From Paraflavisolibacter caeni (lineage in GTDB: Bacteria > Bacteroidota > Bacteroidia > Chitinophagales > Chitinophagaceae), in contig NZ_JAOTIF010000023.1 in NCBI RefSeq assembly GCF_025628885.1, positions 1 to 64,000 on the forward strand: 64,000 bases of DNA, given 5' to 3'. This document shows positions 1-64,000 of this stretch, piece by piece. The translations under genes and the position numbers were made by a program. Each line of letters starts with the position of its first letter. The first letter of the stretch is position 1. Under the pieces are notes generated by a model that ran no database searches, was not told the DNA's origin, and saw nothing but the letters and a program-made list of their open reading frames with translations.

Positions 1-276
1 GGTTATGAAATGCAGAATGGCCTAATCCAGCAGGATCTTGCAGTGAAATCAGGTTATTGGCCACTGTTCCGCTTCAATCCGCTGAAAGATCAAGGGGAAC
101 GCTTCACACTGGATAGTAAAGATCCTTCTGTAGCATTGGAAGAATTCTTATACAAAGAGAACAGGTTTGCCACCATAAAAAACAGTGCGCCAGAAAGAGC
201 GAGTGAATTTTTGGATTTGGCAAACGAAGGCTTGCGTAAACGCTGGCAACGCATAGAAGCATTGAAAGCTTTATAA
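1..276 (+). CDS. nifJ: Pyruvate:ferredoxin (flavodoxin) oxidoreductase, C-terminal end (partial)
   Basis: The reading frame is open from the first base, so the 5' part of the gene lies outside the window and the ATG at position 10 is internal. The visible 91 or so residues match the extreme C-terminus of single-chain pyruvate:ferredoxin oxidoreductases: a GYWPLFRFNPL stretch, then LDSKDPS and a charged helical tail. The full enzyme oxidises pyruvate to acetyl-CoA with CoA and reduces ferredoxin in the cytoplasm. Only the tail is seen, so cofactor motifs (TPP, 4Fe-4S) cannot be checked. The stop lies 20 bp before the siroheme reductase start, so the two genes are probably cotranscribed. Reduced ferredoxin from this enzyme could feed that reductase; this is inferred from gene order. 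Confidence 0.85.
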   Translation, partial: GYEMQNGLIQQDLAVKSGYWPLFRFNPLKDQGERFTLDSKDPSVALEEFLYKENRFATIKNSAPERASEFLDLANEGLRKRWQRIEALKAL

Positions 277-296
277 ATTTTTAAAAGAGAAAGAAG

Positions 297-2384
297 ATGA
301 AGACATTGATAAGTCAACTAGAAAACCCACTAGTGGTACAGGATATTCAAGACCTGAAAGATAAAATACTTGATTTCGCACTGGGAAAGATCAGGGACGA
401 TGAATTCCGTGGCATGCGTACAGCGAGAGGCGTATATAGCCAACGGCAATTTGGTGTGCAAATGGTCCGTATCAAAGTGCCGATGGGAAAGCTCAATTTC
501 AGACAATTGTTGTGCATTGCTGATGTTGCAGACAAATATGCCAGTAAATACCTGCATCTTACTACGCGGCAGGCCATCCAGATCTATGGTGCCAGCCTTG
601 GAAAGACGCCCGAACTCTGGGCTGCTTTAGAACAGGAAGACATTACCCTGAGAGGCTCAGGAGGGAATACCGTGCGGAACGTTACGGCTTCACCTACTGC
701 AGGCATTGATTCCTCAGAGCTTTTTGACGTAACCCCATATGCATATGCTGTATATAAATATTTCCTCCGCAATCCAGTTGCCCAGGAAATGGGTCGTAAA
801 GTAAAAATCTCCTTCTCTTCCAGCGAAGATGATACTGCTTTCTCCTTTATTCATGATTTAGGGTTTATTCCTAAAATCAAATTGGTGAATGGTGCCCGGC
901 AGCGTGGCTTTAAAGTGCTGGTTGGTGGTGGGTTGGGGGCACAACCTGCCCTTGCTCCAGTAGCCAAAGAGTTTTTGCCAGAAGCAGAGTTGATATCATT
1001 TATAGAGTCAACGCTAAGAGTTTTCGGTCGTTATGGTGAACGAAACAACCGCCATAAAGCAAGACTGAAGTTCCTGGTCAACCAATTAGGCGTAGAAGAA
1101 ATGTTACGACTGATTGAAAAGGAGCAGGTCGCGGTTAATCCGGAAGCTTACTTGGTAGACTTTACGTCAGAACCTTTGTCTTTGCCCAGACCAGATGCGA
1201 TTCAATACGGTGCATCAACTATTCATTCCCCTAAATACCAGCATTGGCTGGCTACGAACGTAATTGCTCAAAAACAGCTGGGTTTTTATGGGATCGCTGT
1301 TAAGATCAATGGTGGTGATATGACTTCAGAGCTGGCCAGGAAATTTGTGAGTGCTATACAAGGGTTAGTTGCAGATGATATCCGTATTACACAAACACAG
1401 GGCTTTGTGTTACGCTATGCCAACAAAGAAGCTTTGCCTGTTCTCTTCAGCAATCTGGATCAACTAGGGTTGGCAGAACCGGGCTGCGACAGTGTTGCAG
1501 ACATCACTACCTGCAGGGGGACAAATACTTGTAACCTGGGTATCGCTAATAGCCTGGGACTGGCGGGTGTGCTGGAGCAATTGATCTACGAAAAATATGA
1601 GCGCCTGATCTATAATCGAGATATCAAGATCAAAATAAGCGGCTGTATGAACTCCTGCGGGCATCATGGCTTAGCACAGATTGGATTTCATGGAAGTTCC
1701 ATTAAGGCCAATAATAAGGTTGTTCCGGCAGTACAGGTGCTGTTAGGTGGTGGAGTAATGGGCGATGGCCGGGGAAGGATTGCTGATAAGGTGATTAAAG
1801 TGCCTTCCAAACGGGCGCCACAAGTACTTACTTCTATACTGGATGACTATACTGCCTATGCATTTGGAGGAGAAAATTTTCAACAATATTATATCCGGAA
1901 TGGGAAAGACTATTTCTATCAAATGCTGAAACCCATGACAGATACATCATTACTGACTGATGATGATTATGTGGATTGGGGCAACGATGAGCCATTTAAA
2001 ACGGCTATCGGTACAGGTGAATGTGCTGGTGTGATCATCGACCTGACTGCTTCTCTATTCAATGAGGCAAATGAAAAATTAAAGAAGGCAAAAGCTGCCC
2101 TGGTTTCAGGTGAATATGCAGACGCGATCTATTATGCCTACAGCACAATGATCATTGCTGCGAAAGCGGCATTGTTGAAGAAAGAAGTGAATTGCGGCAC
2201 ACAACTGGGAATCATTGATGAATTTGACAAGTACTTTGCCGGCATCATTGATGATCCGGACTTCTCTAGTTTTCATGACCTGGTACTACAGATCAACCAG
2301 CTTGAACCAGAAGTTACATTCGGGCAATCTTATTGTAACCAGGCTGGGAGCTTCCTTCAAAAGCTAATGGCGGAAGAAAAATGA
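297..2384 (+). CDS. Siroheme nitrite/sulfite reductase with C-terminal HEPN-like domain
   Basis: A 695-residue protein with the layout of ferredoxin-dependent nitrite/sulfite reductases. There is an N-terminal half-domain containing YLHLTTRQAIQIYG, a 4Fe-4S/siroheme site, and a second half-domain. The cluster ligands are visible as C406-x5-C412 (CRGTNTC) and C450-x3-C454 (GCMNSCGHH). The enzyme reduces sulfite to sulfide or nitrite to ammonia in six-electron steps; the sequence alone does not separate the two. The reductase proper ends near residue 570. The last 110 or so residues (KAKAALVSGEYADAIYYAYS and onward) form an extra helical module resembling a HEPN domain, which plain reductases lack. 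The ATG follows AGAAAGAAG, a plausible ribosome site, 20 bp after nifJ. A 12-bp stem hairpin follows the stop. Confidence 0.85.
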   Translation: MKTLISQLENPLVVQDIQDLKDKILDFALGKIRDDEFRGMRTARGVYSQRQFGVQMVRIKVPMGKLNFRQLLCIADVADKYASKYLHLTTRQAIQIYGASLGKTPELWAALEQEDITLRGSGGNTVRNVTASPTAGIDSSELFDVTPYAYAVYKYFLRNPVAQEMGRKVKISFSSSEDDTAFSFIHDLGFIPKIKLVNGARQRGFKVLVGGGLGAQPALAPVAKEFLPEAELISFIESTLRVFGRYGERNNRHKARLKFLVNQLGVEEMLRLIEKEQVAVNPEAYLVDFTSEPLSLPRPDAIQYGASTIHSPKYQHWLATNVIAQKQLGFYGIAVKINGGDMTSELARKFVSAIQGLVADDIRITQTQGFVLRYANKEALPVLFSNLDQLGLAEPGCDSVADITTCRGTNTCNLGIANSLGLAGVLEQLIYEKYERLIYNRDIKIKISGCMNSCGHHGLAQIGFHGSSIKANNKVVPAVQVLLGGGVMGDGRGRIADKVIKVPSKRAPQVLTSILDDYTAYAFGGENFQQYYIRNGKDYFYQMLKPMTDTSLLTDDDYVDWGNDEPFKTAIGTGECAGVIIDLTASLFNEANEKLKKAKAALVSGEYADAIYYAYSTMIIAAKAALLKKEVNCGTQLGIIDEFDKYFAGIIDDPDFSSFHDLVLQINQLEPEVTFGQSYCNQAGSFLQKLMAEEK

Positions 2385-2396
2385 GTGATGAGTAAT

Positions 2397-2425
2397 GAGT
2401 AATGGGTATAGGGTACCCATTACTC
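2397..2425. terminator. Hairpin between convergent genes, likely bidirectional terminator
   Basis: Perfect 12-bp arms (GAGTAATGGGTA and TACCCATTACTC) flank a 5-base loop. The hairpin lies between the stop of the siroheme reductase and the stop of the convergent small gene. No strong T run follows on either strand, so efficiency is uncertain. Confidence 0.5.
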
Positions 2426-2436
2426 GTACTTGATAA

Positions 2437-2724
2437 TTAGGTGCCATTAATTAAGTCGTGTTCCTTAAGCAGACCGGCAATCCTGTTAATCACTTCAATA
2501 TTTCCTTCTTTGATGCCCCTGCTTGACAGCGGCTTGCCATTTTTAAATTCAAAACTCAATTCAGGCGGAAGGCTTGCTATTCTTCTTTCTTCTAGGCCAC
2601 ACAATGGTGCAGCCGTGTAATGGTTACCGTCTTTAAAAATATCAAAGTCGATGTTTTTATTGATGATTCTATTTCCTGGTGTGCGGTAGGGAACTTCAAT
2701 TGTGAAGCTTGCAATTTTTTCCAT
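2437..2724 (-). CDS. Hypothetical 95-residue protein
   Basis: A short protein starting MEKIASFTIEVPYRTPGNR and ending with a predicted amphipathic helix. I recognise no domain, signal peptide or membrane segment. Composition is that of an ordinary soluble protein with a beta-rich first half, and codon use resembles the neighbours. It is convergent with the siroheme reductase, separated by the hairpin at 2397-2425. The gene is probably real because the frame is well filled and has a normal ATG start. Function is unknown. Confidence 0.55.
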   Translation of the reverse strand: MEKIASFTIEVPYRTPGNRIINKNIDFDIFKDGNHYTAAPLCGLEERRIASLPPELSFEFKNGKPLSSRGIKEGNIEVINRIAGLLKEHDLINGT

Positions 2725-2801
2725 TATCTAATATTTACAAATTGAATAAATAAGGCTGTTCATTGAGTGCACTATCAATAGCACTGACTCATTGACTAAA
2801 A

Positions 2802-2823
2802 GCCCGCTATAGAAATAGCGGGC
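2802..2823 (-). terminator. Intrinsic terminator (minus strand)
   Basis: A 9-bp perfect stem (GCCCGCTAT/ATAGCGGGC) with an AGAA loop. On the minus strand it is followed by TTTTAG, the typical GC-stem plus T-run arrangement. It would stop leftward transcription, yet no convincing minus-strand gene lies just upstream of it; see the following intergenic entry. Confidence 0.55.
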
Positions 2824-3468
2824 GAGAACGATTGCTTGCCATATGAAATCCTTTAGTATCTTAATTAATTCTATATATTTTTTTAAAGCTATTATTTGTT
2901 GATTGAGCGTTTCTTTTTCAAGTTTTAAAGTAAATGTTCCCTGGTTAACCTGATTTCTTTGTTATTATTCAATAATTAAGCCATGATTTTGATATATGTA
3001 TGAGTTCCTTATGTTTTCATTTTAAGGAATAAATGTGTACTTAATTTCCCTATTCATTCATCAGAAGTTCAATGAAGAGTGGTTTGAAAGGAATCTAATT
3101 AATTGCCTTCAGTTGAGGTTGTGCATGAATATTTTGAACTTATCAGAATAAGCTGTTTTCGCACTTGAGGCTCTTTGTTTGAGGTAGGTAAAGCTATTTA
3201 AGAAAAAATAAAACAGTAAAGGGTCATTCCCCGTAATTGGTAATAAACAGAGTTGAAGTAAAAGATGGTTGCCCTTCTTCAGACCGGTCCATTTGTTCTT
3301 TACTGTCGTTATGTACCTTGTAGCTTCCATCACATGTAGGTTTGCTTCATTGTATATATTGACAAAAACATGCCAATTTTTTTTAACGATTGCTTGTATA
3401 TATATGTTAAGAGTCTTTAAAAGAAGGAGGTATCATCCATACTGGCTTTGTTATTGCGCATAGCGGGC
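2824..3468. other. AT-rich intergenic region without a convincing gene
   Basis: About 650 bp of AT-rich DNA. The only open frame of note is a 74-codon minus-strand frame at 3109-3333 with biased composition and no family signal. It could explain the minus-strand terminator at 2802-2823 but is otherwise unsupported. I see no RNA gene or repeat here. Confidence 0.5.
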
Positions 3469-3789
3469 ATGAAAACAGTATTAAAGTATATATATCTGGA
3501 CCCGAGCACGTACTGGATGTTTGATAATCCTGTTAAGGTAACAAAGGAATTTGATTATGATAGCCCACCAATTGGTTCTGCTTTCTTGTATATGAAAGAG
3601 AATGGATTATATGCAGACATTATTTTGGAAGGATCAGCAGAAAATCACCTGGAACTCTATCCTCATATCAGCTTTTCAAAAAACAGTAAAGCCATTAGTT
3701 CTATAAAACTGTCTTCAATTGAGAATGCAAATGAAAGCGTAAAAACGATCGATCAGCAGACTATGGATGCAGACCTGCCTCATTTTTAA
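3469..3789 (+). CDS. Hypothetical 106-residue protein
   Basis: I place the start at the ATG of MKTVLKYIYLDPSTYW. The frame is open slightly further upstream but only from a TTG. The protein is soluble with no signal peptide. Its first half is rich in aromatic residues and its tail is acidic, ending DADLPHF. No family is recognised. The next gene (DUF2158) follows 80 bp downstream on the same strand, with no terminator visible between them. Function is unknown. Confidence 0.5.
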   Translation: MKTVLKYIYLDPSTYWMFDNPVKVTKEFDYDSPPIGSAFLYMKENGLYADIILEGSAENHLELYPHISFSKNSKAISSIKLSSIENANESVKTIDQQTMDADLPHF

Positions 3790-3869
3790 AAAATGGCAGT
3801 TCCTGAGTGTATTTACCATTAACTTTATGAATGTAATCTGCATGTATCATCACCCTAATAAATAGTAAG

Positions 3870-4118
3870 ATGAAAACAGGTGACATTGTACAATTGAAAT
3901 CCGGCGGCCCCAGGATGACTGTTCAAAGGGTGATTGGTTCAGACAAATCAAACTTTGGACTCAAGGCTGCCGACGAGTTTTTAAAGATGAAAGGATTTGA
4001 GGACGGCGACGTTATTTGCCAATGGTTTGAAGGGAACAGGCTGAATGACGGCACTTTCAAAGTGAATACGCTCAATGTTGTAGAAACCAGTAGCAACTTT
4101 GGGTTTAGCATGGGTTAG
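3870..4118 (+). CDS. DUF2158 (YodC-like) family protein
   Basis: An 82-residue protein beginning MKTGDIVQLKSGGPRMTV. This opening, together with a later CQWFEGNRL stretch and a short beta-rich body, is the signature of the DUF2158/YodC family of small cytoplasmic proteins of unknown function. An insertion of about 25 residues (KAADEFLKMKGFEDGD region) separates the two halves, which makes it slightly longer than the usual 60-70 residues. It is convergent with the thioesterase gene, with stops 36 bp apart. The biochemical role is not known for the family. Confidence 0.75.
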   Translation: MKTGDIVQLKSGGPRMTVQRVIGSDKSNFGLKAADEFLKMKGFEDGDVICQWFEGNRLNDGTFKVNTLNVVETSSNFGFSMG

Positions 4119-4154
4119 TTCTTCATTCTCCATTGGCGATTATTGCTTCATTTC

Positions 4155-4715
4155 TCAAGCAAACTTTCCCTCTATAACACAACGTTCATCCTTAAGCGTC
4201 TCCAGGTAATCTTCAATGTCTGTAGATGCTTTAATTTTTATTTGTTCCGCCTTATAGACCTTCTTAAATTCCTTTCGTCTTGTAGCCTCATAAAAACGCC
4301 TGATTTCATTGCTATTTTGCAGGATCAGGCCCGGTACCTGCACTGGTTTGTTGTTATCGTCCAATGCTACCATTGTAAAATAACTGGTATTGGTATGTTT
4401 CATAACACGTGTTTTTACATTTTCTGATACTACCTTAATACCTATAATGAGCGAAGAGGTCCCAACATAATTTACTGATGCTAGCAGAGATACGATTTCT
4501 CCCACTTCCACCGGCGCCAGGAAGTCTACTGTGTCAATTGAAGCTGTCACACAATAAGCGTCTGCATGTTTGGCTGCACACACATAAGCTACTTTATCCA
4601 TTAATGACAGGATCACACCTCCATGTATCTTTCCTCCGAAATTGGAGTAAGAAGGTATCATCAATTCTGATAAAGTGGTTTGAGAATATGCAACTGTTTT
4701 GTATCCGTCTGCCAT
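4155..4715 (-). CDS. Acyl-CoA thioesterase, hotdog fold (YciA/BACH type)
   Basis: A 186-residue cytoplasmic protein with one hotdog domain in roughly residues 10-130. The motif FGGKIHGGVILSLMDKVAYVCA carries the catalytic-loop glycines and acidic residue typical of the YciA/cytosolic acyl-CoA hydrolase family, and ASIDTVDFLAPVEVGEIV forms the following strands. The family hydrolyses acyl-CoA to free acid and CoA. A charged helical extension of about 50 residues follows the hotdog fold; related Bacteroidota proteins of this length are known to carry such tails. It is monocistronic and convergent with the DUF2158 gene. The natural chain length cannot be read from the sequence. Confidence 0.85.
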   Translation of the reverse strand: MADGYKTVAYSQTTLSELMIPSYSNFGGKIHGGVILSLMDKVAYVCAAKHADAYCVTASIDTVDFLAPVEVGEIVSLLASVNYVGTSSLIIGIKVVSENVKTRVMKHTNTSYFTMVALDDNNKPVQVPGLILQNSNEIRRFYEATRRKEFKKVYKAEQIKIKASTDIEDYLETLKDERCVIEGKFA

Positions 4716-4872
4716 AAATGTTGAAATTTAAACCGGTGGTTTAAGCCAGTTATCTTCTGCGAATGTATTTATCGTATGAATAATAAAAGGATATATAAAT
4801 CAATTTATATTTGGTATGGCATTTGTGGTTTGATTTTCAATAAGTTGGAGCTCAAGAGATACTTACTTACCC

Positions 4873-5184
4873 ATGCCGACCTCCAAACGATACAAGCAGT
4901 TAAAGCTTGGTGTGGATTCTTTCCGGAGCCATTACCAAAGTGTCGTACTTTCCTTTACCATCAAGCGCAAATCTGTAAGCGGTATTTTAAAAGGTAATCG
5001 TGTTGATTGGATGTTCCAATCAGATAGCCCGGCATTTTTAAAGCTGGTTCCATCAGGTATATTGAACAAATATGCGCTTTGGTGGGATATGGTTCCAAAA
5101 GATCTCGATAAAGTTTACAATGGAATCTTTGAAGCTGCTTTCAAAGCAGGTTACGATTTATGTGAAATAGATTTTGAAGTTTAA
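4873..5184 (+). CDS. Hypothetical 103-residue protein
   Basis: The frame from ATG 4873 gives a coherent soluble protein (RVDWMFQSDSPAFLKLVP, ALWWDMVPKDLDKVYNG) ending CEIDFEV. A longer-looking frame on the same strand from 4776 is out of phase and has the composition of a shadow. I recognise no family. The upstream 150 bp are AT-rich and could hold the promoter. An intrinsic terminator follows at 5224-5254. Probably a genuine small gene of unknown function. Confidence 0.5.
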   Translation: MPTSKRYKQLKLGVDSFRSHYQSVVLSFTIKRKSVSGILKGNRVDWMFQSDSPAFLKLVPSGILNKYALWWDMVPKDLDKVYNGIFEAAFKAGYDLCEIDFEV

Positions 5185-5223
5185 TCTACAAATTAGCGCC
5201 TATGTGCTGATGCTTCCTTCAAC

Positions 5224-5254
5224 AAAAAGCACCACGAAAAACGTGATGCTTTTT
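5224..5254. terminator. Bidirectional intrinsic terminator
   Basis: A stem of AAAAAGCA(C)CACG paired with CGTG(A)TGCTTTTT around an AAAAA loop. It gives a T run on both strands, with one internal mismatch. It sits between the convergent hypothetical gene ending at 5184 and the GH28 gene ending at 5315, so it can serve both. Confidence 0.75.
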
Positions 5255-5314
5255 ATCTTCCAATCAGTTCGCCACTTAATATTTCAATATGATCGTCTAT
5301 TGATCATTATTGAT

Positions 5315-6757
5315 TCACCATTCTCCATTCACCTGTTTCACCTCCACCTTCTGCCCATTAATGCTTACATTCTCAAAGCGAACATCACGTGCATTCGTGA
5401 ATTTATATGGAGTCTTTACTGTATCAATTGTGACATTGATCAAGCGAATGTTTTGAATAGGTGATTCTTTGTAAGCTTCGAGGCGCACACCATATTTCCC
5501 GCCCTGTCTTACTCTCATGTTCTTTACTTCAATGTTGCGGATGGTAGGCATGTAGTTGCCCGCATCTTCATACAACATAGTAGCAATCACTACCTCTTCT
5601 TTTACCTGTCCTACTTCAATATTCCGCATATAGATATTCTCTGTAACGCCTCCACGTGCAGAACTGGTTTTGATACGGAGCGCCCTGTCCAATTCCGGGC
5701 TGCTCATGTTGCAGTTTTCTGCAAATACATTACGAACACCACCCGAAATCTCGCTGCCGATCACAATACCGCCATGACCATTAGCCATTTTGCATGCCTG
5801 GATGATGATGTTTTCACTGGGTATATTGATCTTGCGGCCATCAGCATTCCTACCTGATTTAATGGCAATACAGTCATCACCTGTATTGAAGTAACAATCC
5901 CTGATCAGTACATTTTTACAGGATTCAGGATCGCAGCCATCGTTGTTAGGACCATGGCTTTCAACCTTTACTTTTTGTATCGTCACATTGTTACACAATA
6001 CAGGATTCAATATCCACATTGGCGAGTTAATGAAGGTTACCCCTTCAATCAATACATTCTCACAACGGTAAGGCTGCACAAATTGCGGACGCAGATAAAA
6101 GCCTGGTCCGAACTTACGTTCTGCTACCGGCACCCCTTTTTCAGCCATCTCAAATAAGGCCGGTCTTTTATCCTTGTCATTCTGGTTCGGCGTTCCCGGT
6201 TTCCAACCATCCTGAAGGTTACCTTTCCATGGCCACCAATTCGTTTCATTGGATTGCCCGTCAATAATACCTTCACCGGTAATAGCAATGTTCTTTTGTT
6301 CAAAAGCATAGATAAAAGGAGAGTAGTTCATCAATTCTATGCCTTCCCATCGGGTATATACCAAAGGCAGGTAATCTTCCGGTTTGGTAGAGAACAGAAT
6401 TTTGCCTCCTTTCACTACATGGAGATTAACATTGCTTTTCAAATGAATAGGACCTGTGAGAAAGGTGCCCTGTGGAACAACCACTCTTCCTCCACCTTCC
6501 TTGTTACATGCTGCAATAGCTTTTTTAAAAGCATCAGAGCAATTAGCAGAACCATCTCCAACTGCTCCATAAGCGGTAATTACGTAGTCTTTATCGCGGA
6601 AATCTGGGGCCTTGATTTGCTGCAGGATGCGAGGCACTTCGTTCCAAACATCATCAGAGGTCAGGCTTTTCGAAACCTTAGGGGTACAGGCTGGTGTTGT
6701 CAGCAGTGCAACCAAGAGCATCAGGAAAGTAGAACAAGAAATTAAATAACTCTTCAT
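5315..6757 (-). CDS. GH28 polygalacturonase-type glycoside hydrolase, lipoprotein
   Basis: A 480-residue exported protein. Residues 1-24 are a lipoprotein signal with lipobox ending TTPAC (Cys24), so it is membrane-anchored and probably on the periplasmic or cell surface. The rest is a right-handed parallel beta-helix of family GH28. All four signature motifs are present: NNDGCD (271-276; catalytic Asp273 and Asp276), GDDCIAIKSG (293-302; Asp294/295), GHGG (327-330; His328) and RIK (361-363). The family hydrolyses polygalacturonan or rhamnogalacturonan by inversion; endo or exo mode cannot be told. It stands alone on the minus strand, 27 kb from the pectin SusC/SusD/PL10 locus in this window, whose products it would complement. 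Confidence 0.93.
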   Translation of the reverse strand: MKSYLISCSTFLMLLVALLTTPACTPKVSKSLTSDDVWNEVPRILQQIKAPDFRDKDYVITAYGAVGDGSANCSDAFKKAIAACNKEGGGRVVVPQGTFLTGPIHLKSNVNLHVVKGGKILFSTKPEDYLPLVYTRWEGIELMNYSPFIYAFEQKNIAITGEGIIDGQSNETNWWPWKGNLQDGWKPGTPNQNDKDKRPALFEMAEKGVPVAERKFGPGFYLRPQFVQPYRCENVLIEGVTFINSPMWILNPVLCNNVTIQKVKVESHGPNNDGCDPESCKNVLIRDCYFNTGDDCIAIKSGRNADGRKINIPSENIIIQACKMANGHGGIVIGSEISGGVRNVFAENCNMSSPELDRALRIKTSSARGGVTENIYMRNIEVGQVKEEVVIATMLYEDAGNYMPTIRNIEVKNMRVRQGGKYGVRLEAYKESPIQNIRLINVTIDTVKTPYKFTNARDVRFENVSINGQKVEVKQVNGEW

Positions 6758-7110
6758 AGTGCTGAAATTAATATAAATGTTGAACCATTGATCAATGAAT
6801 GAGCTTTCTTTAGCCGGATTATAAGATCATTTTAGCAGGTTTGCAAAGAACGTTGTTTTGTTGTTAAAGAAGGGTGTTTTCAATCATTTAACCAATTCGG
6901 TAACAACCTCTTGTATTTTTCTCGCTTTTTACTTATTTTTTCTTTTGCATCAACAGGTAAAGAACTGGGCTCAACGGACAAAAAGGGCTTTAGGGCGAAT
7001 GAATCAACGGTATTTATGTATATAAGATACTTTTGTAGTCAATCCTTTAAGTACCCTTTTTAAGCTTCTCCCCAGAACTAAGCCTGTTAAAATGTTTGCT
7101 AAACGTATTT
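6758..7110. other. Divergent intergenic region between GH28 gene and response regulator
   Basis: About 350 bp with the promoters of both flanking genes. A TACTTTTG element (7028-7035) matches the Bacteroidota -7 consensus TAnnTTTG and lies 76 bp upstream of the response-regulator ATG. I see no clear TTG element at the expected distance upstream. No gene or repeat is visible. Confidence 0.45.
7028..7035 (+). promoter_or_regulatory. Candidate -7 promoter element (TAnnTTTG)
   Basis: TACTTTTG fits the Bacteroidota sigma-A -7 consensus exactly and is correctly placed for the response regulator at 7111. The -33 TTG partner is not evident, so the call is tentative. Confidence 0.35.
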
Positions 7111-7557
7111 ATGAAGACACAACATACGAGACAACATCATATTCTTTGGGCCGACGACGACAATGATGACCTGATGCTGATGCGTGAAGCATTAGAAGGG
7201 ATTGATCATCATCATCAAATAACAGAGGCTAATAATGGTCGTGAAGTGCTTGATCATTTGGGTAGCATTGAAGATCCTTCCCAGTTTCCATGTCTTATTA
7301 TTTTAGACATGAATATGCCTATATTAAATGGCCGTGAAACCTTAGCGATCTTAAAAAGCGAGGAGAAATACAGCTCAATACCTGTAGTGGTTTTTACAAC
7401 CTCCAGCAGCGAAATGGACCGGATGTTCTGCCGCCGCTTTGGCGTGGAAATGTTTACAAAGCCAGATGACTTTGTAGGTCACCAGCAAATGATCCAGCAA
7501 CTGTTGCGGTTTTGCAGTATTTGCAAGGAAAGTGTTGCCACGGAACATTGTTGTTAA
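7111..7557 (+). CDS. Single-domain response regulator (Rcp1-like receiver)
   Basis: A 148-residue CheY-like receiver with no output domain. The acidic pocket is ADDD (Asp15-17), the phospho-acceptor is Asp66 in LIILDMNMP, the switch Thr is in VVVFTTSSS, and the conserved Lys is in FTKP. This type, with the long Rcp1-like beta4-alpha4 region, is usually phosphorylated by PAS/GAF or phytochrome-like kinases. A candidate partner, the PAS kinase at 22.3 kb, is distant. The ATG at 7111 is chosen over an upstream in-frame TTG at 7096. The tail is unusually Cys- and His-rich (CSICKESVATEHCC), which may bind metal or be incidental. It appears monocistronic. Confidence 0.85.
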   Translation: MKTQHTRQHHILWADDDNDDLMLMREALEGIDHHHQITEANNGREVLDHLGSIEDPSQFPCLIILDMNMPILNGRETLAILKSEEKYSSIPVVVFTTSSSEMDRMFCRRFGVEMFTKPDDFVGHQQMIQQLLRFCSICKESVATEHCC

Positions 7558-7750
7558 AATAATTGTAAGATACAATTGTGGACTGTTGTCCATAATTGAC
7601 GCATCTGAAGCAAAGCCTGGTTGTGTATGAATTTAGACTTACTGTGGAAGGTAAGTGGATCATACGCAATCAGGCTTTCTGTTTGATATTTCCTGATCAG
7701 TAGGGTATCCTTTTTGCACAAGAACTTTTGGGTTTTAAATGTCGTAACCT

Positions 7751-8023
7751 ATGGAGTGGAAAGCTGTTGTGCGTTTTTTGGGAGACCCTGCGCATTATAA
7801 AATAATTACGGACCGGTCTGGAATTTATTACGCCCGCCTCTTAAAATATGAAGGGGCGCCTGGTGTTACACCTCCACAAGATATTGTGCTTGTTAAAGGT
7901 ATACGCCGCTGGAATGGCAGTTATGATGTCCAGGAGTTTATTGATGAATTGGGGAGGGCAATTGATGCCCGTCAGAGGGGCAGTTCACCATCTTCATCAA
8001 GGCCAGAACCGACTGGCTCCTGA
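7751..8023 (+). CDS. Hypothetical 90-residue protein
   Basis: A small soluble protein (MEWKAVVRFLGDPAHYKIIT) with a compact alpha/beta first part and a low-complexity Ser/Pro/Arg-rich tail of about 15 residues. No domain is recognised. It is convergent with the universal stress protein, and a perfect hairpin overlaps the junction. The 193 bp upstream of it (7558-7750) show only a short AATTGTAAGATACAATT inverted repeat. Probably real because of its codon composition; function unknown. Confidence 0.5.
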   Translation: MEWKAVVRFLGDPAHYKIITDRSGIYYARLLKYEGAPGVTPPQDIVLVKGIRRWNGSYDVQEFIDELGRAIDARQRGSSPSSSRPEPTGS

Positions 8024-8040
8024 TATTTCCAGGTTTCACT

Positions 8041-8067
8041 TCATTATTCATGCGTAATGAATAATGA
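8041..8067. terminator. Hairpin at convergent gene ends
   Basis: Perfect 11-bp arms (TCATTATTCAT/ATGAATAATGA) surround a GCGTA loop. The hairpin overlaps the last codons and stop of the universal stress protein gene. It is AT-rich and lacks a long T tract, so terminator function is plausible but not certain. Confidence 0.45.
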
Positions 8068-8862
8068 TGCATAGGTCTGTGTCCTTACTGCATTAGACAA
8101 ACTCGTGTGAAAAATCCGGGACAACGTATGCTCTCCATACGACCCCATCACCACTATTTTGCCTTCAGAATCCGGGTGTATATAATTGACGATTTGTTCC
8201 TCCGCATTTCCATGCAGGATTTCACTTTCCAGGTTACTAAAGTGATGGTTTATCCAGTTTTGAAAATGACCTTCATGAGGAAGTTGCTCGTCTTGCTTTG
8301 AAGTTACATATATAATCTTTGCTGGTAATCCCGTCCATTCAGGAAAGACGTAGCTGAATATTTTTATAGCATAGATGCTGGATAACTTTCCATCATAACA
8401 TAAAATGATCTTTTCAGGGGACTTCCATTCTCGTGAGACAAGAAGCACAGGCGCGTGTGCACCAATAAGGATGTCTTTAATAGAGTATTCATCTGAATCT
8501 GACCGTGCATCAGCCATAATGAGATCCGAAAAAGAACTGATGTGTAATAAATGACTTACTGAAGTTACCTCATCAATTTCAAAAGAGAAAGGAATCCCCT
8601 CGACATCACACCCATCTTTGAATACCTGGAGTTCGCTTTCTATTCTTTTCCTGTTTTCCAACTTGGCCTGTTCTGTTAATACATTCGTGCCGGCCAGTGC
8701 AAGGTCGTTAGGAAAAGGATAATCAAATTCCGGCGATGTTTTCAGATCGTTCAGGAAAACTGCATAGATAAAAGAAGAGGATTTCTTGGCAATATCAATT
8801 GCGCTTGAAATGACATGTTGCGGAAAATGCCCTGCGTTAAGGATAACCAGGATCTTTTTCAT
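8044..8862 (-). CDS. Universal stress protein (tandem UspA domains)
   Basis: A 272-residue cytoplasmic protein with two UspA-like halves (about 1-140 and 145-272). The first begins MKKILVILNAGHFP. The second contains KIILCYDGKLSS and a C-terminal GSYGEHTLSRIFHTSLSN, which approximates the G-x2-G-x9-G(S/T) nucleotide-binding loop but with His/Thr in place of one glycine. ATP binding is therefore uncertain. Family members act in stress resistance, often with roles that are not biochemically defined. The small hypothetical gene at 8881-9153 lies 18 bp upstream on the same strand and may be cotranscribed. Confidence 0.85.
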   Translation of the reverse strand: MKKILVILNAGHFPQHVISSAIDIAKKSSSFIYAVFLNDLKTSPEFDYPFPNDLALAGTNVLTEQAKLENRKRIESELQVFKDGCDVEGIPFSFEIDEVTSVSHLLHISSFSDLIMADARSDSDEYSIKDILIGAHAPVLLVSREWKSPEKIILCYDGKLSSIYAIKIFSYVFPEWTGLPAKIIYVTSKQDEQLPHEGHFQNWINHHFSNLESEILHGNAEEQIVNYIHPDSEGKIVVMGSYGEHTLSRIFHTSLSNAVRTQTYASLFITHE

Positions 8863-8880
8863 TTCAATTAGCTTTATATC

Positions 8881-9153
8881 CTAAAGATACACCAACTCCC
8901 TATTCCCCCATATCTTGCATCCCGGTTGTGATAATATCTCCCTGAGCGCTCCTGGTTCCACAATTTCAAAGGATTGAACAGGAAATTCATTGGTAAAGTA
9001 CTCAACCACGTCATCCGTCAGGAACATGCCGTATACGTGAGGGCCGCCAGTTACCAGGAAATAGAAGTACTCCGGAGGTGTTTTAGCTATAAAATCTAAA
9101 AGTGCTGGCCTGGCTATTTGAGTTTTGAATGTATAAGTTCTGATAAATGACAT
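8881..9153 (-). CDS. Hypothetical 90-residue protein upstream of Usp gene
   Basis: A small soluble alpha/beta protein (MSFIRTYTFKTQIARPALLD, FYFLVTGGPHVYGMFLTDD). No family is recognised. It ends 18 bp before the universal stress protein start and so probably shares its transcript. It lies 83 bp downstream of cobC with no obvious terminator between, so read-through from the cobalamin operon is possible. Function unknown. Confidence 0.5.
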   Translation of the reverse strand: MSFIRTYTFKTQIARPALLDFIAKTPPEYFYFLVTGGPHVYGMFLTDDVVEYFTNEFPVQSFEIVEPGALREILSQPGCKIWGNRELVYL

Positions 9154-9236
9154 ACTGCGCCCTTCTAACTGGATTGAAAAGCTAAAGTATTGAAACTGTT
9201 CAAATGGAAAGTGTTACGTCATTGCATTTTTAGAAT

Positions 9237-9818
9237 TTATCCTTCAACAGGCTGCCTGTTATAAAGTATGGTATGCGCATATTGCTGCGCTTTGACTTCT
9301 ACCTTGACCACGCATCCATAAAACAAGGAAAACATCTTAAAAGAATCTACCAACGCAACATTCTCTATAAAAGATAAAATGCTCCTGATGACACCACCAT
9401 GTGAAACAATAGCGATCCTTTTGAATTGAGGATGCAGGGATTGAAAAAACGCTTTAGCGCGCTCATAAAGGTGCGTGTAGCTTTCACCACCAGGTATCAC
9501 AACATTGGCAAAATCTTCCATCCACTGTTTCAATATGTCCTGATCAATATCGTTCCATAATTTCAGTTCCCACTCCCCGCAATTGATTTCCTTCAGCCGG
9601 TCATCAAAATGAATATGGTGTTCCGGAAATAAATGTTCAGCTAGTTGCCTGCACCTTTTCAAAGGACTGCTGTACACTTTTTCAATACATTCAGGCAGGT
9701 ACTCCCGGATGCATTTAGCTTCATCATGAAATGATTCCACTACGTCAAGATCTGCCTGCCCATAACAAGTATCTCTGGTAATATTGGGTTTTGTATGCCT
9801 GATCAGGTATATTTCCAT
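9237..9818 (-). CDS. cobC: Alpha-ribazole phosphatase, histidine phosphatase family
   Basis: A 193-residue cytoplasmic phosphatase with the phosphohistidine signature LIRHTKP (Arg7, His8) at its N-terminus, SSPLKRCRQLAEHL for the second arginine, and IVSHGGVIRS for the second histidine. In cobalamin synthesis CobC removes the phosphate from alpha-ribazole-5'-phosphate (or adenosylcobalamin phosphate). I chose the ATG at 9818 because the catalytic motif must lie at the extreme N-terminus. The frame is open a further 28 codons upstream, but that part is read in another frame by cobS. The start overlaps the cobS stop by 16 bp, which implies coupled translation. It is the last gene of the riboswitch-controlled operon. 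Confidence 0.88.
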   Translation of the reverse strand: MEIYLIRHTKPNITRDTCYGQADLDVVESFHDEAKCIREYLPECIEKVYSSPLKRCRQLAEHLFPEHHIHFDDRLKEINCGEWELKLWNDIDQDILKQWMEDFANVVIPGGESYTHLYERAKAFFQSLHPQFKRIAIVSHGGVIRSILSFIENVALVDSFKMFSLFYGCVVKVEVKAQQYAHTILYNRQPVEG

Positions 9819-10588
9819 AGTAAGATTATTGACAAATAACAAACCACTTCTGTTGCTTGTTGAATGGCGCCTAAACAATCTCCCGTATACCCCCCGATCC
9901 ATTTTTTAAAATAACGGATGAGTAAAAAGGTTGTAACCAGCATAGGGGCGATGACAAGCAGGTATTGGGAAGGTAAGACAATAAAAGGCAATAAGCTAAA
10001 TAAGCCCGCGCTCAATAGTTCAAAAGTCATCAATCTCCTCGAAGCCAGTGGCTTCGACTTACTTTTTTCCTGCGAAAAAACATAAACAGACGTTTGTATG
10101 GCTACAACTGCCATAAACCGGCTAAGCGCGTGTGCCATCAGGAAGATGCCCACTATGGTTAATGTCGAAGATGTAGAAACAAATAAGGCAGTTATTTCTC
10201 TAAGCAATAAATACTTCGTTGCCAGCATGCTTATTAAACCGATTACCCCAAAAGTGCCGAGCCGGCTATCTTTCATGATGTCCAATATCTTTTCTTTAGT
10301 CCAGCCGCCTCCAAAGGCATCACAGGCATCAGCAAAGCCGTCTTCATGAAAAGCGCCTGTTGTGATCACACCTGCAATTATAGAAGCCAAAACAGAAAGC
10401 TCAATAGATAAAAAGGAATAACAGAGGAAGAACATCAATACACTGATGCTGCCAACGATCCAACCGATCAGTGGAAAGTACTTGGCGGCTTTCTCTAAAT
10501 ATTCCGGCGAATGATCCGTCATTTGTGGTACAGGTAAGCGTGTCAGGAACATCAGGGCTGTAAAAAATATGCGTATTTCTTTTCTCAA
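9803..10588 (-). CDS. cobS: Adenosylcobinamide-GDP ribazoletransferase (cobalamin synthase)
   Basis: An integral inner-membrane protein of about 261 residues with some six to seven hydrophobic segments. The family hallmark is clear: GAFHEDGFADACDAFGGGW followed by DSRLGTFGV, which carries the acidic metal-binding residues. CobS joins adenosylcobinamide-GDP to alpha-ribazole (or its phosphate), completing the lower ligand. The frame extends to a TTG at 10624 inside cobT. I prefer the TTG at 10588, four bases after the cobT stop, because it gives the usual CobS N-terminus (RKEIRIFFTALMFLTRLP). No in-frame ATG is available, so translation probably depends on coupling to cobT. Confidence 0.9.
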   Translation of the reverse strand: MRKEIRIFFTALMFLTRLPVPQMTDHSPEYLEKAAKYFPLIGWIVGSISVLMFFLCYSFLSIELSVLASIIAGVITTGAFHEDGFADACDAFGGGWTKEKILDIMKDSRLGTFGVIGLISMLATKYLLLREITALFVSTSSTLTIVGIFLMAHALSRFMAVVAIQTSVYVFSQEKSKSKPLASRRLMTFELLSAGLFSLLPFIVLPSQYLLVIAPMLVTTFLLIRYFKKWIGGYTGDCLGAIQQATEVVCYLSIILLWKYT

Positions 10589-10592
10589 TGCT

Positions 10593-11651
10593 TTACATTT
10601 TAGTGCTGACGCCAGCCGATTCAAAAGAAGCCATCTGGTTTAAAAAAGCAACGGCGGATTGTATGAGTGGTATTGCCAATGCCGCACCGGTGCCTTCGCC
10701 TAGTCGCAAGCCTAAGGTTAATAAAGGTTTTGCCTGTAAATAGTGCAACATCTTCTGGTGTCCCTGCTCTTCTGAAGCATGCGCAAATATGCAGAACTGT
10801 AATACGTTTTTATTGATCTGATGGGCCACCAGTAAAGCTGCTGTTGCAATAAAACCATCGACAACAATAACCATTTTGTTTTCTGCAGCCTGCAGATAAG
10901 CACCCACCATCATGGCGATTTCAAACCCTCCAATTATTGATAATAGTTTTATGGGCTGGTCGATGAAGTTGTTCAATTCATGTTTATCAATTACTTTCTG
11001 TAATACATACTTCTTGATTTCCAACTGGCTGTCTGAAGCGCCTGTTCCTCTGCCTGTACATTCTTTTATGGGCAACTGAAGCAGGATACTCATGATCAAA
11101 GAGGCTGAAGAGGTATTACTAATCCCCATCTCTCCAAATCCTATGGTGTTGCAACCTTGCAAGCCCACTTGTTTTACGATCTTTTTACCCTCCTCAATAG
11201 CCTTTTTTGCCTCGGCTTCCGACATGGCCGGGTGATCAATGTAATTACTGGTACCATAGGCAATTTTTGCCTGGATAAAATCCTCATGCTGTATCGCTTC
11301 GCTCCATTGTTGGTTGACGCCTGCATCTACTATCTTTAATGCAATTTGATGCTGGCGGCAAAACACGTTGATGGCAGCTCCTCCCTCTAAAAAGTTGAGC
11401 ACCATTTGAGCTGTAACCGCCTGCGGATATGGATTCACCAATTCAGTTTGTGCCACACCATGGTCTCCTGCAAAAACAATGACATGGGGATTTGTAATAA
11501 CAGGCGATAAAGTTTGTTGTATGCATCCAACCTGCAAGGCAATATTTTCCAAATAGCCCAACGCTCCTATTGGCTTTGTCTTGCTGTTGATCTTTTGCCT
11601 GAGTTGTTGTTCCAAATATTCTTCTTTCATATTATTAAATTCCTGGTTCAT
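10593..11651 (-). CDS. cobT: Nicotinate-nucleotide--dimethylbenzimidazole phosphoribosyltransferase
   Basis: A cytoplasmic enzyme of about 352 residues. Visible family motifs are KTKPIGALGYLE near the N-terminus, VFAGDHGVA, GGAAINVF, GFGEMGISNTSSAS, and the catalytic Glu loop GLRLGEGTGAALA near the C-terminus. It transfers phosphoribosyl from nicotinate mononucleotide to a benzimidazole to make alpha-ribazole phosphate. The ATG at 11651 overlaps the upstream stop as ATGA. A second ATG at 11630, preceded by AGGA, would give 345 residues and is also possible. The gene is flanked by the Dph6-like ATP pyrophosphatase and cobS in a continuous operon. Confidence 0.92.
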   Translation of the reverse strand: MNQEFNNMKEEYLEQQLRQKINSKTKPIGALGYLENIALQVGCIQQTLSPVITNPHVIVFAGDHGVAQTELVNPYPQAVTAQMVLNFLEGGAAINVFCRQHQIALKIVDAGVNQQWSEAIQHEDFIQAKIAYGTSNYIDHPAMSEAEAKKAIEEGKKIVKQVGLQGCNTIGFGEMGISNTSSASLIMSILLQLPIKECTGRGTGASDSQLEIKKYVLQKVIDKHELNNFIDQPIKLLSIIGGFEIAMMVGAYLQAAENKMVIVVDGFIATAALLVAHQINKNVLQFCIFAHASEEQGHQKMLHYLQAKPLLTLGLRLGEGTGAALAIPLIQSAVAFLNQMASFESAGVSTKM

Positions 11652-12400
11652 GAAATGAATTCTTTTTGTGTAACGGGTAAAAGATCGCAAAACCAAAAGC
11701 CCATACTCGCCGGACGGGGCGGTTGCCCCGAAAAACAATTGTCACTGTCTTCCTTGGGTGCTTTGTATTCTCGGAAAACAACTTCACCTTTTTCAAAGAG
11801 AACTGGTTTTTGGAAGATGGGCCCGTCAAAAACAAAAGTGTGAAACTCGCCGTTTTCTCCACATGGATCAACTCCTTTGGGCAGGTCCTTGATAAAGTCC
11901 CGATCTATAATACGGCCCGCAAAGCTCTGATCCAGTAATTCTGCTTTGATGCAAACCAATATCGTTTTAAAACCCAGGTCTATAAATTCATGAAGCAACT
12001 CTGTCGTGTCTCTCTTCCATAATGGGAAAACGGCATTGACACCAATCCTGGCCAATTGCGTTTCCCTGTACACCTTTAAGTCTTCCAGAAAGATATCACC
12101 AAAGAAAGCATGGGTAAACTGCTCCTCCTTTAATCCTTGTAGTGTCTGCATCATATACGCTTCATATTCACTCATCGATGGTTGATCGGGCAATACCAGT
12201 TTTTGCAGTGGCAAGCCAATAGCTTCTGCCTGCTGTTCCATCAAAGCTTCCTGTACGCCATGCATGGATACACGTCCGTATTGATTGTTGATATTGGTGA
12301 GCAGGCGTTCTATGCTATAGTTGTTATCTTTCAATGCATGGTACAAAGCCAGCGAGCTATCCTTGCCGCCACTCCAGTTGAAGTATGATTTATGAGCCAT
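11648..12400 (-). CDS. Dph6-like ATP pyrophosphatase in cobalamin operon
   Basis: A 250-residue cytoplasmic protein with an N-terminal PP-loop FNWSGGKDSSLALYHAL (SGGKDS near residues 10-15), which activates a carboxylate or similar group with ATP. The body (VSMHGVQEAL, HAFFGDIFLEDL, CGENGEFHTFVFDGPIF) matches the diphthine-ammonia ligase/Dph6 family. Bacteria have no diphthamide, so the archaeal/eukaryotic role cannot apply. Its position between cobU and cobT, with an 11-bp overlap with cobU and an ATGA overlap with cobT, suggests amidation or ligation in cobinamide or nucleotide-loop metabolism. The exact substrate is unknown; see findings. Confidence 0.85.
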   Translation of the reverse strand: MAHKSYFNWSGGKDSSLALYHALKDNNYSIERLLTNINNQYGRVSMHGVQEALMEQQAEAIGLPLQKLVLPDQPSMSEYEAYMMQTLQGLKEEQFTHAFFGDIFLEDLKVYRETQLARIGVNAVFPLWKRDTTELLHEFIDLGFKTILVCIKAELLDQSFAGRIIDRDFIKDLPKGVDPCGENGEFHTFVFDGPIFQKPVLFEKGEVVFREYKAPKEDSDNCFSGQPPRPASMGFWFCDLLPVTQKEFIS

Positions 12401-12917
12401 GTTGATTGGGTTTAATCGTGACGGGTAAACCTGCTACCATGAAGATGACTTCATCTGCCATTTGTGCAATGTATTGATTGGCCCATCCCTGGAGGTCTGT
12501 AAACTTACGTCCGGCTTCTGTTGAGGCATGCAAACCCATTCCTAATTCATTGCTCACAATGAAAATCGACGCATCCAACGTGGACAGGTGATCAATCTCT
12601 TTTTGTATCGCTTCCAGGCAGAGATCAACGTCGCTGTCATAAAATGTAAAAAAGTTGGTGAGCCATAGGGTCACACAATCGATTACAACAGTCTGCTTTG
12701 ATAATGGCAATTTTGCAAGGTGCATAGGCTCTTCATAGGTGGTCCAGCGTTGATCCCTTTCCTTTTGGTGCCGTCCTACTCTTGCTGCAAATTCTTCATC
12801 TTCTTCTGCAACCTGGGAGGTGGCTACATATACAGGTGTATTGGACAGTGCCAGTGCAGCCTTCTGAGCATAGGTGCTTTTGCCGCTACGGGCACCGCCT
12901 GTAATTAAACTGATCAT
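12390..12917 (-). CDS. cobU: Adenosylcobinamide kinase / adenosylcobinamide-phosphate guanylyltransferase
   Basis: A 175-residue cytoplasmic enzyme. The P-loop GGARSGKS lies at residues 7-14. The guanylate-accepting region RVGRHQKERDQRWTTYEEP carries the His that becomes guanylylated in this family, and VVIDCVTLWLTN is the following Walker-B-like strand. CobU phosphorylates adenosylcobinamide and then attaches GMP, giving the substrate of CobS. Length is normal. The start overlaps the CWC gene stop as ATGA and the end overlaps the Dph6-like gene by 11 bp. Its presence without corrin-ring genes points to cobinamide salvage. Confidence 0.93.
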   Translation of the reverse strand: MISLITGGARSGKSTYAQKAALALSNTPVYVATSQVAEEDEEFAARVGRHQKERDQRWTTYEEPMHLAKLPLSKQTVVIDCVTLWLTNFFTFYDSDVDLCLEAIQKEIDHLSTLDASIFIVSNELGMGLHASTEAGRKFTDLQGWANQYIAQMADEVIFMVAGLPVTIKPNQHGS

Positions 12918-13132
12918 CCGAAATATTTTTCTTTAAAAAAGACGTATTTGTTTTTCAGGTCTTTCAAACAGTTGAGACAAAGACAATCTTTGTACTTGTC
13001 TTCTATAAATGCTCTTTCTTCCAGGCTTAAAACAATTTTACTGCAATCGCATTGGGCGATGCTTCCTGCCTTACACTCAAAAACGTTGCTGCACCTGGGG
13101 CATCTTTTATCTTCATGTATGGGCATATGCAT
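12914..13132 (-). CDS. Cysteine-rich CWC family small protein
   Basis: A 72-residue protein (or 70 from the second ATG at 13126). It has nine cysteines arranged as CPRC, FEC, CDC and CLCLNC, the pattern of the CWC (cysteine-rich) family and presumably zinc-binding. No signal peptide. Family function is unknown, but members often sit in cobalamin loci of Bacteroidota. Here it overlaps the BtuF-like gene upstream and cobU downstream (ATGA), so its dose is tied to the B12 operon. A role as a small metal-binding helper is only inference. Confidence 0.75.
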   Translation of the reverse strand: MHMPIHEDKRCPRCSNVFECKAGSIAQCDCSKIVLSLEERAFIEDKYKDCLCLNCLKDLKNKYVFFKEKYFG

Positions 13133-14054
13133 TGGATTGATAAAGGTTCACTGCTTTATGTTGCAAATGCTCAGGAACATGAAAAAGTTCCGGATGAAAT
13201 AATGCAGACAACAACTCAATGCCGTCTACAAGGGTGCCGGCACTGGGTTGTGTAAACAAGTCAAAGTCTGCCATATAAACCTGCTGTTCCTGAACTGCTT
13301 TCAACTGCTTCCATTCTTTCCTTTCTGTCAGCAGGTGTATTTCTTCTGCTGTGCGGTCAATATGAAAGCCACAGGGCGCCACCACCAATACTTCTGGATC
13401 ATACTTCACTAACTTATCCCAGGATGTTACAATAGAATCACCTGCAGGATTGCTGAGCATGTCCACACCACCTGCTTGTGCAACCTGGAAGGGGATCCAA
13501 TGCCCGCAATTATAGATGGGATCCATCCACTCCATTACCATTACTCTCTTCAATGGCATGCGGTGTAAACGCAATACATCCAGTATCCTGTCTGTTCTTT
13601 TTTGCAAAGAAGCAAGATAATTGTATGCAGCTTCTTCCTTTCCCAAGGCTTTAGCAATGATAATAGTAGACTGATAAACATCTTCCAGGCTTTGTGGCGT
13701 TAAGGAAATAACCCCAGGCTGCTTTTTTAGTTTGGCTACAGCAGCACTAGTGCAAACCGTATCGATCTGGCACACTTCGCATACATCCTGTGTAAAGATG
13801 ATGTCTGGCTCTATGGACTGCAGCAGTTCTTCGTCTACATAATACAAGCTCTTTCCCTGTGCTTTGGAGGCAGAAAAGATCTTGTCAATCTCAGCACTGG
13901 AATATTGCTTGCCTTCCAGTACACAACGTACTACTTTGGGTTTATCATGGAGTGCAATGGAGGGACATTCAAATGTCACTCCATACAACTCTTGTTCTAA
14001 TCCCATGTCATAGATCATTTGTGTGGCTGCAGGTAAAAAAGAACAAGCTTTCAT
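13113..14054 (-). CDS. BtuF-like cobalamin-binding protein without signal peptide
   Basis: About 313 residues with the two-lobed fold of helical-backbone ABC binding proteins (BtuF/FecB type). It begins MKACSFLPAATQMIYDMGLE and contains IEPDIIFTQDVCEVC, PGVISLTPQSLEDV, VMVMEWMDPIYNCGHWIPF and YDPEVLVVAPCGF. I chose the ATG at 14054 because the core motif SFLPAATQ lies at the very N-terminus of the family. Neither this start nor the longer frame gives a signal peptide, so the protein should be cytoplasmic, unlike periplasmic BtuF. No BtuC or BtuD gene adjoins it. It lies 5 bp after the DUF6580-type membrane gene, suggesting they work together in corrinoid handling. Confidence 0.8.
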   Translation of the reverse strand: MKACSFLPAATQMIYDMGLEQELYGVTFECPSIALHDKPKVVRCVLEGKQYSSAEIDKIFSASKAQGKSLYYVDEELLQSIEPDIIFTQDVCEVCQIDTVCTSAAVAKLKKQPGVISLTPQSLEDVYQSTIIIAKALGKEEAAYNYLASLQKRTDRILDVLRLHRMPLKRVMVMEWMDPIYNCGHWIPFQVAQAGGVDMLSNPAGDSIVTSWDKLVKYDPEVLVVAPCGFHIDRTAEEIHLLTERKEWKQLKAVQEQQVYMADFDLFTQPSAGTLVDGIELLSALFHPELFHVPEHLQHKAVNLYQSNAYAHT

Positions 14055-14059
14055 TGATC

Positions 14060-14656
14060 TTAGTTGATGGTTAATTGTAAAGAAGTGTTTCTTTGCTTCA
14101 TCCATTCAAATGAACCAAACAAAATACTGCTATAAATGATCGTGCCTGCTAAAAAATTCTTCATATAAGGTAACCCCTGCATATAGCATTGAAGTAAACC
14201 TTCCCAATTGCGGCTCAATGGTTGCATGGTCCTCAGGTCTAATCCTCCGCCTGCCCATACTCCAAAATCAGCGATCAGCCAATGACTAAGCGAAGCTACA
14301 ATAGCTGCCGCTAATACATTTTTCACATTGACTGTAGTAATCAGCCAATTACCGATAAAGCAAATCAACACAAATATCCCATAGATCACATACCATCCGT
14401 TATACATAATGCCAAATTTGCCTTCATGTATGAAGATGTTGATGATCAGGTCGCTGACAAATAAAGTGAGCATTGAAAACAGTACAGCTTTCCACTTCTT
14501 GGTAAAATAGGCGCCACTAAACAAACCCATTGCACCGATTGGCGTAAAGTTTGACCAGGGCGTTACGCATGCAGCATCTGGAATACGCATAGCTGCTGCT
14601 GCAATCATAAGGAGGATTAAAACTGTAAACCGGGGATCGATTTTTTGAATGGACAT
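14060..14656 (-). CDS. DUF6580-type membrane protein, putative corrinoid transporter component
   Basis: A 198-residue integral membrane protein with about five hydrophobic segments, beginning MSIQKIDPRFTVLILLMIAAAAMR. It contains TPWSNFTPIGAMGLFSGAYF and SHWLIADFGVWAGG, which resemble the DUF6580 family and the general look of ECF-type S components. It lies between btuB and the BtuF-like gene, where an inner-membrane cobalamin transporter would be expected. No ATPase is encoded nearby. Inner-membrane corrinoid import is therefore an inference from position; the family has no proven biochemical activity that I can cite. Confidence 0.7.
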   Translation of the reverse strand: MSIQKIDPRFTVLILLMIAAAAMRIPDAACVTPWSNFTPIGAMGLFSGAYFTKKWKAVLFSMLTLFVSDLIINIFIHEGKFGIMYNGWYVIYGIFVLICFIGNWLITTVNVKNVLAAAIVASLSHWLIADFGVWAGGGLDLRTMQPLSRNWEGLLQCYMQGLPYMKNFLAGTIIYSSILFGSFEWMKQRNTSLQLTIN

Positions 14657-14686
14657 AAATGTTTGTTTATGATGATGAATAATTGT

Positions 14687-16624
14687 TTACAATGAAAATG
14701 TGAAACCGCCACTCACGAGCAATGGAATAGAATTATAACCCCAAACGTCAAAGAACTTCCTGTTGGTAACATTTTGGGCATCCACAAACAATTGCACAAA
14801 TTTTTTGAACTTGTATGCTGCATGCGCATTTACAACAAGGTAATCATCCAATGCCACGTCTTCTTTTTGATAGCCGCCTACATCATATCGCTTGCTGGCA
14901 TATTTCGCACTCACGCTGGCAAATAATGCATCAGTGAATTGATAACCCACATTGATATTCACCTGGTGCTGTGGCCTTCTCAGCATGTACTTGTATACAG
15001 TATCCTGGTAAGTGGTCCTGCTTTGTGAATGCTCCTTTGGTTGTAAATAGGTGTAATTGATTCCAATGGTCAGATTCCTGACTGCCTGGATGGTGTTTTC
15101 CCACTCTATACCTTTTACTGTTTGTTGATTGATATTATAGTATTTGTAAGAGAGATAATTAAAGTCTAATCCATTGGTGATTTTTCGTTGGAAGAATACA
15201 ACCCGGTTGCTGAAATGCAGATGCTGTTGCTGCGCTCCCAGTTCATAAGTACGGGCTTGCTCAGGTTTCAGTTCCTGGTTGCCATAAGCTGAATACAATT
15301 GATATAAGGTAGGTGCTTTAAATGCGGTTGCATAGCTACCAAATACCCTATAATGTTGCGTGATCGCAAATGATGGATTGAATGAGAAAGTGCTATTGCT
15401 TCCATATCGTGAATGCACATTAATTCTCCCTCCCAGGTCTGCATGCAATCTTTCCTTCAATCCACTGTAAAACAGGGAGCCATATACAGACGCCTGGCTG
15501 TGAGAGGTGTCCTTGAATGCAGATTGGTAAGGTCCATATGAACTTAAAGAATAATACTGGCTGTTCATGCTGCTGAAGCGGTAATCAGCACCTTGCAGGA
15601 AACTAAAGCCGCCTCCAAGGTCTATGTTGGAAAACGCTTCAACAAACTGTGTTTTGCCATAGTAGTGATCCGTTGAATATTTGGCAAAGCCTTCAGCATG
15701 CAGGCTGTCGTTTAGATAGTCACGCCTGTTGTCTCCATACTGGTAATTGAGTGCTAGGCTTACCTTGTTTTTTTGGTAAGCAACACCACTTCCTGCCAGC
15801 ACTGCTTTATTGGTAAAAGAGTAGTCTCTTTCATCGGTGAAAGCACCTGCATCCAACTCCGTTTTGTTACGGCTGTATTGCGCAAAGGTCCTGATCGATA
15901 AAGCCGGATTTACCTGGTATTTAAGCGAGGTGTTCACAACATCTCCATGATAGCCATCCTTGTCAAAATCCTGTTTGCCCGAACTATCAAAAGCTGATGA
16001 AAATCCATCTGTCCTGATCTTTGAGTACTTGGCTGCATACGATAACTTTCCTTCCTGCCCGCTGACCTGGAGATTACCTTTGAAGGTATTGTAGTTGCCT
16101 CCGCTGAAACCTGCATTCAAATGAAAAGGCTTCGATGTTTTTTGTTTGGCAGTAATGATGTTGATAACGCCGGCTACAGCGTCAGAACCGTACAATGTTG
16201 ATTGTGCACCCCTACATATTTCAATACATTCTACCTGGTTCAGCGCAATCAGGTTCAAATCAAATTCATTGTTAATAAGGGTTGGATCATATACTGGTAC
16301 ACCATCAACCAATAGGAGCGTTCTTCCTGATGCCGCACCGCGCATAAATAGCGACTGGCTCATTCCTAAATTGTTCAATGCTCCATTGATGGTGATACCA
16401 GCCTGCTCATTCAAAAGCTGGCCAAGTGTCTTCCCGCTATTCCTTGCAATTTGCTCTTTTGTGATCACAGAAATCACCTTTCCAGTCGTGTTTTGTTTTT
16501 GCGGGAATTTGTTGGCGGTTACAATCACTTCCTGTAAGTCCCTGGAAGAAATACTGTCTTTTTGTGCCATCGCACAGATGCCTGCTAAAAGGCTGGAGGT
16601 AATGAGTCCTAATTTTTTGCTCAT
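14687..16624 (-). CDS. btuB: TonB-dependent outer-membrane cobalamin receptor
   Basis: A 645-residue outer-membrane receptor. Residues 1-20 are a signal peptide ending AMA. A TonB-box-like LQEVIVTANKFPQ is followed by a plug domain (about 45-160) containing SLFMRGAASGRTLLLVDGVPVYD and GAQSTLYGSDAVAGVINIIT, then a 22-strand-type barrel ending in a terminal Phe-Ser-Leu (GGFTFSL). It lacks the SusC-specific N-terminal extension and is the size of BtuB. Substrate assignment rests on the cobalamin riboswitch immediately upstream and on the cob genes downstream. It is the first gene of the nine-gene operon. Confidence 0.92.
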   Translation of the reverse strand: MSKKLGLITSSLLAGICAMAQKDSISSRDLQEVIVTANKFPQKQNTTGKVISVITKEQIARNSGKTLGQLLNEQAGITINGALNNLGMSQSLFMRGAASGRTLLLVDGVPVYDPTLINNEFDLNLIALNQVECIEICRGAQSTLYGSDAVAGVINIITAKQKTSKPFHLNAGFSGGNYNTFKGNLQVSGQEGKLSYAAKYSKIRTDGFSSAFDSSGKQDFDKDGYHGDVVNTSLKYQVNPALSIRTFAQYSRNKTELDAGAFTDERDYSFTNKAVLAGSGVAYQKNKVSLALNYQYGDNRRDYLNDSLHAEGFAKYSTDHYYGKTQFVEAFSNIDLGGGFSFLQGADYRFSSMNSQYYSLSSYGPYQSAFKDTSHSQASVYGSLFYSGLKERLHADLGGRINVHSRYGSNSTFSFNPSFAITQHYRVFGSYATAFKAPTLYQLYSAYGNQELKPEQARTYELGAQQQHLHFSNRVVFFQRKITNGLDFNYLSYKYYNINQQTVKGIEWENTIQAVRNLTIGINYTYLQPKEHSQSRTTYQDTVYKYMLRRPQHQVNINVGYQFTDALFASVSAKYASKRYDVGGYQKEDVALDDYLVVNAHAAYKFKKFVQLFVDAQNVTNRKFFDVWGYNSIPLLVSGGFTFSL

Positions 16625-16749
16625 TGTTGATAATTAATTAGTGAACAATGAGCTTCCGAGAAAAGAAAAAACCGATGAAATATAAATGGCCTGCCAGTAG
16701 GAGGTTATTTACTTTCCATGCTTTTCACCCGAAAGCCGTGAATTATAAA

Positions 16750-16930
16750 TGATACCTGGCAGGTCTTCTGGCTCGTTCCATTGTTGAAAGTCTTCCCATC
16801 GCAAACCGACAGTGACTAAAGAGGATCAACAACTATTGAAGGAACTTACAGCTACGGGGATAGCACCGGATTTACACCGGTTTCCCTTTTAATCCCGTTT
16901 CATAAAATCATGAAAGCAGGAACCATGTAT
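16750..16930 (-). promoter_or_regulatory. Cobalamin riboswitch upstream of btuB
   Basis: Read on the minus strand, the region has the ordered conserved blocks of the cobalamin riboswitch. AAGGGAAACCGGTG and AATCCGGTGC come first, then CCCCGTAGCTGTAAG, then AGTCACTGTC and GATGGGAAGAC. The B12 box follows as AGCCAGAAGACCTGCC (+ strand 16758-16773). The aptamer ends about 125 bases before the btuB start; the intervening leader has room for an expression platform but I see no clear T-run terminator in it. It should repress the whole btuB-cobC operon when adenosylcobalamin is plentiful. Confidence 0.93.
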
Positions 16931-16976
16931 GCCGCGAAGATATATACTTTCTCCTCAACTTTTTGTAATACTTACT

Positions 16977-17284
16977 CCATCCATTCCCTCTACTTACTCC
17001 CTACCTACTCCATAGATACTCCCTACTTAAGCCGTACCATAGCCGTACTTTAGCTATACTTTAAGCATACCTAAGCCTAGGCTACTTCGACCATCCTTCG
17101 ACCATCCTTCGATCATCCTTCGACTATCCTTCGACCATCTTTCGACTATGCTTCGATCTGAATTGAGCAAATGCTCCTAAATAAGGGGAAAACAACCTAC
17201 CGGCAGAACGCCTTCAATGCCCTGAACGGAGTTAATGGAACTGAGTCTAAAGATACACAACCAACCCCCACCCTCCAAGTTTTG
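16977..17284 (-). repeat. Dispersed ~300-bp noncoding repeat, copy A
   Basis: Read on the minus strand, this segment aligns almost throughout with the plus-strand segment 30305-30580. Shared blocks include ACTCCGTTCAGGGC, GGTTGTTTTCCCCTTATTTA, GAGCA(AA/TT)TGCTC, the 11-bp tandem array, GTATAGCTAAAGTACGGCT, GGAGTATCTATGG and GAATGGATGG. Similarity is roughly 80-85% by eye. No reading frame is shared. It lies between the riboswitch and the NrtR-like gene. It is a repeat family of unknown nature with at least two inverted copies here. Confidence 0.85.
17085..17156. repeat. 11-bp tandem array inside repeat copy A
   Basis: Six full units of an 11-bp motif (consensus TCGAAGGATGG on the minus strand) plus a 6-bp partial unit make 72 bp. 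Single-base variants occur (CATAG, AAGATGG, GATAG, GATGA). The equivalent array in copy B has only four full units. Each unit contains a TCGA palindrome. Confidence 0.9.
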
Positions 17285-17378
17285 AATCCCCCCAACTTCC
17301 AACTCCAAACTCCAAACCTCAAACTCCAAACCTCAATACCCCATTCCTGATTCGAATCATTCGTCATTCCCTCGGTTC
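17285..17378. repeat. Low-complexity AACTCCAAACCTC-type repeat tract
   Basis: A short stretch of imperfect tandem CCAACTCCAAACTCCAAAC and AACCTCAAACTCC units runs directly after repeat copy A. It has no coding value. A related GGTCAATGGTGAATGG tract lies near copy B (about 30205-30245), so such tracts accompany both copies. Confidence 0.6.
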
Positions 17379-18158
17379 CTACCACTCCTTCGCTAGTCCA
17401 TTCTCCAATGCCTTGAAATAACTTTCCTTATTGAAAGAATACAGGTAAGGAGCTTTGTGCGCACCACCCGAATAATGCTTTTCCTTTTTATCAAGTATGC
17501 CGTAACTCAGTATCTTCCGCTGGAAGTTGGCCCGGTCCAGTTTCTTACCGAGAATCGTCTCATAAATCAATTGTAACTCTTTAATCGGAAATACTTCCGG
17601 AAGAAGGTTATAACCCACAGGTTGGAAGTTCAACTGCCTCCTGAGTACCTGGAGCCCCTTTTCTATAATTTGCTTATGATCGATGATGAGATCAGGTAAG
17701 TCAGTAATGCTATGCCAGGTACATTCACTGGACAACGCATCCGGTACTGGCTTTACTTTATTATATTCTACCAGTGCATAATAACCAGCAGTTACAAATC
17801 TCTGTTGCAGCCAGTGGGCATCTATATCTTCAATGCCTTCCTCCTGCAGCAACTTTTCTGCATGCTTTTCTTTGCTGCGTTCGACATCTCCAAACAAATA
17901 GAACTGTTGCAGGAATATGTCTTTTAATTGGGTGCGCTCGTTCAATACCCGGATCGCTGCATTTTCTACATCTTCATCTTTATAAACAAAACCTCCTGGT
18001 AACGCCCATTTGTTGTTGTGCTTGTATTTTAACAGTAATACTTTGAATTGGCCCGCATGAAAGCCAAAAATGACACAGTCAACAGATATAGAAGGTAAAT
18101 ACAATGCTTCACCCGTTCTAAGCTGTTCCTTAAAGAAGTTTGTTTCTTGATGCTGCAT
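17379..18158 (-). CDS. NrtR-like NUDIX-domain transcriptional regulator (sugar-responsive type)
   Basis: A 259-residue cytoplasmic protein. An N-terminal NUDIX-type domain covers about residues 20-160 (SVDCVIFGFHAGQFKVLLLK, WALPGGFVYKDED). A C-terminal winged helix covers about 180-255 (FPIKELQLIYETILGK, NFQRKILSYGILD). The NUDIX-box REuxEE is changed to RVLNER, so hydrolase activity is probably lost and the domain used for ligand sensing. Bacteroidota regulators of this type control arabinose or xylose genes. It is divergent from a GH3 glycosidase, and a 29-bp palindrome lies between them, consistent with autoregulation and control of that locus. The effector is not known. Confidence 0.88.
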   Translation of the reverse strand: MQHQETNFFKEQLRTGEALYLPSISVDCVIFGFHAGQFKVLLLKYKHNNKWALPGGFVYKDEDVENAAIRVLNERTQLKDIFLQQFYLFGDVERSKEKHAEKLLQEEGIEDIDAHWLQQRFVTAGYYALVEYNKVKPVPDALSSECTWHSITDLPDLIIDHKQIIEKGLQVLRRQLNFQPVGYNLLPEVFPIKELQLIYETILGKKLDRANFQRKILSYGILDKKEKHYSGGAHKAPYLYSFNKESYFKALENGLAKEW

Positions 18159-18199
18159 GTATGCAAATAAAAATATTTTATGGATTCCAAAATTATCAT

Positions 18200-18228
18200 T
18201 TATATTGTGTCAAGCTGACACAATATAA
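18200..18228. promoter_or_regulatory. 29-bp palindromic operator between NrtR-like gene and GH3 gene
   Basis: Perfect 13-bp inverted arms (TTATATTGTGTCA and TGACACAATATAA) around a 3-base AGC spacer. It ends 19 bp before the GH3 ATG and begins 42 bp upstream of the regulator ATG, so a bound protein would block both genes. Symmetry and placement make it the likely site of the adjacent NrtR-like regulator. Confidence 0.8.
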
Positions 18229-18247
18229 CCCTCTAACATTACTTGCC

Positions 18248-20617
18248 ATGAAGAACCCGAATTTGAAGTTAGCAACTTGTTTGCTATTCGTCCTTGTAAC
18301 TTCCTCTTTGTTTGCGCAAAACAAAAATGTTCCCCAATTAGGCTCCAGTCCTGTAAAGGAAGTAGTGAAAGCCATGACACTTGAAGAGAAGGTGTCTATG
18401 GTAGTTGGTACCGGCATGAATTTCCCGGGACTTTCTCCTGATATGCAAGGACCAGTTGTTGGTCAAACAGAAAATAAAGTGCCTGGTTCCGCAGGTACCA
18501 CCATTGCTATTTCCCGCCTGGGTATCCCTTCCATAGTACTGGCTGATGGTCCTGCCGGTTTGCGTATTGCTCCATATCGGGGTAAGGATTCCTCTGTATC
18601 TTATTTCTGTACGGCTTTTCCTATCGCCACTTTGCTGGCTTCTTCCTGGGATGTAGACCTGGTGAAGAAAGTAGGCAGTGCTATGGGAAATGAAGTAAAA
18701 GAATATGGTGTGGACATCCTGCTGGCTCCAGCTCTGAACAACCATCGCAATCCTTTAGGAGGCAGAAACTTTGAGTACTATTCAGAAGACCCCCTGATCA
18801 ATGGTAAAATGACAGCAGCTATGGTCAATGGCGTGCAGTCGCAAGGTGTGGGCACTTCCATAAAACACTTTGCTGCCAACAACCATGAATGGAACCGAAA
18901 TACTATTAATGTGATTGTTGGACAAAGACCGCTGAGAGAAATTTACCTGCGCGGCTTCCAACTCGCTTTGAAAGAATCAAAACCCTGGACAGTCATGTCG
19001 TCCTACAATAAGATCAATGGTACCTATACATCAGAGCGCCATGACCTGCTGACCACTGTGCTCAGGGATGAGTGGGGTTTTAAAGGTTTTGTAATGACCG
19101 ATTGGTTTGGTGGCAGTGATGCCGTGGCTCAAATGAAAGCTGGCAATGACTTGTTGATGCCAGGGACAGCCAAGCAGCAAAAAGCAATACTGGAAGCGGT
19201 ACAAAACCATACTCTCGATGAGAAAGTGTTGGACCAGAATGTAGAACGCTTACTCACGATTGTACTGCAAACACCAAGCTTTAAAAAGTACAAATACTCC
19301 AACAAGCCTGACCTAAGGGGCAACGCTCAAATTGCACGAATGGCTGCTGCAGAAGGTATGGTGTTGTTAAAGAATGAAGGTGCTGTACTTCCGCTGCCGC
19401 ACGCAGCCAAAGTAGCTGTCTTCGGTAATGCGACCTATGATATGGTAACGGGGGGTACTGGCAGTGGTGATGTCAATGAAGCTTATACCGTCTCCCTGAT
19501 CGATGGTCTGAAAGAAGCTGGTCTTTCACCCGATGAATCCTTAAGTATGCCCTATCATACTTACATATCAGAACAAAAGGCAAAGAGGCCTAAAACGCGC
19601 AATTTTTTCCTGTTGCCGCCCCCAATTGAAGAATACAATGTACCGGCAGACATAATTGCAAAAATGGCCGAAGCTACGGATGTCGCCATGGTGACTATCG
19701 GAAGGAATTCAGGCGAGTTTGCTGACAGAAAATTAGAGAACGACTATTATCTCTCTGCAATAGAAAAAGAACTGCTGAAAAATATATCGGATGCTTTTCA
19801 TGCCAAAGGAAAAAAGGTAGTGGTGTTATTGAATGTGGGCGGCGTCATCGAAGTGGCAAGTTGGAGAGATGGGGTTGATGCCATACTACTTACCTGGCAG
19901 CCAGGACAAGAAGCCGGAAATGCGATTGCTGATATAGTGAGTGGCAAGGTAACACCTTCCGGTAAGCTGGCTACAACCTTTCCGATGGATTATAAAGATG
20001 TTTCTTCTGCTCAAAACTTTCCCGGGAAAACACTGGAAGGTCCAGATCCAAACAACCGCTCCTTTTTTATAAATGATAAAGCCGCCGAAGTGGTGTATGA
20101 AGAAGGTATTTACACAGGCTACCGCTATTACAATACTTTCAATGTAAAGCCTGCCTATGAATTTGGGTATGGCTTGTCTTATACAGATTTCAAGTATGGC
20201 GACTTACAGTTGAGTGCCCCTGACCAAAAAGGGCAATTCAATGCAACGGTAACGGTCACCGATAATGGCAAACTGCCTGGCAAGGAAGTCGTGCAGCTAT
20301 ACATTACAGCTCCTTCAAAAAGCCTGGATAAACCCGCCGCTGAATTAAAGGCATTTGCAAAAACCGCATTGCTGAAACCCGGACAATCTCAAAAGCTTAC
20401 CTTTACGATCAGGGCGGATGACCTGGCTTCTTTTCATCCAAACGCATCTGCCTGGATAGCCGAAGCCGGTAATTACAAAGTGGCTATAGGTGCTTCTTCT
20501 AAGGATATCAAACAAACGGCTTCCCTTGCCTTGTCCAAGGATGTTGTGGTTGAAAAAGTACATAAGGTATTAGAACCTGAAAAACCCATCAATGAATTGA
20601 AAACAGCTTCTAAATAA
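18248..20617 (+). CDS. GH3 beta-glycosidase, exported
   Basis: A 789-residue protein beginning with signal peptide MKNPNLKLATCLLFVLVTSSLFAQ. The frame is open 36 codons upstream, but that part contains the operator and has no signal, so the ATG at 18248 is chosen. The GH3 N-terminal barrel shows GRNFEYYSEDP, SIKHFAANN and the nucleophile Asp285 in VMTDWFGG. The GH3 C-terminal sandwich follows (GEFADRKLE region), then a fibronectin-III-like domain (about 660-760). The family removes terminal beta-glucosyl, xylosyl or related residues with retention; specificity is unclear. It lies 10 bp upstream of a carboxylesterase gene, suggesting joint processing of an esterified glycan or glycoside in the periplasm. 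Confidence 0.92.
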   Translation: MKNPNLKLATCLLFVLVTSSLFAQNKNVPQLGSSPVKEVVKAMTLEEKVSMVVGTGMNFPGLSPDMQGPVVGQTENKVPGSAGTTIAISRLGIPSIVLADGPAGLRIAPYRGKDSSVSYFCTAFPIATLLASSWDVDLVKKVGSAMGNEVKEYGVDILLAPALNNHRNPLGGRNFEYYSEDPLINGKMTAAMVNGVQSQGVGTSIKHFAANNHEWNRNTINVIVGQRPLREIYLRGFQLALKESKPWTVMSSYNKINGTYTSERHDLLTTVLRDEWGFKGFVMTDWFGGSDAVAQMKAGNDLLMPGTAKQQKAILEAVQNHTLDEKVLDQNVERLLTIVLQTPSFKKYKYSNKPDLRGNAQIARMAAAEGMVLLKNEGAVLPLPHAAKVAVFGNATYDMVTGGTGSGDVNEAYTVSLIDGLKEAGLSPDESLSMPYHTYISEQKAKRPKTRNFFLLPPPIEEYNVPADIIAKMAEATDVAMVTIGRNSGEFADRKLENDYYLSAIEKELLKNISDAFHAKGKKVVVLLNVGGVIEVASWRDGVDAILLTWQPGQEAGNAIADIVSGKVTPSGKLATTFPMDYKDVSSAQNFPGKTLEGPDPNNRSFFINDKAAEVVYEEGIYTGYRYYNTFNVKPAYEFGYGLSYTDFKYGDLQLSAPDQKGQFNATVTVTDNGKLPGKEVVQLYITAPSKSLDKPAAELKAFAKTALLKPGQSQKLTFTIRADDLASFHPNASAWIAEAGNYKVAIGASSKDIKQTASLALSKDVVVEKVHKVLEPEKPINELKTASK

Positions 20618-20626
20618 GTATTTTTT

Positions 20627-22273
20627 ATGAGAAAGTTTTTGCTTCTTTGTCTGTTTACAACACTACTGCTGATGGCCGGTATTGCTCAAAGTAAAAAACA
20701 GGATGCTACAAAAGGTTCTGATAACAATAGTTTGCAAGTAAGAACAGTGAATGGTATTGTTGAAGGGGTACTGGAAAAGAGTGGTGTTCGCTCGTTCAAG
20801 GGAATTCCCTTTGCTGCTCCTCCTGTTGGCGCAATGAGGTGGAGAGAGCCCCAGCCTGTACAAAACTGGCAGGGTGTACGTAAGGCAAACCAGTTTGGGC
20901 CAAGGGCCATGCAGGCACCCATTTTTGGCGACATGAATTTCCGTTCCAATGGTATGAGCGAAGATTGTTTGTACCTGAACGTCTGGGCGTCCACCAGGAA
21001 AGGGAAGGAACTCTTACCTGTGCTGGTATATTTCTATGGCGGTGGCTTTGTCGCTGGCGATGGTTCCGAACCCCGATATGATGGCGAAAGTATGGCTCAA
21101 AAAGGTATTCTTGCACTAACAGTTAATTACCGTCTTGGTGTATTTGGTTTCTTGTCCCATCCGGAATTAACAAAGGAATCTCCTCACCATGCCTCTGGCA
21201 ACTATGGCCTGCTGGATCAGGCCGCTGCTTTACAATGGGTGCAACAGAATATTGCTGCTTTTGGTGGTGATCCTAAGAAAGTGACTATTGCCGGAGAATC
21301 CGCAGGATCTATTTCTGTCAGCGCTCAAATGGCTTCTCCGCTCTCCAAGAACCTAATTGCAGGTGCCATTGGCGAAAGTGGTTCTTTGCTAGGGACATTG
21401 TCTGCTGTTCCGCTCAGTGAAGGAGAGCAAGTCGGAGTTCAATTTGCTAAAAGCATAAATGCCAATTCCCTGGCCGAGCTAAGGGAAATGAATGCGGACT
21501 CACTGTTGAAGGCTTCTACCAAACAGGATCCTTTCCGCTTTCCAAGAACTATTGATGGCTATTTCTTCCCGAAGAATCCATATGCAATTTTTGAAGCAGG
21601 CGAACAAGCCCGTGTGCCCTTGCTCGTTGGCTGGAACAGTGAAGAAATGAACTATAAGGCAATCCTGGGAAATGAGAGTCCCACAAAAGAAAACTTTGCT
21701 AAAGCGGTTCAGCGGCTCTATGGTTCACAGGCAGAAGAAGTGTTGAAGCTTTACAACCCGGCAACAGAAGAAGAAGTGGAGCGTATAGCTACAGGCCTTG
21801 CCGGAGATCGCTTCATTGCCTTCAGTACCTGGAAATGGTCCGATGTTCACAACAAGACGGCAGGAAAACCTGTTTACCGCTATTTATACGAAAGACCCCG
21901 GCCTGCCATGAGGCCTGAAATGGGGAATGCTTCGGCTGGCCTGGCTGGTGGTGTGCAGCTAAACACAACGGCTGCGCCAGCTCCTCCTGCAAAAGGGGCA
22001 GTTCATTCAGCCGAGATCGAATATGCGATGGGCAACCTTTCTACCAACAAGGTATATGCATGGACCGAAGATGATTACAAAGTTTCCCGCATCATGCAGG
22101 AGTATTTTGCCAATTTTATTAAGACAGGTAATCCCAATGGAGCCGGATTATCTGAGTGGCCAGCTGTAAACACAAGCAATCCTGTGCCTGTCATGCACAT
22201 TGATGTACATACACGAGTAGAACCCGAAAAGTACAGGGAACGCTACTTGTTTATGGAACGAGCTGCAAAGTGA
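20627..22273 (+). CDS. Type-B carboxylesterase, exported
   Basis: A 548-residue alpha/beta-hydrolase with an N-terminal signal peptide (MRKFLLLCLFTTLLLMAGIAQ). The carboxylesterase-B signatures are clear: FKGIPFAAPPVGAMRWREP, EDCLYLNVWAS, the oxyanion region YFYGGGFVAGD, and the nucleophile Ser225 in IAGESAGSIS. A late HSAEIEYAMGN supplies the catalytic His. It hydrolyses carboxylic esters. Next to GH3 and behind an NrtR operator it may remove acetyl or feruloyl groups from plant sugars, which is an inference. Start 10 bp after GH3, so one transcript. Its stop is 7 bp from the stop of the convergent PAS kinase, with no room for a separate terminator. Confidence 0.9.
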   Translation: MRKFLLLCLFTTLLLMAGIAQSKKQDATKGSDNNSLQVRTVNGIVEGVLEKSGVRSFKGIPFAAPPVGAMRWREPQPVQNWQGVRKANQFGPRAMQAPIFGDMNFRSNGMSEDCLYLNVWASTRKGKELLPVLVYFYGGGFVAGDGSEPRYDGESMAQKGILALTVNYRLGVFGFLSHPELTKESPHHASGNYGLLDQAAALQWVQQNIAAFGGDPKKVTIAGESAGSISVSAQMASPLSKNLIAGAIGESGSLLGTLSAVPLSEGEQVGVQFAKSINANSLAELREMNADSLLKASTKQDPFRFPRTIDGYFFPKNPYAIFEAGEQARVPLLVGWNSEEMNYKAILGNESPTKENFAKAVQRLYGSQAEEVLKLYNPATEEEVERIATGLAGDRFIAFSTWKWSDVHNKTAGKPVYRYLYERPRPAMRPEMGNASAGLAGGVQLNTTAAPAPPAKGAVHSAEIEYAMGNLSTNKVYAWTEDDYKVSRIMQEYFANFIKTGNPNGAGLSEWPAVNTSNPVPVMHIDVHTRVEPEKYRERYLFMERAAK

Positions 22274-22280
22274 TTGCTGT

Positions 22281-24563
22281 TTACAACGCCGGTAAAAACA
22301 CCTGGAAAGTAGCACCTTCGCCGGGTTCACTTTGTGCACTGATAAAGCCCTTATGGTTGGCTACTACTTTTTGAACAATAGCAAGGCCAACGCCGGTTCC
22401 CTCGTATTCCGACCGGCCGTGGAGACGTTGAAACACCTTAAAGATCTTTTGTGCATGCTCCTGTTCAAAACCAATTCCATTATCTGAAATTTCAATGCAG
22501 TAATAATTTTCCTTTGTCGTTGCAGGCAATGTTTTGCGCAGAGGATCTGTTTCCCCGATCAACCTGCACTTTATGATCACTTCCGGTCTGGTGCCTGGTT
22601 GCCGGTACTTAATAGCATTGCCAATAAGGTTTTGAAACATTTGCCTCAGTTGCCGGTCAATACCATGGATAGTGGGCAGGTGATCCACAACTATTTTTGC
22701 ATCTGTTTCATGAATGGATGCTTCAATATCTTGCAATACGTTATGAATAATATCGTTCAGGTCCACTTGTTCAAGAACACCCGGATTCTTACTTACCTGT
22801 GAATAGGCAAGCAGATCATGGATGAGGGTTTTCATGCGGGCAGCAGCAGATTGCATCCGTTCAAACATCTGTCTGTTTTCATCCGAAAGCTGTGGTCCGA
22901 GTTCGATCTTCAGCCGGTCTGAGAAGGTGCGGATCTTACGCAAGGGCTCCTGCAGGTCATGAGAAGCCACATGTGCAAAATCTTCAAGGTCTGCATTCGA
23001 CCGTTTTAACTCATCAACCAGGGTTTGTAATTGAAATTGAGTCTCTTTCGTCTCTGTAATATCTGTTATAACTATGATCAGCCGGTCTTTATCCATATTG
23101 GCTGCTGAAAACTCCAGCCATCTCTGAATTGGCGTGTGGAAGTGCTGCGTTTTAACCGGTGTGCCGGTTTCCAGGGTGGAAATTGCCAATTGGAATAGAG
23201 GGGAACAGTAAAAACCTGATAAGGCCTGGCTGACTGGTTTTGCCAGACGTAACTTATTAGGTATTTGAGTAATCTGCTCGGCGGCATCATTGGCAATAAT
23301 ACATTGCAAATCCTCAATCTTTCCATCATTGTTCCTTATTGCCTCATAAACTGTGATGCCGCTGGGAGAGTTTTTCAGGATGTTATCCACCAATATTTTC
23401 TGCTGTTCTATTTCAATGGCGGCTTCTCTTTGCCTGGTGATTTCCTGGAAAGTGACTACAATGCTATTGGTGCCTAATTTAACGGCAATAAAGTCGTACC
23501 ATCTATTGAATGTCTGTGCATAATACATTTCCTGTCGATATACTTTATCCCGTTCGATGACCTGGGATAATAATTGAAAAGCTCCGCTTTTTGTATGGGG
23601 AAACAGGTTCAGGAATGATTTTCCTATAACCTGCTCAACTGGTTCTCCGGTGAGTTCCACATATTTTTGGTTGCAAGTGGTGAATATAAAATCTGCTACA
23701 TTACCTTCATCATCTTTTACTGCTTCCAACACATAGATGCCGTTTAATGAAGCATTCAAAACGCCGTTCAGGTATTCCGATTGTTGTTGTAATGCCTCCT
23801 GTGTGTTCTTTATTTCGGTGATGTCTGATTGCATGATCAAAAAACCATCGCCAATTTTTACTACCGACATACGGAGCCAGCGTTGCATACGCAGAGAGAA
23901 AAAATCAAATGCAGCTGATGCACCTGTTTCCACGGTGTTGATATAACGTTGCAGGTATTCAGGAGCACCCACCACCTCAAGCAATTCTTTAAAGGTATAG
24001 CGGCTGCGCTCTTCTTCAGAGATTCCAGTTAATTGGTGGACAGCCTGGTTATATAATTTAATACGAAAATCGGAGATGTTTCCGGCTCCATCTCTTACCG
24101 CTTCATAAACCAGGATGCCCAAAGGTGCATTGTTTATAATGCCGTTCAGCAGGAGGCTTTTTTCCTGTTCATTACGTTCTGCTTCTCTTTGGGCCTTGCG
24201 GTCACGGGAAGTGCTCAATACGCCATCACGGAACTTTCTCCGCAGGGTTTCCACTTTTGTAATGGTACTGGTAGCATAAAATGTGTATTCATCAGGCTGC
24301 TCCGTTTGGTATACTTTTAAAAAGTTGCGAAAGTTTTCCTCCGCCGCCATTCTATGCGGGATACAATCGCGTTTGATATAAAGCCCCTTCAGGGAGCCAT
24401 TGTGATGGTTAATCAGTTCATTTGCTTTTTGGTTAGCGTAGTGAATCTCGAAGTCAATGATATGGTCATTGTCATCTGTCACTGGTTTTGTCCAAATAAC
24501 AGAGTCTGGCAAGCTCTCTAATACCTCCTCGTGAAAAGAATGTTCGTATGGGAATGTCTGCAT
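22281..24563 (-). CDS. Multi-PAS soluble sensor histidine kinase
   Basis: A 760-residue cytoplasmic kinase with no membrane segment. Four PAS-type units fill about residues 10-500, each beginning with a version of GIINNAPLGILVYEAVRD, VLNASLNGIYVLEAV or ILKNSPSGITVYEAIR. The dimerisation/phosphoacceptor helix carries DFAHVASHDLQEPLRKI (His535), the form found in phytochrome-like kinases. The HATPase has QNLIGNAIKYR, ISDNGIGFE and GTGVGLAIVQK. The start is the ATG at 24563; a TTG seven codons upstream is less likely. No response regulator is adjacent. The lone Rcp1-like receiver at 7.1 kb is of the class such kinases use, but the link is speculative. Confidence 0.88.
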   Translation of the reverse strand: MQTFPYEHSFHEEVLESLPDSVIWTKPVTDDNDHIIDFEIHYANQKANELINHHNGSLKGLYIKRDCIPHRMAAEENFRNFLKVYQTEQPDEYTFYATSTITKVETLRRKFRDGVLSTSRDRKAQREAERNEQEKSLLLNGIINNAPLGILVYEAVRDGAGNISDFRIKLYNQAVHQLTGISEEERSRYTFKELLEVVGAPEYLQRYINTVETGASAAFDFFSLRMQRWLRMSVVKIGDGFLIMQSDITEIKNTQEALQQQSEYLNGVLNASLNGIYVLEAVKDDEGNVADFIFTTCNQKYVELTGEPVEQVIGKSFLNLFPHTKSGAFQLLSQVIERDKVYRQEMYYAQTFNRWYDFIAVKLGTNSIVVTFQEITRQREAAIEIEQQKILVDNILKNSPSGITVYEAIRNNDGKIEDLQCIIANDAAEQITQIPNKLRLAKPVSQALSGFYCSPLFQLAISTLETGTPVKTQHFHTPIQRWLEFSAANMDKDRLIIVITDITETKETQFQLQTLVDELKRSNADLEDFAHVASHDLQEPLRKIRTFSDRLKIELGPQLSDENRQMFERMQSAAARMKTLIHDLLAYSQVSKNPGVLEQVDLNDIIHNVLQDIEASIHETDAKIVVDHLPTIHGIDRQLRQMFQNLIGNAIKYRQPGTRPEVIIKCRLIGETDPLRKTLPATTKENYYCIEISDNGIGFEQEHAQKIFKVFQRLHGRSEYEGTGVGLAIVQKVVANHKGFISAQSEPGEGATFQVFLPAL

Positions 24564-24695
24564 ATGATAAACAAGAGGCAGCAAAGTAAAATATCTTAAG
24601 TATATAACGATACTTTTTCTACCAGTTAATTAAAGAAAAAATAATGGCCAATTGGGCTGGAACGATGATTGCAGGGTAATCAATAAACGGCGATT

Positions 24696-26519
24696 ATGGG
24701 ATATCAGCCAATAGAGAACTATGGAATCATTGGCGATTTGAATACGATCGCATTAATAGGTTTAAATGGCTCTATTGACTTTATGTGTTTTCCCAGTTTT
24801 GACTCACCAAGCATTTTTGCAGCAATTCTGGATGATGAAAAAGGCGGGAGGTTTCAAATCTCACCTTTATTTGACGACGTCAAAGCAAAGCAACTGTATC
24901 TGCCAGATACCAATGTGCTGTTGACCCGCTTTCTGTCTTCTAAAGGTGTCGGCGAGATCACAGATTTGATGCCTGTGGAGGAATTATACAATGGAAAAGA
25001 ACTGATTCGCCGGGTAACTACCGTTCGCGGTGAAGTGTGTTATCAACTGCGCTGCATGCCCCGGTTCAATTATGGAAGGAGCAGTCATCAAACAGAAGTG
25101 ATCAGTGAAAATGAAATACTTTTTTCAAGTAATGGCGAAGATAAGACGGTAATCAGGTTGAAAAGCTCTGTACCACTGCAAATCAAGGATGGTGATGTGG
25201 TTTCGGAGTTTACTTTATCTGCGACGGAAAAAGCAGACTTTCAATTAGAACATGTTGATAAGAGGCATTCCGGGGAAAGGGACTTTGAAGCATTCATTAC
25301 CGAAAGCTTGTTTCAAACTGTCAATTACTGGAAGAATTGGGTGGCGCAGTCAAAGTACCAGGGCCGCTGGATGGAGATCGTGAACCGTTCTGCTTTGGTT
25401 TTGAAATTATTGACTTCTTACAATTATGGCTCTATTGTAGCTGCTCCTACATTTAGCTTGCCTGAGACTATTGGCGGCCAGAGAAATTGGGACTACCGCT
25501 ATACGTGGATCCGTGATGCCTCATTTACTGTATATGCATTGATAAGATTGGGTTATACAAAAGAAGCCGGTGACTTTATGAACTGGGTGGAGAAGAGCTG
25601 CCTGGATATCAAGGGACAGAAGCAAATCGGCATCATGTATTCAATCGATGGTCAAAGGCAGTTAAATGAACTGAAATTAGATCATTTTGAAGGTTATAAA
25701 GGGTCAAAACCAGTACGCATTGGTAATAATGCTTATAGCCAGCTTCAGTTGGATATCTATGGTGAATTGATGGACTCGGTTTATTTGTACAATAAGTATG
25801 GTAGTCCCATTGCTTATGATTTCTGGAAAAACCTGGAAAAGCAGATCGACTGGTTAAGTGATCATTGGAAACAGCCGGATAAAAGTATTTGGGAGATAAG
25901 AGGCGGCGATAAGAATTTTCTTTATTCACGCTTGTTATGCTGGGTTGCTTTCGATAGAGCCATCAAGATCGCGGCAGCACGCTCATTTCCTGTGAATGAA
26001 CAATGGAAAAAAGAACGGGACACCATCTACAACAGTATCTATACTGATTTCTGGGATGAGAAAAAGCGTGCGTTTATGCAGTTTCCCGGCTCTGAAACTG
26101 TGGATGCTTCAACCCTGCTGATGCCGTTGATCCGGTTCATAAGTCCAAAAGATCCCAGGTGGTTGTCCACTTTACACAGGATTGAAAAGGAATTGGTGTC
26201 GGATTCACTGGTGTATCGTTACAGGTATGACCTTGCTGCTCCGGATGGTCTTTTCAGCCATGAAGGTACCTTTTCCATGTGCACTTTTTGGTATGTAGAA
26301 TGCTTATCCCGTTCGGGGCAGTTGGAAAAGGCCCGTTTTTACTTTGAGAAGATGCTGGGTTATGCAAACCATTTAGGCCTTTATTCAGAACAGCTAGGAT
26401 ACCAGGGCGAACATTTAGGCAACTTTCCCCAGGCCTTTACGCATATGGGGCTGATCAGTGCTGCTTATAATCTAAACAAGCAGTTGAATGATAGCAGAAA
26501 TAAGAATGTAAACTACTAA
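24696..26519 (+). CDS. GH15 family glucoamylase/trehalase-like hydrolase, cytoplasmic
   Basis: A 607-residue protein without a signal peptide. The N-terminal beta-sandwich (IENYGIIGDLNTIALIG, SIDFMCFPSFDSPSIF) precedes an alpha6/alpha6 barrel. Family motifs are GGQRNWDYRYTWIRDASF, GNNAYSQLQLDIYGE, SIWEIRGG with general acid Glu400, and LGLYSEQ with base Glu565. The sandwich-plus-barrel type without starch-binding domain includes bacterial trehalases and glucodextranase-like enzymes that release glucose. Exact substrate cannot be decided. It is transcribed divergently from the PAS kinase and appears monocistronic. Confidence 0.9.
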   Translation: MGYQPIENYGIIGDLNTIALIGLNGSIDFMCFPSFDSPSIFAAILDDEKGGRFQISPLFDDVKAKQLYLPDTNVLLTRFLSSKGVGEITDLMPVEELYNGKELIRRVTTVRGEVCYQLRCMPRFNYGRSSHQTEVISENEILFSSNGEDKTVIRLKSSVPLQIKDGDVVSEFTLSATEKADFQLEHVDKRHSGERDFEAFITESLFQTVNYWKNWVAQSKYQGRWMEIVNRSALVLKLLTSYNYGSIVAAPTFSLPETIGGQRNWDYRYTWIRDASFTVYALIRLGYTKEAGDFMNWVEKSCLDIKGQKQIGIMYSIDGQRQLNELKLDHFEGYKGSKPVRIGNNAYSQLQLDIYGELMDSVYLYNKYGSPIAYDFWKNLEKQIDWLSDHWKQPDKSIWEIRGGDKNFLYSRLLCWVAFDRAIKIAAARSFPVNEQWKKERDTIYNSIYTDFWDEKKRAFMQFPGSETVDASTLLMPLIRFISPKDPRWLSTLHRIEKELVSDSLVYRYRYDLAAPDGLFSHEGTFSMCTFWYVECLSRSGQLEKARFYFEKMLGYANHLGLYSEQLGYQGEHLGNFPQAFTHMGLISAAYNLNKQLNDSRNKNVNY

Positions 26520-26560
26520 GCGCTCCTGAAGATTTGTTCTGTTTTACTCATTGATTACTC

Positions 26561-27826
26561 TCATCGCCTTTTGATACAAAACCTATGTATCCCGTGCTCC
26601 GCCTCATAAGAAATAGTCAGATGGTGGGTGTCTATAATTTTTTTGACAATAGAAAGCCCCAGGCCAGTTGATGATTCAGGACTATTAGCCGGTTTTTTAA
26701 ATCGCTTGAATAAATATTGTGGGTCTATCTTAGGCAAATCACTGGTATTGCTGATGCTGTATTCCTGATCGCTGATGCTTATGTTTATATTGCCACCTGC
26801 CTTGTTGTATTTGATCGCATTTCCCAGCAGGTTACTGACCAGGGAATCGGCCAATAGCGGGTGGAGATTGATCATAAAGTTTCCAGTGAAGCTTGTATCT
26901 ATTGTTATATCCTTGTCTTTGATCAATTCATCAAAAAGCTCCAGGTATTTTTTCGTGGTATCTGCCAGGCTAAGGCTTTTGGTAGTTTCATATTGGTTGT
27001 TCTCGATCTTTGCCAACAACAGCAGGGACTGAACCAGTTTGCTCAGGCGACTCAAAGCTGTAGTGGTTTGCAGGATCGCTTCTACCTGTGATTCATTCAG
27101 GTTGCTGTCCTGTAGGAGTAACTCCATTTTGGATTGCACTACGGCCAGTGGTGTTTGCATTTCGTGTGCCGCATTCTCGGTGAATTCCTTCATGTTTACA
27201 TAATCACTGTAAATCTTTTGGGTCATCGTATTAAGCGAGGCATTCAGTTCATTGAATTCTGCAGTATCGGTTTGCTCAAAATGGATGTTCTCCAGTTTCT
27301 GCAACTCAATATTCCTCACCTTTTGGAGGGAAGACCTGAACGGCTGCCAAAGGCTTTTGCTGATGATCCAGTTGAAGATCAACGTGACAATAAATAACCC
27401 GATAAAAACAAGAAGCATGATCCATGTAACGTTGGCAACCAATGCAGTTTTTTGTTCCTGCGATCTGCGGATGGTAATCAGGTAAGGGGTGCCATTGATG
27501 GATACAACATGGGTCAATTGTCTTAAAGGTATTTGAACATCATCTTTTGCCCGGTAGCCATACGTATCGGATATGGAGGGAAACTCGGTAACAGGCTGTC
27601 TTACAGGATAAATGAGAATGTCGGGGGTTTGTAAGATAAAGTTGCCACCATTCCAGGTTGCGGACTCAACATATTCTATCCATTGGATTTCTTCATGAAT
27701 GAGTTCCCTGTCAACCCGTTGATTGATTTCCTTGCTGAACTGATGGAACAGGAAGAACCCACCTGCTGCCAACAGCGGTATCATGGCGATCAAAAAATAC
27801 AATGTCGTTTTTGTGAGTAGCTTCAT
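26561..27826 (-). CDS. Two-component sensor histidine kinase (membrane)
   Basis: A 421-residue inner-membrane kinase. One membrane segment lies near residues 8-28 and a second near 130-152 (TWIMLLVFIGLFIVTLIF), enclosing a periplasmic sensor of about 100 residues. A HAMP-like linker leads to the phosphoacceptor helix NAAHEMQTPLAVVQSK, then HATPase motifs (LLGNAIKYNKAGG, GLGLSIVKKII). It lies 18 bp downstream of an OmpR-type regulator and is surely its partner. The signal sensed is unknown. HtrA/DegQ protease is encoded just upstream, which might suggest envelope stress, but a terminator separates them. Confidence 0.9.
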   Translation of the reverse strand: MKLLTKTTLYFLIAMIPLLAAGGFFLFHQFSKEINQRVDRELIHEEIQWIEYVESATWNGGNFILQTPDILIYPVRQPVTEFPSISDTYGYRAKDDVQIPLRQLTHVVSINGTPYLITIRRSQEQKTALVANVTWIMLLVFIGLFIVTLIFNWIISKSLWQPFRSSLQKVRNIELQKLENIHFEQTDTAEFNELNASLNTMTQKIYSDYVNMKEFTENAAHEMQTPLAVVQSKMELLLQDSNLNESQVEAILQTTTALSRLSKLVQSLLLLAKIENNQYETTKSLSLADTTKKYLELFDELIKDKDITIDTSFTGNFMINLHPLLADSLVSNLLGNAIKYNKAGGNINISISDQEYSISNTSDLPKIDPQYLFKRFKKPANSPESSTGLGLSIVKKIIDTHHLTISYEAEHGIHRFCIKRR

Positions 27827-27844
27827 GTTGGTGAATGGTGAACG

Positions 27845-28522
27845 TTAACTGTCTGTAAATCTATAGCCGGTGCCGTAAACTGTTTTGATATAATCTCCGC
27901 TTCCTGCATCGATCAGCTTTTTACGGAGGTTTTTGATATGGGTATAAATAAAGTCATAACTACTTACCTGTTCGTATTCATCACCCCATATGTGCGCAGC
28001 AATGGCTGCTTTGGTGAGCACACGCCTTTTATTGGCTATAAAATATTCAAGTAACTGGTATTCCTTGTCGGTAAGTTCAACAGCCTTTCCATTGACGGCT
28101 ACCTGCAGCGCTTCCGGTTCCAGGCTGATCTCGTTGAACATTATGGTTTTATTGCCGCCAAAGTTGCGCCGGCGAATAATAGCATGGATGCGTGCATTGA
28201 GTTCTGATAAGTGAAAGGGTTTGGTAAGGTAGTCGTCCGATCCTAATTCCAATCCTTTCAATTTGTCCTCCAGTGCATTCTTTGCAGAAATAATAATAAT
28301 ACCCGTCTTGGATTCTACATTCTTTAATTCTTTTACGATGTCCAGGCCACTACCATAAGGCAAGCCTATGTCGACCACCACGCAATCATACTGGTATTGA
28401 TGTATTTTGTCTATACCTGTTAAAAAGTCTCCTACAGCTTCACAGATAAATCCCTGATGTTCCAGGTAGGTTTGGATGGATTGCTGTAAAGCCTGTTCAT
28501 CTTCGATGATTAAAACTTTCAT
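27845..28522 (-). CDS. OmpR/PhoB-family response regulator
   Basis: A 225-residue DNA-binding regulator. The receiver domain (1-120) has the acidic pair in IIEDEQA, phospho-acceptor Asp51 in VVVDIGLPYGSG and Lys in YLTKPFHLSE. The winged-helix effector (about 130-225) ends KTVYGTGYRFTDS with the typical recognition helix region YDFIYTHIKNLRKKL. It is first in a two-gene operon with the membrane kinase. The target genes cannot be told from sequence. Confidence 0.92.
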   Translation of the reverse strand: MKVLIIEDEQALQQSIQTYLEHQGFICEAVGDFLTGIDKIHQYQYDCVVVDIGLPYGSGLDIVKELKNVESKTGIIIISAKNALEDKLKGLELGSDDYLTKPFHLSELNARIHAIIRRRNFGGNKTIMFNEISLEPEALQVAVNGKAVELTDKEYQLLEYFIANKRRVLTKAAIAAHIWGDEYEQVSSYDFIYTHIKNLRKKLIDAGSGDYIKTVYGTGYRFTDS

Positions 28523-28560
28523 ATCTATAAAAGTACTGCTAACCTGTCATTGAAATAAAA

Positions 28561-28585
28561 TTCCCCACCTCATTGAGATGGGGAA
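28561..28585 (-). terminator. Intrinsic terminator after degQ-type gene
   Basis: TTCCCCA(C)CTC pairs with GAG(A)TGGGGAA around an ATT loop, with one C-A mismatch. On the minus strand it is followed by TTTTATTTC. It lies 40 bp past the protease stop and upstream of the response-regulator ATG, so it separates the two transcription units. Confidence 0.75.
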
Positions 28586-28625
28586 TGTTCGGATAACCAA
28601 AACCAATCATCCAGCCTATAAGAAA

Positions 28626-30116
28626 CTATTGTAAGTCATTCAAAGCATATTGGTATTCTCTGTCAGGTTGATTAGGATAAATCCCACTGATAATAGCGCT
28701 GCTTCCTGAATTACCTATTGCCTGCTTCAATTCTTCTACGGTACCTACTTTTTTGTTATTCACCTTAGTGATAATGAATCCTTCTTTGATCCTTGTCTGT
28801 TCAGCAATGATGCCATCTTCTATGTCTTTCACCACTACACCGGAAGAAATACCTAGCTGTGCTGCTATGTTTCTATCCAGGTTTTCAAAGGTAGCACCCA
28901 GTTGTTCGATAGCCTGTGCTTTTATGCTGGCATAAGTACCTGCATCTCCTTTCAGGGTTGCTGTTGTGGTCTTCTCAACCCCATCGCGTTGGTATGTCAG
29001 AGAGATCTTGTCTCCAGGACGTAAGGTGGCCACTCTTCCAAGCAATTCAGTACCTGTATTGATAACGGTGCCGTTGATCTTTGTAATGAAGTCGCCTTTC
29101 TTAATGCCAGCTTCCTGTGCTGCGCTTCCTTCAGCAACGTCCATTACGAATACACCATCTCCATCTTTTACATTGTTCTTTTGACGATCTTCCTCTGTCA
29201 TTTGGTCGCTGCCAAACATGACACCAAGGAAAGCTCTTTTTGAGCTGCCATATTTGATGATATCGCCTGCCACTTTCTTCACCAGGTTGGAAGGGATGGC
29301 ATATCCATAACCGGCATACGTACCCGTAGGAGAAGCAATAGCACTATTGATACCTATAAGATCTCCTTCTGCATTCACCAGGGCGCCACCGCTGTTGCCA
29401 GGGTTGATCGCCGCATCGGTTTGGATAAATGACTCAACAGGAGTCTTGCTTTGACGGCTGTTAATGCCTATACTTCTCGATTTAGCACTAACAATACCGG
29501 AGGTTACGGTTGTTTCCAGGTTCAAGGGATAGCCAATAGCGAGTACCCACTGTCCTAAATGAACGTCATCAGAGTTGGCAAATGCCAGAGCGGGAAGGTC
29601 CTTAGCTTCAATCTTGATTACTGCCAGATCGGTGCTGGGGTCTTTGCCGATTACTTTTCCTTTATAATCTTTCCTGTTGTTGAGGGTAACGGTTACTACG
29701 TCCGCACCATCAATCACGTGGTTATTAGTTACAATATATCCGTCAGGGCTGACAATAACGCCAGATCCCGAAGCTCTGGATTCAGGGGTAGAAAATGTGC
29801 CTCTGCCGCCGAAACCTTCTCCGAAAAATTCATCAAAAAGGTCCATAGGCATGTTGGGATTTCCTGATACCTGTTTTGCTTTCGTTACTGTCTTGATATG
29901 TACTACTGTCGGAACAGCTTTATTCGCTGCTTTTTCGAAATCTACTATTGGGCCGGTTGCCGGTTGCGAATAGCTGGCTTCCTTAAAAGTAGAAGAATCC
30001 CCGGGGCCACTCACTGCCTGGTCATTTCTCTTTTGTAACTGCCCATAACCCCAGATACTTCCTACGGAAGTCGCTGCAATGACTAAAGTTGCTGCTAGTG
30101 ATTGTTTTAATGTCAT
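28626..30116 (-). CDS. Do/DegQ-like periplasmic serine protease with two PDZ domains
   Basis: A 496-residue HtrA-family protease. An N-terminal hydrophobic segment (about 7-24) serves as signal or anchor. The trypsin-like domain (about 65-300) has the complete triad: His133 in TNNHVID, Asp163 in STDLAVIKIEA and Ser242 in NPGNSGGAL. Two PDZ domains follow (about 300-395 and 400-490). It degrades or refolds misfolded envelope proteins. The linker MPMDLFDEFFGEGFGGRG is the Q-linker/LA-loop typical of DegP/DegQ. The gene is monocistronic with a terminator downstream. Confidence 0.93.
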   Translation of the reverse strand: MTLKQSLAATLVIAATSVGSIWGYGQLQKRNDQAVSGPGDSSTFKEASYSQPATGPIVDFEKAANKAVPTVVHIKTVTKAKQVSGNPNMPMDLFDEFFGEGFGGRGTFSTPESRASGSGVIVSPDGYIVTNNHVIDGADVVTVTLNNRKDYKGKVIGKDPSTDLAVIKIEAKDLPALAFANSDDVHLGQWVLAIGYPLNLETTVTSGIVSAKSRSIGINSRQSKTPVESFIQTDAAINPGNSGGALVNAEGDLIGINSAIASPTGTYAGYGYAIPSNLVKKVAGDIIKYGSSKRAFLGVMFGSDQMTEEDRQKNNVKDGDGVFVMDVAEGSAAQEAGIKKGDFITKINGTVINTGTELLGRVATLRPGDKISLTYQRDGVEKTTTATLKGDAGTYASIKAQAIEQLGATFENLDRNIAAQLGISSGVVVKDIEDGIIAEQTRIKEGFIITKVNNKKVGTVEELKQAIGNSGSSAIISGIYPNQPDREYQYALNDLQ

Positions 30117-30304
30117 GGTTATATTCCCTTTTTATTTTATAATGCAATCTTACTCTCCACTTCTGAAGCAATTCTGTAGAAAACTGTAAAAGGGGAGTTA
30201 AAGGAATGACGAATGGTCAATGGTGAATGGTCAATTGTGAATTGGAGGAAAGAGAGAAGGCGGGTAGAATGATGAATAAAAAGGGAAGTGTACAATGAGG
30301 GGGG

Positions 30305-30580
30305 CAAAACTTGGAAAGTGGAGGTTGGTTTTGTACCTTTAGACTTAGTTCCATTGACTCCGTTCAGGGCTTTTTAGGGCGTTCTGCCTGTAGGTTGTTT
30401 TCCCCTTATTTATGAGCATTTGCTCAATTCAGATCGAAGCATAGTCGAAAGATGGTCGAAGGATGGTCGAAGGATGGTCGAAGTAGCCTAGCCTTAAGTA
30501 CGGCTGATGTATAGCTAAAGTACGGCTTAGGTATGGAGTTGGTACGGAGTATCTATGGGGTAAGTAGAGAGAATGGATGG
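30305..30580 (+). repeat. Dispersed ~300-bp noncoding repeat, copy B
   Basis: Plus-strand segment homologous to the reverse complement of 16977-17284. It keeps the same order of blocks: CAAAACTTGGA, CTCCGTTCAGGGC, GTTCTGCC, TTGTTTTCCCCTTATTTA, a GAGCATTTGCTC hairpin (30414-30425), the 11-bp array, TATAGCTAAAGTACGGCTTA and GAATGGATGG. It is about 30 bp shorter than copy A, mainly from two fewer tandem units. It lies in the non-coding stretch between degQ and the duplicated peptide region. Confidence 0.85.
30434..30483. repeat. 11-bp tandem array inside repeat copy B
   Basis: Four full TCGAAGGATGG-type units plus a 6-bp partial unit make 50 bp. The order of unit variants at the left end (CATAG, then AAGATGG) matches copy A, so the difference is a loss or gain of internal units. 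Confidence 0.9.
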
Positions 30581-30814
30581 GTACTGTTGGAATATCCTAG
30601 CCCTACTTTAAGTATACTGTATCTATACTGATGGTATACTGAAGCAACGGAAGATGAATTATTGGAAACCTGGATTTAGGAGGTTAGGGGACGGGAACGA
30701 TGGGGGAAATTTGCATTTTCATGCTTTATCCTGGGCTATGGTAGGGCGTATCTAGGGAGTATCCATACTCCAAGTATGCTCCTGCAACGAGGAAGACCTG
30801 GATTTTGGTGTACA
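30581..30814. other. Non-coding stretch rich in short palindromes
   Basis: Between repeat copy B and the duplicated peptide block there is no gene. It contains repeated AGTATACT-like words and a perfect palindrome GGAGTATCCATACTCC (30756-30771). The words resemble those at the end of the dispersed repeat (GGAGTATCTATGG), so it may be degenerate repeat material. Confidence 0.4.
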
Positions 30815-31537
30815 GAATGAAGGGGAGAGGGAGTTGGAGATGATGGTGTTAAAGGATATCATTATAGCAAGCAATCCTTTTCATATTGGCAAGCAATTCT
30901 TCTTTGTGGAGTGGCAGGCAATCTGTCGCGAAATGCGATACTTTTTAGTTTTAATAATGGTACTTGTAAAAGGGGATTACAATCCTCTGTAACCTTTGAT
31001 GTGGCCTCTTTGAGACAGTATCTCAAGCTTCAAGGAATTCATTTCACTGGCAGTAAGATACTGATCTAAAGTTTCTTCCTTCTGTTTGGTGAAATTCTCA
31101 ACTTGTTGTCCTTTAAAGGGCGTTTCGTTACTGGTGGTTAACGATACTACTGAAGTTTGGTTGTGTACGTGTGCGTTGCTTATCATAAACTTGGTTTTAT
31201 AAAGGGATTAATTGCCTGACCAACCTTTTTAAACTAAGGCTTGCCAATAGGCGTTTCGTATGGTTAAAACTCGTTAGCAATTTCGCTTAGGTACAGAATC
31301 ATCCTGAACAACTCTTTGCAAGTTGCCACAGTGCGATCATAAAGATTAAGGATTTGGGAACGGGAAGCAGCTGTTGGGAAAAATGAAAGGTGGTTCTTGT
31401 TTAATCTTACAGCTCTTAGTTGTTTCTGTTGTTTAAATCTGGTGCAAAGGTATTCTGTATACAGTATATATGCAAATTTTAAATGTTTATATTTTGCTAA
31501 TAAGAACGAAAATTATTGAGTTTACGTAGTGTTTGTA
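30815..31537. repeat. Tandem duplication, left block (with peptide 1)
   Basis: This block aligns with 31775-32341. Conserved stretches are GGAGATGATGGT, GATATCATTA(T/A)AGCAAGC, GCAATCCTTTTC, the peptide reading frame, GAACAACTCTTT followed by ATCATAAAGA(T/A)TAAGGATTT in the peptide upstream region, and ATTATTGAGTTTACG at the right end. The left block is about 150 bp longer because of extra sequence between the peptide start and the right end. By eye the blocks are clearly homologous but well diverged. Confidence 0.75.
30977..31186 (-). CDS. Small paralogous peptide 1 (69 residues), function unknown
   Basis: Begins MISNAHVHNQTSVVSLT, has a charged helical middle (QQVENFTKQKEETLDQYL), and ends SLKLEILSQRGHIKGYRGL. 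It is paralogous to the 73-residue peptide at 31938-32159. Both share H(V/I)HNQT, VSLT, QVENF-KQK, SLK and a C-terminal GY-x-GL. The only length change between them is four codons, in frame. No signal peptide, membrane segment or known domain. A polar N-terminal part and a short Gly/aromatic C-terminus could suit a modified-peptide precursor, but no modifying enzyme or exporter is adjacent, so this is only a thought. A regulatory or toxin-type peptide is also possible. Confidence 0.5.
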   Translation of the reverse strand: MISNAHVHNQTSVVSLTTSNETPFKGQQVENFTKQKEETLDQYLTASEMNSLKLEILSQRGHIKGYRGL

Positions 31538-31641
31538 AGGAAAAGATGTAAAAAAACATGAGAGAATTTATTTGTTTACTGTGAGAGGAAATAAAAATAT
31601 ATATTATGATATTTGACGTTGCAACATCGAGCTGTTGTATA

Positions 31642-31754
31642 TCATAGAAACTCAAATAGGGCACCCCTGTTTGTTTGGCAAATTCTATATACTTAGGGTT
31701 TACATAGCGGAGGTCACCATTCAAATTCATTATTTCATGGTTGCCCAGGATATA
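31642..31754 (-). pseudogene. Fragment of the metallophosphatase gene (113 bp)
   Basis: Positions 31642-31754 match 32845-32957, inside the intact metallophosphatase gene, with only two differences in 113 bp. In frame it would encode YILGNHE through VPYLSFYD, that is residues about 138-174, with one Val-to-Ile change. Both flanks are unrelated to the gene, so no functional protein can be made. It sits between the two peptide blocks, which are much more diverged from each other than this fragment is from its source. It was therefore copied recently or kept similar by gene conversion. Confidence 0.9.
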
Positions 31755-31830
31755 AAGAAATGGGAGTTGGGTGTCTGGAAATGGGAGAGGGAGGTGGAGA
31801 TGATGGTACTAAATGATATCATTAAAGCAA

Positions 31831-31897
31831 GCAATCCTTTTCTGATTGGCAAACAATTCTCTTTTGTAGAGTGGATTGCCAATCAGAAAAGGATTGC
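31831..31897. repeat. Perfect 22-bp inverted repeat downstream of peptide 2
   Basis: Arms 31831-31852 and 31876-31897 are exact reverse complements over 22 bp (GCAATCCTTTTCTGATTGG... and its complement), separated by 23 bases. On the plus strand ACTTTTTAATTTTTAT follows, so it could terminate rightward transcription. The left block keeps the left arm with two changes but its right arm pairs poorly. Confidence 0.9.
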
Positions 31898-31937
31898 GAT
31901 ACTTTTTAATTTTTATAATGGACTTGTAAAAGGGGAG

Positions 31938-32159
31938 CTATAATCCTCCATAGCCTCCGATAAAACTTCTTTGAGTCAGGACCTGGAACTTCAAGGATTT
32001 ATTTTTAATGGGAGTAAGAAATTGACTAAAAGATTCTTTCTTCTGTTTAATGAAATTCTCTACTTGTCGTCTGATGAATTGCCTGATGAAGGAAGTCTTG
32101 TTAATGATTGTTAACGATACTAATAAAGTTTGGTTATGAATATGTGTGTTGTTTTTCAT
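31938..32159 (-). CDS. Small paralogous peptide 2 (73 residues), function unknown
   Basis: Begins MKNNTHIHNQTLLVSLTIIN and ends SLKFQVLTQRSFIGGYGGL. About half of the aligned positions are identical to peptide 1; the insert of four residues (around IRQF) is in frame. The peptide is strongly basic, with many Lys and Arg in the middle. No known domain, signal peptide or membrane segment. It lies 187 bp downstream of the metallophosphatase stop on the same strand. That gap carries sequence shared with the corresponding gap of block 1, probably its promoter. The gene is judged real because start, stop and frame are kept in both copies, but codon-position bias is weak. Confidence 0.5.
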   Translation of the reverse strand: MKNNTHIHNQTLLVSLTIINKTSFIRQFIRRQVENFIKQKKESFSQFLTPIKNKSLKFQVLTQRSFIGGYGGL

Positions 32160-32345
32160 ATAGTAATTTGTTTTTGGTGGAAAATCTATCTGAACAACTC
32201 TTTCCCAGTTGTCACTGTGTAATCATAAAGAATAAGGATTTAAACCTGTTATAAAGGTACCTAAAGTAGAGCTTGTATGCTCATTTGAAATGTTTATGAT
32301 TTCCTAAAAGGAAAGATATTGAGGTTGCGTGGCGTTTGTAATTTT

Positions 32346-33365
32346 TTATTGTTGATTCTCCACCCCAGCCACATTCTTTGTTCCATCCTCCAACAGTTCT
32401 TTCGCTCCCTGCAGATTTACCTTATAATACTTTTTATTATCTACCAATAGGCCCTCAGATGCTCCTTTGGCGTGCGGCACATCCACATTGATGATTTTAC
32501 CGTCATAAAAAGTACTGATGCGTTCAACAGGGGTATGGCCAAGAATGATCTTTTTTACCTGGAAAATCCTAAGGGTTGAATCTACTTGTTCTTTTGTTGC
32601 CAGTGGCGCCATAAAGTATCCCCTGTACCATAAAGGTCCATCATCAAGAAGCAGGAGCTGTTCTACTTGCGGCATAGATTCCGCGGACCTATCATAGTAG
32701 TTCCGGGCCAGGATGTTGATGGAATCAATACTATGTCCCAGTTGGTTTATGTACTGCGAAACGCCACCATGAACAAACAGCAGGTCGCCGATCTTTTCCA
32801 TCATGTTTTTTGTGCGCAGCCAGCGGCCCAGTTCTGTTTGGGTGTCATAGAAACTCAAATAGGGCACCCCTGTTTGTTTGGCAAATTCTATATACTTAGG
32901 GTTTACATAGCGGAGGTCACCATTCAAATTCATTACTTCATGATTGCCCAGGATATAGTGCACCTGGCCACCTGTTTCTTTTGCTTTTTCCTCCAGGTAG
33001 TAAATCAGCCAGAGGCATTCTGTTACCTGGCTGCCGCGGTCGAAAACGTCGCCTACTATTACCAGTGCTCCTTTGTCAAAAGTCCAATTAAAGTTTTTAT
33101 CCATAACGCCCCCGGCCTGGAGGATCTGTTTAAAATATTCGTACTGTCCTTCTATATCCGAAACCACAAATATTTTAGAAGGACTTTTGTAAATGGCTTT
33201 TTCTACTTTGTATTTCTTTTTTAGCGGTACGCTGAAGTCGGGTAATTCTACCGTAGATTTTCTTGCGTTGGCCTGGTACTGTAAATGTTCATAGAATGGT
33301 ACCTGGGCCCCAGCCGTCAAAGATGTACAACACAGGACAAGCATTATAAGGAGTACCTGTTTCAT
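32346..33365 (-). CDS. Exported PPP-type metallophosphatase
   Basis: A 339-residue protein with signal peptide MKQVLLIMLVLCCTSLTAGAQ. Calcineurin-like phosphoesterase motifs are in order: VVSDIEGQ (69-74), GDVFDRG (105-111), GNHE (140-143), LLFVHGG and ILGHTPV. The first motif, normally GDxHG, reads SDIEG, so a metal-ligand His is replaced by Glu, as also seen in some Bacteroidota members. It resembles Shewanella-like PPP phosphatases acting on phosphoproteins or small phosphoesters. It is a periplasmic or surface enzyme. It heads a minus-strand region including the peptide duplications, and a recent 113-bp copy of its central part lies at 31642-31754. Confidence 0.88.
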   Translation of the reverse strand: MKQVLLIMLVLCCTSLTAGAQVPFYEHLQYQANARKSTVELPDFSVPLKKKYKVEKAIYKSPSKIFVVSDIEGQYEYFKQILQAGGVMDKNFNWTFDKGALVIVGDVFDRGSQVTECLWLIYYLEEKAKETGGQVHYILGNHEVMNLNGDLRYVNPKYIEFAKQTGVPYLSFYDTQTELGRWLRTKNMMEKIGDLLFVHGGVSQYINQLGHSIDSINILARNYYDRSAESMPQVEQLLLLDDGPLWYRGYFMAPLATKEQVDSTLRIFQVKKIILGHTPVERISTFYDGKIINVDVPHAKGASEGLLVDNKKYYKVNLQGAKELLEDGTKNVAGVENQQ

Positions 33366-33488
33366 TGGTATTTATATTTTATATCTTCTTCTTCTTATTA
33401 AGTTACTAAACAATTTACTCATAGACGTTCTTTTGTTGTTGAAAGTTGGGGGACTGGCATTTGATTTCGCCCGGAAACAAAAAAATGT

Positions 33489-33534
33489 GTTAACGATTAC
33501 ACTTTTTACTGCAAACGTTATCGGGAACGATTGC
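33489..33534. promoter_or_regulatory. Cluster of three LacI-type operator-like 12-mers
   Basis: Three matches to GYAAWCGTTNNC are present: 33489-33500 (minus, GTAATCGTTAAC), 33511-33522 (plus, GCAAACGTTATC) and 33523-33534 (minus, GCAATCGTTCCC). The last two abut and together make a near-palindrome GCAAACGTT-N6-AACGATTGC. The sequence resembles LacI/PurR-family operators with a central CG. They lie about 200-245 bp upstream of the susC start. Confidence 0.6.
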
Positions 33535-33613
33535 ATAAATTTTTATAAAAGAAAGCAAAAAGCCAGATAATTTGTTATCCAATTATATGATTCAAGAGAT
33601 GATTGCCGGTTAA

Positions 33614-33625
33614 GAAAACGATTGC
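33614..33625 (-). promoter_or_regulatory. Fourth LacI-type operator-like site
   Basis: GCAATCGTTTTC on the minus strand is the best match to the family consensus. It lies 110 bp upstream of susC and 80 bp downstream of the three-site cluster, a spacing that would allow DNA looping. Confidence 0.55.
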
Positions 33626-33734
33626 ATTCAGCGCTTATATGAAAATTGACAAGTATTGTTTGAATGCGGATTGTAATAGAATGGTTTGATCAGAAGTAAG
33701 ATTCAATTTTTATATACAATTCAAACAACAACAA

Positions 33735-36700
33735 ATGATGATTGCTTTGAGAAGGGCATCGTTACCCAAACGATGGAATCCCTGCACTGCTATTATTTTG
33801 GGTTGCTCACAGAAGATAACCCGTGTTTTACTCCTTTTTTTCCTGTTTCTATCTACTGTTTATGTTGCCAATGCCCAGTCGCAACAGGTGACTGGTAAAA
33901 TCACCCAAGCCTCCGGGGAGCCGCTGGCAGGCGCTACTGTTGCTGAAAAGGGAGGTACTGCAAAGGCGCTCACAAAGGAGGATGGAAGTTTTTCCATTCA
34001 AGTTTCCAAGCCAAATTCATTATTGGTGATTTCATATGTAGGATATGTTTCCCAGGAGGTGAGGGCAAACAATACCTATGTATCAAGTGTTGTCATGCAA
34101 CCAGTGGCTAACAGCATGGATGAAGTGGTGGTGATTGGATATGGCACCCAAAAGCGGAAGGATCTGACAGGATCTGTATCTTCTGTGTCAGGGAAAGACC
34201 TTGCTGCCGTTCCGGTTGCCAATGCCGCCCAGGCACTCCAGGGGAAACTACCAGGTGTAAACGTGACTTCACAAGATGGCCGTCCGGATGCCTCCATTTC
34301 CATTCGTGTACGGGGTGGTGGTTCTATTTCCCAAAGCAATGAGCCTCTTTACATTGTTGACGGATTTCCGGCTAGCTCTATCAACGACGTTCCGCCAAAC
34401 CAGATCGAGAGCATCGATGTGCTGAAAGACGCTGCATCTACCGCCATTTATGGTGCGCGTGGTGCTAATGGCGTTATTATTATCACCACCAAGAGTGGCA
34501 AGGCTGGTAAGTTTACCATCAATTACGACAATTATTTTCAGTACAACCAGCCGACCAAGTACCTGGAAACAATGAATGCCTATAATTACATTGCTTACAA
34601 CTGGGCATATGCTAAAGCCATCAATGATAACTATGCCAAGGCATGGGAAAAGTTGTGGGCTATAGGAAGCGAAGCCGCAACCTATAACAATGCGGAAGGT
34701 ATTGACCATTACAAAAATGTATCTGCAACCAATTATTCAAAAGAAGCTTATAATGCTTCTTATTCTCAGAACCACAACCTGAGTATCAGTAATGGTAATG
34801 CTAAGACAAAATACATGTTGACGGCGAGCTATACGGATAATGACGGTATGAAGATCAACTCTTATTTCAAACGTGCCAATGCCTTTTTCAAGTTAGAGCA
34901 GAAACTGACCAATAAATTGACGCTTGGGTTTGATACACGCTTTACAAATTTCGAGCGGATGAGTAATGAGGGAACTACCAATGGTAGAGGTTCCATTCTC
35001 TCTTCAGCTTATCAATTCAGGCCTATAGCTACTGCTGATGTTTTAGGTGAATTGGATGATACTAAAAACACGCAACTTGGCTTGTATGACCGGGTATTGC
35101 AAGACCAGTTTAACCCCGTTGCATTGATGGAGGATTATGAGCCTCTGGAACGCAGGAGATTCCTGCGTTCCAATGTGTCATTATCCTGGAATATTATCAA
35201 AGGGTTGACGGCAAGATCTGAATTTGGGTATAATATGTACTGGCACAGAGGGAAGGCTTGGTCAGGTGCCGTATACAACAACTACCTGGATGCTGCTGGA
35301 AATAAAACTTATGCGGGTAATGCTGCCCTGGAAAGTGCTGAAGGCTGGGGATTGCGTTGGGTAAATACCTTGAATTACCAGATTGCAAACCTGGGTAAAG
35401 ACCATGACCTGAGTGTGACTGCAGGACAGGAAGTGAATAACTCAGATGGAGAAAGCTTTAGCATCTGGGGTAACAAATACCCTGTTTCATTTGATAAAGA
35501 GCGTGCTTTCGCTATGATGAACCAATATCTTGCCAGCACCACTACGGTAAACTATGGTTATAGTTCAGATGTTGCAACGCCTAACAGGTTAACCTCTTAT
35601 TTTGGCCGTGCGAATTATACCCTGAAGGATAAATATCTGTTTACAGCTACCTTACGTGCGGATGCTTCTTCCCGTTTTGCTCCTAGTAACCGCTGGGCCT
35701 ATTTCCCGGCTGCTGCTATCGGCTGGCGTATGACAGATGAGGACTTCCTGAAGGATGTTCGGTGGCTTGATAACCTGAAATTGCGCGCTTCTTATGGTGA
35801 AGTAGGTAATGATGGTATCGGCCCCAACCTTTGGAAATCACAATGGAGCTCAGATGGACTGACAAGATATTCCATCAATGAAGCCCAACAGTCTTCATAC
35901 TCTCCTCAATCCACCATGCCCAATCCCAATTTGAAATGGGAAACAACAGTTACCCGCAATGTTGGCGTAGACTTCTCCTTCCTGAACAGAAGAATCAATG
36001 GTACGCTTGACGTATATAAAAACTCAACTAAGGACCTTTTGATGCTGACTTCTCTCAGGCCTGAAACCGGCTTCTCCGGAATGTATGAAAATATAGGAAG
36101 TACCAGCAACAGAGGGGTTGAATTGGCATTAAGTGGTGATATCGTTCATCAGAAAGATTTCAACCTGACTGCCAGCATTAATATCAGTGTCAACAGAGGA
36201 AGAGTTGAGGAATTGGCTCCTGGTGTGAATGGCCTTTACAAATCACAATGGGGTTCTACTATGACCCAGCCCAATACAGGGGATTACATTCTCCAGGTTG
36301 GCAAGCCCGTTGGGCAGGTGAGAGGATATACATATGATGGCTGGTATTCAGTTGATGATTTTGACTATGCGAACGGTATCTATACTTTGAAAAAAGGTGT
36401 TGCTGATATCGGTTCGGGTATCATCGGAACAGTTTACGGAACTACTGCCAATAAGCCTGGCGGACAAGTGGCTTATCCTGGTGTGATCAAGTTCAAGGAT
36501 ACTAATGGAGATGGTATTGTGAATGAGAGTGATGTAACCATTATTGGAGACATGAATCCCAAACATACAGGCGGGTTCAATCTGAATTCTTCTTATAAGA
36601 ATATAGATTTCGCCATGAACTTCAACTGGAGTTATGGCAACAAGGTATACAATGCCAATTACCTGGCTGCCTTCTACGGAAGCAAAGAAGATGGCTTGTA

Positions 36701-37127
36701 CAAAAACCGCCTGGATTATTTATCAACTTCTTACAAAATATACGATATACAAAATGGGCAAATCGTAAAAGTGACAGATCCTGCAGCTTTAAATGCCTTG
36801 AACGCTAATGCAACTACATTCCTTCCTTATCATGAAAATCCTGTTGTATCAACTATGGGTATCCAGGACGGATCGTTCCTGCGTTTGAATACGGTGACTT
36901 TGGGATATACTTTGCCTGAAGGACTGATCCAAAAAATGAAGATAAATAAGTTGCGCGTTTATGCATCAATATTCAATGCATTGACTCTTACAAAGTATAA
37001 AGGCCTGGATCCTGAAGTGAATACAAATACCGGCCAGGGTGGTGCACAATATCCAACTGTTGGACTTGACTGGGGTGCTTATCCGCGCGCGAGGTCATTT
37101 ACTGCAGGTTTAAATGTTGAATTTTAA
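33735..37127 (+). CDS. SusC/RagA-family TonB-dependent transporter (pectin locus)
   Basis: An 1130-residue outer-membrane transporter. Residues 1-48 form a long signal peptide ending VANAQ. A carboxypeptidase-regulatory-like domain follows (about 50-130; VTGKITQASGEPLAGATV), then DEVVVIGYGTQKRKDLTGSV, the classic SusC junction. The plug contains LYIVDGFPASSINDVPP and STAIYGARGANGVIIITTK. The barrel ends in a terminal Phe (LNVEF). It imports oligosaccharides captured by SusD across the outer membrane using TonB energy. A SusD homologue starts 20 bp downstream and a PL10 pectate lyase follows, so the substrate is probably homogalacturonan oligosaccharides. Confidence 0.95.
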   Translation: MMIALRRASLPKRWNPCTAIILGCSQKITRVLLLFFLFLSTVYVANAQSQQVTGKITQASGEPLAGATVAEKGGTAKALTKEDGSFSIQVSKPNSLLVISYVGYVSQEVRANNTYVSSVVMQPVANSMDEVVVIGYGTQKRKDLTGSVSSVSGKDLAAVPVANAAQALQGKLPGVNVTSQDGRPDASISIRVRGGGSISQSNEPLYIVDGFPASSINDVPPNQIESIDVLKDAASTAIYGARGANGVIIITTKSGKAGKFTINYDNYFQYNQPTKYLETMNAYNYIAYNWAYAKAINDNYAKAWEKLWAIGSEAATYNNAEGIDHYKNVSATNYSKEAYNASYSQNHNLSISNGNAKTKYMLTASYTDNDGMKINSYFKRANAFFKLEQKLTNKLTLGFDTRFTNFERMSNEGTTNGRGSILSSAYQFRPIATADVLGELDDTKNTQLGLYDRVLQDQFNPVALMEDYEPLERRRFLRSNVSLSWNIIKGLTARSEFGYNMYWHRGKAWSGAVYNNYLDAAGNKTYAGNAALESAEGWGLRWVNTLNYQIANLGKDHDLSVTAGQEVNNSDGESFSIWGNKYPVSFDKERAFAMMNQYLASTTTVNYGYSSDVATPNRLTSYFGRANYTLKDKYLFTATLRADASSRFAPSNRWAYFPAAAIGWRMTDEDFLKDVRWLDNLKLRASYGEVGNDGIGPNLWKSQWSSDGLTRYSINEAQQSSYSPQSTMPNPNLKWETTVTRNVGVDFSFLNRRINGTLDVYKNSTKDLLMLTSLRPETGFSGMYENIGSTSNRGVELALSGDIVHQKDFNLTASINISVNRGRVEELAPGVNGLYKSQWGSTMTQPNTGDYILQVGKPVGQVRGYTYDGWYSVDDFDYANGIYTLKKGVADIGSGIIGTVYGTTANKPGGQVAYPGVIKFKDTNGDGIVNESDVTIIGDMNPKHTGGFNLNSSYKNIDFAMNFNWSYGNKVYNANYLAAFYGSKEDGLYKNRLDYLSTSYKIYDIQNGQIVKVTDPAALNALNANATTFLPYHENPVVSTMGIQDGSFLRLNTVTLGYTLPEGLIQKMKINKLRVYASIFNALTLTKYKGLDPEVNTNTGQGGAQYPTVGLDWGAYPRARSFTAGLNVEF

Positions 37128-37147
37128 TTAGTTTCAAATTGATTGCA

Positions 37148-39244
37148 ATGAAAAGGATTATCTATATAATGTTAGGAGCCATGGTGTTGGCCAATTCATC
37201 ATGCAAGAAAAGCTTTTTGGATGTACAGTCACCTTCATCTGTCGACGAGGACTTTGTGTTTTCTTCTACTAGTGAAACGCAGAAGGTGTTAGCTGGTGTT
37301 TATAATTCATGGCGGGATGGTAACAACGGGATGTTTTATGACATCGATGTAGTAGGCTCTGATGCTGAATCTCATCCTGAAAGTTATGACGCTCAAACCC
37401 GGCATATTCCTGAGGGATTGTATGCAACTGAACTGGCCATTAATTATTCAAGTTCAAGTAGTGAATATGCCAATATGTATAAAGTGGCCAGCCGTGCCAA
37501 TATCATTATGGAAGCCATCGCTGAAAAGCAGGAGTATAAGGATGCGGTTGCTGCAGGCAAGGCTAATGACTGGACCCAGATGTATGGAGAGGCCGCCGTT
37601 TTCCGTGCTTTCGCCTATCATAACCTGATCCGTTATTTTGGCGATGTTCCCTACCTGCCTGCTTCTGTCCATTCTGCAAGCGAGGCAGATAGCGCTAAGC
37701 TAACTTCCCGCGATATCATCTATGATGGTGAAATAGCAAACCTGATCAAAGTGGAACCCCTGATGTACCGTTTGGGACAAGGTGGCATCAGTGCAGAAAG
37801 ATTTTCAAGAACCTTTGCCCAGGGGCTGATTGGTAAAATGGCTCTGTATGCAGGTGGATACAGTCTGCGCCGTACAGACTTTACTTATCCTGGTGTTACT
37901 TTCACACAGATTGGTACTGAAAAGTGGAATGCAAAGTATGTTCGCCGTACAGATTATAAGAAGTACTATGAAATTGCCAAAACATACCTGAAGGCTTGTA
38001 TTGAAAACCCTGGTTCTGCGATGCTGATCACCCAGGATTCGCGCGGTGCTGGTTATGGAAATCCTTTCCAGATGAACTTCCAGTACAACATGAACTTAAT
38101 GGTGAGTCCAGAATCATTGTTTGAAATAGGTGAAACACAAGGCCAGTTCTCAGAACGTCCATACGCATTCGGGCGTCCTTCCGGTGGTGGCGGTGCAAAC
38201 GCCTATCCCTGTAAATCGTACGGCCAGAGCCGCATGTATCCTGTTTTCTATTATGGGGATTTTGATCCCAAAGATTTGCGCAGGGATGTGACTGTTACTG
38301 TTTCTGCTAATTCGGGCAGTGCTTCAGAAAAGCTGATCAGCTTTGCTCCTGGTTCCCGTGATTTGGGTGGATTGCCAAATAACAAGTGGGATGAAAGCCG
38401 TATGCAAAATCCATGGACGGCTAGTCAGCGTCAATCTGGTGTGAACTGGCCAATGATGCGTATGGCAGATGTGATCCTGATGCTGTCGGAAGTTTATGCT
38501 GAATTGGGCGATGAGGGTTCTGCTAAAGCTGAATTGAGAAAAGTACGCAGCCGTGCTTTTGCTACAGCTGACCAGACAACAAAAGTGGATGCCTATATCA
38601 ACGCCCTGTCTGGTGACGCACTGAAAGAAGCCATTCTGGAGGAACGTAAACTGGAATTAGCAGGTGAAGGCATGCGTCGTGAAGACCTCATCAGAAATGG
38701 AAAACTGCCAGAGAAAATCAAGCTTCTGCGCGATAGGCAAAAAGCTATGGTGGCTGGCTTAAAAACAAATGGATATTACACCTTCCCTAACGGTAATACC
38801 ATCTCCAGTTACATTTATGTAAAAGCGGTAAATGTTGCCGACCTGGGAATGACTAAAATGTTGACTTCACAATGTACTGTAGCTGAAACAGATCCTACTT
38901 ATCCTGTTCGATTCCCAAGCTGGCGCGGTAACTGTGACTTGTGGACTACGATTGGAACAGCCACTTCCGGAAACCGGAATCTCGCCATCAAGGGGTTGTT
39001 TAATTATATTGATCCCAATGGAGTAGAGGCTGCTGCTTTAGTGGCCCAGGGTTATAAAAAGACAGACTGGGGTGTTAACATTGTAAAGTATGAAGATCAT
39101 TATACCAATAATATCTTCAAAGGATATCCGGATGCATATTATAGCGCCGGTGTTCCACCCCGCTATTTAATGCCTTTGGCTTCAGAGATTATCGCTAAGT
39201 CAAATGGACTGGTTACGAATGGTTATGGTTTTGCACAACAATAA
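37148..39244 (+). CDS. SusD/RagB-family glycan-binding lipoprotein
   Basis: A 698-residue outer-membrane lipoprotein. The ATG at 37148 gives a signal ending NSSC (Cys19); an in-frame TTG three codons upstream is less likely. SusD features include the N-terminal SFLDVQSPSSVDEDFVFSS, FRAFAYHNLIRYFGDVPYLP (a TPR-like helix pair), and the C-terminal RPRs-type region WPMMRMADVILMLSEVYAELG and EERKLELAGEGMRREDLIRNG. It is somewhat longer than typical 500-600-residue homologues. It caps the SusC transporter and binds the glycan at the surface. A strong hairpin and a T-tract terminator follow the stop. Confidence 0.94.
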   Translation: MKRIIYIMLGAMVLANSSCKKSFLDVQSPSSVDEDFVFSSTSETQKVLAGVYNSWRDGNNGMFYDIDVVGSDAESHPESYDAQTRHIPEGLYATELAINYSSSSSEYANMYKVASRANIIMEAIAEKQEYKDAVAAGKANDWTQMYGEAAVFRAFAYHNLIRYFGDVPYLPASVHSASEADSAKLTSRDIIYDGEIANLIKVEPLMYRLGQGGISAERFSRTFAQGLIGKMALYAGGYSLRRTDFTYPGVTFTQIGTEKWNAKYVRRTDYKKYYEIAKTYLKACIENPGSAMLITQDSRGAGYGNPFQMNFQYNMNLMVSPESLFEIGETQGQFSERPYAFGRPSGGGGANAYPCKSYGQSRMYPVFYYGDFDPKDLRRDVTVTVSANSGSASEKLISFAPGSRDLGGLPNNKWDESRMQNPWTASQRQSGVNWPMMRMADVILMLSEVYAELGDEGSAKAELRKVRSRAFATADQTTKVDAYINALSGDALKEAILEERKLELAGEGMRREDLIRNGKLPEKIKLLRDRQKAMVAGLKTNGYYTFPNGNTISSYIYVKAVNVADLGMTKMLTSQCTVAETDPTYPVRFPSWRGNCDLWTTIGTATSGNRNLAIKGLFNYIDPNGVEAAALVAQGYKKTDWGVNIVKYEDHYTNNIFKGYPDAYYSAGVPPRYLMPLASEIIAKSNGLVTNGYGFAQQ

Positions 39245-39249
39245 AGTTT

Positions 39250-39278
39250 AAATGGTGAATGAGTTTCATTCACCATTT
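39250..39278 (+). terminator. Hairpin after susD
   Basis: Perfect 13-bp arms (AAATGGTGAATGA/TCATTCACCATTT) with a GTT loop, followed by ACTTTTAA. It lies 6 bp past the susD stop. Confidence 0.65.
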
Positions 39279-39284
39279 ACTTTT

Positions 39285-39330
39285 AATGCCGTTTCGTTAC
39301 ATTTGATTCATTAATTAAACGGCATTTTTT
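39285..39330 (+). terminator. Intrinsic terminator with T tract
   Basis: AATGCCGTTT pairs with AAACGGCATT across a 22-base loop, directly followed by TTTT. Together with the preceding hairpin it probably attenuates read-through from susCD into the pectate lyase gene, which may have its own promoter. Confidence 0.7.
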
Positions 39331-39407
39331 CTTTCCTGTTTTTATCATTTACGATTGCCGATTGCTTCATGCGTATTAGATTCTATCAACTTATATACGT
39401 ATAGGCC

Positions 39408-41048
39408 ATGAAATATTTTACTTTCTTTCGCGCACTGCCTTTAATTGTTTTTCTCTTTACTACAACAGTAAACGCTCAACCCGACAAATTGGCTAAAGAA
39501 GCCGAACAAGCTATGCTCCGAGCCACAAAGTATATGGTGGAAGAAGTGAGCACCAATGGCGGCTATGTATGGTACTATTTGCCCGATCTCTCCCGCCGTT
39601 GGGGCGAGATGGAAGCATATAAGACCATGATATGGACACAAGATGCCGGAACGGTAGGTATGGGACATATATTTTTAGATGCTTACCGGGCGACAGGCAA
39701 TGAATACTATTACCAGGCTGCGGAGAAGGCTGCTGCTGCTTTGATATGGGGACAAAGCGATGCAGGCGGCTGGAATTACATGATAGATTTTGCCGGTGAC
39801 AGATCTCTGAAAAAATGGTACAGCACCATTGGTAAAAATGGCTGGAGACTGGAAGAGTTTCAACATTATTATGGCAACGATACTTTTGATGATGATGTGA
39901 CCTCCAATGCCGCCCGTTTCCTGTTAAGGATTTACCTTGAGAAGCTGGACCCTAAATACAAACCTGCGCTTGATAAAGCCATTAATTTCATTATAAAGAG
40001 CCAGTATCCATTAGGAGGATGGCCCCAACGCTATCCTTTGAAATATGATTTCAGTAAAAAGGGACATCCTGATTATTCTTCCTTTTATACTTTCAATGAT
40101 GATGTGACCTGGGAGAATGTGAATTTCCTCATTCAATGTTATTTGACTTTGGGAGAAGAGCGTTTTCTTGATCCTATCAATCGGGGAATGAACTTCTATG
40201 TCATCTCACAGCATGGGAGTGGCGGTTGGGGACAACAATACAACATGGCCATGGAACCCACCAGTGCGCGTACCTATGAACCTGCTGCGTTGTTACCATC
40301 AACTACTTTTGGCAATGCCATGTTGCTGCTCCGGTTCTACCAGTATACTGGCGACCTGAAATACCTCGCACATGTACCCGATGCTATACGTTGGCTGGAA
40401 AAAAGCTGCCTTCCGGAACAAATGACGGAAAACGGCAGGTACACACATCCTACCTTTATTGATGTGGCATCAGGAAAGCCGGTTTTTGTGCATCGTACTG
40501 GCTCTAATGTCAATTATGGATACTATTATGTGGACAGTATCGACAATAAACTATTGTCACATTATGGTGGTAAAACAATAATCAATATCGAAAGGCTAAA
40601 AGAAGAATATAACAGGATCAGTGCCCTATCTACTGAAGAGGCTACAAAGAATTCTCCTATTAAAGCAGGTAACTTTAAGGAGGAAGGTTTACCTCAGAAT
40701 TTTTATCAATTGAACAGGGGCACTTCATTTTTCACTGAGTTGCCTGCTGATACGAAAGTAAAGCAGGTGATTGATGCGCTGGATAGTCATCATCGCTGGT
40801 TGGTGAAGCATGCAATGGTCTCTAATCCATACATTGGAGATGGCGAAAATAGAACATTGACAGACGAATTTGCATCCGTCAATGCAGGGGACAAAACAGA
40901 TACATCTCCCTTTAGGGATCCATCAGACCAGCTATATATTTCAACGCAGGAATATGCAAGAAATATGACCTTACTGATCAATTACCTGAAGTCTGCTAAA
41001 GAAAAGAAACCGTTGGGGAAAAAGGATATGGTGGCAAGTGGGAAATAA
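39408..41048 (+). CDS. PL10 family pectate lyase, exported
   Basis: A 546-residue protein with signal peptide MKYFTFFRALPLIVFLFTTTVNAQ. The alpha/alpha-toroid of family PL10 is recognised by QSDAGGWNYMIDF, NDTFDDDVTSN, SQYPLGGWPQRYPL (near 198-211) and YTFNDDVTWENV (near 226-237). The family cleaves de-esterified homogalacturonan by beta-elimination with calcium. It follows SusC/SusD after 163 bp that contain two terminator-like hairpins, so it may be transcribed both by read-through and from its own promoter. The C-terminal 100 residues are less typical and include a GDGENRTLTDEF stretch. A terminator follows at 41055-41106. Confidence 0.92.
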   Translation: MKYFTFFRALPLIVFLFTTTVNAQPDKLAKEAEQAMLRATKYMVEEVSTNGGYVWYYLPDLSRRWGEMEAYKTMIWTQDAGTVGMGHIFLDAYRATGNEYYYQAAEKAAAALIWGQSDAGGWNYMIDFAGDRSLKKWYSTIGKNGWRLEEFQHYYGNDTFDDDVTSNAARFLLRIYLEKLDPKYKPALDKAINFIIKSQYPLGGWPQRYPLKYDFSKKGHPDYSSFYTFNDDVTWENVNFLIQCYLTLGEERFLDPINRGMNFYVISQHGSGGWGQQYNMAMEPTSARTYEPAALLPSTTFGNAMLLLRFYQYTGDLKYLAHVPDAIRWLEKSCLPEQMTENGRYTHPTFIDVASGKPVFVHRTGSNVNYGYYYVDSIDNKLLSHYGGKTIINIERLKEEYNRISALSTEEATKNSPIKAGNFKEEGLPQNFYQLNRGTSFFTELPADTKVKQVIDALDSHHRWLVKHAMVSNPYIGDGENRTLTDEFASVNAGDKTDTSPFRDPSDQLYISTQEYARNMTLLINYLKSAKEKKPLGKKDMVASGK

Positions 41049-41054
41049 TAAATA

Positions 41055-41106
41055 TTCCACATCTTCAAAGGAATCGAACATTCCAAGGGCTGATGAAGAT
41101 GTGGAA
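41055..41106. terminator. Long stem terminator after pectate lyase
   Basis: TTCCACATCTTC (41055-41066) pairs with GAAGATGTGGAA (41095-41106). An inner hairpin (GGAAT/ATTCC, 41070-41084) sits in the loop. CATTTTTG follows on the plus strand. It lies between the pectate lyase stop and the convergent surface-protein stop. Confidence 0.75.
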
Positions 41107-41127
41107 CATTTTTGTGTACGGGGTTTT

Positions 41128-42663
41128 TCAACGTATTACTGTCATTTTTTTAGTGTCTCTTATTGAATTATCTACAATCAGCGAGTAATTATAAACGCCT
41201 TTTGCGAGCGCAGAAACATCCACATTAATTACGCCTGAAGCAGAAAGCTGTACCACCTTTATTTGCCGTCCCAGGGCATCTGAAATAAGCAGTTGTGCTG
41301 TTTTACTTCCTTCAGGAATTGAATACGAAATCAATGCAGTGCCTTTTACCGGATTGGGACTCACATCACCTAACTTAGCATTGTTTACATTAGTGCCGAT
41401 GTTTAGACCATTGGACAGCTTATAAACCAGTTGTTCCAATTTTTCGATACGGTTTTGCTGTTCAGTAATGACTTGTTGTTGTTCTTGCATGGCTTTGACC
41501 ATGATAGGAATCAATTCTGTGTAGTTCAGCGCTTTGAAGTTAATAATCTCTCCCTTACTTTCCTGTACTGGCGGCTGAGGTGTGCCAGTTGTACTAGTTC
41601 CTTCTTTTGCCTGCTGCGGTATTCTGCCGGGATCGAACTCCGCATCTGCTACTAAGTCGGGAAGTATCTGTTCTACATCCTGGGCTATTAGTCCAAAGTG
41701 TTTTCCCTGTGGTAAGTTCATCAATTTATAGTTACCATCCTGGCGGAACTTATAGCTCTTGGGCTTGAGTTGGTTGATAACGTCCATTGCATTACTTACA
41801 TCTACGATATCTTCTTTCAGATTTCGATCAGAGCTGGTATAGCCACCAGAGCTGTAAACTCTGCCAGCAAAATAACCTGCATAAGAACTGCTATTGCCAG
41901 TATAGGCATATAAGCCAATAGATTGAGAGGAAATAGCGCCAACTGCATAGGCACTAGCCCCTGAAACGTTTCCCCGAACACCGAAAGTGTTACCTATACC
42001 ATCAACTCCTATCCAGCTACTAGAGCCATATACACCACGACCATTACTGGTAGAGCCACTATTATTAACGCCATAAACACCGTAGCCACCGGCACTCGTA
42101 GCGACACCATAAACCCCATAATTGCCTGCATACCCATAAACGCCTATATTAGGACAAATGCCTTCAACTGCCGTGCCGCCTGAATAGGTGTTATATCCAT
42201 AAATACTAGGGGTATAATTACTACTGTTGCCAAAAATCGCAGTGCCTGTCCCTCCCTCCACATGCAGTTTATAGGAAGGTGTAGCAGTACCAATGCCTAC
42301 ACTGCCCACTACATACAATCCATTAGCAGGGCCAGCAGTAGCAGTACCTATAGACACCCCACCATTGGTGCCCACAATGAGTTTTGTTGAACCGTTTATC
42401 TGTGCCCGGAAAGGACTGGTACTGGCAGCGCTGTTGACGGTGAATTTGGAAGTGGTGCCGGTTGAACCAATGGCCCAGTTGCCTCCATTGGTAATGCGCC
42501 CCCGTTCGGTATTATTGGTCTTGAAGATAAGGGAAAAGTTGGTGTTGGTACCCAAGGAGCCATTGGCAGCAAGGCTATTGCCACCATTCACCCAGTTTTG
42601 GGCACTTGGTTCGATAATGCCGATACAAGCTGTACCTAAAAGCAGAAATAGATGTTTTTTCAT
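41128..42663 (-). CDS. Surface protein with peptidase S74 (tail-fibre chaperone) and T9SS sorting domains
   Basis: A 511-residue exported protein. Residues 1-22 are a signal peptide ending PSAQ. Residues 23-270 are low-complexity Gly/Ser/Asn/Tyr-rich beta repeats (GVYGYAG, GVYGVA, GVYGVNN), as in phage tail fibres. The S74 intramolecular chaperone domain (about 275-400) begins SSDRNLKEDIVDV, where the Ser-Asp pair is the self-cleavage site, and includes HFGLIAQDVEQILPDLV. A coiled coil (AMQEQQQVITEQQNRIEKLE) follows. The last 80 residues are a type A T9SS sorting domain (SPNPVKGTALISYSIPEG to KKMTVIR). It is expected to be secreted by the type IX system. Confidence 0.88.
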   Translation of the reverse strand: MKKHLFLLLGTACIGIIEPSAQNWVNGGNSLAANGSLGTNTNFSLIFKTNNTERGRITNGGNWAIGSTGTTSKFTVNSAASTSPFRAQINGSTKLIVGTNGGVSIGTATAGPANGLYVVGSVGIGTATPSYKLHVEGGTGTAIFGNSSNYTPSIYGYNTYSGGTAVEGICPNIGVYGYAGNYGVYGVATSAGGYGVYGVNNSGSTSNGRGVYGSSSWIGVDGIGNTFGVRGNVSGASAYAVGAISSQSIGLYAYTGNSSSYAGYFAGRVYSSGGYTSSDRNLKEDIVDVSNAMDVINQLKPKSYKFRQDGNYKLMNLPQGKHFGLIAQDVEQILPDLVADAEFDPGRIPQQAKEGTSTTGTPQPPVQESKGEIINFKALNYTELIPIMVKAMQEQQQVITEQQNRIEKLEQLVYKLSNGLNIGTNVNNAKLGDVSPNPVKGTALISYSIPEGSKTAQLLISDALGRQIKVVQLSASGVINVDVSALAKGVYNYSLIVDNSIRDTKKMTVIR

Positions 42664-42969
42664 GGTTGTAGCTTTTATAGTGAAAAATTGCTTTGTTGCT
42701 GACGCGGCTCATTCAAAGGAGTTGGAATAGTACAAAGGGCAGGTGATAAAAAATAGAGTTTTGCTTAAGTAGGGAGCGGTATTATGTGGAAGCATTCTTC
42801 CTCTAAGGTAAAGGCATTTATTAAACATTATTTTTATAAGATGTCGTAGAATTTTTGTATAATAAGTACGTAGGTATACTGTGGAGCTATTCAATGAAAA
42901 TGAATCCTCATCTTACTCGGCAGCAGCCCTCACTATAAGAACCCTTAGCTTTGTCTAACAGATTCAACT
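42664..42969. other. Divergent promoter region between S74/T9SS protein and XRE regulator
   Basis: About 306 bp, AT-rich, without a convincing gene. A TAGCTTTG element (42946-42953) fits the -7 consensus for the XRE gene. No operator-like palindrome of note is seen. Confidence 0.4.
42946..42953 (+). promoter_or_regulatory. Candidate -7 promoter element for the XRE operon
   Basis: TAGCTTTG matches TAnnTTTG and lies 17 bp upstream of the ATG, implying a very short leader. No TTG element is visible at the expected upstream distance. Confidence 0.3.
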
Positions 42970-43410
42970 ATGCGAACCAACGATCAACCATACAACACAT
43001 CTGAATACTGGATGGAGTTCATTCAAAATGAATTGTCGCTTCATGTGAAGAAGTATATGGATGAAAAAAAAATGAACCAATCGCAACTGGCCACAGAACT
43101 GGGTGTCAACAAAAGTTTTATAGCACAGGTGCTGAAAGGAAAATTCAATTATACGCTTAGTAAGCTCATTGATTTTTCCCTAGCCGTAGGTCTTGTGCCC
43201 AATATTCAATTCAAATCAATAAATGATTACCTTCTTCATAAAGAAAACAAGCGCCTTAAACGTGAAATCAATCTTACAGGAAATCAATACCTGGTTATGA
43301 AAACCGGGAAAACTAAACTGTCATTGCAGGGAAATTTGAGTGGTATAACCGTTGCCCTGGATGCGCACCAGGTGAATACAATAACACCCTCTGAAACCAA
43401 AATCGCTTAA
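42970..43410 (+). CDS. XRE-family helix-turn-helix regulator (antitoxin-like)
   Basis: A 146-residue cytoplasmic protein with one HTH domain at about residues 22-82: KKYMDEKKMNQSQLATELGVNKSFIAQVLKGKFNYTLS in pieces, the Cro/C1 type. The C-terminal third (GNQYLVMKTGKTKLSLQGN) is beta-rich and unrecognised. It starts a three-gene operon with a SecB-like protein (5 bp gap) and an S41 protease (4-bp overlap). HTH plus SecB-like pairs occur in toxin-antitoxin-chaperone systems, so an autorepressor or antitoxin role is plausible, but no known toxin family is adjacent. Confidence 0.8.
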   Translation: MRTNDQPYNTSEYWMEFIQNELSLHVKKYMDEKKMNQSQLATELGVNKSFIAQVLKGKFNYTLSKLIDFSLAVGLVPNIQFKSINDYLLHKENKRLKREINLTGNQYLVMKTGKTKLSLQGNLSGITVALDAHQVNTITPSETKIA

Positions 43411-43415
43411 TAGTT

Positions 43416-43874
43416 ATGGCGAAAAGAAAAGGAAGCAAACCATTCCAGATATCAATAAAGAAAGTAAAACAATTAAGCTTTGGTATAGATGAAAGTGTCG
43501 AAGTGCCAGATGCTGATGATCTCAATGTGCTCATAGAGCAAAACCTTTCTTTTTCAACAAAGGATGATATCCTCTTCTTGCTGTTGAACATTACCTTTTC
43601 ATCCAAATCGACAGATAGAATATTGATGAATGGTATTGTGCAGAATATATTTGTCATCAAAGATTTGAAAAGAATGGTGGATCCAAAGAAACCTGATGTT
43701 ATCAATATTCCGGATAACATTCTATCCACCCTATTGAGTATTTCTATTGCTCATAGCCGTGCTTTGTTGGCGCAAAGTGCTATGGGCACTGCATTCCAGG
43801 ATATTTATATTCCCCTGGTCAATCCCGAACAGGTAGTCAAAGAATTGTTTAACCAAGATGTATACGGAATATGA
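43416..43874 (+). CDS. SecB-like chaperone-fold protein
   Basis: A 152-residue cytoplasmic protein. Two beta-rich stretches (LSFGIDESVEVPDAD, ILFLLLNITFSSKS, VQNIFVIKDL) precede a C-terminal helix SIAHSRALLAQSAMGTAF followed by IYIPLVNPEQVV. This matches the end of SecB, where a long helix precedes a Pro-rich P(L/P)VN segment. SecB-like proteins hold unfolded proteins for export or protect antitoxins in toxin-antitoxin-chaperone modules. Overall similarity to housekeeping SecB is weak. It sits between an XRE regulator and an exported protease, so a dedicated holdase for either neighbour is possible. An unrelated small protein with a similar tail cannot be excluded. Confidence 0.55.
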   Translation: MAKRKGSKPFQISIKKVKQLSFGIDESVEVPDADDLNVLIEQNLSFSTKDDILFLLLNITFSSKSTDRILMNGIVQNIFVIKDLKRMVDPKKPDVINIPDNILSTLLSISIAHSRALLAQSAMGTAFQDIYIPLVNPEQVVKELFNQDVYGI

Positions 43875-45112
43875 GAATTTCTATGTTGCTGCTCATGATT
43901 GCTTTGCTATACTTTACCTCGCATGCACAGCAATGGACCAAGGAGCAGTATACAAAAGATTTTGACTATTTCCTGAATACGATCAAAGAAGATTATTGCT
44001 ACTGGGATAAAAAGCAAACAGATTGGGAAAAAGTGAAAGCTATATATATACCCGCATTAGATACAATTACCGCCAAAGGCGGTTTTGTTTTGCTGATGGA
44101 AAAGCTTTTTTACGAGTTGTACGATCATCATGCTTCATTAAATACGAATACGGCAGCATCACAAAGGTTAGTTCCTTCCGGCACAGATCTGTGGGCAGAA
44201 TACATCAATGGCAAACCTGTCATTACAGAAGTAAGAAGAGACTTTGGAGCATACAAGGCGGGATTAAAAGCAGGCATGGAGTTGCATGCCTTTAATGATG
44301 TGCCCATAGAGCAAGCTATTCAACCCTTCCTGGGCAAATCCCTGAAGACGGTTACACCTGAAGCTAAAAGTTATGCTCTAAGAGTGTTATTAGCCGGAAC
44401 GCATCTTGGGAACAGAAAGGTTTCCGTAAAAGATAAGGGTATGCTCTATGATTTTTATCCTGACCAGCCTGTGAACCTGCTTGAAGAGCACCGTTATGAG
44501 GGGAATTTAGCCGTCAGGTCATACGGTGATATTGGTTACCTAAAAATCAATAACAGTCTTGGGGATAATAACGTTATAGTATCCTTTGATTCAGCATTGA
44601 ATAGCCTGATGCATACAAGAGCCCTGATCGTAGACCTTAGGGAAACGCCCAGCGGCGGCAATACAACAGTGGCCAGGGCTATCCTTGGAAGATTCATTAC
44701 AAAAGAAATGTTTTATCAAAAGCATGAACTTACTGCGGAACAACGGCAGTATGGGGTGAAAAGGAGCTGGGTAGAAATCGTCTCTCCAAGGGCGGCCCTT
44801 TATAGCAAGCCTTTGATTGTATTAGTGGATCACTGGACAGGAAGTGTAGGGGAGGGGATCGCTATTGGTTTTGATGCACTGCAAAGAGCAACAGTAATGG
44901 GAACAAAAATGGCTGGACTAAATGGCGCTAATTATTCTTATACGATGCCGAATACAGGCATAGGTTTTTCCTTTCCTGTGGAAAAGATCTTTCATGTGAA
45001 TGGCAGGCCGAGAGAAGACTTTCTGCCGAAAGTTCTTGTGAAACTTTCTGACAACCATGCCACTAATGATGTAATCTTAGAGATGGCATTACAACAATTG
45101 AAAAAGCCTTAA
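43871..45112 (+). CDS. S41-family exported protease-like protein
   Basis: A 413-residue protein with signal peptide MRISMLLLMIALLYFTSHAQ. A tail-specific protease-type core shows ALIVDLRETPSGGNT and the catalytic Ser325 in HWTGSVGEGIAIGFDAL. A PDZ-like region (about 105-150; VITEVRRDFGAYKAGLKAGMEL in pieces) precedes it. The family cleaves C-terminal or unstructured regions of envelope proteins. The start overlaps the SecB-like stop as ATGA, so translation is coupled. The link of HTH, SecB-like and S41 genes is unusual and suggests a small envelope proteostasis unit. Confidence 0.85.
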   Translation: MRISMLLLMIALLYFTSHAQQWTKEQYTKDFDYFLNTIKEDYCYWDKKQTDWEKVKAIYIPALDTITAKGGFVLLMEKLFYELYDHHASLNTNTAASQRLVPSGTDLWAEYINGKPVITEVRRDFGAYKAGLKAGMELHAFNDVPIEQAIQPFLGKSLKTVTPEAKSYALRVLLAGTHLGNRKVSVKDKGMLYDFYPDQPVNLLEEHRYEGNLAVRSYGDIGYLKINNSLGDNNVIVSFDSALNSLMHTRALIVDLRETPSGGNTTVARAILGRFITKEMFYQKHELTAEQRQYGVKRSWVEIVSPRAALYSKPLIVLVDHWTGSVGEGIAIGFDALQRATVMGTKMAGLNGANYSYTMPNTGIGFSFPVEKIFHVNGRPREDFLPKVLVKLSDNHATNDVILEMALQQLKKP

Positions 45113-45150
45113 CGCTCCTGGTCAATGATGAATAGAGCAAGAGGCATAGT

Positions 45151-45846
45151 TTATTTTGAAATGGCTGTAATGGGAGTTAATTCCAATTTACGGAACTCCA
45201 CCTCAGATCCTTCTGCCTGCACCGCAATATGGCCCTTTTGAGCTGTCGCATTATAGCCGTAATTCACCAGTTCTCCATTGACCCAAACCTTTATCGTATC
45301 CTTTAGGCATTCAATGGTCATGGTGTTCCATTGTCCAAGTGGTTTTTCCGAGCCGTCAGTCAGATTAAGGATGCGGCGCTCTTTGCCCTCTGTAATGCCC
45401 CAGTTTTCTTTAGGTCCCCGCCGCTTTTCCATATCAGGTACGGTGATGTCTTCCACAATACACCAGAAGTCTCCTGCATCCTGGTGCATCATCTGTACTT
45501 CTATGGATTTGGGAAACATTTTATAAAGTGCACGTGGGGTGGAAGCATGTACCAAAATGCCACAGTTGCCCGGTTCGCCAGCAAAGCGATACTCCGTTTG
45601 CAGCCGGTAATTTTGGTAGACAGCATCGGTGACCAGGTGACCATTAGGTTTTCCCAGGCTTACAAGCATGCCATTCCTGACGATAAACGGGTTTTTGGCT
45701 GCGGAATTGGTATCCATTTCCGGAACATCTACGTGCCATCCGGTCAAATCTTTACCATTAAATAGGCTATAGGATTGTTGTTGCTTATGGACAGCACAGG
45801 ATAAAAAAGTGAACAGGGTGATCGTACTAAGAAGCAAATTTTTCAT
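45151..45846 (-). CDS. DUF1080 (3-keto-disaccharide hydrolase) lipoprotein
   Basis: A 231-residue lipoprotein; the signal ends FLSC (Cys about 17). The ATG at 45846 is chosen over a TTG one codon upstream. The DUF1080 concanavalin-like fold is clear: LFNGKDLTGWHV near the N-terminus, FIVRNGMLVS, GNCGILVHAST, SIEVQMMHQDAGDFW and LGQWNTMTIEC. Some members hydrolyse 3-keto-glucosides; others have only a binding role. It is convergent with the S41 gene and divergent from the permease operon, and appears monocistronic. Confidence 0.88.
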   Translation of the reverse strand: MKNLLLSTITLFTFLSCAVHKQQQSYSLFNGKDLTGWHVDVPEMDTNSAAKNPFIVRNGMLVSLGKPNGHLVTDAVYQNYRLQTEYRFAGEPGNCGILVHASTPRALYKMFPKSIEVQMMHQDAGDFWCIVEDITVPDMEKRRGPKENWGITEGKERRILNLTDGSEKPLGQWNTMTIECLKDTIKVWVNGELVNYGYNATAQKGHIAVQAEGSEVEFRKLELTPITAISK

Positions 45847-46006
45847 CAAAGAAATCCATTGTTTTAACCTGGGTAAAAGTGGATGTATGTATTGAAAAGA
45901 TAATCCAATTGTAGCTCTTCTAAAAGTTTTAGTGTAAATTCAAAGTGTGACATAACATCGGATAGGTAAATGATCGCTGTTTTTTAAGCCATTAAAACTT
46001 TTCAGA

Positions 46007-47383
46007 TTGTCTCAGACATCAAACGAATTGAAACGGACACTGACACCAATCATGTTGTGGGGGTTGGGTGTGGGCTATGTCATTTCGGGCATGTATTTCG
46101 GCTGGAACCTTGGTTTAGAAAAAGGAGGCACACTGGGTTTAGCCATTGCTACTTTCTTTATTACGGCGATGTACATCACGTTCACTTTCAGCTATACGGA
46201 ACTGGCCTGCGCCATCCCAAAAGCAGGCGGTGCCTTTGATTATGCCAACCGTGCTTTGGGAAAAGAATTGGGCTTTATTGCCGGCATGGCACAGAACATT
46301 GAGTTTATCTTTGCCCCACCGGCCATAGCATTCGCCATAGGAGCTTACTTCAACTTATTTTTTCCTCAAATACCCATACTGGCCATAGCTATCTTCAGTT
46401 ATGTTGTTTTTACAGCATTGAACGTGTATGGAGTAAAAGCTGCGGCAACCTTTGAGTTGGTTATCACCATCCTGGCTGTTGGAGAGTTGTTGCTGTTCAC
46501 AGGCGTTAGCCTGCCACACTTTAAAATGGAAAACCTGCAGCATAATGCATTTCCCAATGGATGGCAGGGCGTGTTTGCAGCGATTCCGTTTGCTATTTGG
46601 TTTTTCCTTGCCATTGAAGGTGTTGCCAACGTTGCAGAAGAAGCCCTGCATCCGCAACGTACCATTTTAAAGGGTTTTGGTTCGGCTATCCTAACGCTGG
46701 TTATTTTATGCATTCTTGTGTTTATAAGTTCTATAGGCGTGGCAGGATGGGAGAAAATCGTATTTAAAAGCGATGGGAGTATGTCCGACTCTCCTTTGCC
46801 AATGGCCCTGGAGCAGATTGTGGGTAATAACAACATGCTCTACCACCTATTGATCACAGTAGGTTTGTTTGGATTGATTGCCTCCTTCCATGGCATAATC
46901 CTGGCAGCAGGCCGGTCAAGTTACGAGTTTGGAAAAGTAAGATTTGCTCCTGCCTTCCTGGGAAAAGTGCACAAGAAGTTTCAAACACCATCCAATGCAC
47001 TACTGGTGAATATGTGCGTCGGGATCGTTGCCTTACTTACCGGGAAAACATCAGAGATCATCACTATCTCCGTGTTTGGTGCACTTACCCTTTATATCAT
47101 TTCCATGATCGCCCTGCTGCGCCTAAGAAAGAAAGAGCCACAGATGAACCGTCCATTCAAGGTTCCGCTTTATCCATTGTTCCCAGTTACAGCTTTAGTC
47201 ATTGCAGTTTTTTCATTCGTTGCTATGACTGTATACAATACAAGGCTGGCTGTGATCTTTTTCCTGATCCTGGGCGGTGGTTATTTCGTTTTCAAATTAT
47301 TGAATCGCCAAGCTGTTCAAAGTGTCACTGAAATGGATCAACATACTGTAGAAGACAAAAATATTCAAAGTGAATACTCCTGA
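46007..47383 (+). CDS. APC-superfamily permease, ethanolamine permease type
   Basis: A 458-residue inner-membrane transporter with about twelve hydrophobic segments. The first third matches the ethanolamine permease group of the APC family: MLWGLGVGYVISGMYFGWN, GTLGLAIATFF, ELACAIPKAGGAFDYANRALG and AGMAQNIEFIFAPPAIAF. No ATG lies near the start. The TTG at 46007 is the best initiator because the ATG at codon 17 would remove the conserved N-terminal leader into helix 1. It is the first gene of a five-gene operon; the glutamine-synthetase-like gene begins one base after its stop. Likely substrate is ethanolamine or a related small amino-alcohol or amine, imported with protons or by exchange. 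Confidence 0.85.
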   Translation: MSQTSNELKRTLTPIMLWGLGVGYVISGMYFGWNLGLEKGGTLGLAIATFFITAMYITFTFSYTELACAIPKAGGAFDYANRALGKELGFIAGMAQNIEFIFAPPAIAFAIGAYFNLFFPQIPILAIAIFSYVVFTALNVYGVKAAATFELVITILAVGELLLFTGVSLPHFKMENLQHNAFPNGWQGVFAAIPFAIWFFLAIEGVANVAEEALHPQRTILKGFGSAILTLVILCILVFISSIGVAGWEKIVFKSDGSMSDSPLPMALEQIVGNNNMLYHLLITVGLFGLIASFHGIILAAGRSSYEFGKVRFAPAFLGKVHKKFQTPSNALLVNMCVGIVALLTGKTSEIITISVFGALTLYIISMIALLRLRKKEPQMNRPFKVPLYPLFPVTALVIAVFSFVAMTVYNTRLAVIFFLILGGGYFVFKLLNRQAVQSVTEMDQHTVEDKNIQSEYS

Positions 47384-47384
47384 T

Positions 47385-48740
47385 ATGACCATCAACGAGA
47401 TCATAGAATACATTAAAAGTCATCCTTTAGGAAAAGTAAAGATTGCCTTTACTGATATCGATGGCATTTTACGTGGGAAATATATTTCATCTGAAAAGTT
47501 TATTTCAGTTGTAGAAAGTGGAACCGGCTTTTGTGATGTGATCTTTGGGTGGGATGCCAATGATGCCGCCTATGATAATGCGGAATTCACTGGTTGGCAT
47601 ACGGGCTATCCGGATGCACCTGCAAGAATTGATACCACTACGTTCAGAAAGATCCCCTGGGAATATGACGTACCCTTCTTTTTAGGTGAGTTGATCAACA
47701 AGAATGGTGAGCCTGCTTATGTCTGCCCAAGACAACTCATGAAAAAGGTTTTGAAACAAGCTGAGTCAATGGGGTTTATTCCGTATTTCTCCCAGGAATT
47801 TGAATGGTACAACTTTGAAGAAACACCACAAAGCGTAAGCGACAAACAATATAAAGATCTGAAGCCGCTGACGCCGGGTATGTTTGGCTATTCCATCTTG
47901 CGCAGTTCATTGAAGAACGACTTCTTTACAGAGCTCTTTGATCTGCTCAAAAAGTTCAATGTTCCATTGGAGGGATTACATACAGAAACTGGCCCAGGTA
48001 CCTATGAAGCCGCCATCGCTTTTAGCGGATTGCAGGAGGCTGCAGACAGGGCAACGTTGTTCAAATCGGCAGTAAAAGAAATTGCCTACAGAAACGGGAT
48101 CATGGCCACATTTATGGCAAAGGTAAGTGAGCATCTTCCGGGCTGTGGCGGACATGTACATCAGAGCCTTTGTGATGGAGAGAACAACAATCTCTTTTAT
48201 GAAGATCAAGATGCGCAGAAGATAAGTGCTTTGATGAAAAGCTACATTGCCGGGCAGTTGTATTGTTTGCCCCATATACTGCCCATGTTTGCCCCAACCA
48301 TCAACAGTTATAAGAGATTAGTGGAAGGTGCCTGGGCACCTACTACCCTTACCTGGGGCATAGACAACAGGACGGTAGCGCTCCGGGTTTTGGCAGGAAG
48401 TAAAAAGTCGTGCCGGTTGGAAACAAGAGTGATAGGTTCTGATGTAAATCCCTACCTGGCCATGGCTGCTTGTTTAGCGAGTGGTCTTTACGGTATCAAA
48501 AATGGGATGGAATTAAAGCAACCTGTAACGATTGGTAATGGTTACAGAGATTACAGCAACGGGACACTGCCACGTACATTGGATGAGGCTACGCAGTTGA
48601 TGAAACAATCTGATGTAGCAAATGAAATTCTCGGGGAACAATTTACTGCACATTTTACCCAAACCCGTGAATGGGAGTGGCGACAACATTTAAAGGCTGT
48701 AACTGACTGGGAGTATAAAAGATATTTTGAAATCATTTAA
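47385..48740 (+). CDS. Glutamine synthetase homologue, gamma-glutamyl-amine synthetase type
   Basis: A 451-residue cytoplasmic enzyme. The N-terminal beta-grasp has VKIAFTDIDGILRGKYIS. The catalytic barrel has FSQEFEWYNFEE, LHTETGPGTYEAAIAF, LPGCGGHVHQSLCDG and the ATP/amine region RVLAGSKKSCRLETRVIGSDVNPYLAMAA in pieces. This is the PuuA/GlnA3-GlnA4 type, which joins glutamate through its gamma-carboxyl to an amine, not to ammonium. The ATG at 47385 sits one base after the permease stop; an upstream GTG at 47370 would overlap it and is less likely. With the dehydrogenases and hydrolase downstream, the probable reaction is ATP-dependent formation of gamma-glutamyl-ethanolamide or a similar adduct. 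Confidence 0.85.
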   Translation: MTINEIIEYIKSHPLGKVKIAFTDIDGILRGKYISSEKFISVVESGTGFCDVIFGWDANDAAYDNAEFTGWHTGYPDAPARIDTTTFRKIPWEYDVPFFLGELINKNGEPAYVCPRQLMKKVLKQAESMGFIPYFSQEFEWYNFEETPQSVSDKQYKDLKPLTPGMFGYSILRSSLKNDFFTELFDLLKKFNVPLEGLHTETGPGTYEAAIAFSGLQEAADRATLFKSAVKEIAYRNGIMATFMAKVSEHLPGCGGHVHQSLCDGENNNLFYEDQDAQKISALMKSYIAGQLYCLPHILPMFAPTINSYKRLVEGAWAPTTLTWGIDNRTVALRVLAGSKKSCRLETRVIGSDVNPYLAMAACLASGLYGIKNGMELKQPVTIGNGYRDYSNGTLPRTLDEATQLMKQSDVANEILGEQFTAHFTQTREWEWRQHLKAVTDWEYKRYFEII

Positions 48741-48749
48741 AGATGCTGC

Positions 48750-49898
48750 ATGACATTCGATAGTATATACCAGTATAACTTTCCGACTACCATCCGCTTC
48801 GGAGTAGGGGCCAGCAAAGAGCTTGGTGATTACCTGATAAAAAATAAGCTATCAAATCCCTTGTTGGTTACAGATTCCACTGTAGCACAGCTCTCATTTT
48901 TTAAAGACATCATCTGCAACTTTGAAAAGAAAAATATTTCCGTAGAAGTATTTTCTGAGATCCATAAAAACCCGCTGAAGTCAGATGTCTACAAGGGCAC
49001 AGAGGTATATGATGGAACAAGGCGGGATGCCATCGTTGGTATTGGTGGTGGGGCTGCACTGGACGTAGCAAGGGCCATTGTGCTGAGGATAAATCATCGC
49101 GAAGATTTATTTACTTACGACGATCTGATAGGAGGTGATGTTTATGTGACCAACGAGGTGCCTCATTTTATCACGATTCCCACAACGGCAGGAACAGGAA
49201 GTGAAGTAGGAAGAAGCGCAATTATTGCAGATGATGAAACAAAGCAGAAAAAAATATTGTTCTCTCCTAAGCTGATGGCGAAGATCGTTTTTGCAGATCC
49301 TGTGCTCACAATGGAGCTTCCGGCTCCTATTACGGCGGCCACTGGCATGGATGCGCTGACACATAATATGGAAGCTTACCTGGCAAAAATGCCTCATCCT
49401 ATTTGTGAAGGCATTGCCCTTCAGGGGATTGCTTTGATCAGCCAATCGCTGGAAAAGGCAGTTAAAGACCCTGACCTTGACTCGCGCGGCAAAATGCTGA
49501 TCGCTTCCATGATGGGCGCAATTGCTTTTCAAAAAGGATTGGGTGTGGTGCATTCCCTGGCGCATCCCCTTTCTTCCCTGCTGGATACGCATCATGGCCT
49601 GGCCAATGCGATCAATATTCCTTATGGGATGCAATTTAACATCGCCGGATTTGAAGACAGATTTAAATATATAGCGAGAAGCCTTGAGTTGAAAGAAGAA
49701 AGCGGTGAAGCGGTAGTGGATTATTTGTTTGACCTGAATGCCAGAATAGGTATTCCTCATCAATTAAGAGCCATTGGTGTGAAAGAAGACCATATAGAAA
49801 CGCTGGCTGACCTGGCCTTTGCCGATTTCGCTCACCCCAATAATCCAAAACCTGTTACGAGAGCGGATTTCCGGCAACTCTATTTGAAAGCTTTATAA
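48750..49898 (+). CDS. Iron-containing (group III) alcohol dehydrogenase
   Basis: A 382-residue cytoplasmic NAD(P)-dependent dehydrogenase. The nucleotide-binding domain has GIGGGAALDVARAI and IPTTAGTGSEVGRSAI. The metal domain has GMDALTHNMEAYLAK, VVHSLAHPLS and DTHHGLANAI, carrying the Asp and three His ligands for iron. It oxidises a primary alcohol to the aldehyde. In this operon the likely substrate is the hydroxyethyl group of a gamma-glutamylated amino-alcohol, giving the aldehyde for the ALDH encoded downstream. This role is inferred from order. It starts 9 bp after the glutamine-synthetase-like gene. Confidence 0.92.
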   Translation: MTFDSIYQYNFPTTIRFGVGASKELGDYLIKNKLSNPLLVTDSTVAQLSFFKDIICNFEKKNISVEVFSEIHKNPLKSDVYKGTEVYDGTRRDAIVGIGGGAALDVARAIVLRINHREDLFTYDDLIGGDVYVTNEVPHFITIPTTAGTGSEVGRSAIIADDETKQKKILFSPKLMAKIVFADPVLTMELPAPITAATGMDALTHNMEAYLAKMPHPICEGIALQGIALISQSLEKAVKDPDLDSRGKMLIASMMGAIAFQKGLGVVHSLAHPLSSLLDTHHGLANAINIPYGMQFNIAGFEDRFKYIARSLELKEESGEAVVDYLFDLNARIGIPHQLRAIGVKEDHIETLADLAFADFAHPNNPKPVTRADFRQLYLKAL

Positions 49899-49909
49899 AT
49901 ACAATAGAA

Positions 49910-50623
49910 ATGAAAATTGCTTTATTATACCCGGATTCTGATAAAAAACACGAGGAATATGCCAGGTGGTTAAAAGGGGATGATGACCTGGAAGTGGTAA
50001 AGTTATCAGCTGCAGACAGTAACCTGCACGAAATAGCGAGTTGTGATGGGGTTGTTTTAAGTGGAGGAATAGATCTTCATCCAAAGAACTATGAAAATTT
50101 CCGGACAGATTATCCGAACGCACCCAGCAAATTTGATGTTAAAAGAGATGAATTCGAAGCAGGTGCATTTGTGATGGCCCAGGAGAAGAATTTACCTGTA
50201 TTGGGTATTTGCAGAGGGATGCAGTTGATCAATTGCATGATGAATGGTACACTGAAACAAGACCTGGGTGAAGAGTTGAACAGTACGCACTGGGATGACC
50301 CAGCAAATGATAAAATACATGAAGTAAAGGTTGAAAGAAATACGCTGCTTTATGAATTGGTCCAATCCGATTTTTCTGAAGTTAATAGCGCTCACCACCA
50401 GGCAATTGAAAAGCTAGGTAAAGGCCTTCGTGTGAATTGCACCGCTGCTGATGGAACTATTGAAGGATTTGAATGGGCTGATGCTTCCGGCAAGCCATTC
50501 CTTTTGTGCGTTCAATGGCATCCTGAACGGATGTATCAATTCAAATTGGAGAACTCTCCTTTATCCAAGGGTATCCGTAGCCTGTTTATCGAAGCAATGA
50601 AAAAGTCAGGAGGTGGTCAATGA
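49910..50623 (+). CDS. Gamma-glutamyl hydrolase, peptidase C26/PuuD type
   Basis: A 237-residue class-I glutamine-amidotransferase-like hydrolase. DGVVLSGGIDLHPKNY is the family N-terminal motif. The nucleophile is Cys101 in LGICRGMQLIN, and the His is in VQWHPERM, followed by a Glu two residues on as usual. NSAHHQAIEKLG is also typical. Such enzymes cleave gamma-glutamyl amides (PuuD releases GABA from gamma-glutamyl-GABA). Here the likely product is free glutamate plus an amino acid such as glycine. Start 11 bp after the alcohol dehydrogenase; its stop overlaps the ALDH start by 4 bp (ATGA). Confidence 0.92.
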   Translation: MKIALLYPDSDKKHEEYARWLKGDDDLEVVKLSAADSNLHEIASCDGVVLSGGIDLHPKNYENFRTDYPNAPSKFDVKRDEFEAGAFVMAQEKNLPVLGICRGMQLINCMMNGTLKQDLGEELNSTHWDDPANDKIHEVKVERNTLLYELVQSDFSEVNSAHHQAIEKLGKGLRVNCTAADGTIEGFEWADASGKPFLLCVQWHPERMYQFKLENSPLSKGIRSLFIEAMKKSGGGQ

Positions 50624-51987
50624 AAATTATTAATCCAGCCACAGAAGAATTGATCACTGAAGTTCAGGAAGACTCCTATGACTCAGTAGATGAAAAGTTT
50701 AGGCTGCTCCAGGCAGCACAACCCGCCTGGCAGGAAGTTGCTTTAGAAAAAAGGATAGAAGTGCTCAAGCGTTTCGCCCTTCTCCTGGATCAACATAATG
50801 AGCAACTGGCAGTCGTGTTGACTTCTGAAGTAGGGAAGCCTTTGCAGCAGTCGCGTAACGAGATCGCAGGGGCGCGAAAGAGGATCCAATGGCTAACGGC
50901 TCATGCATTGAAATACCTGTCCGATGAAGTGATGTATACAGAAAATGGACTGGAAGAAAAGATAGCCTATGAACCGTTGGGCATCATCTGTAATATCTCT
51001 GCCTGGAACTATCCTTACCTAGTAGGCGTCAATGTTTTTGTGCCGGCTTTGCTGGCCGGGAATGCAGTGATGTATAAGCCGTCAGAATACGCAACATTGA
51101 CCGGGATAGAAATCGAAAAACTGCTGAAAGAAGCAGGCGTACCTGCAGATGTATTTCATGTGGCCTTAGGTGCAAAAGAAACAGGGGCGTTGTTGTTGGA
51201 GCTTCCTTTTGATGGATACTTCTTTACTGGTTCCTATAAAACAGGGCAATATATTTATGAAAGAGTAGCTCCGAAAATGGTGCCCTGCCAGTGTGAATTA
51301 GGGGGCAAGGATCCCTTGTACGTGGCAGATGATGTTGCTGATATCAAAGCTGTAGCTGCCAGTACTGCTGATGGTGCATTTTATAACAACGGGCAAAGTT
51401 GTTGTGCTGTTGAAAGAATTTATGTTCATGAAAACGTATATGATCAATATGTGGATGAATTTATCAAAGAAGTAAGATCATGGAAGATTGGTTTGCCAAA
51501 AGAAGGCGGTGTATATATTGGCCCTTTGACCCGAAAGGATCAATTGAATGTACTGATGGAACAGGTTAAGGATGCTTTACAAAAAGATGCAGCCCTGCTC
51601 ACTGGTGGCAAGCCGATAGAACGTAAGGGCTATTATTTTGAGCCAACTGTTTTAACCAATGTAAACCATGACATGAAGGTGATGAAAGAAGAGTCCTTTG
51701 GACCGATCATTGGCATTATGAAAGTGCATAGTGATGATGAAGCCGTTGAATTGATGAAAGATACAGAATACGGGTTGACGGCTTCTGTATACAGCAGTGA
51801 CAAAGCCAGGGCAGAAAAAGTGTTGAAGCAGATCAATGCAGGAACCGGTTATTGGAATTGCTGCGACCGGGTAAGTGCAGCCCTGCCCTGGAGTGGTAGG
51901 AAACATTCAGGCTTTGGAACCACACTTTCACATGCCGGCCTGCAGGCTTTTGTAAAGCCTAAAGCGTATCATTTAAAAACCTCATAA
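50620..51987 (+). CDS. NAD(P)-dependent aldehyde dehydrogenase
   Basis: A 455-residue cytoplasmic ALDH. Motifs are ICNISAWNYPYLVGVNVF, VMYKPSEYATLTG, the active Glu region CQCELGGKDPLYVADD, and the catalytic Cys261 in NNGQSCCAVERIYVH. The C-terminal EESFGPIIGIM and PWSGRKHSGFG regions are also typical. It resembles succinate-semialdehyde and gamma-glutamyl-aminoaldehyde dehydrogenases. It would oxidise the aldehyde formed by the iron dehydrogenase to the acid before hydrolysis. It is the last gene of the operon. The convergent CBM lipoprotein ends only 13 bp away, with no terminator in the gap. Confidence 0.92.
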   Translation: MKIINPATEELITEVQEDSYDSVDEKFRLLQAAQPAWQEVALEKRIEVLKRFALLLDQHNEQLAVVLTSEVGKPLQQSRNEIAGARKRIQWLTAHALKYLSDEVMYTENGLEEKIAYEPLGIICNISAWNYPYLVGVNVFVPALLAGNAVMYKPSEYATLTGIEIEKLLKEAGVPADVFHVALGAKETGALLLELPFDGYFFTGSYKTGQYIYERVAPKMVPCQCELGGKDPLYVADDVADIKAVAASTADGAFYNNGQSCCAVERIYVHENVYDQYVDEFIKEVRSWKIGLPKEGGVYIGPLTRKDQLNVLMEQVKDALQKDAALLTGGKPIERKGYYFEPTVLTNVNHDMKVMKEESFGPIIGIMKVHSDDEAVELMKDTEYGLTASVYSSDKARAEKVLKQINAGTGYWNCCDRVSAALPWSGRKHSGFGTTLSHAGLQAFVKPKAYHLKTS

Positions 51988-52000
51988 CAGTTGAAATTCG

Positions 52001-52924
52001 TTATGGTAGTTTGCTGATTTGAACATCATCAGCGTAAAAATAGGGTGTCAATAAAACGTTACGCCAGCCAAGATTGTCGATATTAGCCCCATTAGATCCA
52101 GTGGATGTCAGCTTGATCTTATTTGAACCCGAAGCTAAATGAACTGTATCCGAAACCGTTGACCAATTCGTCCAGCTGCCAGTTGGAGGAAAAGACAGTG
52201 TTGTGTTGACCACTACATTGTTCACTTCAAATTTTAGAGGGCGATCAGCAGTAGAGCCATTCGCATAACGGAATTGGAGCACAACAGAACCAGAGTCAAC
52301 TTTGTTAAAAGTCCATTCAATATAGTCGTCGGTGCTGTTGATGAAATCAACGAAGCCTGTACCGGTAAAACCTGCACGATCAGCGGCGACTACAGCCTTG
52401 TTTAATACTGCAGATTCGGCTTCTAGAATAGTGGTGCGTTGTTGGATTGTATCAGGCGAGGCATTGATGCATAAAAACCCAACTTTAGCAGTGCCGCCGG
52501 TTACTTTGAAGTTAACCGCGTTCAATGGTAAAGGATAACTGCTATCAGGATATGCTTGCTGAATTGGGGCTGAAATAACCTCGCCGCCACCATCAGCCCA
52601 TAAATACATACCTATGCCGGAGGCTTTTCCATAAACTGAGAAAGCGTAATTGCCATCTGGCAGATTTTGAACGGTCTGGGTAATGGTTCCATTCCAGGGC
52701 GTAAAAGGTGCAGAAAATTGTAAACCATATTGACCTGATTTCGCAGCTATAGAAGTGGGGGTAAAACCTCCGGAAGTTCCAACCTGCCATCCTTTCAGGG
52801 AGTCTTCAAAACCTGGATTCTTCAATTGTTCTGGTGTTTTTTGTTCAGAAGAATCATCCTTGCTACAAGAAGAAACAAGCGTTAAAATAAAGCACAGGAA
52901 TGCGGCTTGTGTAATGATTTTCAT
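52001..52924 (-). CDS. Carbohydrate-binding lipoprotein (CBM35/CBM6-like C-terminus)
   Basis: A 307-residue lipoprotein; the signal ends TLVSSC (Cys20) and is followed by an acidic spacer. The first domain (about 35-165; NPGFEDSLKGWQVGTSGG) looks like a CBM4-type beta-sandwich. The second (about 168-305) starts ILEAESAVL and contains GFTGTGFVDFINSTDDYIEW, VVLQFRYANGS and SGSNKIKLTSTGSNG, the CBM35/CBM6 pattern. It has no catalytic domain. It presumably holds glycan at the cell surface. It is not next to any glycosidase; the nearest glycan genes are 11 kb away. Confidence 0.8.
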   Translation of the reverse strand: MKIITQAAFLCFILTLVSSCSKDDSSEQKTPEQLKNPGFEDSLKGWQVGTSGGFTPTSIAAKSGQYGLQFSAPFTPWNGTITQTVQNLPDGNYAFSVYGKASGIGMYLWADGGGEVISAPIQQAYPDSSYPLPLNAVNFKVTGGTAKVGFLCINASPDTIQQRTTILEAESAVLNKAVVAADRAGFTGTGFVDFINSTDDYIEWTFNKVDSGSVVLQFRYANGSTADRPLKFEVNNVVVNTTLSFPPTGSWTNWSTVSDTVHLASGSNKIKLTSTGSNGANIDNLGWRNVLLTPYFYADDVQISKLP

Positions 52925-53034
52925 TTTGGTGTGTTAAGGGTTAAGGAAATGAAAGGTTATCGATCTTCGTTAACCTATAGTTAGCGCAGGTAAAATAAAA
53001 AAATTAGAATAGAATTAAAAGCTTTTAGGAAGAA

Positions 53035-53658
53035 TTATTTAGTATTACCAGTTCGCCTGAAGCTGCAAAACAGAAAGTTTTGTGCTGTATTAAACGGAGT
53101 AATGTGATCTTCTGTAATGCACCGGATCTTAGTAAAAACTGGTTGAAGCTCTTTGGTCAAATCTTGCTCATTATATTGTTTGATCTGAAGGCCGCTACAT
53201 TTTTGTGGGCCATTGGAAGAAAAGGTGCAGATGATCATATAACTGTTCACCGCAGATTTTGCAATATCCAGGTACTTACTCACCTTTTCAGGGGTTGTAA
53301 GGAAATGAAAAGTAGCACGGTCATGCCATATGTCATAAGTACGCTCTGGTTTAAACTCAGTTATATCACTTACGACCCATTTTACCTGGAGCGCTCGCTC
53401 GCCCAGGCGATCTTTTGCACGTTGTAGTGCATGTTCAGAAATGTCCAGTACCGTAATATCATCAAAGCCTTCGGCCAGAAGATAATCTACCAGTTTACTA
53501 TCACCTCCACCAATATCTATGATCTTTGCAGTTTTTGGCAAGTTAAAGCTGTGGATGAACTGAAGAGAGGTGGTTGGTATCTCCTGTGTCCAGCTCAATT
53601 CATTGGGTAACTTCGTCTCGTATATTTTTTCCCAGTGCGCTTTTGAATGATTACTCAT
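53035..53658 (-). CDS. Class I SAM-dependent methyltransferase
   Basis: A protein of about 207 residues. The ATG at 53658 gives MSNHSKAHWEKIYETKLPNE, the usual N-terminus of this small methyltransferase group (HWEKIY, SW). The frame is open 16 codons further, without support. The SAM-binding motif I is KIIDIGGGDSKLVDYLLAEG, motif II DITVLDISEHALQRAK, and YDIWHDRATFHFLT is the region after motif IV. Cytoplasmic. Acceptor substrate is unknown; relatives include thiopurine- and tellurite-type small-molecule methyltransferases. It appears monocistronic. Confidence 0.85.
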   Translation of the reverse strand: MSNHSKAHWEKIYETKLPNELSWTQEIPTTSLQFIHSFNLPKTAKIIDIGGGDSKLVDYLLAEGFDDITVLDISEHALQRAKDRLGERALQVKWVVSDITEFKPERTYDIWHDRATFHFLTTPEKVSKYLDIAKSAVNSYMIICTFSSNGPQKCSGLQIKQYNEQDLTKELQPVFTKIRCITEDHITPFNTAQNFLFCSFRRTGNTK

Positions 53659-53759
53659 GTAGTAAAGGTCTGGAATTAAAGAAACCTGTTTCGTGACCTT
53701 TATCACGCAAAGATGAAGGCTGCTGATCTGAAATCAGGAAATCAACAATCCCTCTATTT

Positions 53760-54929
53760 TTAATTTAATGCAGGTTCATTTACCAAGGGAATTAAAGCGA
53801 TCAAAGTACTGCCTTGTTGAGATGTCTTTAGCTGCACAGAACCATTCAGCAATTCCGCCCTGTTCTCGATTAAGTTAGCGCTCATTTTTTCATCTCTTTC
53901 ATTGTTGATACCATTTCCATCATCCCTGATCATCAGGCTTACTTCTTCCCATACGTGGAGCTCAATGTGTACATTCTGCACATCTGTTCTTTGCCGCAGC
54001 ATGGTAAGCTGTTGTTCCACAATCCGGAACAAGGCTAAGGCCCGGTCACTTTCAATCTTTTCTGTATCGCCGCTGAATGTGACATGAATATTGAACGGTA
54101 CCTGGTATCTCATTCCTTGGATAAAGAACTCGATCATGCTTTGCAGATCTGTACTTTCTAAAGTCGTCGGTGTAATGGTCTGGGAAAGATGGCGTATGTC
54201 ATCCAGCAATTTTATTTGCTGTGCTTTTGCCTTTCTTAATAAAGGCAGCCGCATCTCTTCAACATTTTCAGCCATATCCAGGTAAAGTTGTGTGGAAGCA
54301 AGTGTCTGTGCAATGTTTTCATGCAGTTCCCTGCCTATAGACTGCCGCTCCTTTTCCTGTGCTGTCAGATTTTTAAGCAGTACTTGCTTTTGTTTTAAAA
54401 GCATTTCTTCGGCCTGTCTGCGAATCAGGTCATTTTTTACCCGCAGTTCCAATAGCTTGGTGACCTGGTGCGCAATAATAGTAAGCGTCCGGGCTTGTAA
54501 AGGGGTAAGCGTTCGTGGTTTCTGGTCAATAATACAAACAGAACCAAGGTTATAGCCAGCGGCGGAGGTAATCGGAACCCCTGCATAGAAGCGAATCTTC
54601 ATCCCTTCCACGACATGTGGATGGTCAAAAAAACGGTCATCCTGGAGTGTATCGGGAATTACCATAATATCCTGCTGCAGGATGGTATGGGTGCAAAAGC
54701 TTGCATCACGGGATGTTTGCATCAATTCGGTGCCCCTGATGGCTTTGAACCACTGTCGGTCGGCATCTATAAATGTAATCAGGGAAATAGGGCAATCGCA
54801 CACCTGTCCCGCCAGTTCAAGAAGTTCCTCAAACTCCTTTTCGGGAGCCGAATCCAGTATATTGTAGCTCTTTAGATCAAGTAGCCTGATTTCCTCATTG
54901 AGAGGTCGTGGGGCGCATTGCATAAGCAT
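53760..54929 (-). CDS. GAF-domain sensor histidine kinase (HisKA_3/NarX-like), cytoplasmic
   Basis: A 389-residue soluble kinase. A GAF domain covers about residues 15-165 (NEEIRLLDLKSYNILDSAPE, CPISLITFIDADRQWFKA, FYAGVPITSAAGYNLGSVCIID in pieces). A coiled helix follows, then the phosphoacceptor region EKERQSIGRELHENIAQTL, with His in the NarL-type ELH(D/E)N motif. The HATPase is degenerate but visible (MIRDDGNGI; N-box weak). NarX/DegS-type kinases usually pair with LuxR-type regulators, none of which is seen here. It is divergent from the TPR kinase gene 180 bp away, which has a similar catalytic core. Confidence 0.83.
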   Translation of the reverse strand: MLMQCAPRPLNEEIRLLDLKSYNILDSAPEKEFEELLELAGQVCDCPISLITFIDADRQWFKAIRGTELMQTSRDASFCTHTILQQDIMVIPDTLQDDRFFDHPHVVEGMKIRFYAGVPITSAAGYNLGSVCIIDQKPRTLTPLQARTLTIIAHQVTKLLELRVKNDLIRRQAEEMLLKQKQVLLKNLTAQEKERQSIGRELHENIAQTLASTQLYLDMAENVEEMRLPLLRKAKAQQIKLLDDIRHLSQTITPTTLESTDLQSMIEFFIQGMRYQVPFNIHVTFSGDTEKIESDRALALFRIVEQQLTMLRQRTDVQNVHIELHVWEEVSLMIRDDGNGINNERDEKMSANLIENRAELLNGSVQLKTSQQGSTLIALIPLVNEPALN

Positions 54930-55045
54930 TTTGGATTTTCCGGTGACGGCATAAAATTAATTGCGAGTTGAAAAGAATCTGAAAAACAGGTGTTAAATCA
55001 AGGCGGTTTGTTTATATAATATTAGCATAAACTAATGGTTTTCCA

Positions 55046-55078
55046 TTGGCTTTTGGGTTTGCTTTCCGACTAATTTTG
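55046..55078 (+). promoter_or_regulatory. Candidate Bacteroidota promoter (TTG-N22-TAATTTTG)
   Basis: TTG at 55046-55048 and TAATTTTG at 55071-55078 match the -33/-7 pattern with slightly long spacing. It lies 32 bp upstream of the TPR-kinase ATG. Confidence 0.4.
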
Positions 55079-55110
55079 CAGCTTTAATATATCTATGAAA
55101 CGAACAATAC

Positions 55111-57105
55111 ATGTTTAGACCTGCTATCAGTCTCATGTTGCTGGTATCTATATTGATCCTATCCTGTGGGCAAAACACCAAAACTGAACTCGAGGATACG
55201 GCGTATTGGAACGCCAGGTTCCTTGATTCTTCTTATAGCTTGTTGTATAAGAATGAGGATACTGCGAAGGCACTTCAATACTATGATTCCTCATTGAAAC
55301 AAGCAGATGACATAACCGTGTACCCAAAGGCTGCTCGTTTCGGCATGATCGCCAACTACTATTATTTTTTTACACCGGATAATGAAGCGACGTTAAGAAT
55401 GATAGATTCAGCGCTCGCTTTATATAATACTTCGAATCTACAGGACCGCTATCCGCGAACCTATGTTGGTTACTTGCTTTTTGGCGGGGAGATTGCTTAC
55501 CGTCTTTCCCAGTACAATAAGGCTAATAAATATTATTTTAAGGCCAAAATGCTGGCCGACAGCCATTTAGATCCCTGTGAGAGAAAGGCCTACAATTATA
55601 GTATTGCCATGGTTTTGTACCAGCAGCAGAACTTTAGAGCGTCACTGAACTATTTTGAGGAAGCCTATGCCTTACAGTCAACCTGTTCACCGCTAACCAC
55701 AGCTATAGTGCTGCAGCAACAAGAAATCCAAGATAATATTGGTTTGTGCCACATTCAGCTTAAGAACTACGATAGTGCTATGGTTCATTTTGAAAAGGCA
55801 CTGCAAATCGCCGATCAATATAAAGACTCACTTGGGGCAGCATCTATGGACAGGATTTACGGGGTGGTCTATGGAAATATGGCAAAGGTGTTCATTGCAA
55901 AAAATCAGGTGAAGAAAGCTGAGCAATTGTCCAAAAAAAGTATAGCACTCAACTACCGCGAAGGATATGAAGTAGAAGATGCCATAAAAGTGATGCTGCA
56001 ATTAGTAGAAGTGTATAGCAGGAAAAAGGATTTTTTTGCGATGTTCGAAATCCTCAATAGCCTTAAGGACAGGATCAGGCACGCTGACCCCGCGACGCAC
56101 CTTGAATGGAGACGGCTCATGGCATCCTATTACGAACAGACTTCCCAGCCAGGTTTGTCGCTTCAGTTTTTCAAAAATTATACTTCGCTCAAAGATTCAA
56201 TTGCCATAGAACAAAAGAAGCTTACCGCAGCTGATCTTACCCGCCAGCTTACTGATATAGAAAAGGAGCTCCAGATCACAACACTGAAAAAGGATAAGCA
56301 ACTGGCATTGGTTTCTTTATTGGTTACAGTTGTGATTTCTTGCATGGCTTTGGTCATCATTTACCTGGTTTATCAGACCTATCGCCGCAGCAAAAAAAAC
56401 CTGGCCGTTTCATTGGCATTGAACCAGGAAATTAAGCGTCAAAAGGCTGCGCGGGAGGAGGAAGCAGAACAACGCCATAAACTGATAACTGAAGCTGTTA
56501 TCCAGGCCCAGGAAAGTGAACGGTCCCTGATTGGACTGGAGCTGCATGATAATATCAACCAGGTGCTGACCACGGTAAAGCTCCATAATGAAATGGTACT
56601 TGAAGGAGTGGGAGATCCTAAAATACTTTTGCCACGGGCATCTCAATATTTGCAGGAATGCATCAGTGAGATCAGGGACCTTTCGAAACGCCTGTCGGCA
56701 CCAACACTGGGGAAAATCAGCCTGGAGGAATCGGTAAAAGATTTGATTGAATCGATCAACCTGACCAGTAAAGTAAAGATTACGAGCCAGTTATCTGGAT
56801 TGAACAGCCAATTGCTGAAAAAGGACGTGCACATTGGTGTATACCGTATTTTGCAGGAACAGTTAAATAACGTGTTGAAGCATGCCGAAGCCTCAGAAGT
56901 GTTCGTTCATCTGGAGCATGATGGTAGCAAGCTCCGGCTTTCCATAAAAGACAATGGCAGGGGCTTTGTGGTTCACCGTCATAAAAGCGGCATTGGTCTA
57001 ATGAACATGCAGACAAGAGCTGAAAATCTCAATGGAACATTTGAAGTGGAAAGCAAACCCGGTCATGGCTGCAAGGTGGAAGTGGTTGTGCCTTGTGCTT
57101 CTTAA
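55111..57105 (+). CDS. TPR-lipoprotein sensor histidine kinase (HisKA_3)
   Basis: A 664-residue kinase with an unusual topology. Residues 1-19 are a lipoprotein signal (ILILSC, Cys19). Residues 30-370 are TPR-like helical repeats (YNKANKYYFKAKMLADSH, YDSAMVHFEKALQIADQY). A single membrane segment lies near 397-421, then a coiled coil and the phosphoacceptor SLIGLELHDNINQVLTTVK (His479). The HATPase contains IKDNGRGFVV and KSGIGLMNMQTRAENL. The sensor would be lipid-anchored outside the inner membrane. The gene is followed, after a convergent small gene, by a LytTR regulator. NarL-type HisKA_3 kinases in Bacteroidota often pair with either class. Confidence 0.88.
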   Translation: MFRPAISLMLLVSILILSCGQNTKTELEDTAYWNARFLDSSYSLLYKNEDTAKALQYYDSSLKQADDITVYPKAARFGMIANYYYFFTPDNEATLRMIDSALALYNTSNLQDRYPRTYVGYLLFGGEIAYRLSQYNKANKYYFKAKMLADSHLDPCERKAYNYSIAMVLYQQQNFRASLNYFEEAYALQSTCSPLTTAIVLQQQEIQDNIGLCHIQLKNYDSAMVHFEKALQIADQYKDSLGAASMDRIYGVVYGNMAKVFIAKNQVKKAEQLSKKSIALNYREGYEVEDAIKVMLQLVEVYSRKKDFFAMFEILNSLKDRIRHADPATHLEWRRLMASYYEQTSQPGLSLQFFKNYTSLKDSIAIEQKKLTAADLTRQLTDIEKELQITTLKKDKQLALVSLLVTVVISCMALVIIYLVYQTYRRSKKNLAVSLALNQEIKRQKAAREEEAEQRHKLITEAVIQAQESERSLIGLELHDNINQVLTTVKLHNEMVLEGVGDPKILLPRASQYLQECISEIRDLSKRLSAPTLGKISLEESVKDLIESINLTSKVKITSQLSGLNSQLLKKDVHIGVYRILQEQLNNVLKHAEASEVFVHLEHDGSKLRLSIKDNGRGFVVHRHKSGIGLMNMQTRAENLNGTFEVESKPGHGCKVEVVVPCAS

Positions 57106-57557
57106 TCAATATTTTCCTTTTTTACTTCGACATCCCAATGTGCCAAAAGAAGTTCAAAGCGGTGTTGTTCCTCTTTTTTTAATTTTTCCTCGTCTGGGTA
57201 AATTGCTTTTTTGTAAGGAGTAAGCAGATTGTCATCATAAGCCAGGGCTGAATTTTTAAATACAATAGCTACCCTGAAGTCCCAGCGGCTTTCTTCTGAA
57301 TCATGCAGGCGGGGACGACTGGCAACGATACTTACAATGTCGCCTTTCTCTATTGCTTTCTTCAACAGCGGATAATGATTCTTCTTCCACAGGGAAATAA
57401 ATTCATCGGCATATCCCCACTTTACTTTATAGTAGTTTTCAATAGTGAAGGTCTCATCCGGGTTCTTGGGAGTTTGCTGTGCAAGAAGGTGAGTAGTTGA
57501 AATCAGCAGTAGGAGGAAGAGTGTGATTTTGACCAGTGTAAATTGTTTTTCTTTCAT
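57102..57557 (-). CDS. Exported hypothetical protein, 151 residues
   Basis: A secreted protein with signal peptide MKEKQFTLVKITLFLLLLIS to LLAQ. The mature part (IENYYKVKWGYADEFISLWKKN, KAIEKGDIVSIVASRPRLHD) looks like a dimeric alpha+beta barrel-type fold with a charged C-terminal helix. I do not recognise a named family with confidence. Its stop codon shares the TTAA tetranucleotide with the stop of the convergent TPR kinase. Periplasmic; function unknown. Confidence 0.7.
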   Translation of the reverse strand: MKEKQFTLVKITLFLLLLISTTHLLAQQTPKNPDETFTIENYYKVKWGYADEFISLWKKNHYPLLKKAIEKGDIVSIVASRPRLHDSEESRWDFRVAIVFKNSALAYDDNLLTPYKKAIYPDEEKLKKEEQHRFELLLAHWDVEVKKENID

Positions 57558-57640
57558 ATTTGATAGATTTAAAAGGTTTAAGACTTGCCCGAATATAGGT
57601 TAGGAATATAAGTAATGTATTAATTTTTTAATTTTAGTAC

Positions 57641-58336
57641 ATGAACTGTCTCATAGTAGACGATAATCAAATTGCCAGAACAACTTTGCGTCAACTGGCC
57701 TCCAGCATAAAGGACATTACGGTTGTTGGAGAATGTGCCGATGCCATGGAAGCTTACAATCTGTTGCAGGAGCGACAGGTGGAAATCATTTTGCTGGATA
57801 TTGAAATGCCTGGTATGTCGGGACTGGAATTAACTCGTAACCTTGGTGGTAAACGGCCAATCATCATTTTTATTACCTCCAAAAAAGACTATGCTTCTGA
57901 AGCTTTTGATTTGAACGTTGTTGATTATTTAGTAAAACCGATTGCACCGGCCCGTTTCATTCAGGCCATTGATAAGGCAAGAGACATATTACAGAGTCGG
58001 TCAGAGGAAGTGAAAATGAGTCATGACGAATTTATTTTTATACGTGATTCCAACGTTGTGAAACGACTGAAGCTTGATGAGATTTTATATGCAGAGGCTA
58101 TGGGCGATTATGTAAAACTATATACCCCTCAGCGTTTTTTTGCTATTCACACTACACTGAAAGAGTTGGAACAACGGCTACCCGCTGATAAATTTTTACG
58201 GGTGCACCGTTCCTTTATGGTGTCAGTAGCTAAAATCGATACCATTCAGGAGGGGGCGTTAATTATCAATGGCAAACCAGTGCCGGTGGCAGATGCCTAC
58301 AGGGCAACTTTAAATAAGAGATTGAACATCCTGTAA
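57641..58336 (+). CDS. LytTR-family response regulator
   Basis: A 231-residue regulator. The receiver (1-120) has IVDDNQIA, phospho-acceptor Asp53 in IILLDIEMPGMSG, Thr in FITSKK and Lys in YLVKPI. The LytTR DNA-binding domain (about 130-231) has FIFIRDSNVVKRLKLDEI, YAEAMGDYVKLYT and FLRVHRSFMVSVAKID. LytTR regulators bind direct-repeat sites and often control surface or cell-wall genes. The nearest kinases are the TPR-lipoprotein kinase upstream and the hybrid kinase downstream; the former is the likelier partner. Confidence 0.92.
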   Translation: MNCLIVDDNQIARTTLRQLASSIKDITVVGECADAMEAYNLLQERQVEIILLDIEMPGMSGLELTRNLGGKRPIIIFITSKKDYASEAFDLNVVDYLVKPIAPARFIQAIDKARDILQSRSEEVKMSHDEFIFIRDSNVVKRLKLDEILYAEAMGDYVKLYTPQRFFAIHTTLKELEQRLPADKFLRVHRSFMVSVAKIDTIQEGALIINGKPVPVADAYRATLNKRLNIL

Positions 58337-58501
58337 TCATCACCGATTCATTTTTCTTATTTAGCGATTCATTTTCCTTTACTGCCTCTTCGCGCTTTTC
58401 CGCCGGTTAAGAAGGCGATAGTTTTAAGATGTAATTCAAAGCTCTTATAAACAGTTGCTTCCGTTAACGATCCAGCTTTACAGGTCCTTACTTAAAAAAG
58501 C

Positions 58502-58705
58502 ATGAAGGCACTATATACAATATTATTTTTTTTAGATACGCTGGCGCTGATCCTAGTTACGTATTTTTTTTTGAAATCATCCGATACAGGAACTGGTGAG
58601 CTCACCTTTATGGCTCTCCTCTGCGCCATGGTTGCTTGTATCATTCTCCTTGTTTATATAATGGTGCGGTTTCTAAAACTTCCTGGGTCCAAAAGGCAAC
58701 ATTAA
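58502..58705 (+). CDS. Small two-helix membrane protein
   Basis: A 67-residue protein with two hydrophobic segments (about 4-24 and 35-59) joined by a short polar loop (SSDTGTGELT) and ending in a basic tail KLPGSKRQH. No family is recognised. It lies 30 bp upstream of the hybrid kinase on the same strand, so the two are probably cotranscribed and it may be an accessory to that kinase, by inference only. The 165 bp upstream carry a direct repeat CGATTCATTTT(T/C)CTT but no other clear signal. Confidence 0.55.
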   Translation: MKALYTILFFLDTLALILVTYFFLKSSDTGTGELTFMALLCAMVACIILLVYIMVRFLKLPGSKRQH

Positions 58706-58734
58706 TTTGTTTAAATTAGAAGTTTATACGAAAA

Positions 58735-60939
58735 ATGGCTACCAACCGGCTTATATACTTCATCGTAGCTGCTTTTATTGCGGGTAACCTTATTTTGATT
58801 TTTATAAAATACAACTCGGATAAGAACATTGATAAACTGATTGATGATAACGAAAAATTGCTGGATGAGTTTAGTGTAAACAATCAGCTGAAAACGATGG
58901 AAAGGGATGTTGTGCTGGTAGAAAGCAAAGTAAGAGGAACGGTTGCCACCAATGATACTGCTTATATGGAAGGAGTGGAATTGCAAATGGCCAAAGTGAA
59001 ATCTGACCTGGATGATTTACAAAAGATAAAGGACGAAGACAGCGCTGAAGAATATATTGATCAGTTAGATATTTTAGTTCGGGAAAAGTTAAGATTCAAT
59101 GATCAAGTACTCGATGTGTATACAAAGGAAGGTAAAAAAGCTGCGGAAGCCATTTTAATTACTCAGCGGGGAAAAAGATTTACCGACTCTATATTGTTAC
59201 TCACCCAAAAAATCAGCAATGTTAGGCAGAATACCCTTTCCCGTTTGAGCCAGGTCATTGACGATAGGGTGAAACAAATGCAGCGTTTGGATACTTTTCT
59301 AATTGTTTTTGTCTTGATAAGCGCTGCTGTTTTATTTTGGTACATTCTCAGTACCATCCGCATTCAAAGCCACTTAATTCAACAAGTCAGCGATTCAGAA
59401 AAAAAAGTAAAGGAGGCTGCTAAGGTTAAGGAGAATTTTTTAGCGAACATGAGCCATGAGATCCGTACACCGCTGAATGCCATTTTGGGATTTACCAATT
59501 TGTTACAGCGCAAAGATCTTGATAGAGAATCGGCTTCTTATATACAAACCATTCAACGCTCAGGTGAAAATTTACTGGCTATTATAAATGACATTCTAGA
59601 TCTGTCCAAAATTGAAGCTGGAATGTTGCGGATAGAACGAGCGCCCTTCAGTCTGCGGGGATTGGTGCATTCCATTGATGCTATGTTCCGGACAAAGGCG
59701 GATGAAAAAGGAATTCAATTTTTTACCCATGTAGATGAATCACTTCCAGACAGGTTGGAAGGAGATGCAACAAGGCTGACGCAGATTTTGGTGAATCTTA
59801 TTGGTAATGCAATAAAGTTTACGGCTAAGGGAAAAGTTGCTATATCGATCAGGAATAAAGGAATAGAAGCCGATATAGTTACGGTAGAAATTGAAGTTAA
59901 TGACACAGGCATCGGCATACAAAGGGAAAAGCTCGAATATATTTTTGAACGCTTTCAGCAGGCCGACGATGCCGTAACCCGTGAGTATGGCGGAACCGGG
60001 CTCGGCCTTTCTATTGTAAAAGAACTGGTAGCGCTACAGCAGGGCAGTATCCATGCAGAAAGTGAACCCGGAAAAGGTGCCACGTTTTATTTGATCATTC
60101 CGTACAGGATTTCCGGGGAACAGTTCCCATCTGACAATACTGTCAATACACAAATCGATACAGAACCTGCAGTTCTACAAAATATCAATGTCCTGATTGT
60201 TGAAGATAATGAGGTTAACCAAACCCTTCTTCAACATCTTTTTAGAAACTGGCAGGTAAAATTTGAAATTGCCAATAATGGAATAGAAGCGATAGAAAAA
60301 TTGAGGGCCAATGTTTACGACCTTATCCTGATGGACATACAAATGCCACAAATGGATGGATATACCGCTACCCGGCAAATCAGGAATCATTTAAAATTAA
60401 ATACGCCCATTGTTGCTATGACCGCGCATGCTATGGCAGGCGAAAGAGAAAAGTGCCTGAGCTACGGCATGAATGAATACATTTCTAAACCAATTCAAGA
60501 GGAACAATTAAGGAAATTAATAACACAATTCTATTCACTGGAAACAATAATTGCCCCGGAAACAGAAATGGTTGATGCACCTATTCATCACACCTATCAA
60601 TATATCAACCTCGCCTATATGAAAGCGGTGAGTGCCGGGAACAAGGAGTACGAAGAGGATGTAACGGCTCAATTCATAAAGGCTGTTCCACAGGAATTAG
60701 CAGCATTGGAAAAAGCAGTAGAGCTCAATGATACAGGAAGCCTGCGACGGATTGCGCACAATTTGAAAACAACCATATCGGTGATGGGATTGAATGAAAC
60801 TCTCCAGGCTTACCTCGATGGAATTGAAAACGGAGAAGGGAATGAACAACTTTTAAAGGAAAATGTAGAAAATGTAAAACGTATTTGCTCCAATGCCCTG
60901 CCTGAAGCAAAACATTATCTGGCATCCATCAGGTCGTAG
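58735..60939 (+). CDS. Hybrid sensor histidine kinase with receiver and HPt domains
   Basis: A 734-residue inner-membrane protein. TM1 (about 7-24) and TM2 (about 183-205) enclose a helical periplasmic sensor of CHASE3 type. The phosphoacceptor is His241 in LANMSHEIRTPLNAILGF; the HATPase contains NLIGNAIKFTAKG and GTGLGLSIVKELV. A receiver (about 480-600) has IVEDNEVN, phospho-acceptor Asp534 in LILMDIQMPQMDG, and YISKPI. A C-terminal HPt domain carries His675 in RIAHNLKTTISVMG. A complete internal phosphorelay (His-Asp-His) is thus present. The final response regulator is unknown; the LytTR regulator 400 bp upstream is a possibility. Confidence 0.92.
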   Translation: MATNRLIYFIVAAFIAGNLILIFIKYNSDKNIDKLIDDNEKLLDEFSVNNQLKTMERDVVLVESKVRGTVATNDTAYMEGVELQMAKVKSDLDDLQKIKDEDSAEEYIDQLDILVREKLRFNDQVLDVYTKEGKKAAEAILITQRGKRFTDSILLLTQKISNVRQNTLSRLSQVIDDRVKQMQRLDTFLIVFVLISAAVLFWYILSTIRIQSHLIQQVSDSEKKVKEAAKVKENFLANMSHEIRTPLNAILGFTNLLQRKDLDRESASYIQTIQRSGENLLAIINDILDLSKIEAGMLRIERAPFSLRGLVHSIDAMFRTKADEKGIQFFTHVDESLPDRLEGDATRLTQILVNLIGNAIKFTAKGKVAISIRNKGIEADIVTVEIEVNDTGIGIQREKLEYIFERFQQADDAVTREYGGTGLGLSIVKELVALQQGSIHAESEPGKGATFYLIIPYRISGEQFPSDNTVNTQIDTEPAVLQNINVLIVEDNEVNQTLLQHLFRNWQVKFEIANNGIEAIEKLRANVYDLILMDIQMPQMDGYTATRQIRNHLKLNTPIVAMTAHAMAGEREKCLSYGMNEYISKPIQEEQLRKLITQFYSLETIIAPETEMVDAPIHHTYQYINLAYMKAVSAGNKEYEEDVTAQFIKAVPQELAALEKAVELNDTGSLRRIAHNLKTTISVMGLNETLQAYLDGIENGEGNEQLLKENVENVKRICSNALPEAKHYLASIRS

Positions 60940-60961
60940 CCATATCCGTTTGGAAGTTGCT

Positions 60962-61465
60962 TCAATTATTGTAATTAGTATCAACGGTTGTATAAACCGG
61001 TAGCTTAAAGGTTAGCTCACTGTTTTTAACTTGTAAGTCATACAGAAGGAATGTAATGTTCAATTGGGGGCCAACAAATCCGGTCCGGATACTGTCTATG
61101 ACCAATAAACCTGTACAGTAACTAAAAAAGGCACCTTCTTTAATACGCCCCTCCAATGCCAACACCAGGCCGTTACTTTCTTCATCATCCAGGTTGATGG
61201 GCAAAGCTGGATAGATAGCCGCATCAAGTGAAATTCTTTCCTGGTTATAGTTAACGCAGGCTGCATCATTTTTCTCATTGGATGCTATTAAAAATTGCCA
61301 GTCGCCTTCGAGTTTTAAATGGCCATTTTCGAAGTCGAGCATCACTTGCATCAATGGCTGTTGTTCCGAAGAGCCTTTATTAACATTTTTAGACATTGCC
61401 GGTAACGCTAAAGATGAAGCGGGTATCGAATGTATGTACTGTTTAAGGAGTAATGGGTTTCTCAT
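60962..61465 (-). CDS. Hypothetical 167-residue protein
   Basis: A soluble protein without signal peptide (MRNPLLLKQYIHSIPASSLA) with a beta-rich C-terminal half (GLVLALEGRIKEGAFFSYCTG, LNITFLLYDLQVKNSELTF). No family is recognised. It is convergent with the hybrid kinase, 22 bp between stops. Internal VMLDFENGHLKLEGDWQF has the look of an immunoglobulin-like strand pair. Function unknown. Confidence 0.6.
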   Translation of the reverse strand: MRNPLLLKQYIHSIPASSLALPAMSKNVNKGSSEQQPLMQVMLDFENGHLKLEGDWQFLIASNEKNDAACVNYNQERISLDAAIYPALPINLDDEESNGLVLALEGRIKEGAFFSYCTGLLVIDSIRTGFVGPQLNITFLLYDLQVKNSELTFKLPVYTTVDTNYNN

Positions 61466-61829
61466 ATTTATAGTTTTTAATTGTTTGGTTTCTGATTGCT
61501 GGAGTAAAGCTACATCTGCCCAATGCCTGAATGTTTATCCAATAGCCGAATAGGCAAAACCTGTAGCCGGGTGAGGAAGGAATAATTGATCGGTAACCAT
61601 ATGCTTACTGCCGAATATATTTCAGGTTGAAGGAATACTCTACACTGTAAGAAAAGTAAAGATGTTGGTCGCATCTTATCGGCGATTGATTTTGCCCCCT
61701 TGCCGATTGGTATTTTGAAACAGGCTTTACTGAAATATAGATTCGCTTCATGAAAGGGGATCTAAATAAAAACTTTCATCAGGATATGGGAAAAGACAGG
61801 TCGGCAATAACCTATAAATTATCTTCAGT
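61466..61829. other. Divergent intergenic region upstream of the efflux genes
   Basis: About 364 bp without a gene. It contains the promoter candidate for the TolC-type gene (61714-61745) and presumably the promoter of the minus-strand hypothetical gene. No palindromic operator stands out. Confidence 0.45.
61714..61745 (+). promoter_or_regulatory. Candidate Bacteroidota promoter (TTTG-N20-TAGATTCG)
   Basis: TTTG at 61714-61717 and TAGATTCG at 61738-61745 match the -33/-7 consensus with ideal 20-bp spacing and one mismatch in TAnnTTTG. It lies 84 bp upstream of the TolC-type gene. Confidence 0.45.
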
Positions 61830-63182
61830 ATGAGATCCTGTTTGTTACGAGAAGTTCGTTTAATTGTAATTATAGTAATAAAGTTATCAATCGTTTTTGC
61901 AACCAGTGATCTTTATGCTCAGCAAACCAATGATGCCGACAGTGTGTGGAGCCTGACACGATGCATCGCCTATGCCAGGCAAAACAACCTCCAGGTAACC
62001 AGCAGTAGACTTAACGAACAAGCTATTGAACAGGATTTATTGTTATCAAAGGCTGCGAAATATCCCAACCTTGTTGCTACTGCTACGCAAGCACTTGGCA
62101 ACAGCAATGCAAATAATTTTTCTGCCGGCACATCCAACAGCAGCTTTAGCGGCTCCTATCTGCTCAATTCAGCCTTCACCTTGTACAATGGCAATTACCT
62201 AAACAATGACATCCGGCAGAAAGACCTGCAGGTAAAAGCAGCGCAGCAAGACGTTCTTGCAACCGAAAACAACATCATCCTGCAAATTACACAGGCTTAC
62301 CTTCAAATTATACTGGCAAAAGAAAATGTTACTTATTTCACTAACCTGGTGCAAACAGCGCAGGCACAAACCCAGGAAGCAACAGTGAAGTTCAAGGCTG
62401 GTTCCATTGCTAAAACTGAGCTGGCCCAGTTACAATCGCAACTGTCCAGTGATCAATACGGGCTGGTGAATGCGACCAATACCGAACGGCAAGCTATTTT
62501 CAACCTCAAACAGTTGTTGCAACTGCCTGCTAACGCTGACTTTCAGATCGAGATGCCTGATACACTGCATGTCATCGCCGATCATACCTCTTTGACTGAT
62601 GCAGAGAACGCAGCATTAAAACAGCGACCGGAAATTAAAAGCAGTGAAATAGCCAGGAAGGCTGCGCATTATCAGTTGTTGAAAGAGGTAGCAGCCCGTA
62701 AACCACTGCTCATACTAAACAGCAGTCTTGCTTCAAACTACAGCAACAACTTGCCAAAAGATTACGGTAGCCAGATTGATCATAACATATATGGAAGGAC
62801 TGGATTAACACTTTCTTTTGCCTTATTCAATAACCGATCCGTAAAAACCAATATAGCCAAAGCACAAATTGCCAGTGAACAGTCCGATGTGGACCTGCGC
62901 AATACACAAACAATATTGTCACAGCAGGTTGAACAGGCTTATATCAATAGTCTTAATACTCAGGCCCTGTTGGATGCGGCACAAAAGCAACTGGACGCTA
63001 ACGAGCAATCCTTCAGCATTTCACAGGAACAATTGCGGCTTGGTGCCATTACGGCTATTGACTTCTTAGTACAAAAGAACCTGTATGTGCAAGCTATGCA
63101 ATTATACCTGCAGGCAAAGTACAATGCGCAGATCGCTGTTCAAGTGTATCGTTTTTACAAAGGTGATCCTATTGAACTATAA
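61830..63182 (+). CDS. TolC-family outer-membrane efflux protein
   Basis: A 450-residue protein with an N-terminal signal (VKLSIVFATSDLYAQ). Two TolC repeats of long helices and beta strands are visible: CIAYARQNNLQVTSSRLNEQ and GSYLLNSAFTLYNGNYLNND in the first half, LKQRPEIKSSEIARKAAHYQ and GLTLSFALFNNRSVKTNIAK in the second. It forms the outer-membrane channel of a tripartite efflux system. A MacA-type adaptor starts 9 bp downstream; the cognate inner-membrane pump must lie past the window end. Confidence 0.92.
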   Translation: MRSCLLREVRLIVIIVIKLSIVFATSDLYAQQTNDADSVWSLTRCIAYARQNNLQVTSSRLNEQAIEQDLLLSKAAKYPNLVATATQALGNSNANNFSAGTSNSSFSGSYLLNSAFTLYNGNYLNNDIRQKDLQVKAAQQDVLATENNIILQITQAYLQIILAKENVTYFTNLVQTAQAQTQEATVKFKAGSIAKTELAQLQSQLSSDQYGLVNATNTERQAIFNLKQLLQLPANADFQIEMPDTLHVIADHTSLTDAENAALKQRPEIKSSEIARKAAHYQLLKEVAARKPLLILNSSLASNYSNNLPKDYGSQIDHNIYGRTGLTLSFALFNNRSVKTNIAKAQIASEQSDVDLRNTQTILSQQVEQAYINSLNTQALLDAAQKQLDANEQSFSISQEQLRLGAITAIDFLVQKNLYVQAMQLYLQAKYNAQIAVQVYRFYKGDPIEL

Positions 63183-63191
63183 ACATTTATT

Positions 63192-64000
63192 ATGAAAAAA
63201 CAAACGCTGATAATTGTAATTATTTCAATGATTGCCCTTGCAGCTCTTTCGTGGATAATCAACTTTAAAGAGAAGAGAAACCTTGTTGAGCTGCTCACTG
63301 AAAAACCTTCATTTGGAAGCCTTTCGAAAACAGTAACAGCCACCGGTACTTTACAACCTGTGGATACCGTAGCTATAGGCGCGCAGGTGTCAGGAACTAT
63401 CAAGAATATTTTTGTAGATTTTAATTCGGTGGTGAAAAAAGGACAATTGCTGGCCGAATTAGATCCAGTGCTATTTTTGGCCCAGGAGCACCAGATCGAG
63501 GCGAACCTGCAACAGGCAAAAGCTAACTTTGCATACCAAGCGGCCAACTATAACCGGCAACAGCAATTATATAATGCTGGCGCCATTAGTAAGGCTGAAA
63601 TAGAAACAGCTACTTACCAGTACCGTGCAGCCCAGGATAATGTCAACAGCATTCTGTCCCAATTGAGAGCAGCGCAGAAAAGCCTCTCCTTTACCCGTAT
63701 TTATTCCCCTATCGATGGAACGGTTTTAACGCGAAATATTAGCGTTGGGCAAACGGTTGCAGCCAGTTTCAATACACCCACCTTGTTTAGCATTGCCAAC
63801 GATCTCACCCATATGCAGGTAAGAGCGTCGGTTGACGAAGCCGACATTGGTATGGTACAAAAAGGACAAAGGGTAAAATTTACAGTTGATGCTTATCCTG
63901 ATGAGATTTTCTACGGTACAGTGGAAGAGATTAGGTTGGAACCTTCAGTAACTGCAAATGTGGTTACCTATACCACCATCATTGAAGCTGATAATGCTAA
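63192..64000 (+). CDS. MacA/RND-type periplasmic adaptor (partial, runs off the window)
   Basis: The frame opens at ATG 63192 (MKKQTLIIVIISMIALAALS, an N-terminal membrane anchor) and stays open to the last base, about 269 codons. Membrane-fusion features are the lipoyl half (TGTLQPVDTVAIGAQVSGTIKN), a helical hairpin (EANLQQAKANFAYQAANYNRQ), the second lipoyl half (TRIYSPIDGTVLTRNISVGQ) and the beginning of the beta-barrel (VDEADIGMVQKGQRVKFTVD). This order is that of MacA-type adaptors. It links the TolC-type channel to an inner-membrane pump, ABC (MacB) or RND, encoded downstream. The C-terminus is missing. Confidence 0.9.
   Translation, partial: MKKQTLIIVIISMIALAALSWIINFKEKRNLVELLTEKPSFGSLSKTVTATGTLQPVDTVAIGAQVSGTIKNIFVDFNSVVKKGQLLAELDPVLFLAQEHQIEANLQQAKANFAYQAANYNRQQQLYNAGAISKAEIETATYQYRAAQDNVNSILSQLRAAQKSLSFTRIYSPIDGTVLTRNISVGQTVAASFNTPTLFSIANDLTHMQVRASVDEADIGMVQKGQRVKFTVDAYPDEIFYGTVEEIRLEPSVTANVVTYTTIIEADNA

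Follow-up and report, generated by a model that had tools for sequence, protein, structure and literature searches.

A putative operon for B12-free ethanolamine use by gamma-glutamylation in Paraflavisolibacter caeni, with a ligase of a separate lineage

Five closely spaced genes encode a permease, a ligase and three further enzymes

The window, by which we mean the whole 64,000-nucleotide stretch of Paraflavisolibacter caeni DNA that was analysed, carries five consecutive open reading frames on the + strand between positions 46007 and 51987, and both the reading frames and their family matches confirmed the five genes that a first-pass annotation had described there. The first (46007..47383, + strand) encodes an APC-type ethanolamine permease (Eat), 458 aa long from a tentative TTG start, which matched the ethanolamine permease family TIGR00908 at 466 bits, against a curated cut-off of 381.75; it was the only match above that cut-off in the whole genome. 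Behind it on the same strand lie a glutamine-synthetase-like ligase, which is a candidate gamma-glutamyl-ethanolamide synthetase (47385..48740; 451 aa; PF00120, 316 bits), an iron-type alcohol dehydrogenase (Fe-ADH), a candidate gamma-glutamyl-ethanolamide dehydrogenase (48750..49898; 382 aa; PF00465/PF25137), a C26 hydrolase, a candidate gamma-glutamyl-glycine hydrolase (49910..50623; 237 aa; PF07722 Peptidase_C26, 149 bits), and an aldehyde dehydrogenase (ALDH), a candidate gamma-glutamyl-aminoacetaldehyde dehydrogenase (50620..51987; 455 aa; PF00171, 432 bits).

The ligase start at ATG 47385 falls one base past the permease stop, and the alignments of many relatives begin there (query residue 6); the first GTG, at 47370, is an alternative that would give a protein of 456 aa and a 14-base overlap with the permease. 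Given the ATG, the spacing of -4 to +11 bp reported earlier is correct, the remaining gaps being +9 (ligase/Fe-ADH), +11 (Fe-ADH/C26) and -4 (C26/ALDH). We infer that the five genes form a single transcription unit, that is, an operon that would be co-transcribed and induced as a whole. Scans for promoters and terminators gave no useful signal, with 9 promoter-like sites where 13.2 were expected and 9 terminator-like sites where 5.7 were expected (sd 2.6). A pattern that we take to be the Bacteroidota-type promoter, allowing one mismatch, was not found upstream of the window permease, and it was found upstream of 9 of 77 relatives.

The five-gene order is conserved in Bacteroidota and Bdellovibrionota

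We compared the locus with the best 80 of 94 loci carrying a relative of the ligase, a set found with patterns from the window protein and biased to close relatives, and scored a gene as present when it lay within 3 kb (permease), 2.5 kb (ADH), 4.5 kb (C26) or 6 kb (ALDH). A same-strand permease occurred at most 3 kb upstream in 59 of the 68 loci with at least 1.6 kb of upstream sequence, and where at least 4 kb was available downstream the ADH was present in 60/63 loci, the C26 hydrolase in 56/63 and the ALDH in 59/63. All five genes were found in 43 of the 53 loci having both flanks, in Bacteroidota and Bdellovibrionota, and the order permease-ligase-ADH-C26-ALDH was identical in 43/43, with a permease-ligase distance of at most 852 bases, so that the order proved to be conserved in other Bacteroidota, a point that the first-pass annotation had put forward as a check. 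Because the five genes recur together across the kept loci, their clustering is not chance. Beyond these five, gene clusters were shared by 6 of the 80 loci at most, and a search among the neighbours of the 80 loci found no recurring regulator.

The residues of the downstream enzymes were likewise conserved. In the Fe-ADH, D201, H205, H268 and H282, which we take from FucO to be the metal ligands, were kept in 75/75 aligned rows, and in the ALDH, N130, E226 and the adjacent C261/C262, presumably with catalytic roles, were kept in 65/65. The C26 hydrolase, which matched the PuuD chain 6vtv at 1.8e-12, kept C101, H204 and E206 in 63/63 rows. Of the five proteins it showed the lowest conservation (median identity 41% vs 69-76%). 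It was unmatched in 7/63 loci; three of these had none of the downstream enzymes, and one more lacked the ALDH as well.

The ligase lies outside the known ethanolamine-ligase clade

The ligase reached no NCBIfam cut-off, scoring 225 of the required 429 for GlnA and 207 of 650 for gamma-glutamylputrescine synthetase. At the position equivalent to Glu327 of glutamine synthetase it has a tryptophan (Trp322 in the 456-aa numbering), as do 31/31 operon ligases in the alignment, while its D50 column holds Asp, in a stretch that is poorly aligned. An earlier study reports the loss of Glu327 in GlnA4 (Phe) and PauA7 (Trp), and states that D50 is lost in both (PMC6529630).

In trees in which Streptomyces coelicolor GlnA4 was represented by a protein from Embleya, whose gene has C26-type, permease and ALDH genes nearby, a GlnA4/ethanolamine-ligase clade excluded the window ligase with support of 100/100 in one tree and 99/97 in a second, from which the long-branched NpaA1 was omitted. 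The window ligase was instead nearer IpuC, with moderate support (94/88; 96/78), and IpuC was also the nearest ligase with an annotated substrate (36-38% identity, among 60 listed of 233 plasmid records). PuuA, 29% identical to the window ligase, sat on a very long branch, and its placement is unreliable. The nearest PDB entries were 11zs and 5dm3, the latter of which we take to be the C. salexigens enzyme. The phylogenetic placement suggested earlier thus favoured the IpuC side, spoke against the 'GlnA4-like' lineage first assigned, and left the position of PuuA unreliable. Judged by these trees, the ligase is of a lineage other than GlnA4 and the proteobacterial ethanolamine ligases.

One permease family accompanies alternative ethanolamine modules

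A family draw of 147 genomes, with TIGR00908 matches taken at E <= 1e-100, yielded 44 matches in 43 genomes, 42 of them above the cut-off. A window-type ligase lay at most 1 kb from 24/44 of these permeases, a count that includes G053, G127 and one G081 copy, in which a contig end cuts the rest of the operon; a further 18/44 lay at most 2 kb from EutB, with EutC behind it. One of the other two is a contig-end fragment from a genome that has the operon (G122), and one stands alone with none of the modules beside it (G072). The operon occurred in 25 genomes and EutB in 23, with both in none, where 3.9 would be expected (hypergeometric 0.009, uncorrected for kinship). For this count, G137 was classified from locus L094, and G090 (L154), a borderline genome, was taken as non-operon: its ligase falls among the operon ligases but lacks an adjacent permease, and its downstream side is cut off by a contig end. 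We also noted in-frame stops in two genomes, one in the G087 ligase and two in the G038 permease.

In a phylum draw of 395 genomes, in each of which up to 4 candidates were scored, 8 of the 20 permease genomes were shared with the family draw. Of the 20 permeases, 8 stood beside a window-type ligase, 7 were next to EutB as judged by coordinates, 2, from a sister family, stood beside a GlnA4-clade ligase with SDR, ALDH and amidotransferase genes, and 3 beside none of these modules. The permeases of the two GlnA4-type loci fell in the window's permease clade (100/99), in a tree from which E. coli PuuP, Vescimonas and Embleya were excluded for their long branches. The L159 permease was left aside as its sequence piece was too short. 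Ligase matches occurred in 41/395 genomes, 8 beside the permease and 16 of a stand-alone type; the other 17, all from one family and with no permease match, have neighbourhoods outside the count. Ligase match and EutB were found together in 6 genomes, and in 6/6 the ligase was of the stand-alone type, with other neighbours. Because the permease family is linked to EutBC and to GlnA4-type modules, the substrate points to ethanolamine.

Neither EutB nor BMC microcompartment shell proteins had a match anywhere in the P. caeni genome, which extends to the whole genome, for EutB and the shell proteins, the absence noted earlier for the window.

Ethanolamine gamma-glutamylation is the most probable function

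Membrane lipids supply ethanolamine, a widespread source of nitrogen and carbon. We consider it very probable that the locus is an operon for B12-free ethanolamine use via gamma-glutamylation, built on a different ligase lineage. The Eat-type permease would import ethanolamine, and the ligase, with ATP, would join glutamate to its amino group, giving gamma-glutamyl-ethanolamide; the Fe-ADH would convert the alcohol to the aldehyde, the ALDH would convert this to gamma-glutamyl-glycine, and the C26 hydrolase would release glycine and regenerate glutamate. Glycine could then enter the glycine cleavage system, the P-protein of which is encoded in the genome. We infer the substrate, reaction order and products from the genes, their order, residues and permease linkage, and on this genomic footing the intermediates named in the first-pass annotation are probably right; its view that an alcohol dehydrogenase takes the place of PuuB agrees with the presence of the Fe-ADH and the absence of a PuuB-like oxidase among the five genes. 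Of the features expected of ethanolamine gamma-glutamylation, the locus has a ligase without Glu327, an ADH, ALDH and hydrolase with their catalytic residues kept, and an ethanolamine transporter.

Several observations point the other way, namely the ligase outside the known ethanolamine-ligase clade, the Asp at the D50 column and the lower conservation of the C26, together with the permeases without modules (3/20 and 1/44), the absence of a recurring regulator and the absence of a recognised promoter.

The same chemistry might be directed at an amino alcohol other than ethanolamine, be it alaninol, 3-aminopropanol, serinol or some mixture, with ethanolamine a minor substrate: the two oxidation steps would also fit other primary amino alcohols, and the ligase is nearer to IpuC, whose pathway we take to run through alaninol, than to GlnA4. 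The adjacency of 18/44 family permeases to EutBC, an ethanolamine ammonia-lyase, and the two sister-family permeases with a GlnA4-type module make this unlikely. A pathway for isopropylamine or another alkylamine, as IpuC is annotated, would fit that ligase being the nearest with an annotated substrate, but it is very improbable given that three IpuC-type loci have cytochrome P450, ferredoxin and reductase genes, none of which is among the five genes, and that oxidation here would begin with an alcohol dehydrogenase behind an ethanolamine-type permease. Little credence can be given to a Puu-type diamine (putrescine) pathway, although the ligase, C26 and ALDH families are common to PuuA, PuuD and PuuC, since the five genes include no PuuB-type gamma-glutamylputrescine oxidase, PuuA is only 29% identical to the ligase and on a very long branch, and the permease matches Eat and is only 22% identical to PuuP. 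A glutamine synthetase (ammonium) operon, for which the PF00120 domain and the Asp at D50 would speak, is scarcely credible in the face of the Trp at the Glu327 equivalent and a score far under the GlnA cut-off.

It appears somewhat more probable than otherwise that B12-independent ethanolamine catabolism through gamma-glutamylation had two or more origins, in distinct ligase lineages, and that in Bacteroidota EutBC, GlnA4-type and IpuC-side ligase/Fe-ADH/C26/ALDH modules were exchanged behind one permease family. The proposed function of the operon would extend B12-free ethanolamine use to Bacteroidota and Bdellovibrionota, with the four-step chemistry already known from other bacteria and the first enzyme drawn from another branch of its family. 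The case also shows how operon context, in the form of a permease common to alternative modules, can hint at what an ambiguous ligase acts on, and clade and residue together offer a test for enzymes now annotated merely 'glutamine synthetase'.

Comparison with described systems

For the S. coelicolor GlnA4 cluster (SCO1610-SCO1615), a published study reports that gamma-glutamylation of ethanolamine was shown for GlnA4, and proposes two oxidations and then amidohydrolysis to glycine and glutamate (PMC6529630). According to the same study, it resembles the window operon in the loss of Glu327 and, in several Streptomyces, a permease, whereas its orf2 encodes a short-chain dehydrogenase in place of the Fe-ADH (PMC6529630). 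It further differs in its ligase, which lies in a separate clade (by stand-ins) and has Phe at the 327 position, and in a regulator within the cluster. In Phaeobacter sp. MED193, a second study describes an ethanolamine gamma-glutamylation operon whose proteins were more abundant on phosphorylethanolamine and whose four enzymatic steps are identical to those proposed here, but with a TRAP transporter (PMC10132767). A related pathway is mentioned for Chromohalobacter salexigens and Agrobacterium in papers that cite it (PMC6529630, PMC10132767, PMC9397018). The description of the pathway as 'little described' therefore holds for Bacteroidota, for which we found no account in the open-licence literature among the matches listed, and not otherwise, as the four steps have already been published for members of Streptomyces, Phaeobacter, Chromohalobacter and Agrobacterium (PMC6529630, PMC10132767, PMC9397018).

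Clusters of Ruegeria and Rhizobium have an Fe-ADH and an ALDH, as in the window, but a hydrolase annotated N-formylglutamate amidohydrolase and ligases of another clade, 32-33% identical to the window ligase; on the Rhizobium plasmid the two dehydrogenases are annotated together with the ligase and an amino acid permease. The short eut operon (EutBC and Eat) shares the permease family but relies on ethanolamine ammonia-lyase, described as B12-dependent (PMC9397018), and EutB is unmatched in P. caeni. At the Paenarthrobacter aurescens TC1 IpuC locus, the ligase shares the window ligase's side of the tree and has Trp at the 327 position, and a nearby glutamine amidotransferase matches the window C26; the locus differs in its P450, ferredoxin, reductase and SDR genes and is annotated for isopropylamine. 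Plasmid clusters of Legionella lytica and Photobacterium, in which a ligase 46% identical to the window ligase is followed by ALDH and Fe-ADH, differ in gene order, and the window permease matched nothing in the stretches examined. In L. lytica, a gene annotated 'GMP synthase' follows the Fe-ADH.

Operon genes and their predicted chemistry

The five genes at 46007–51987 (+ strand), which the first-pass annotation had described as a permease, a PuuA/GlnA4-like gamma-glutamyl-amine synthetase (here, the ligase), an iron alcohol dehydrogenase (Fe-ADH), a C26 hydrolase and an aldehyde dehydrogenase (ALDH), proved to be real and as tightly packed on a single strand as claimed. The permease is the only protein in the genome that passes the curated ethanolamine permease cut-off, while the ligase contains a glutamine synthetase catalytic domain, falls below every named NCBIfam cut-off and likely starts at ATG 47385, 1 base past the permease stop, rather than at GTG 47370. 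Conservation extended to the four presumed metal ligands of the Fe-ADH (75/75 aligned rows), the Cys-His-Glu of the C26 hydrolase (63/63) and the presumed catalytic residues of the ALDH (65/65). The proposed route, from ethanolamine through gamma-glutamyl-ethanolamide, an aldehyde and gamma-glutamyl-glycine to glycine and glutamate, is probably right for the most part; past gene identification, every step of it is inferred. Use of the glycine by the cell would be plausible, since a glycine cleavage P-protein was found in the genome.

The operon is flanked on the − strand by a 3-keto-disaccharide hydrolase domain protein (45151–45849) and a protein with carbohydrate-binding domains (52001–52924), neither with an evident link to it. 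The stretch 42970–43874 encodes a helix-turn-helix protein and, behind it, a 152-aa product that matches no Pfam family.

Conservation of the operon

Using the best 80 of 94 related loci, we found all five genes in 43 of the 53 that had enough sequence on both sides, with the window's gene order in 43/43 and a permease-ligase distance of at most 852 bases. Carriers belonged to the Bacteroidota (including Chitinophagaceae, Saprospiraceae, Cytophagales and Cyclobacteriaceae) and the Bdellovibrionota, and Fangia (Pseudomonadota) encoded the four enzymes without the upstream permease. Beyond the five, every gene cluster was confined to 6 or fewer of the 80 loci. The C26 hydrolase was the least conserved member (median identity 41% vs. 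69–76%), and its match was missing in 7/63 loci. Five loci (L011, L036, L039, L053, L056) had no C26 match between ligase, Fe-ADH and ALDH, and another gamma-glutamyl hydrolase may replace it there. In four others (L018, L019, L021, L040), genes of one cluster were inserted between ligase and Fe-ADH; the L021 insert, the only one tested, contained an ORF6N domain.

A ligase lineage separate from GlnA4

The ligase had been called GlnA4-like, a description that suits its predicted chemistry but not its descent. In two trees that included archaeal and E. coli glutamine synthetases, with an Embleya protein standing in for S. coelicolor GlnA4, the GlnA4/ethanolamine-ligase clade (5dm3, 11zs, Ruegeria, Rhizobium, Embleya) excluded the window ligase (branch supports 100/100; 99/97). 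Six plasmid ligases from Pseudomonadota joined it instead (100/99; 100/100), and this group then joined IpuC with moderate support (94/88; 96/78). Position 327 is Phe in the Embleya stand-in, whose gene has a permease gene, an ALDH gene and one of C26 type nearby.

The window ligase retains the equivalents of E. coli GlnA E129, E131, E212, E220, H269, R321, R339, R344, E357 and R359, with Phe replacing Y179 and Trp replacing Glu327. In the second alignment set, the latter position was Trp in all operon ligases (31/31), rows labelled stand-alone (16/16), Pseudomonadota relatives (6/6) and IpuC-type proteins (3/3), and Phe in 5/5 GlnA4/ethanolamine-ligase proteins. Krysenko et al. describe Phe at this place in GlnA4 and Trp in PauA7, and loss of D50 in both (PMC6529630); the D50 column is Asp in the window ligase, within a poorly aligned stretch. 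On balance, the window protein would be an amine ligase and not a glutamine synthetase.

One permease family in front of three modules

Among 147 family genomes, the permease model TIGR00908 gave 44 matches (E ≤ 1e-100) in 43 genomes. Twenty-four lay <1 kb from the ligase and 18 lay <2 kb from EutB, with EutC behind; one stood alone (G072), and one, truncated at a contig end, came from an operon-carrying genome (G122). Ligase matches occurred in 38 genomes: 25 had the operon (in G045, at L157, with a permease broken into two), 12 had a stand-alone relative, and G090 was undecided. EutB was found in 23 genomes, never together with the operon (0/147 against an expectation of 3.9; P 0.009). This P value and the counts throughout disregard kinship among the genomes.

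In the phylum draw (395 genomes, up to four candidates scored per genome), 20 genomes had the permease, eight of them shared with the family draw. Eight permeases adjoined a window-type ligase, seven adjoined EutB (judged by coordinates) and two another ligase, and three lacked any module searched for. The two with another ligase (L200, L201) combined a GlnA4-clade ligase with a short-chain dehydrogenase, ALDH, amidotransferase and permease, identified by tblastn or Pfam except for the L201 amidotransferase, assigned by eye from its ORF. This is the set reported around Streptomyces GlnA4, minus the regulator (PMC6529630), and their permeases nest within the window permease clade (100/99). One permease family thus stands in front of three catabolic modules, and two of the three belong to kinds already known from ethanolamine use. 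This is the best evidence that the window module, too, handles ethanolamine. Four TIGR00908 permeases (L158, L202, L203, L204) had neither EutBC nor a glutamylation module alongside.

Precedents

The pathway, as one operon in Bacteroidota, had been put forward as little described; as a claim of novelty this was too strong, since the same steps are already in print for other bacteria. GlnA4 is reported to form gamma-glutamyl-ethanolamide in S. coelicolor (PMC6529630), later steps are proposed for that species and C. salexigens (PMC6529630, PMC9397018), and the operon's proteins are described as more abundant on phosphorylethanolamine in Phaeobacter (PMC10132767). The same paper presents the Phaeobacter genes as close relatives of the demonstrated C. 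salexigens and A. tumefaciens genes. Annotated Ruegeria and Rhizobium clusters contain Fe-ADH and ALDH, with an amino acid permease too in Rhizobium, so the Fe-ADH pairing is not new either. As far as the open-licence literature searched shows, the novelty lies in the operon's conservation across Bacteroidota and Bdellovibrionota, in a separate ligase lineage and in the apparent exchange of modules behind the permease.

Stand-alone ligase relatives

Ligase relatives outside the operon (L066, L144–L149, L151–L153, L156, L206–L220) were 51–64% identical to the window ligase. A ~350-aa protein and a NagD-like HAD hydrolase adjoined them at 14/19 loci and then at 12/12 further loci; the former had no Pfam or PDB match and was kinase-like by eye only. 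Because these ligases occur in genomes that also carry EutB, their locus probably serves something else. EutB was present in 4/12 such family genomes. Locus and EutB co-occur in G013, G063 and G141, and G058 has the ligase but lacks the two partners. In all six phylum-draw genomes with both a ligase match and EutB, which also carry this locus, the ligase was of the stand-alone type with other neighbours.
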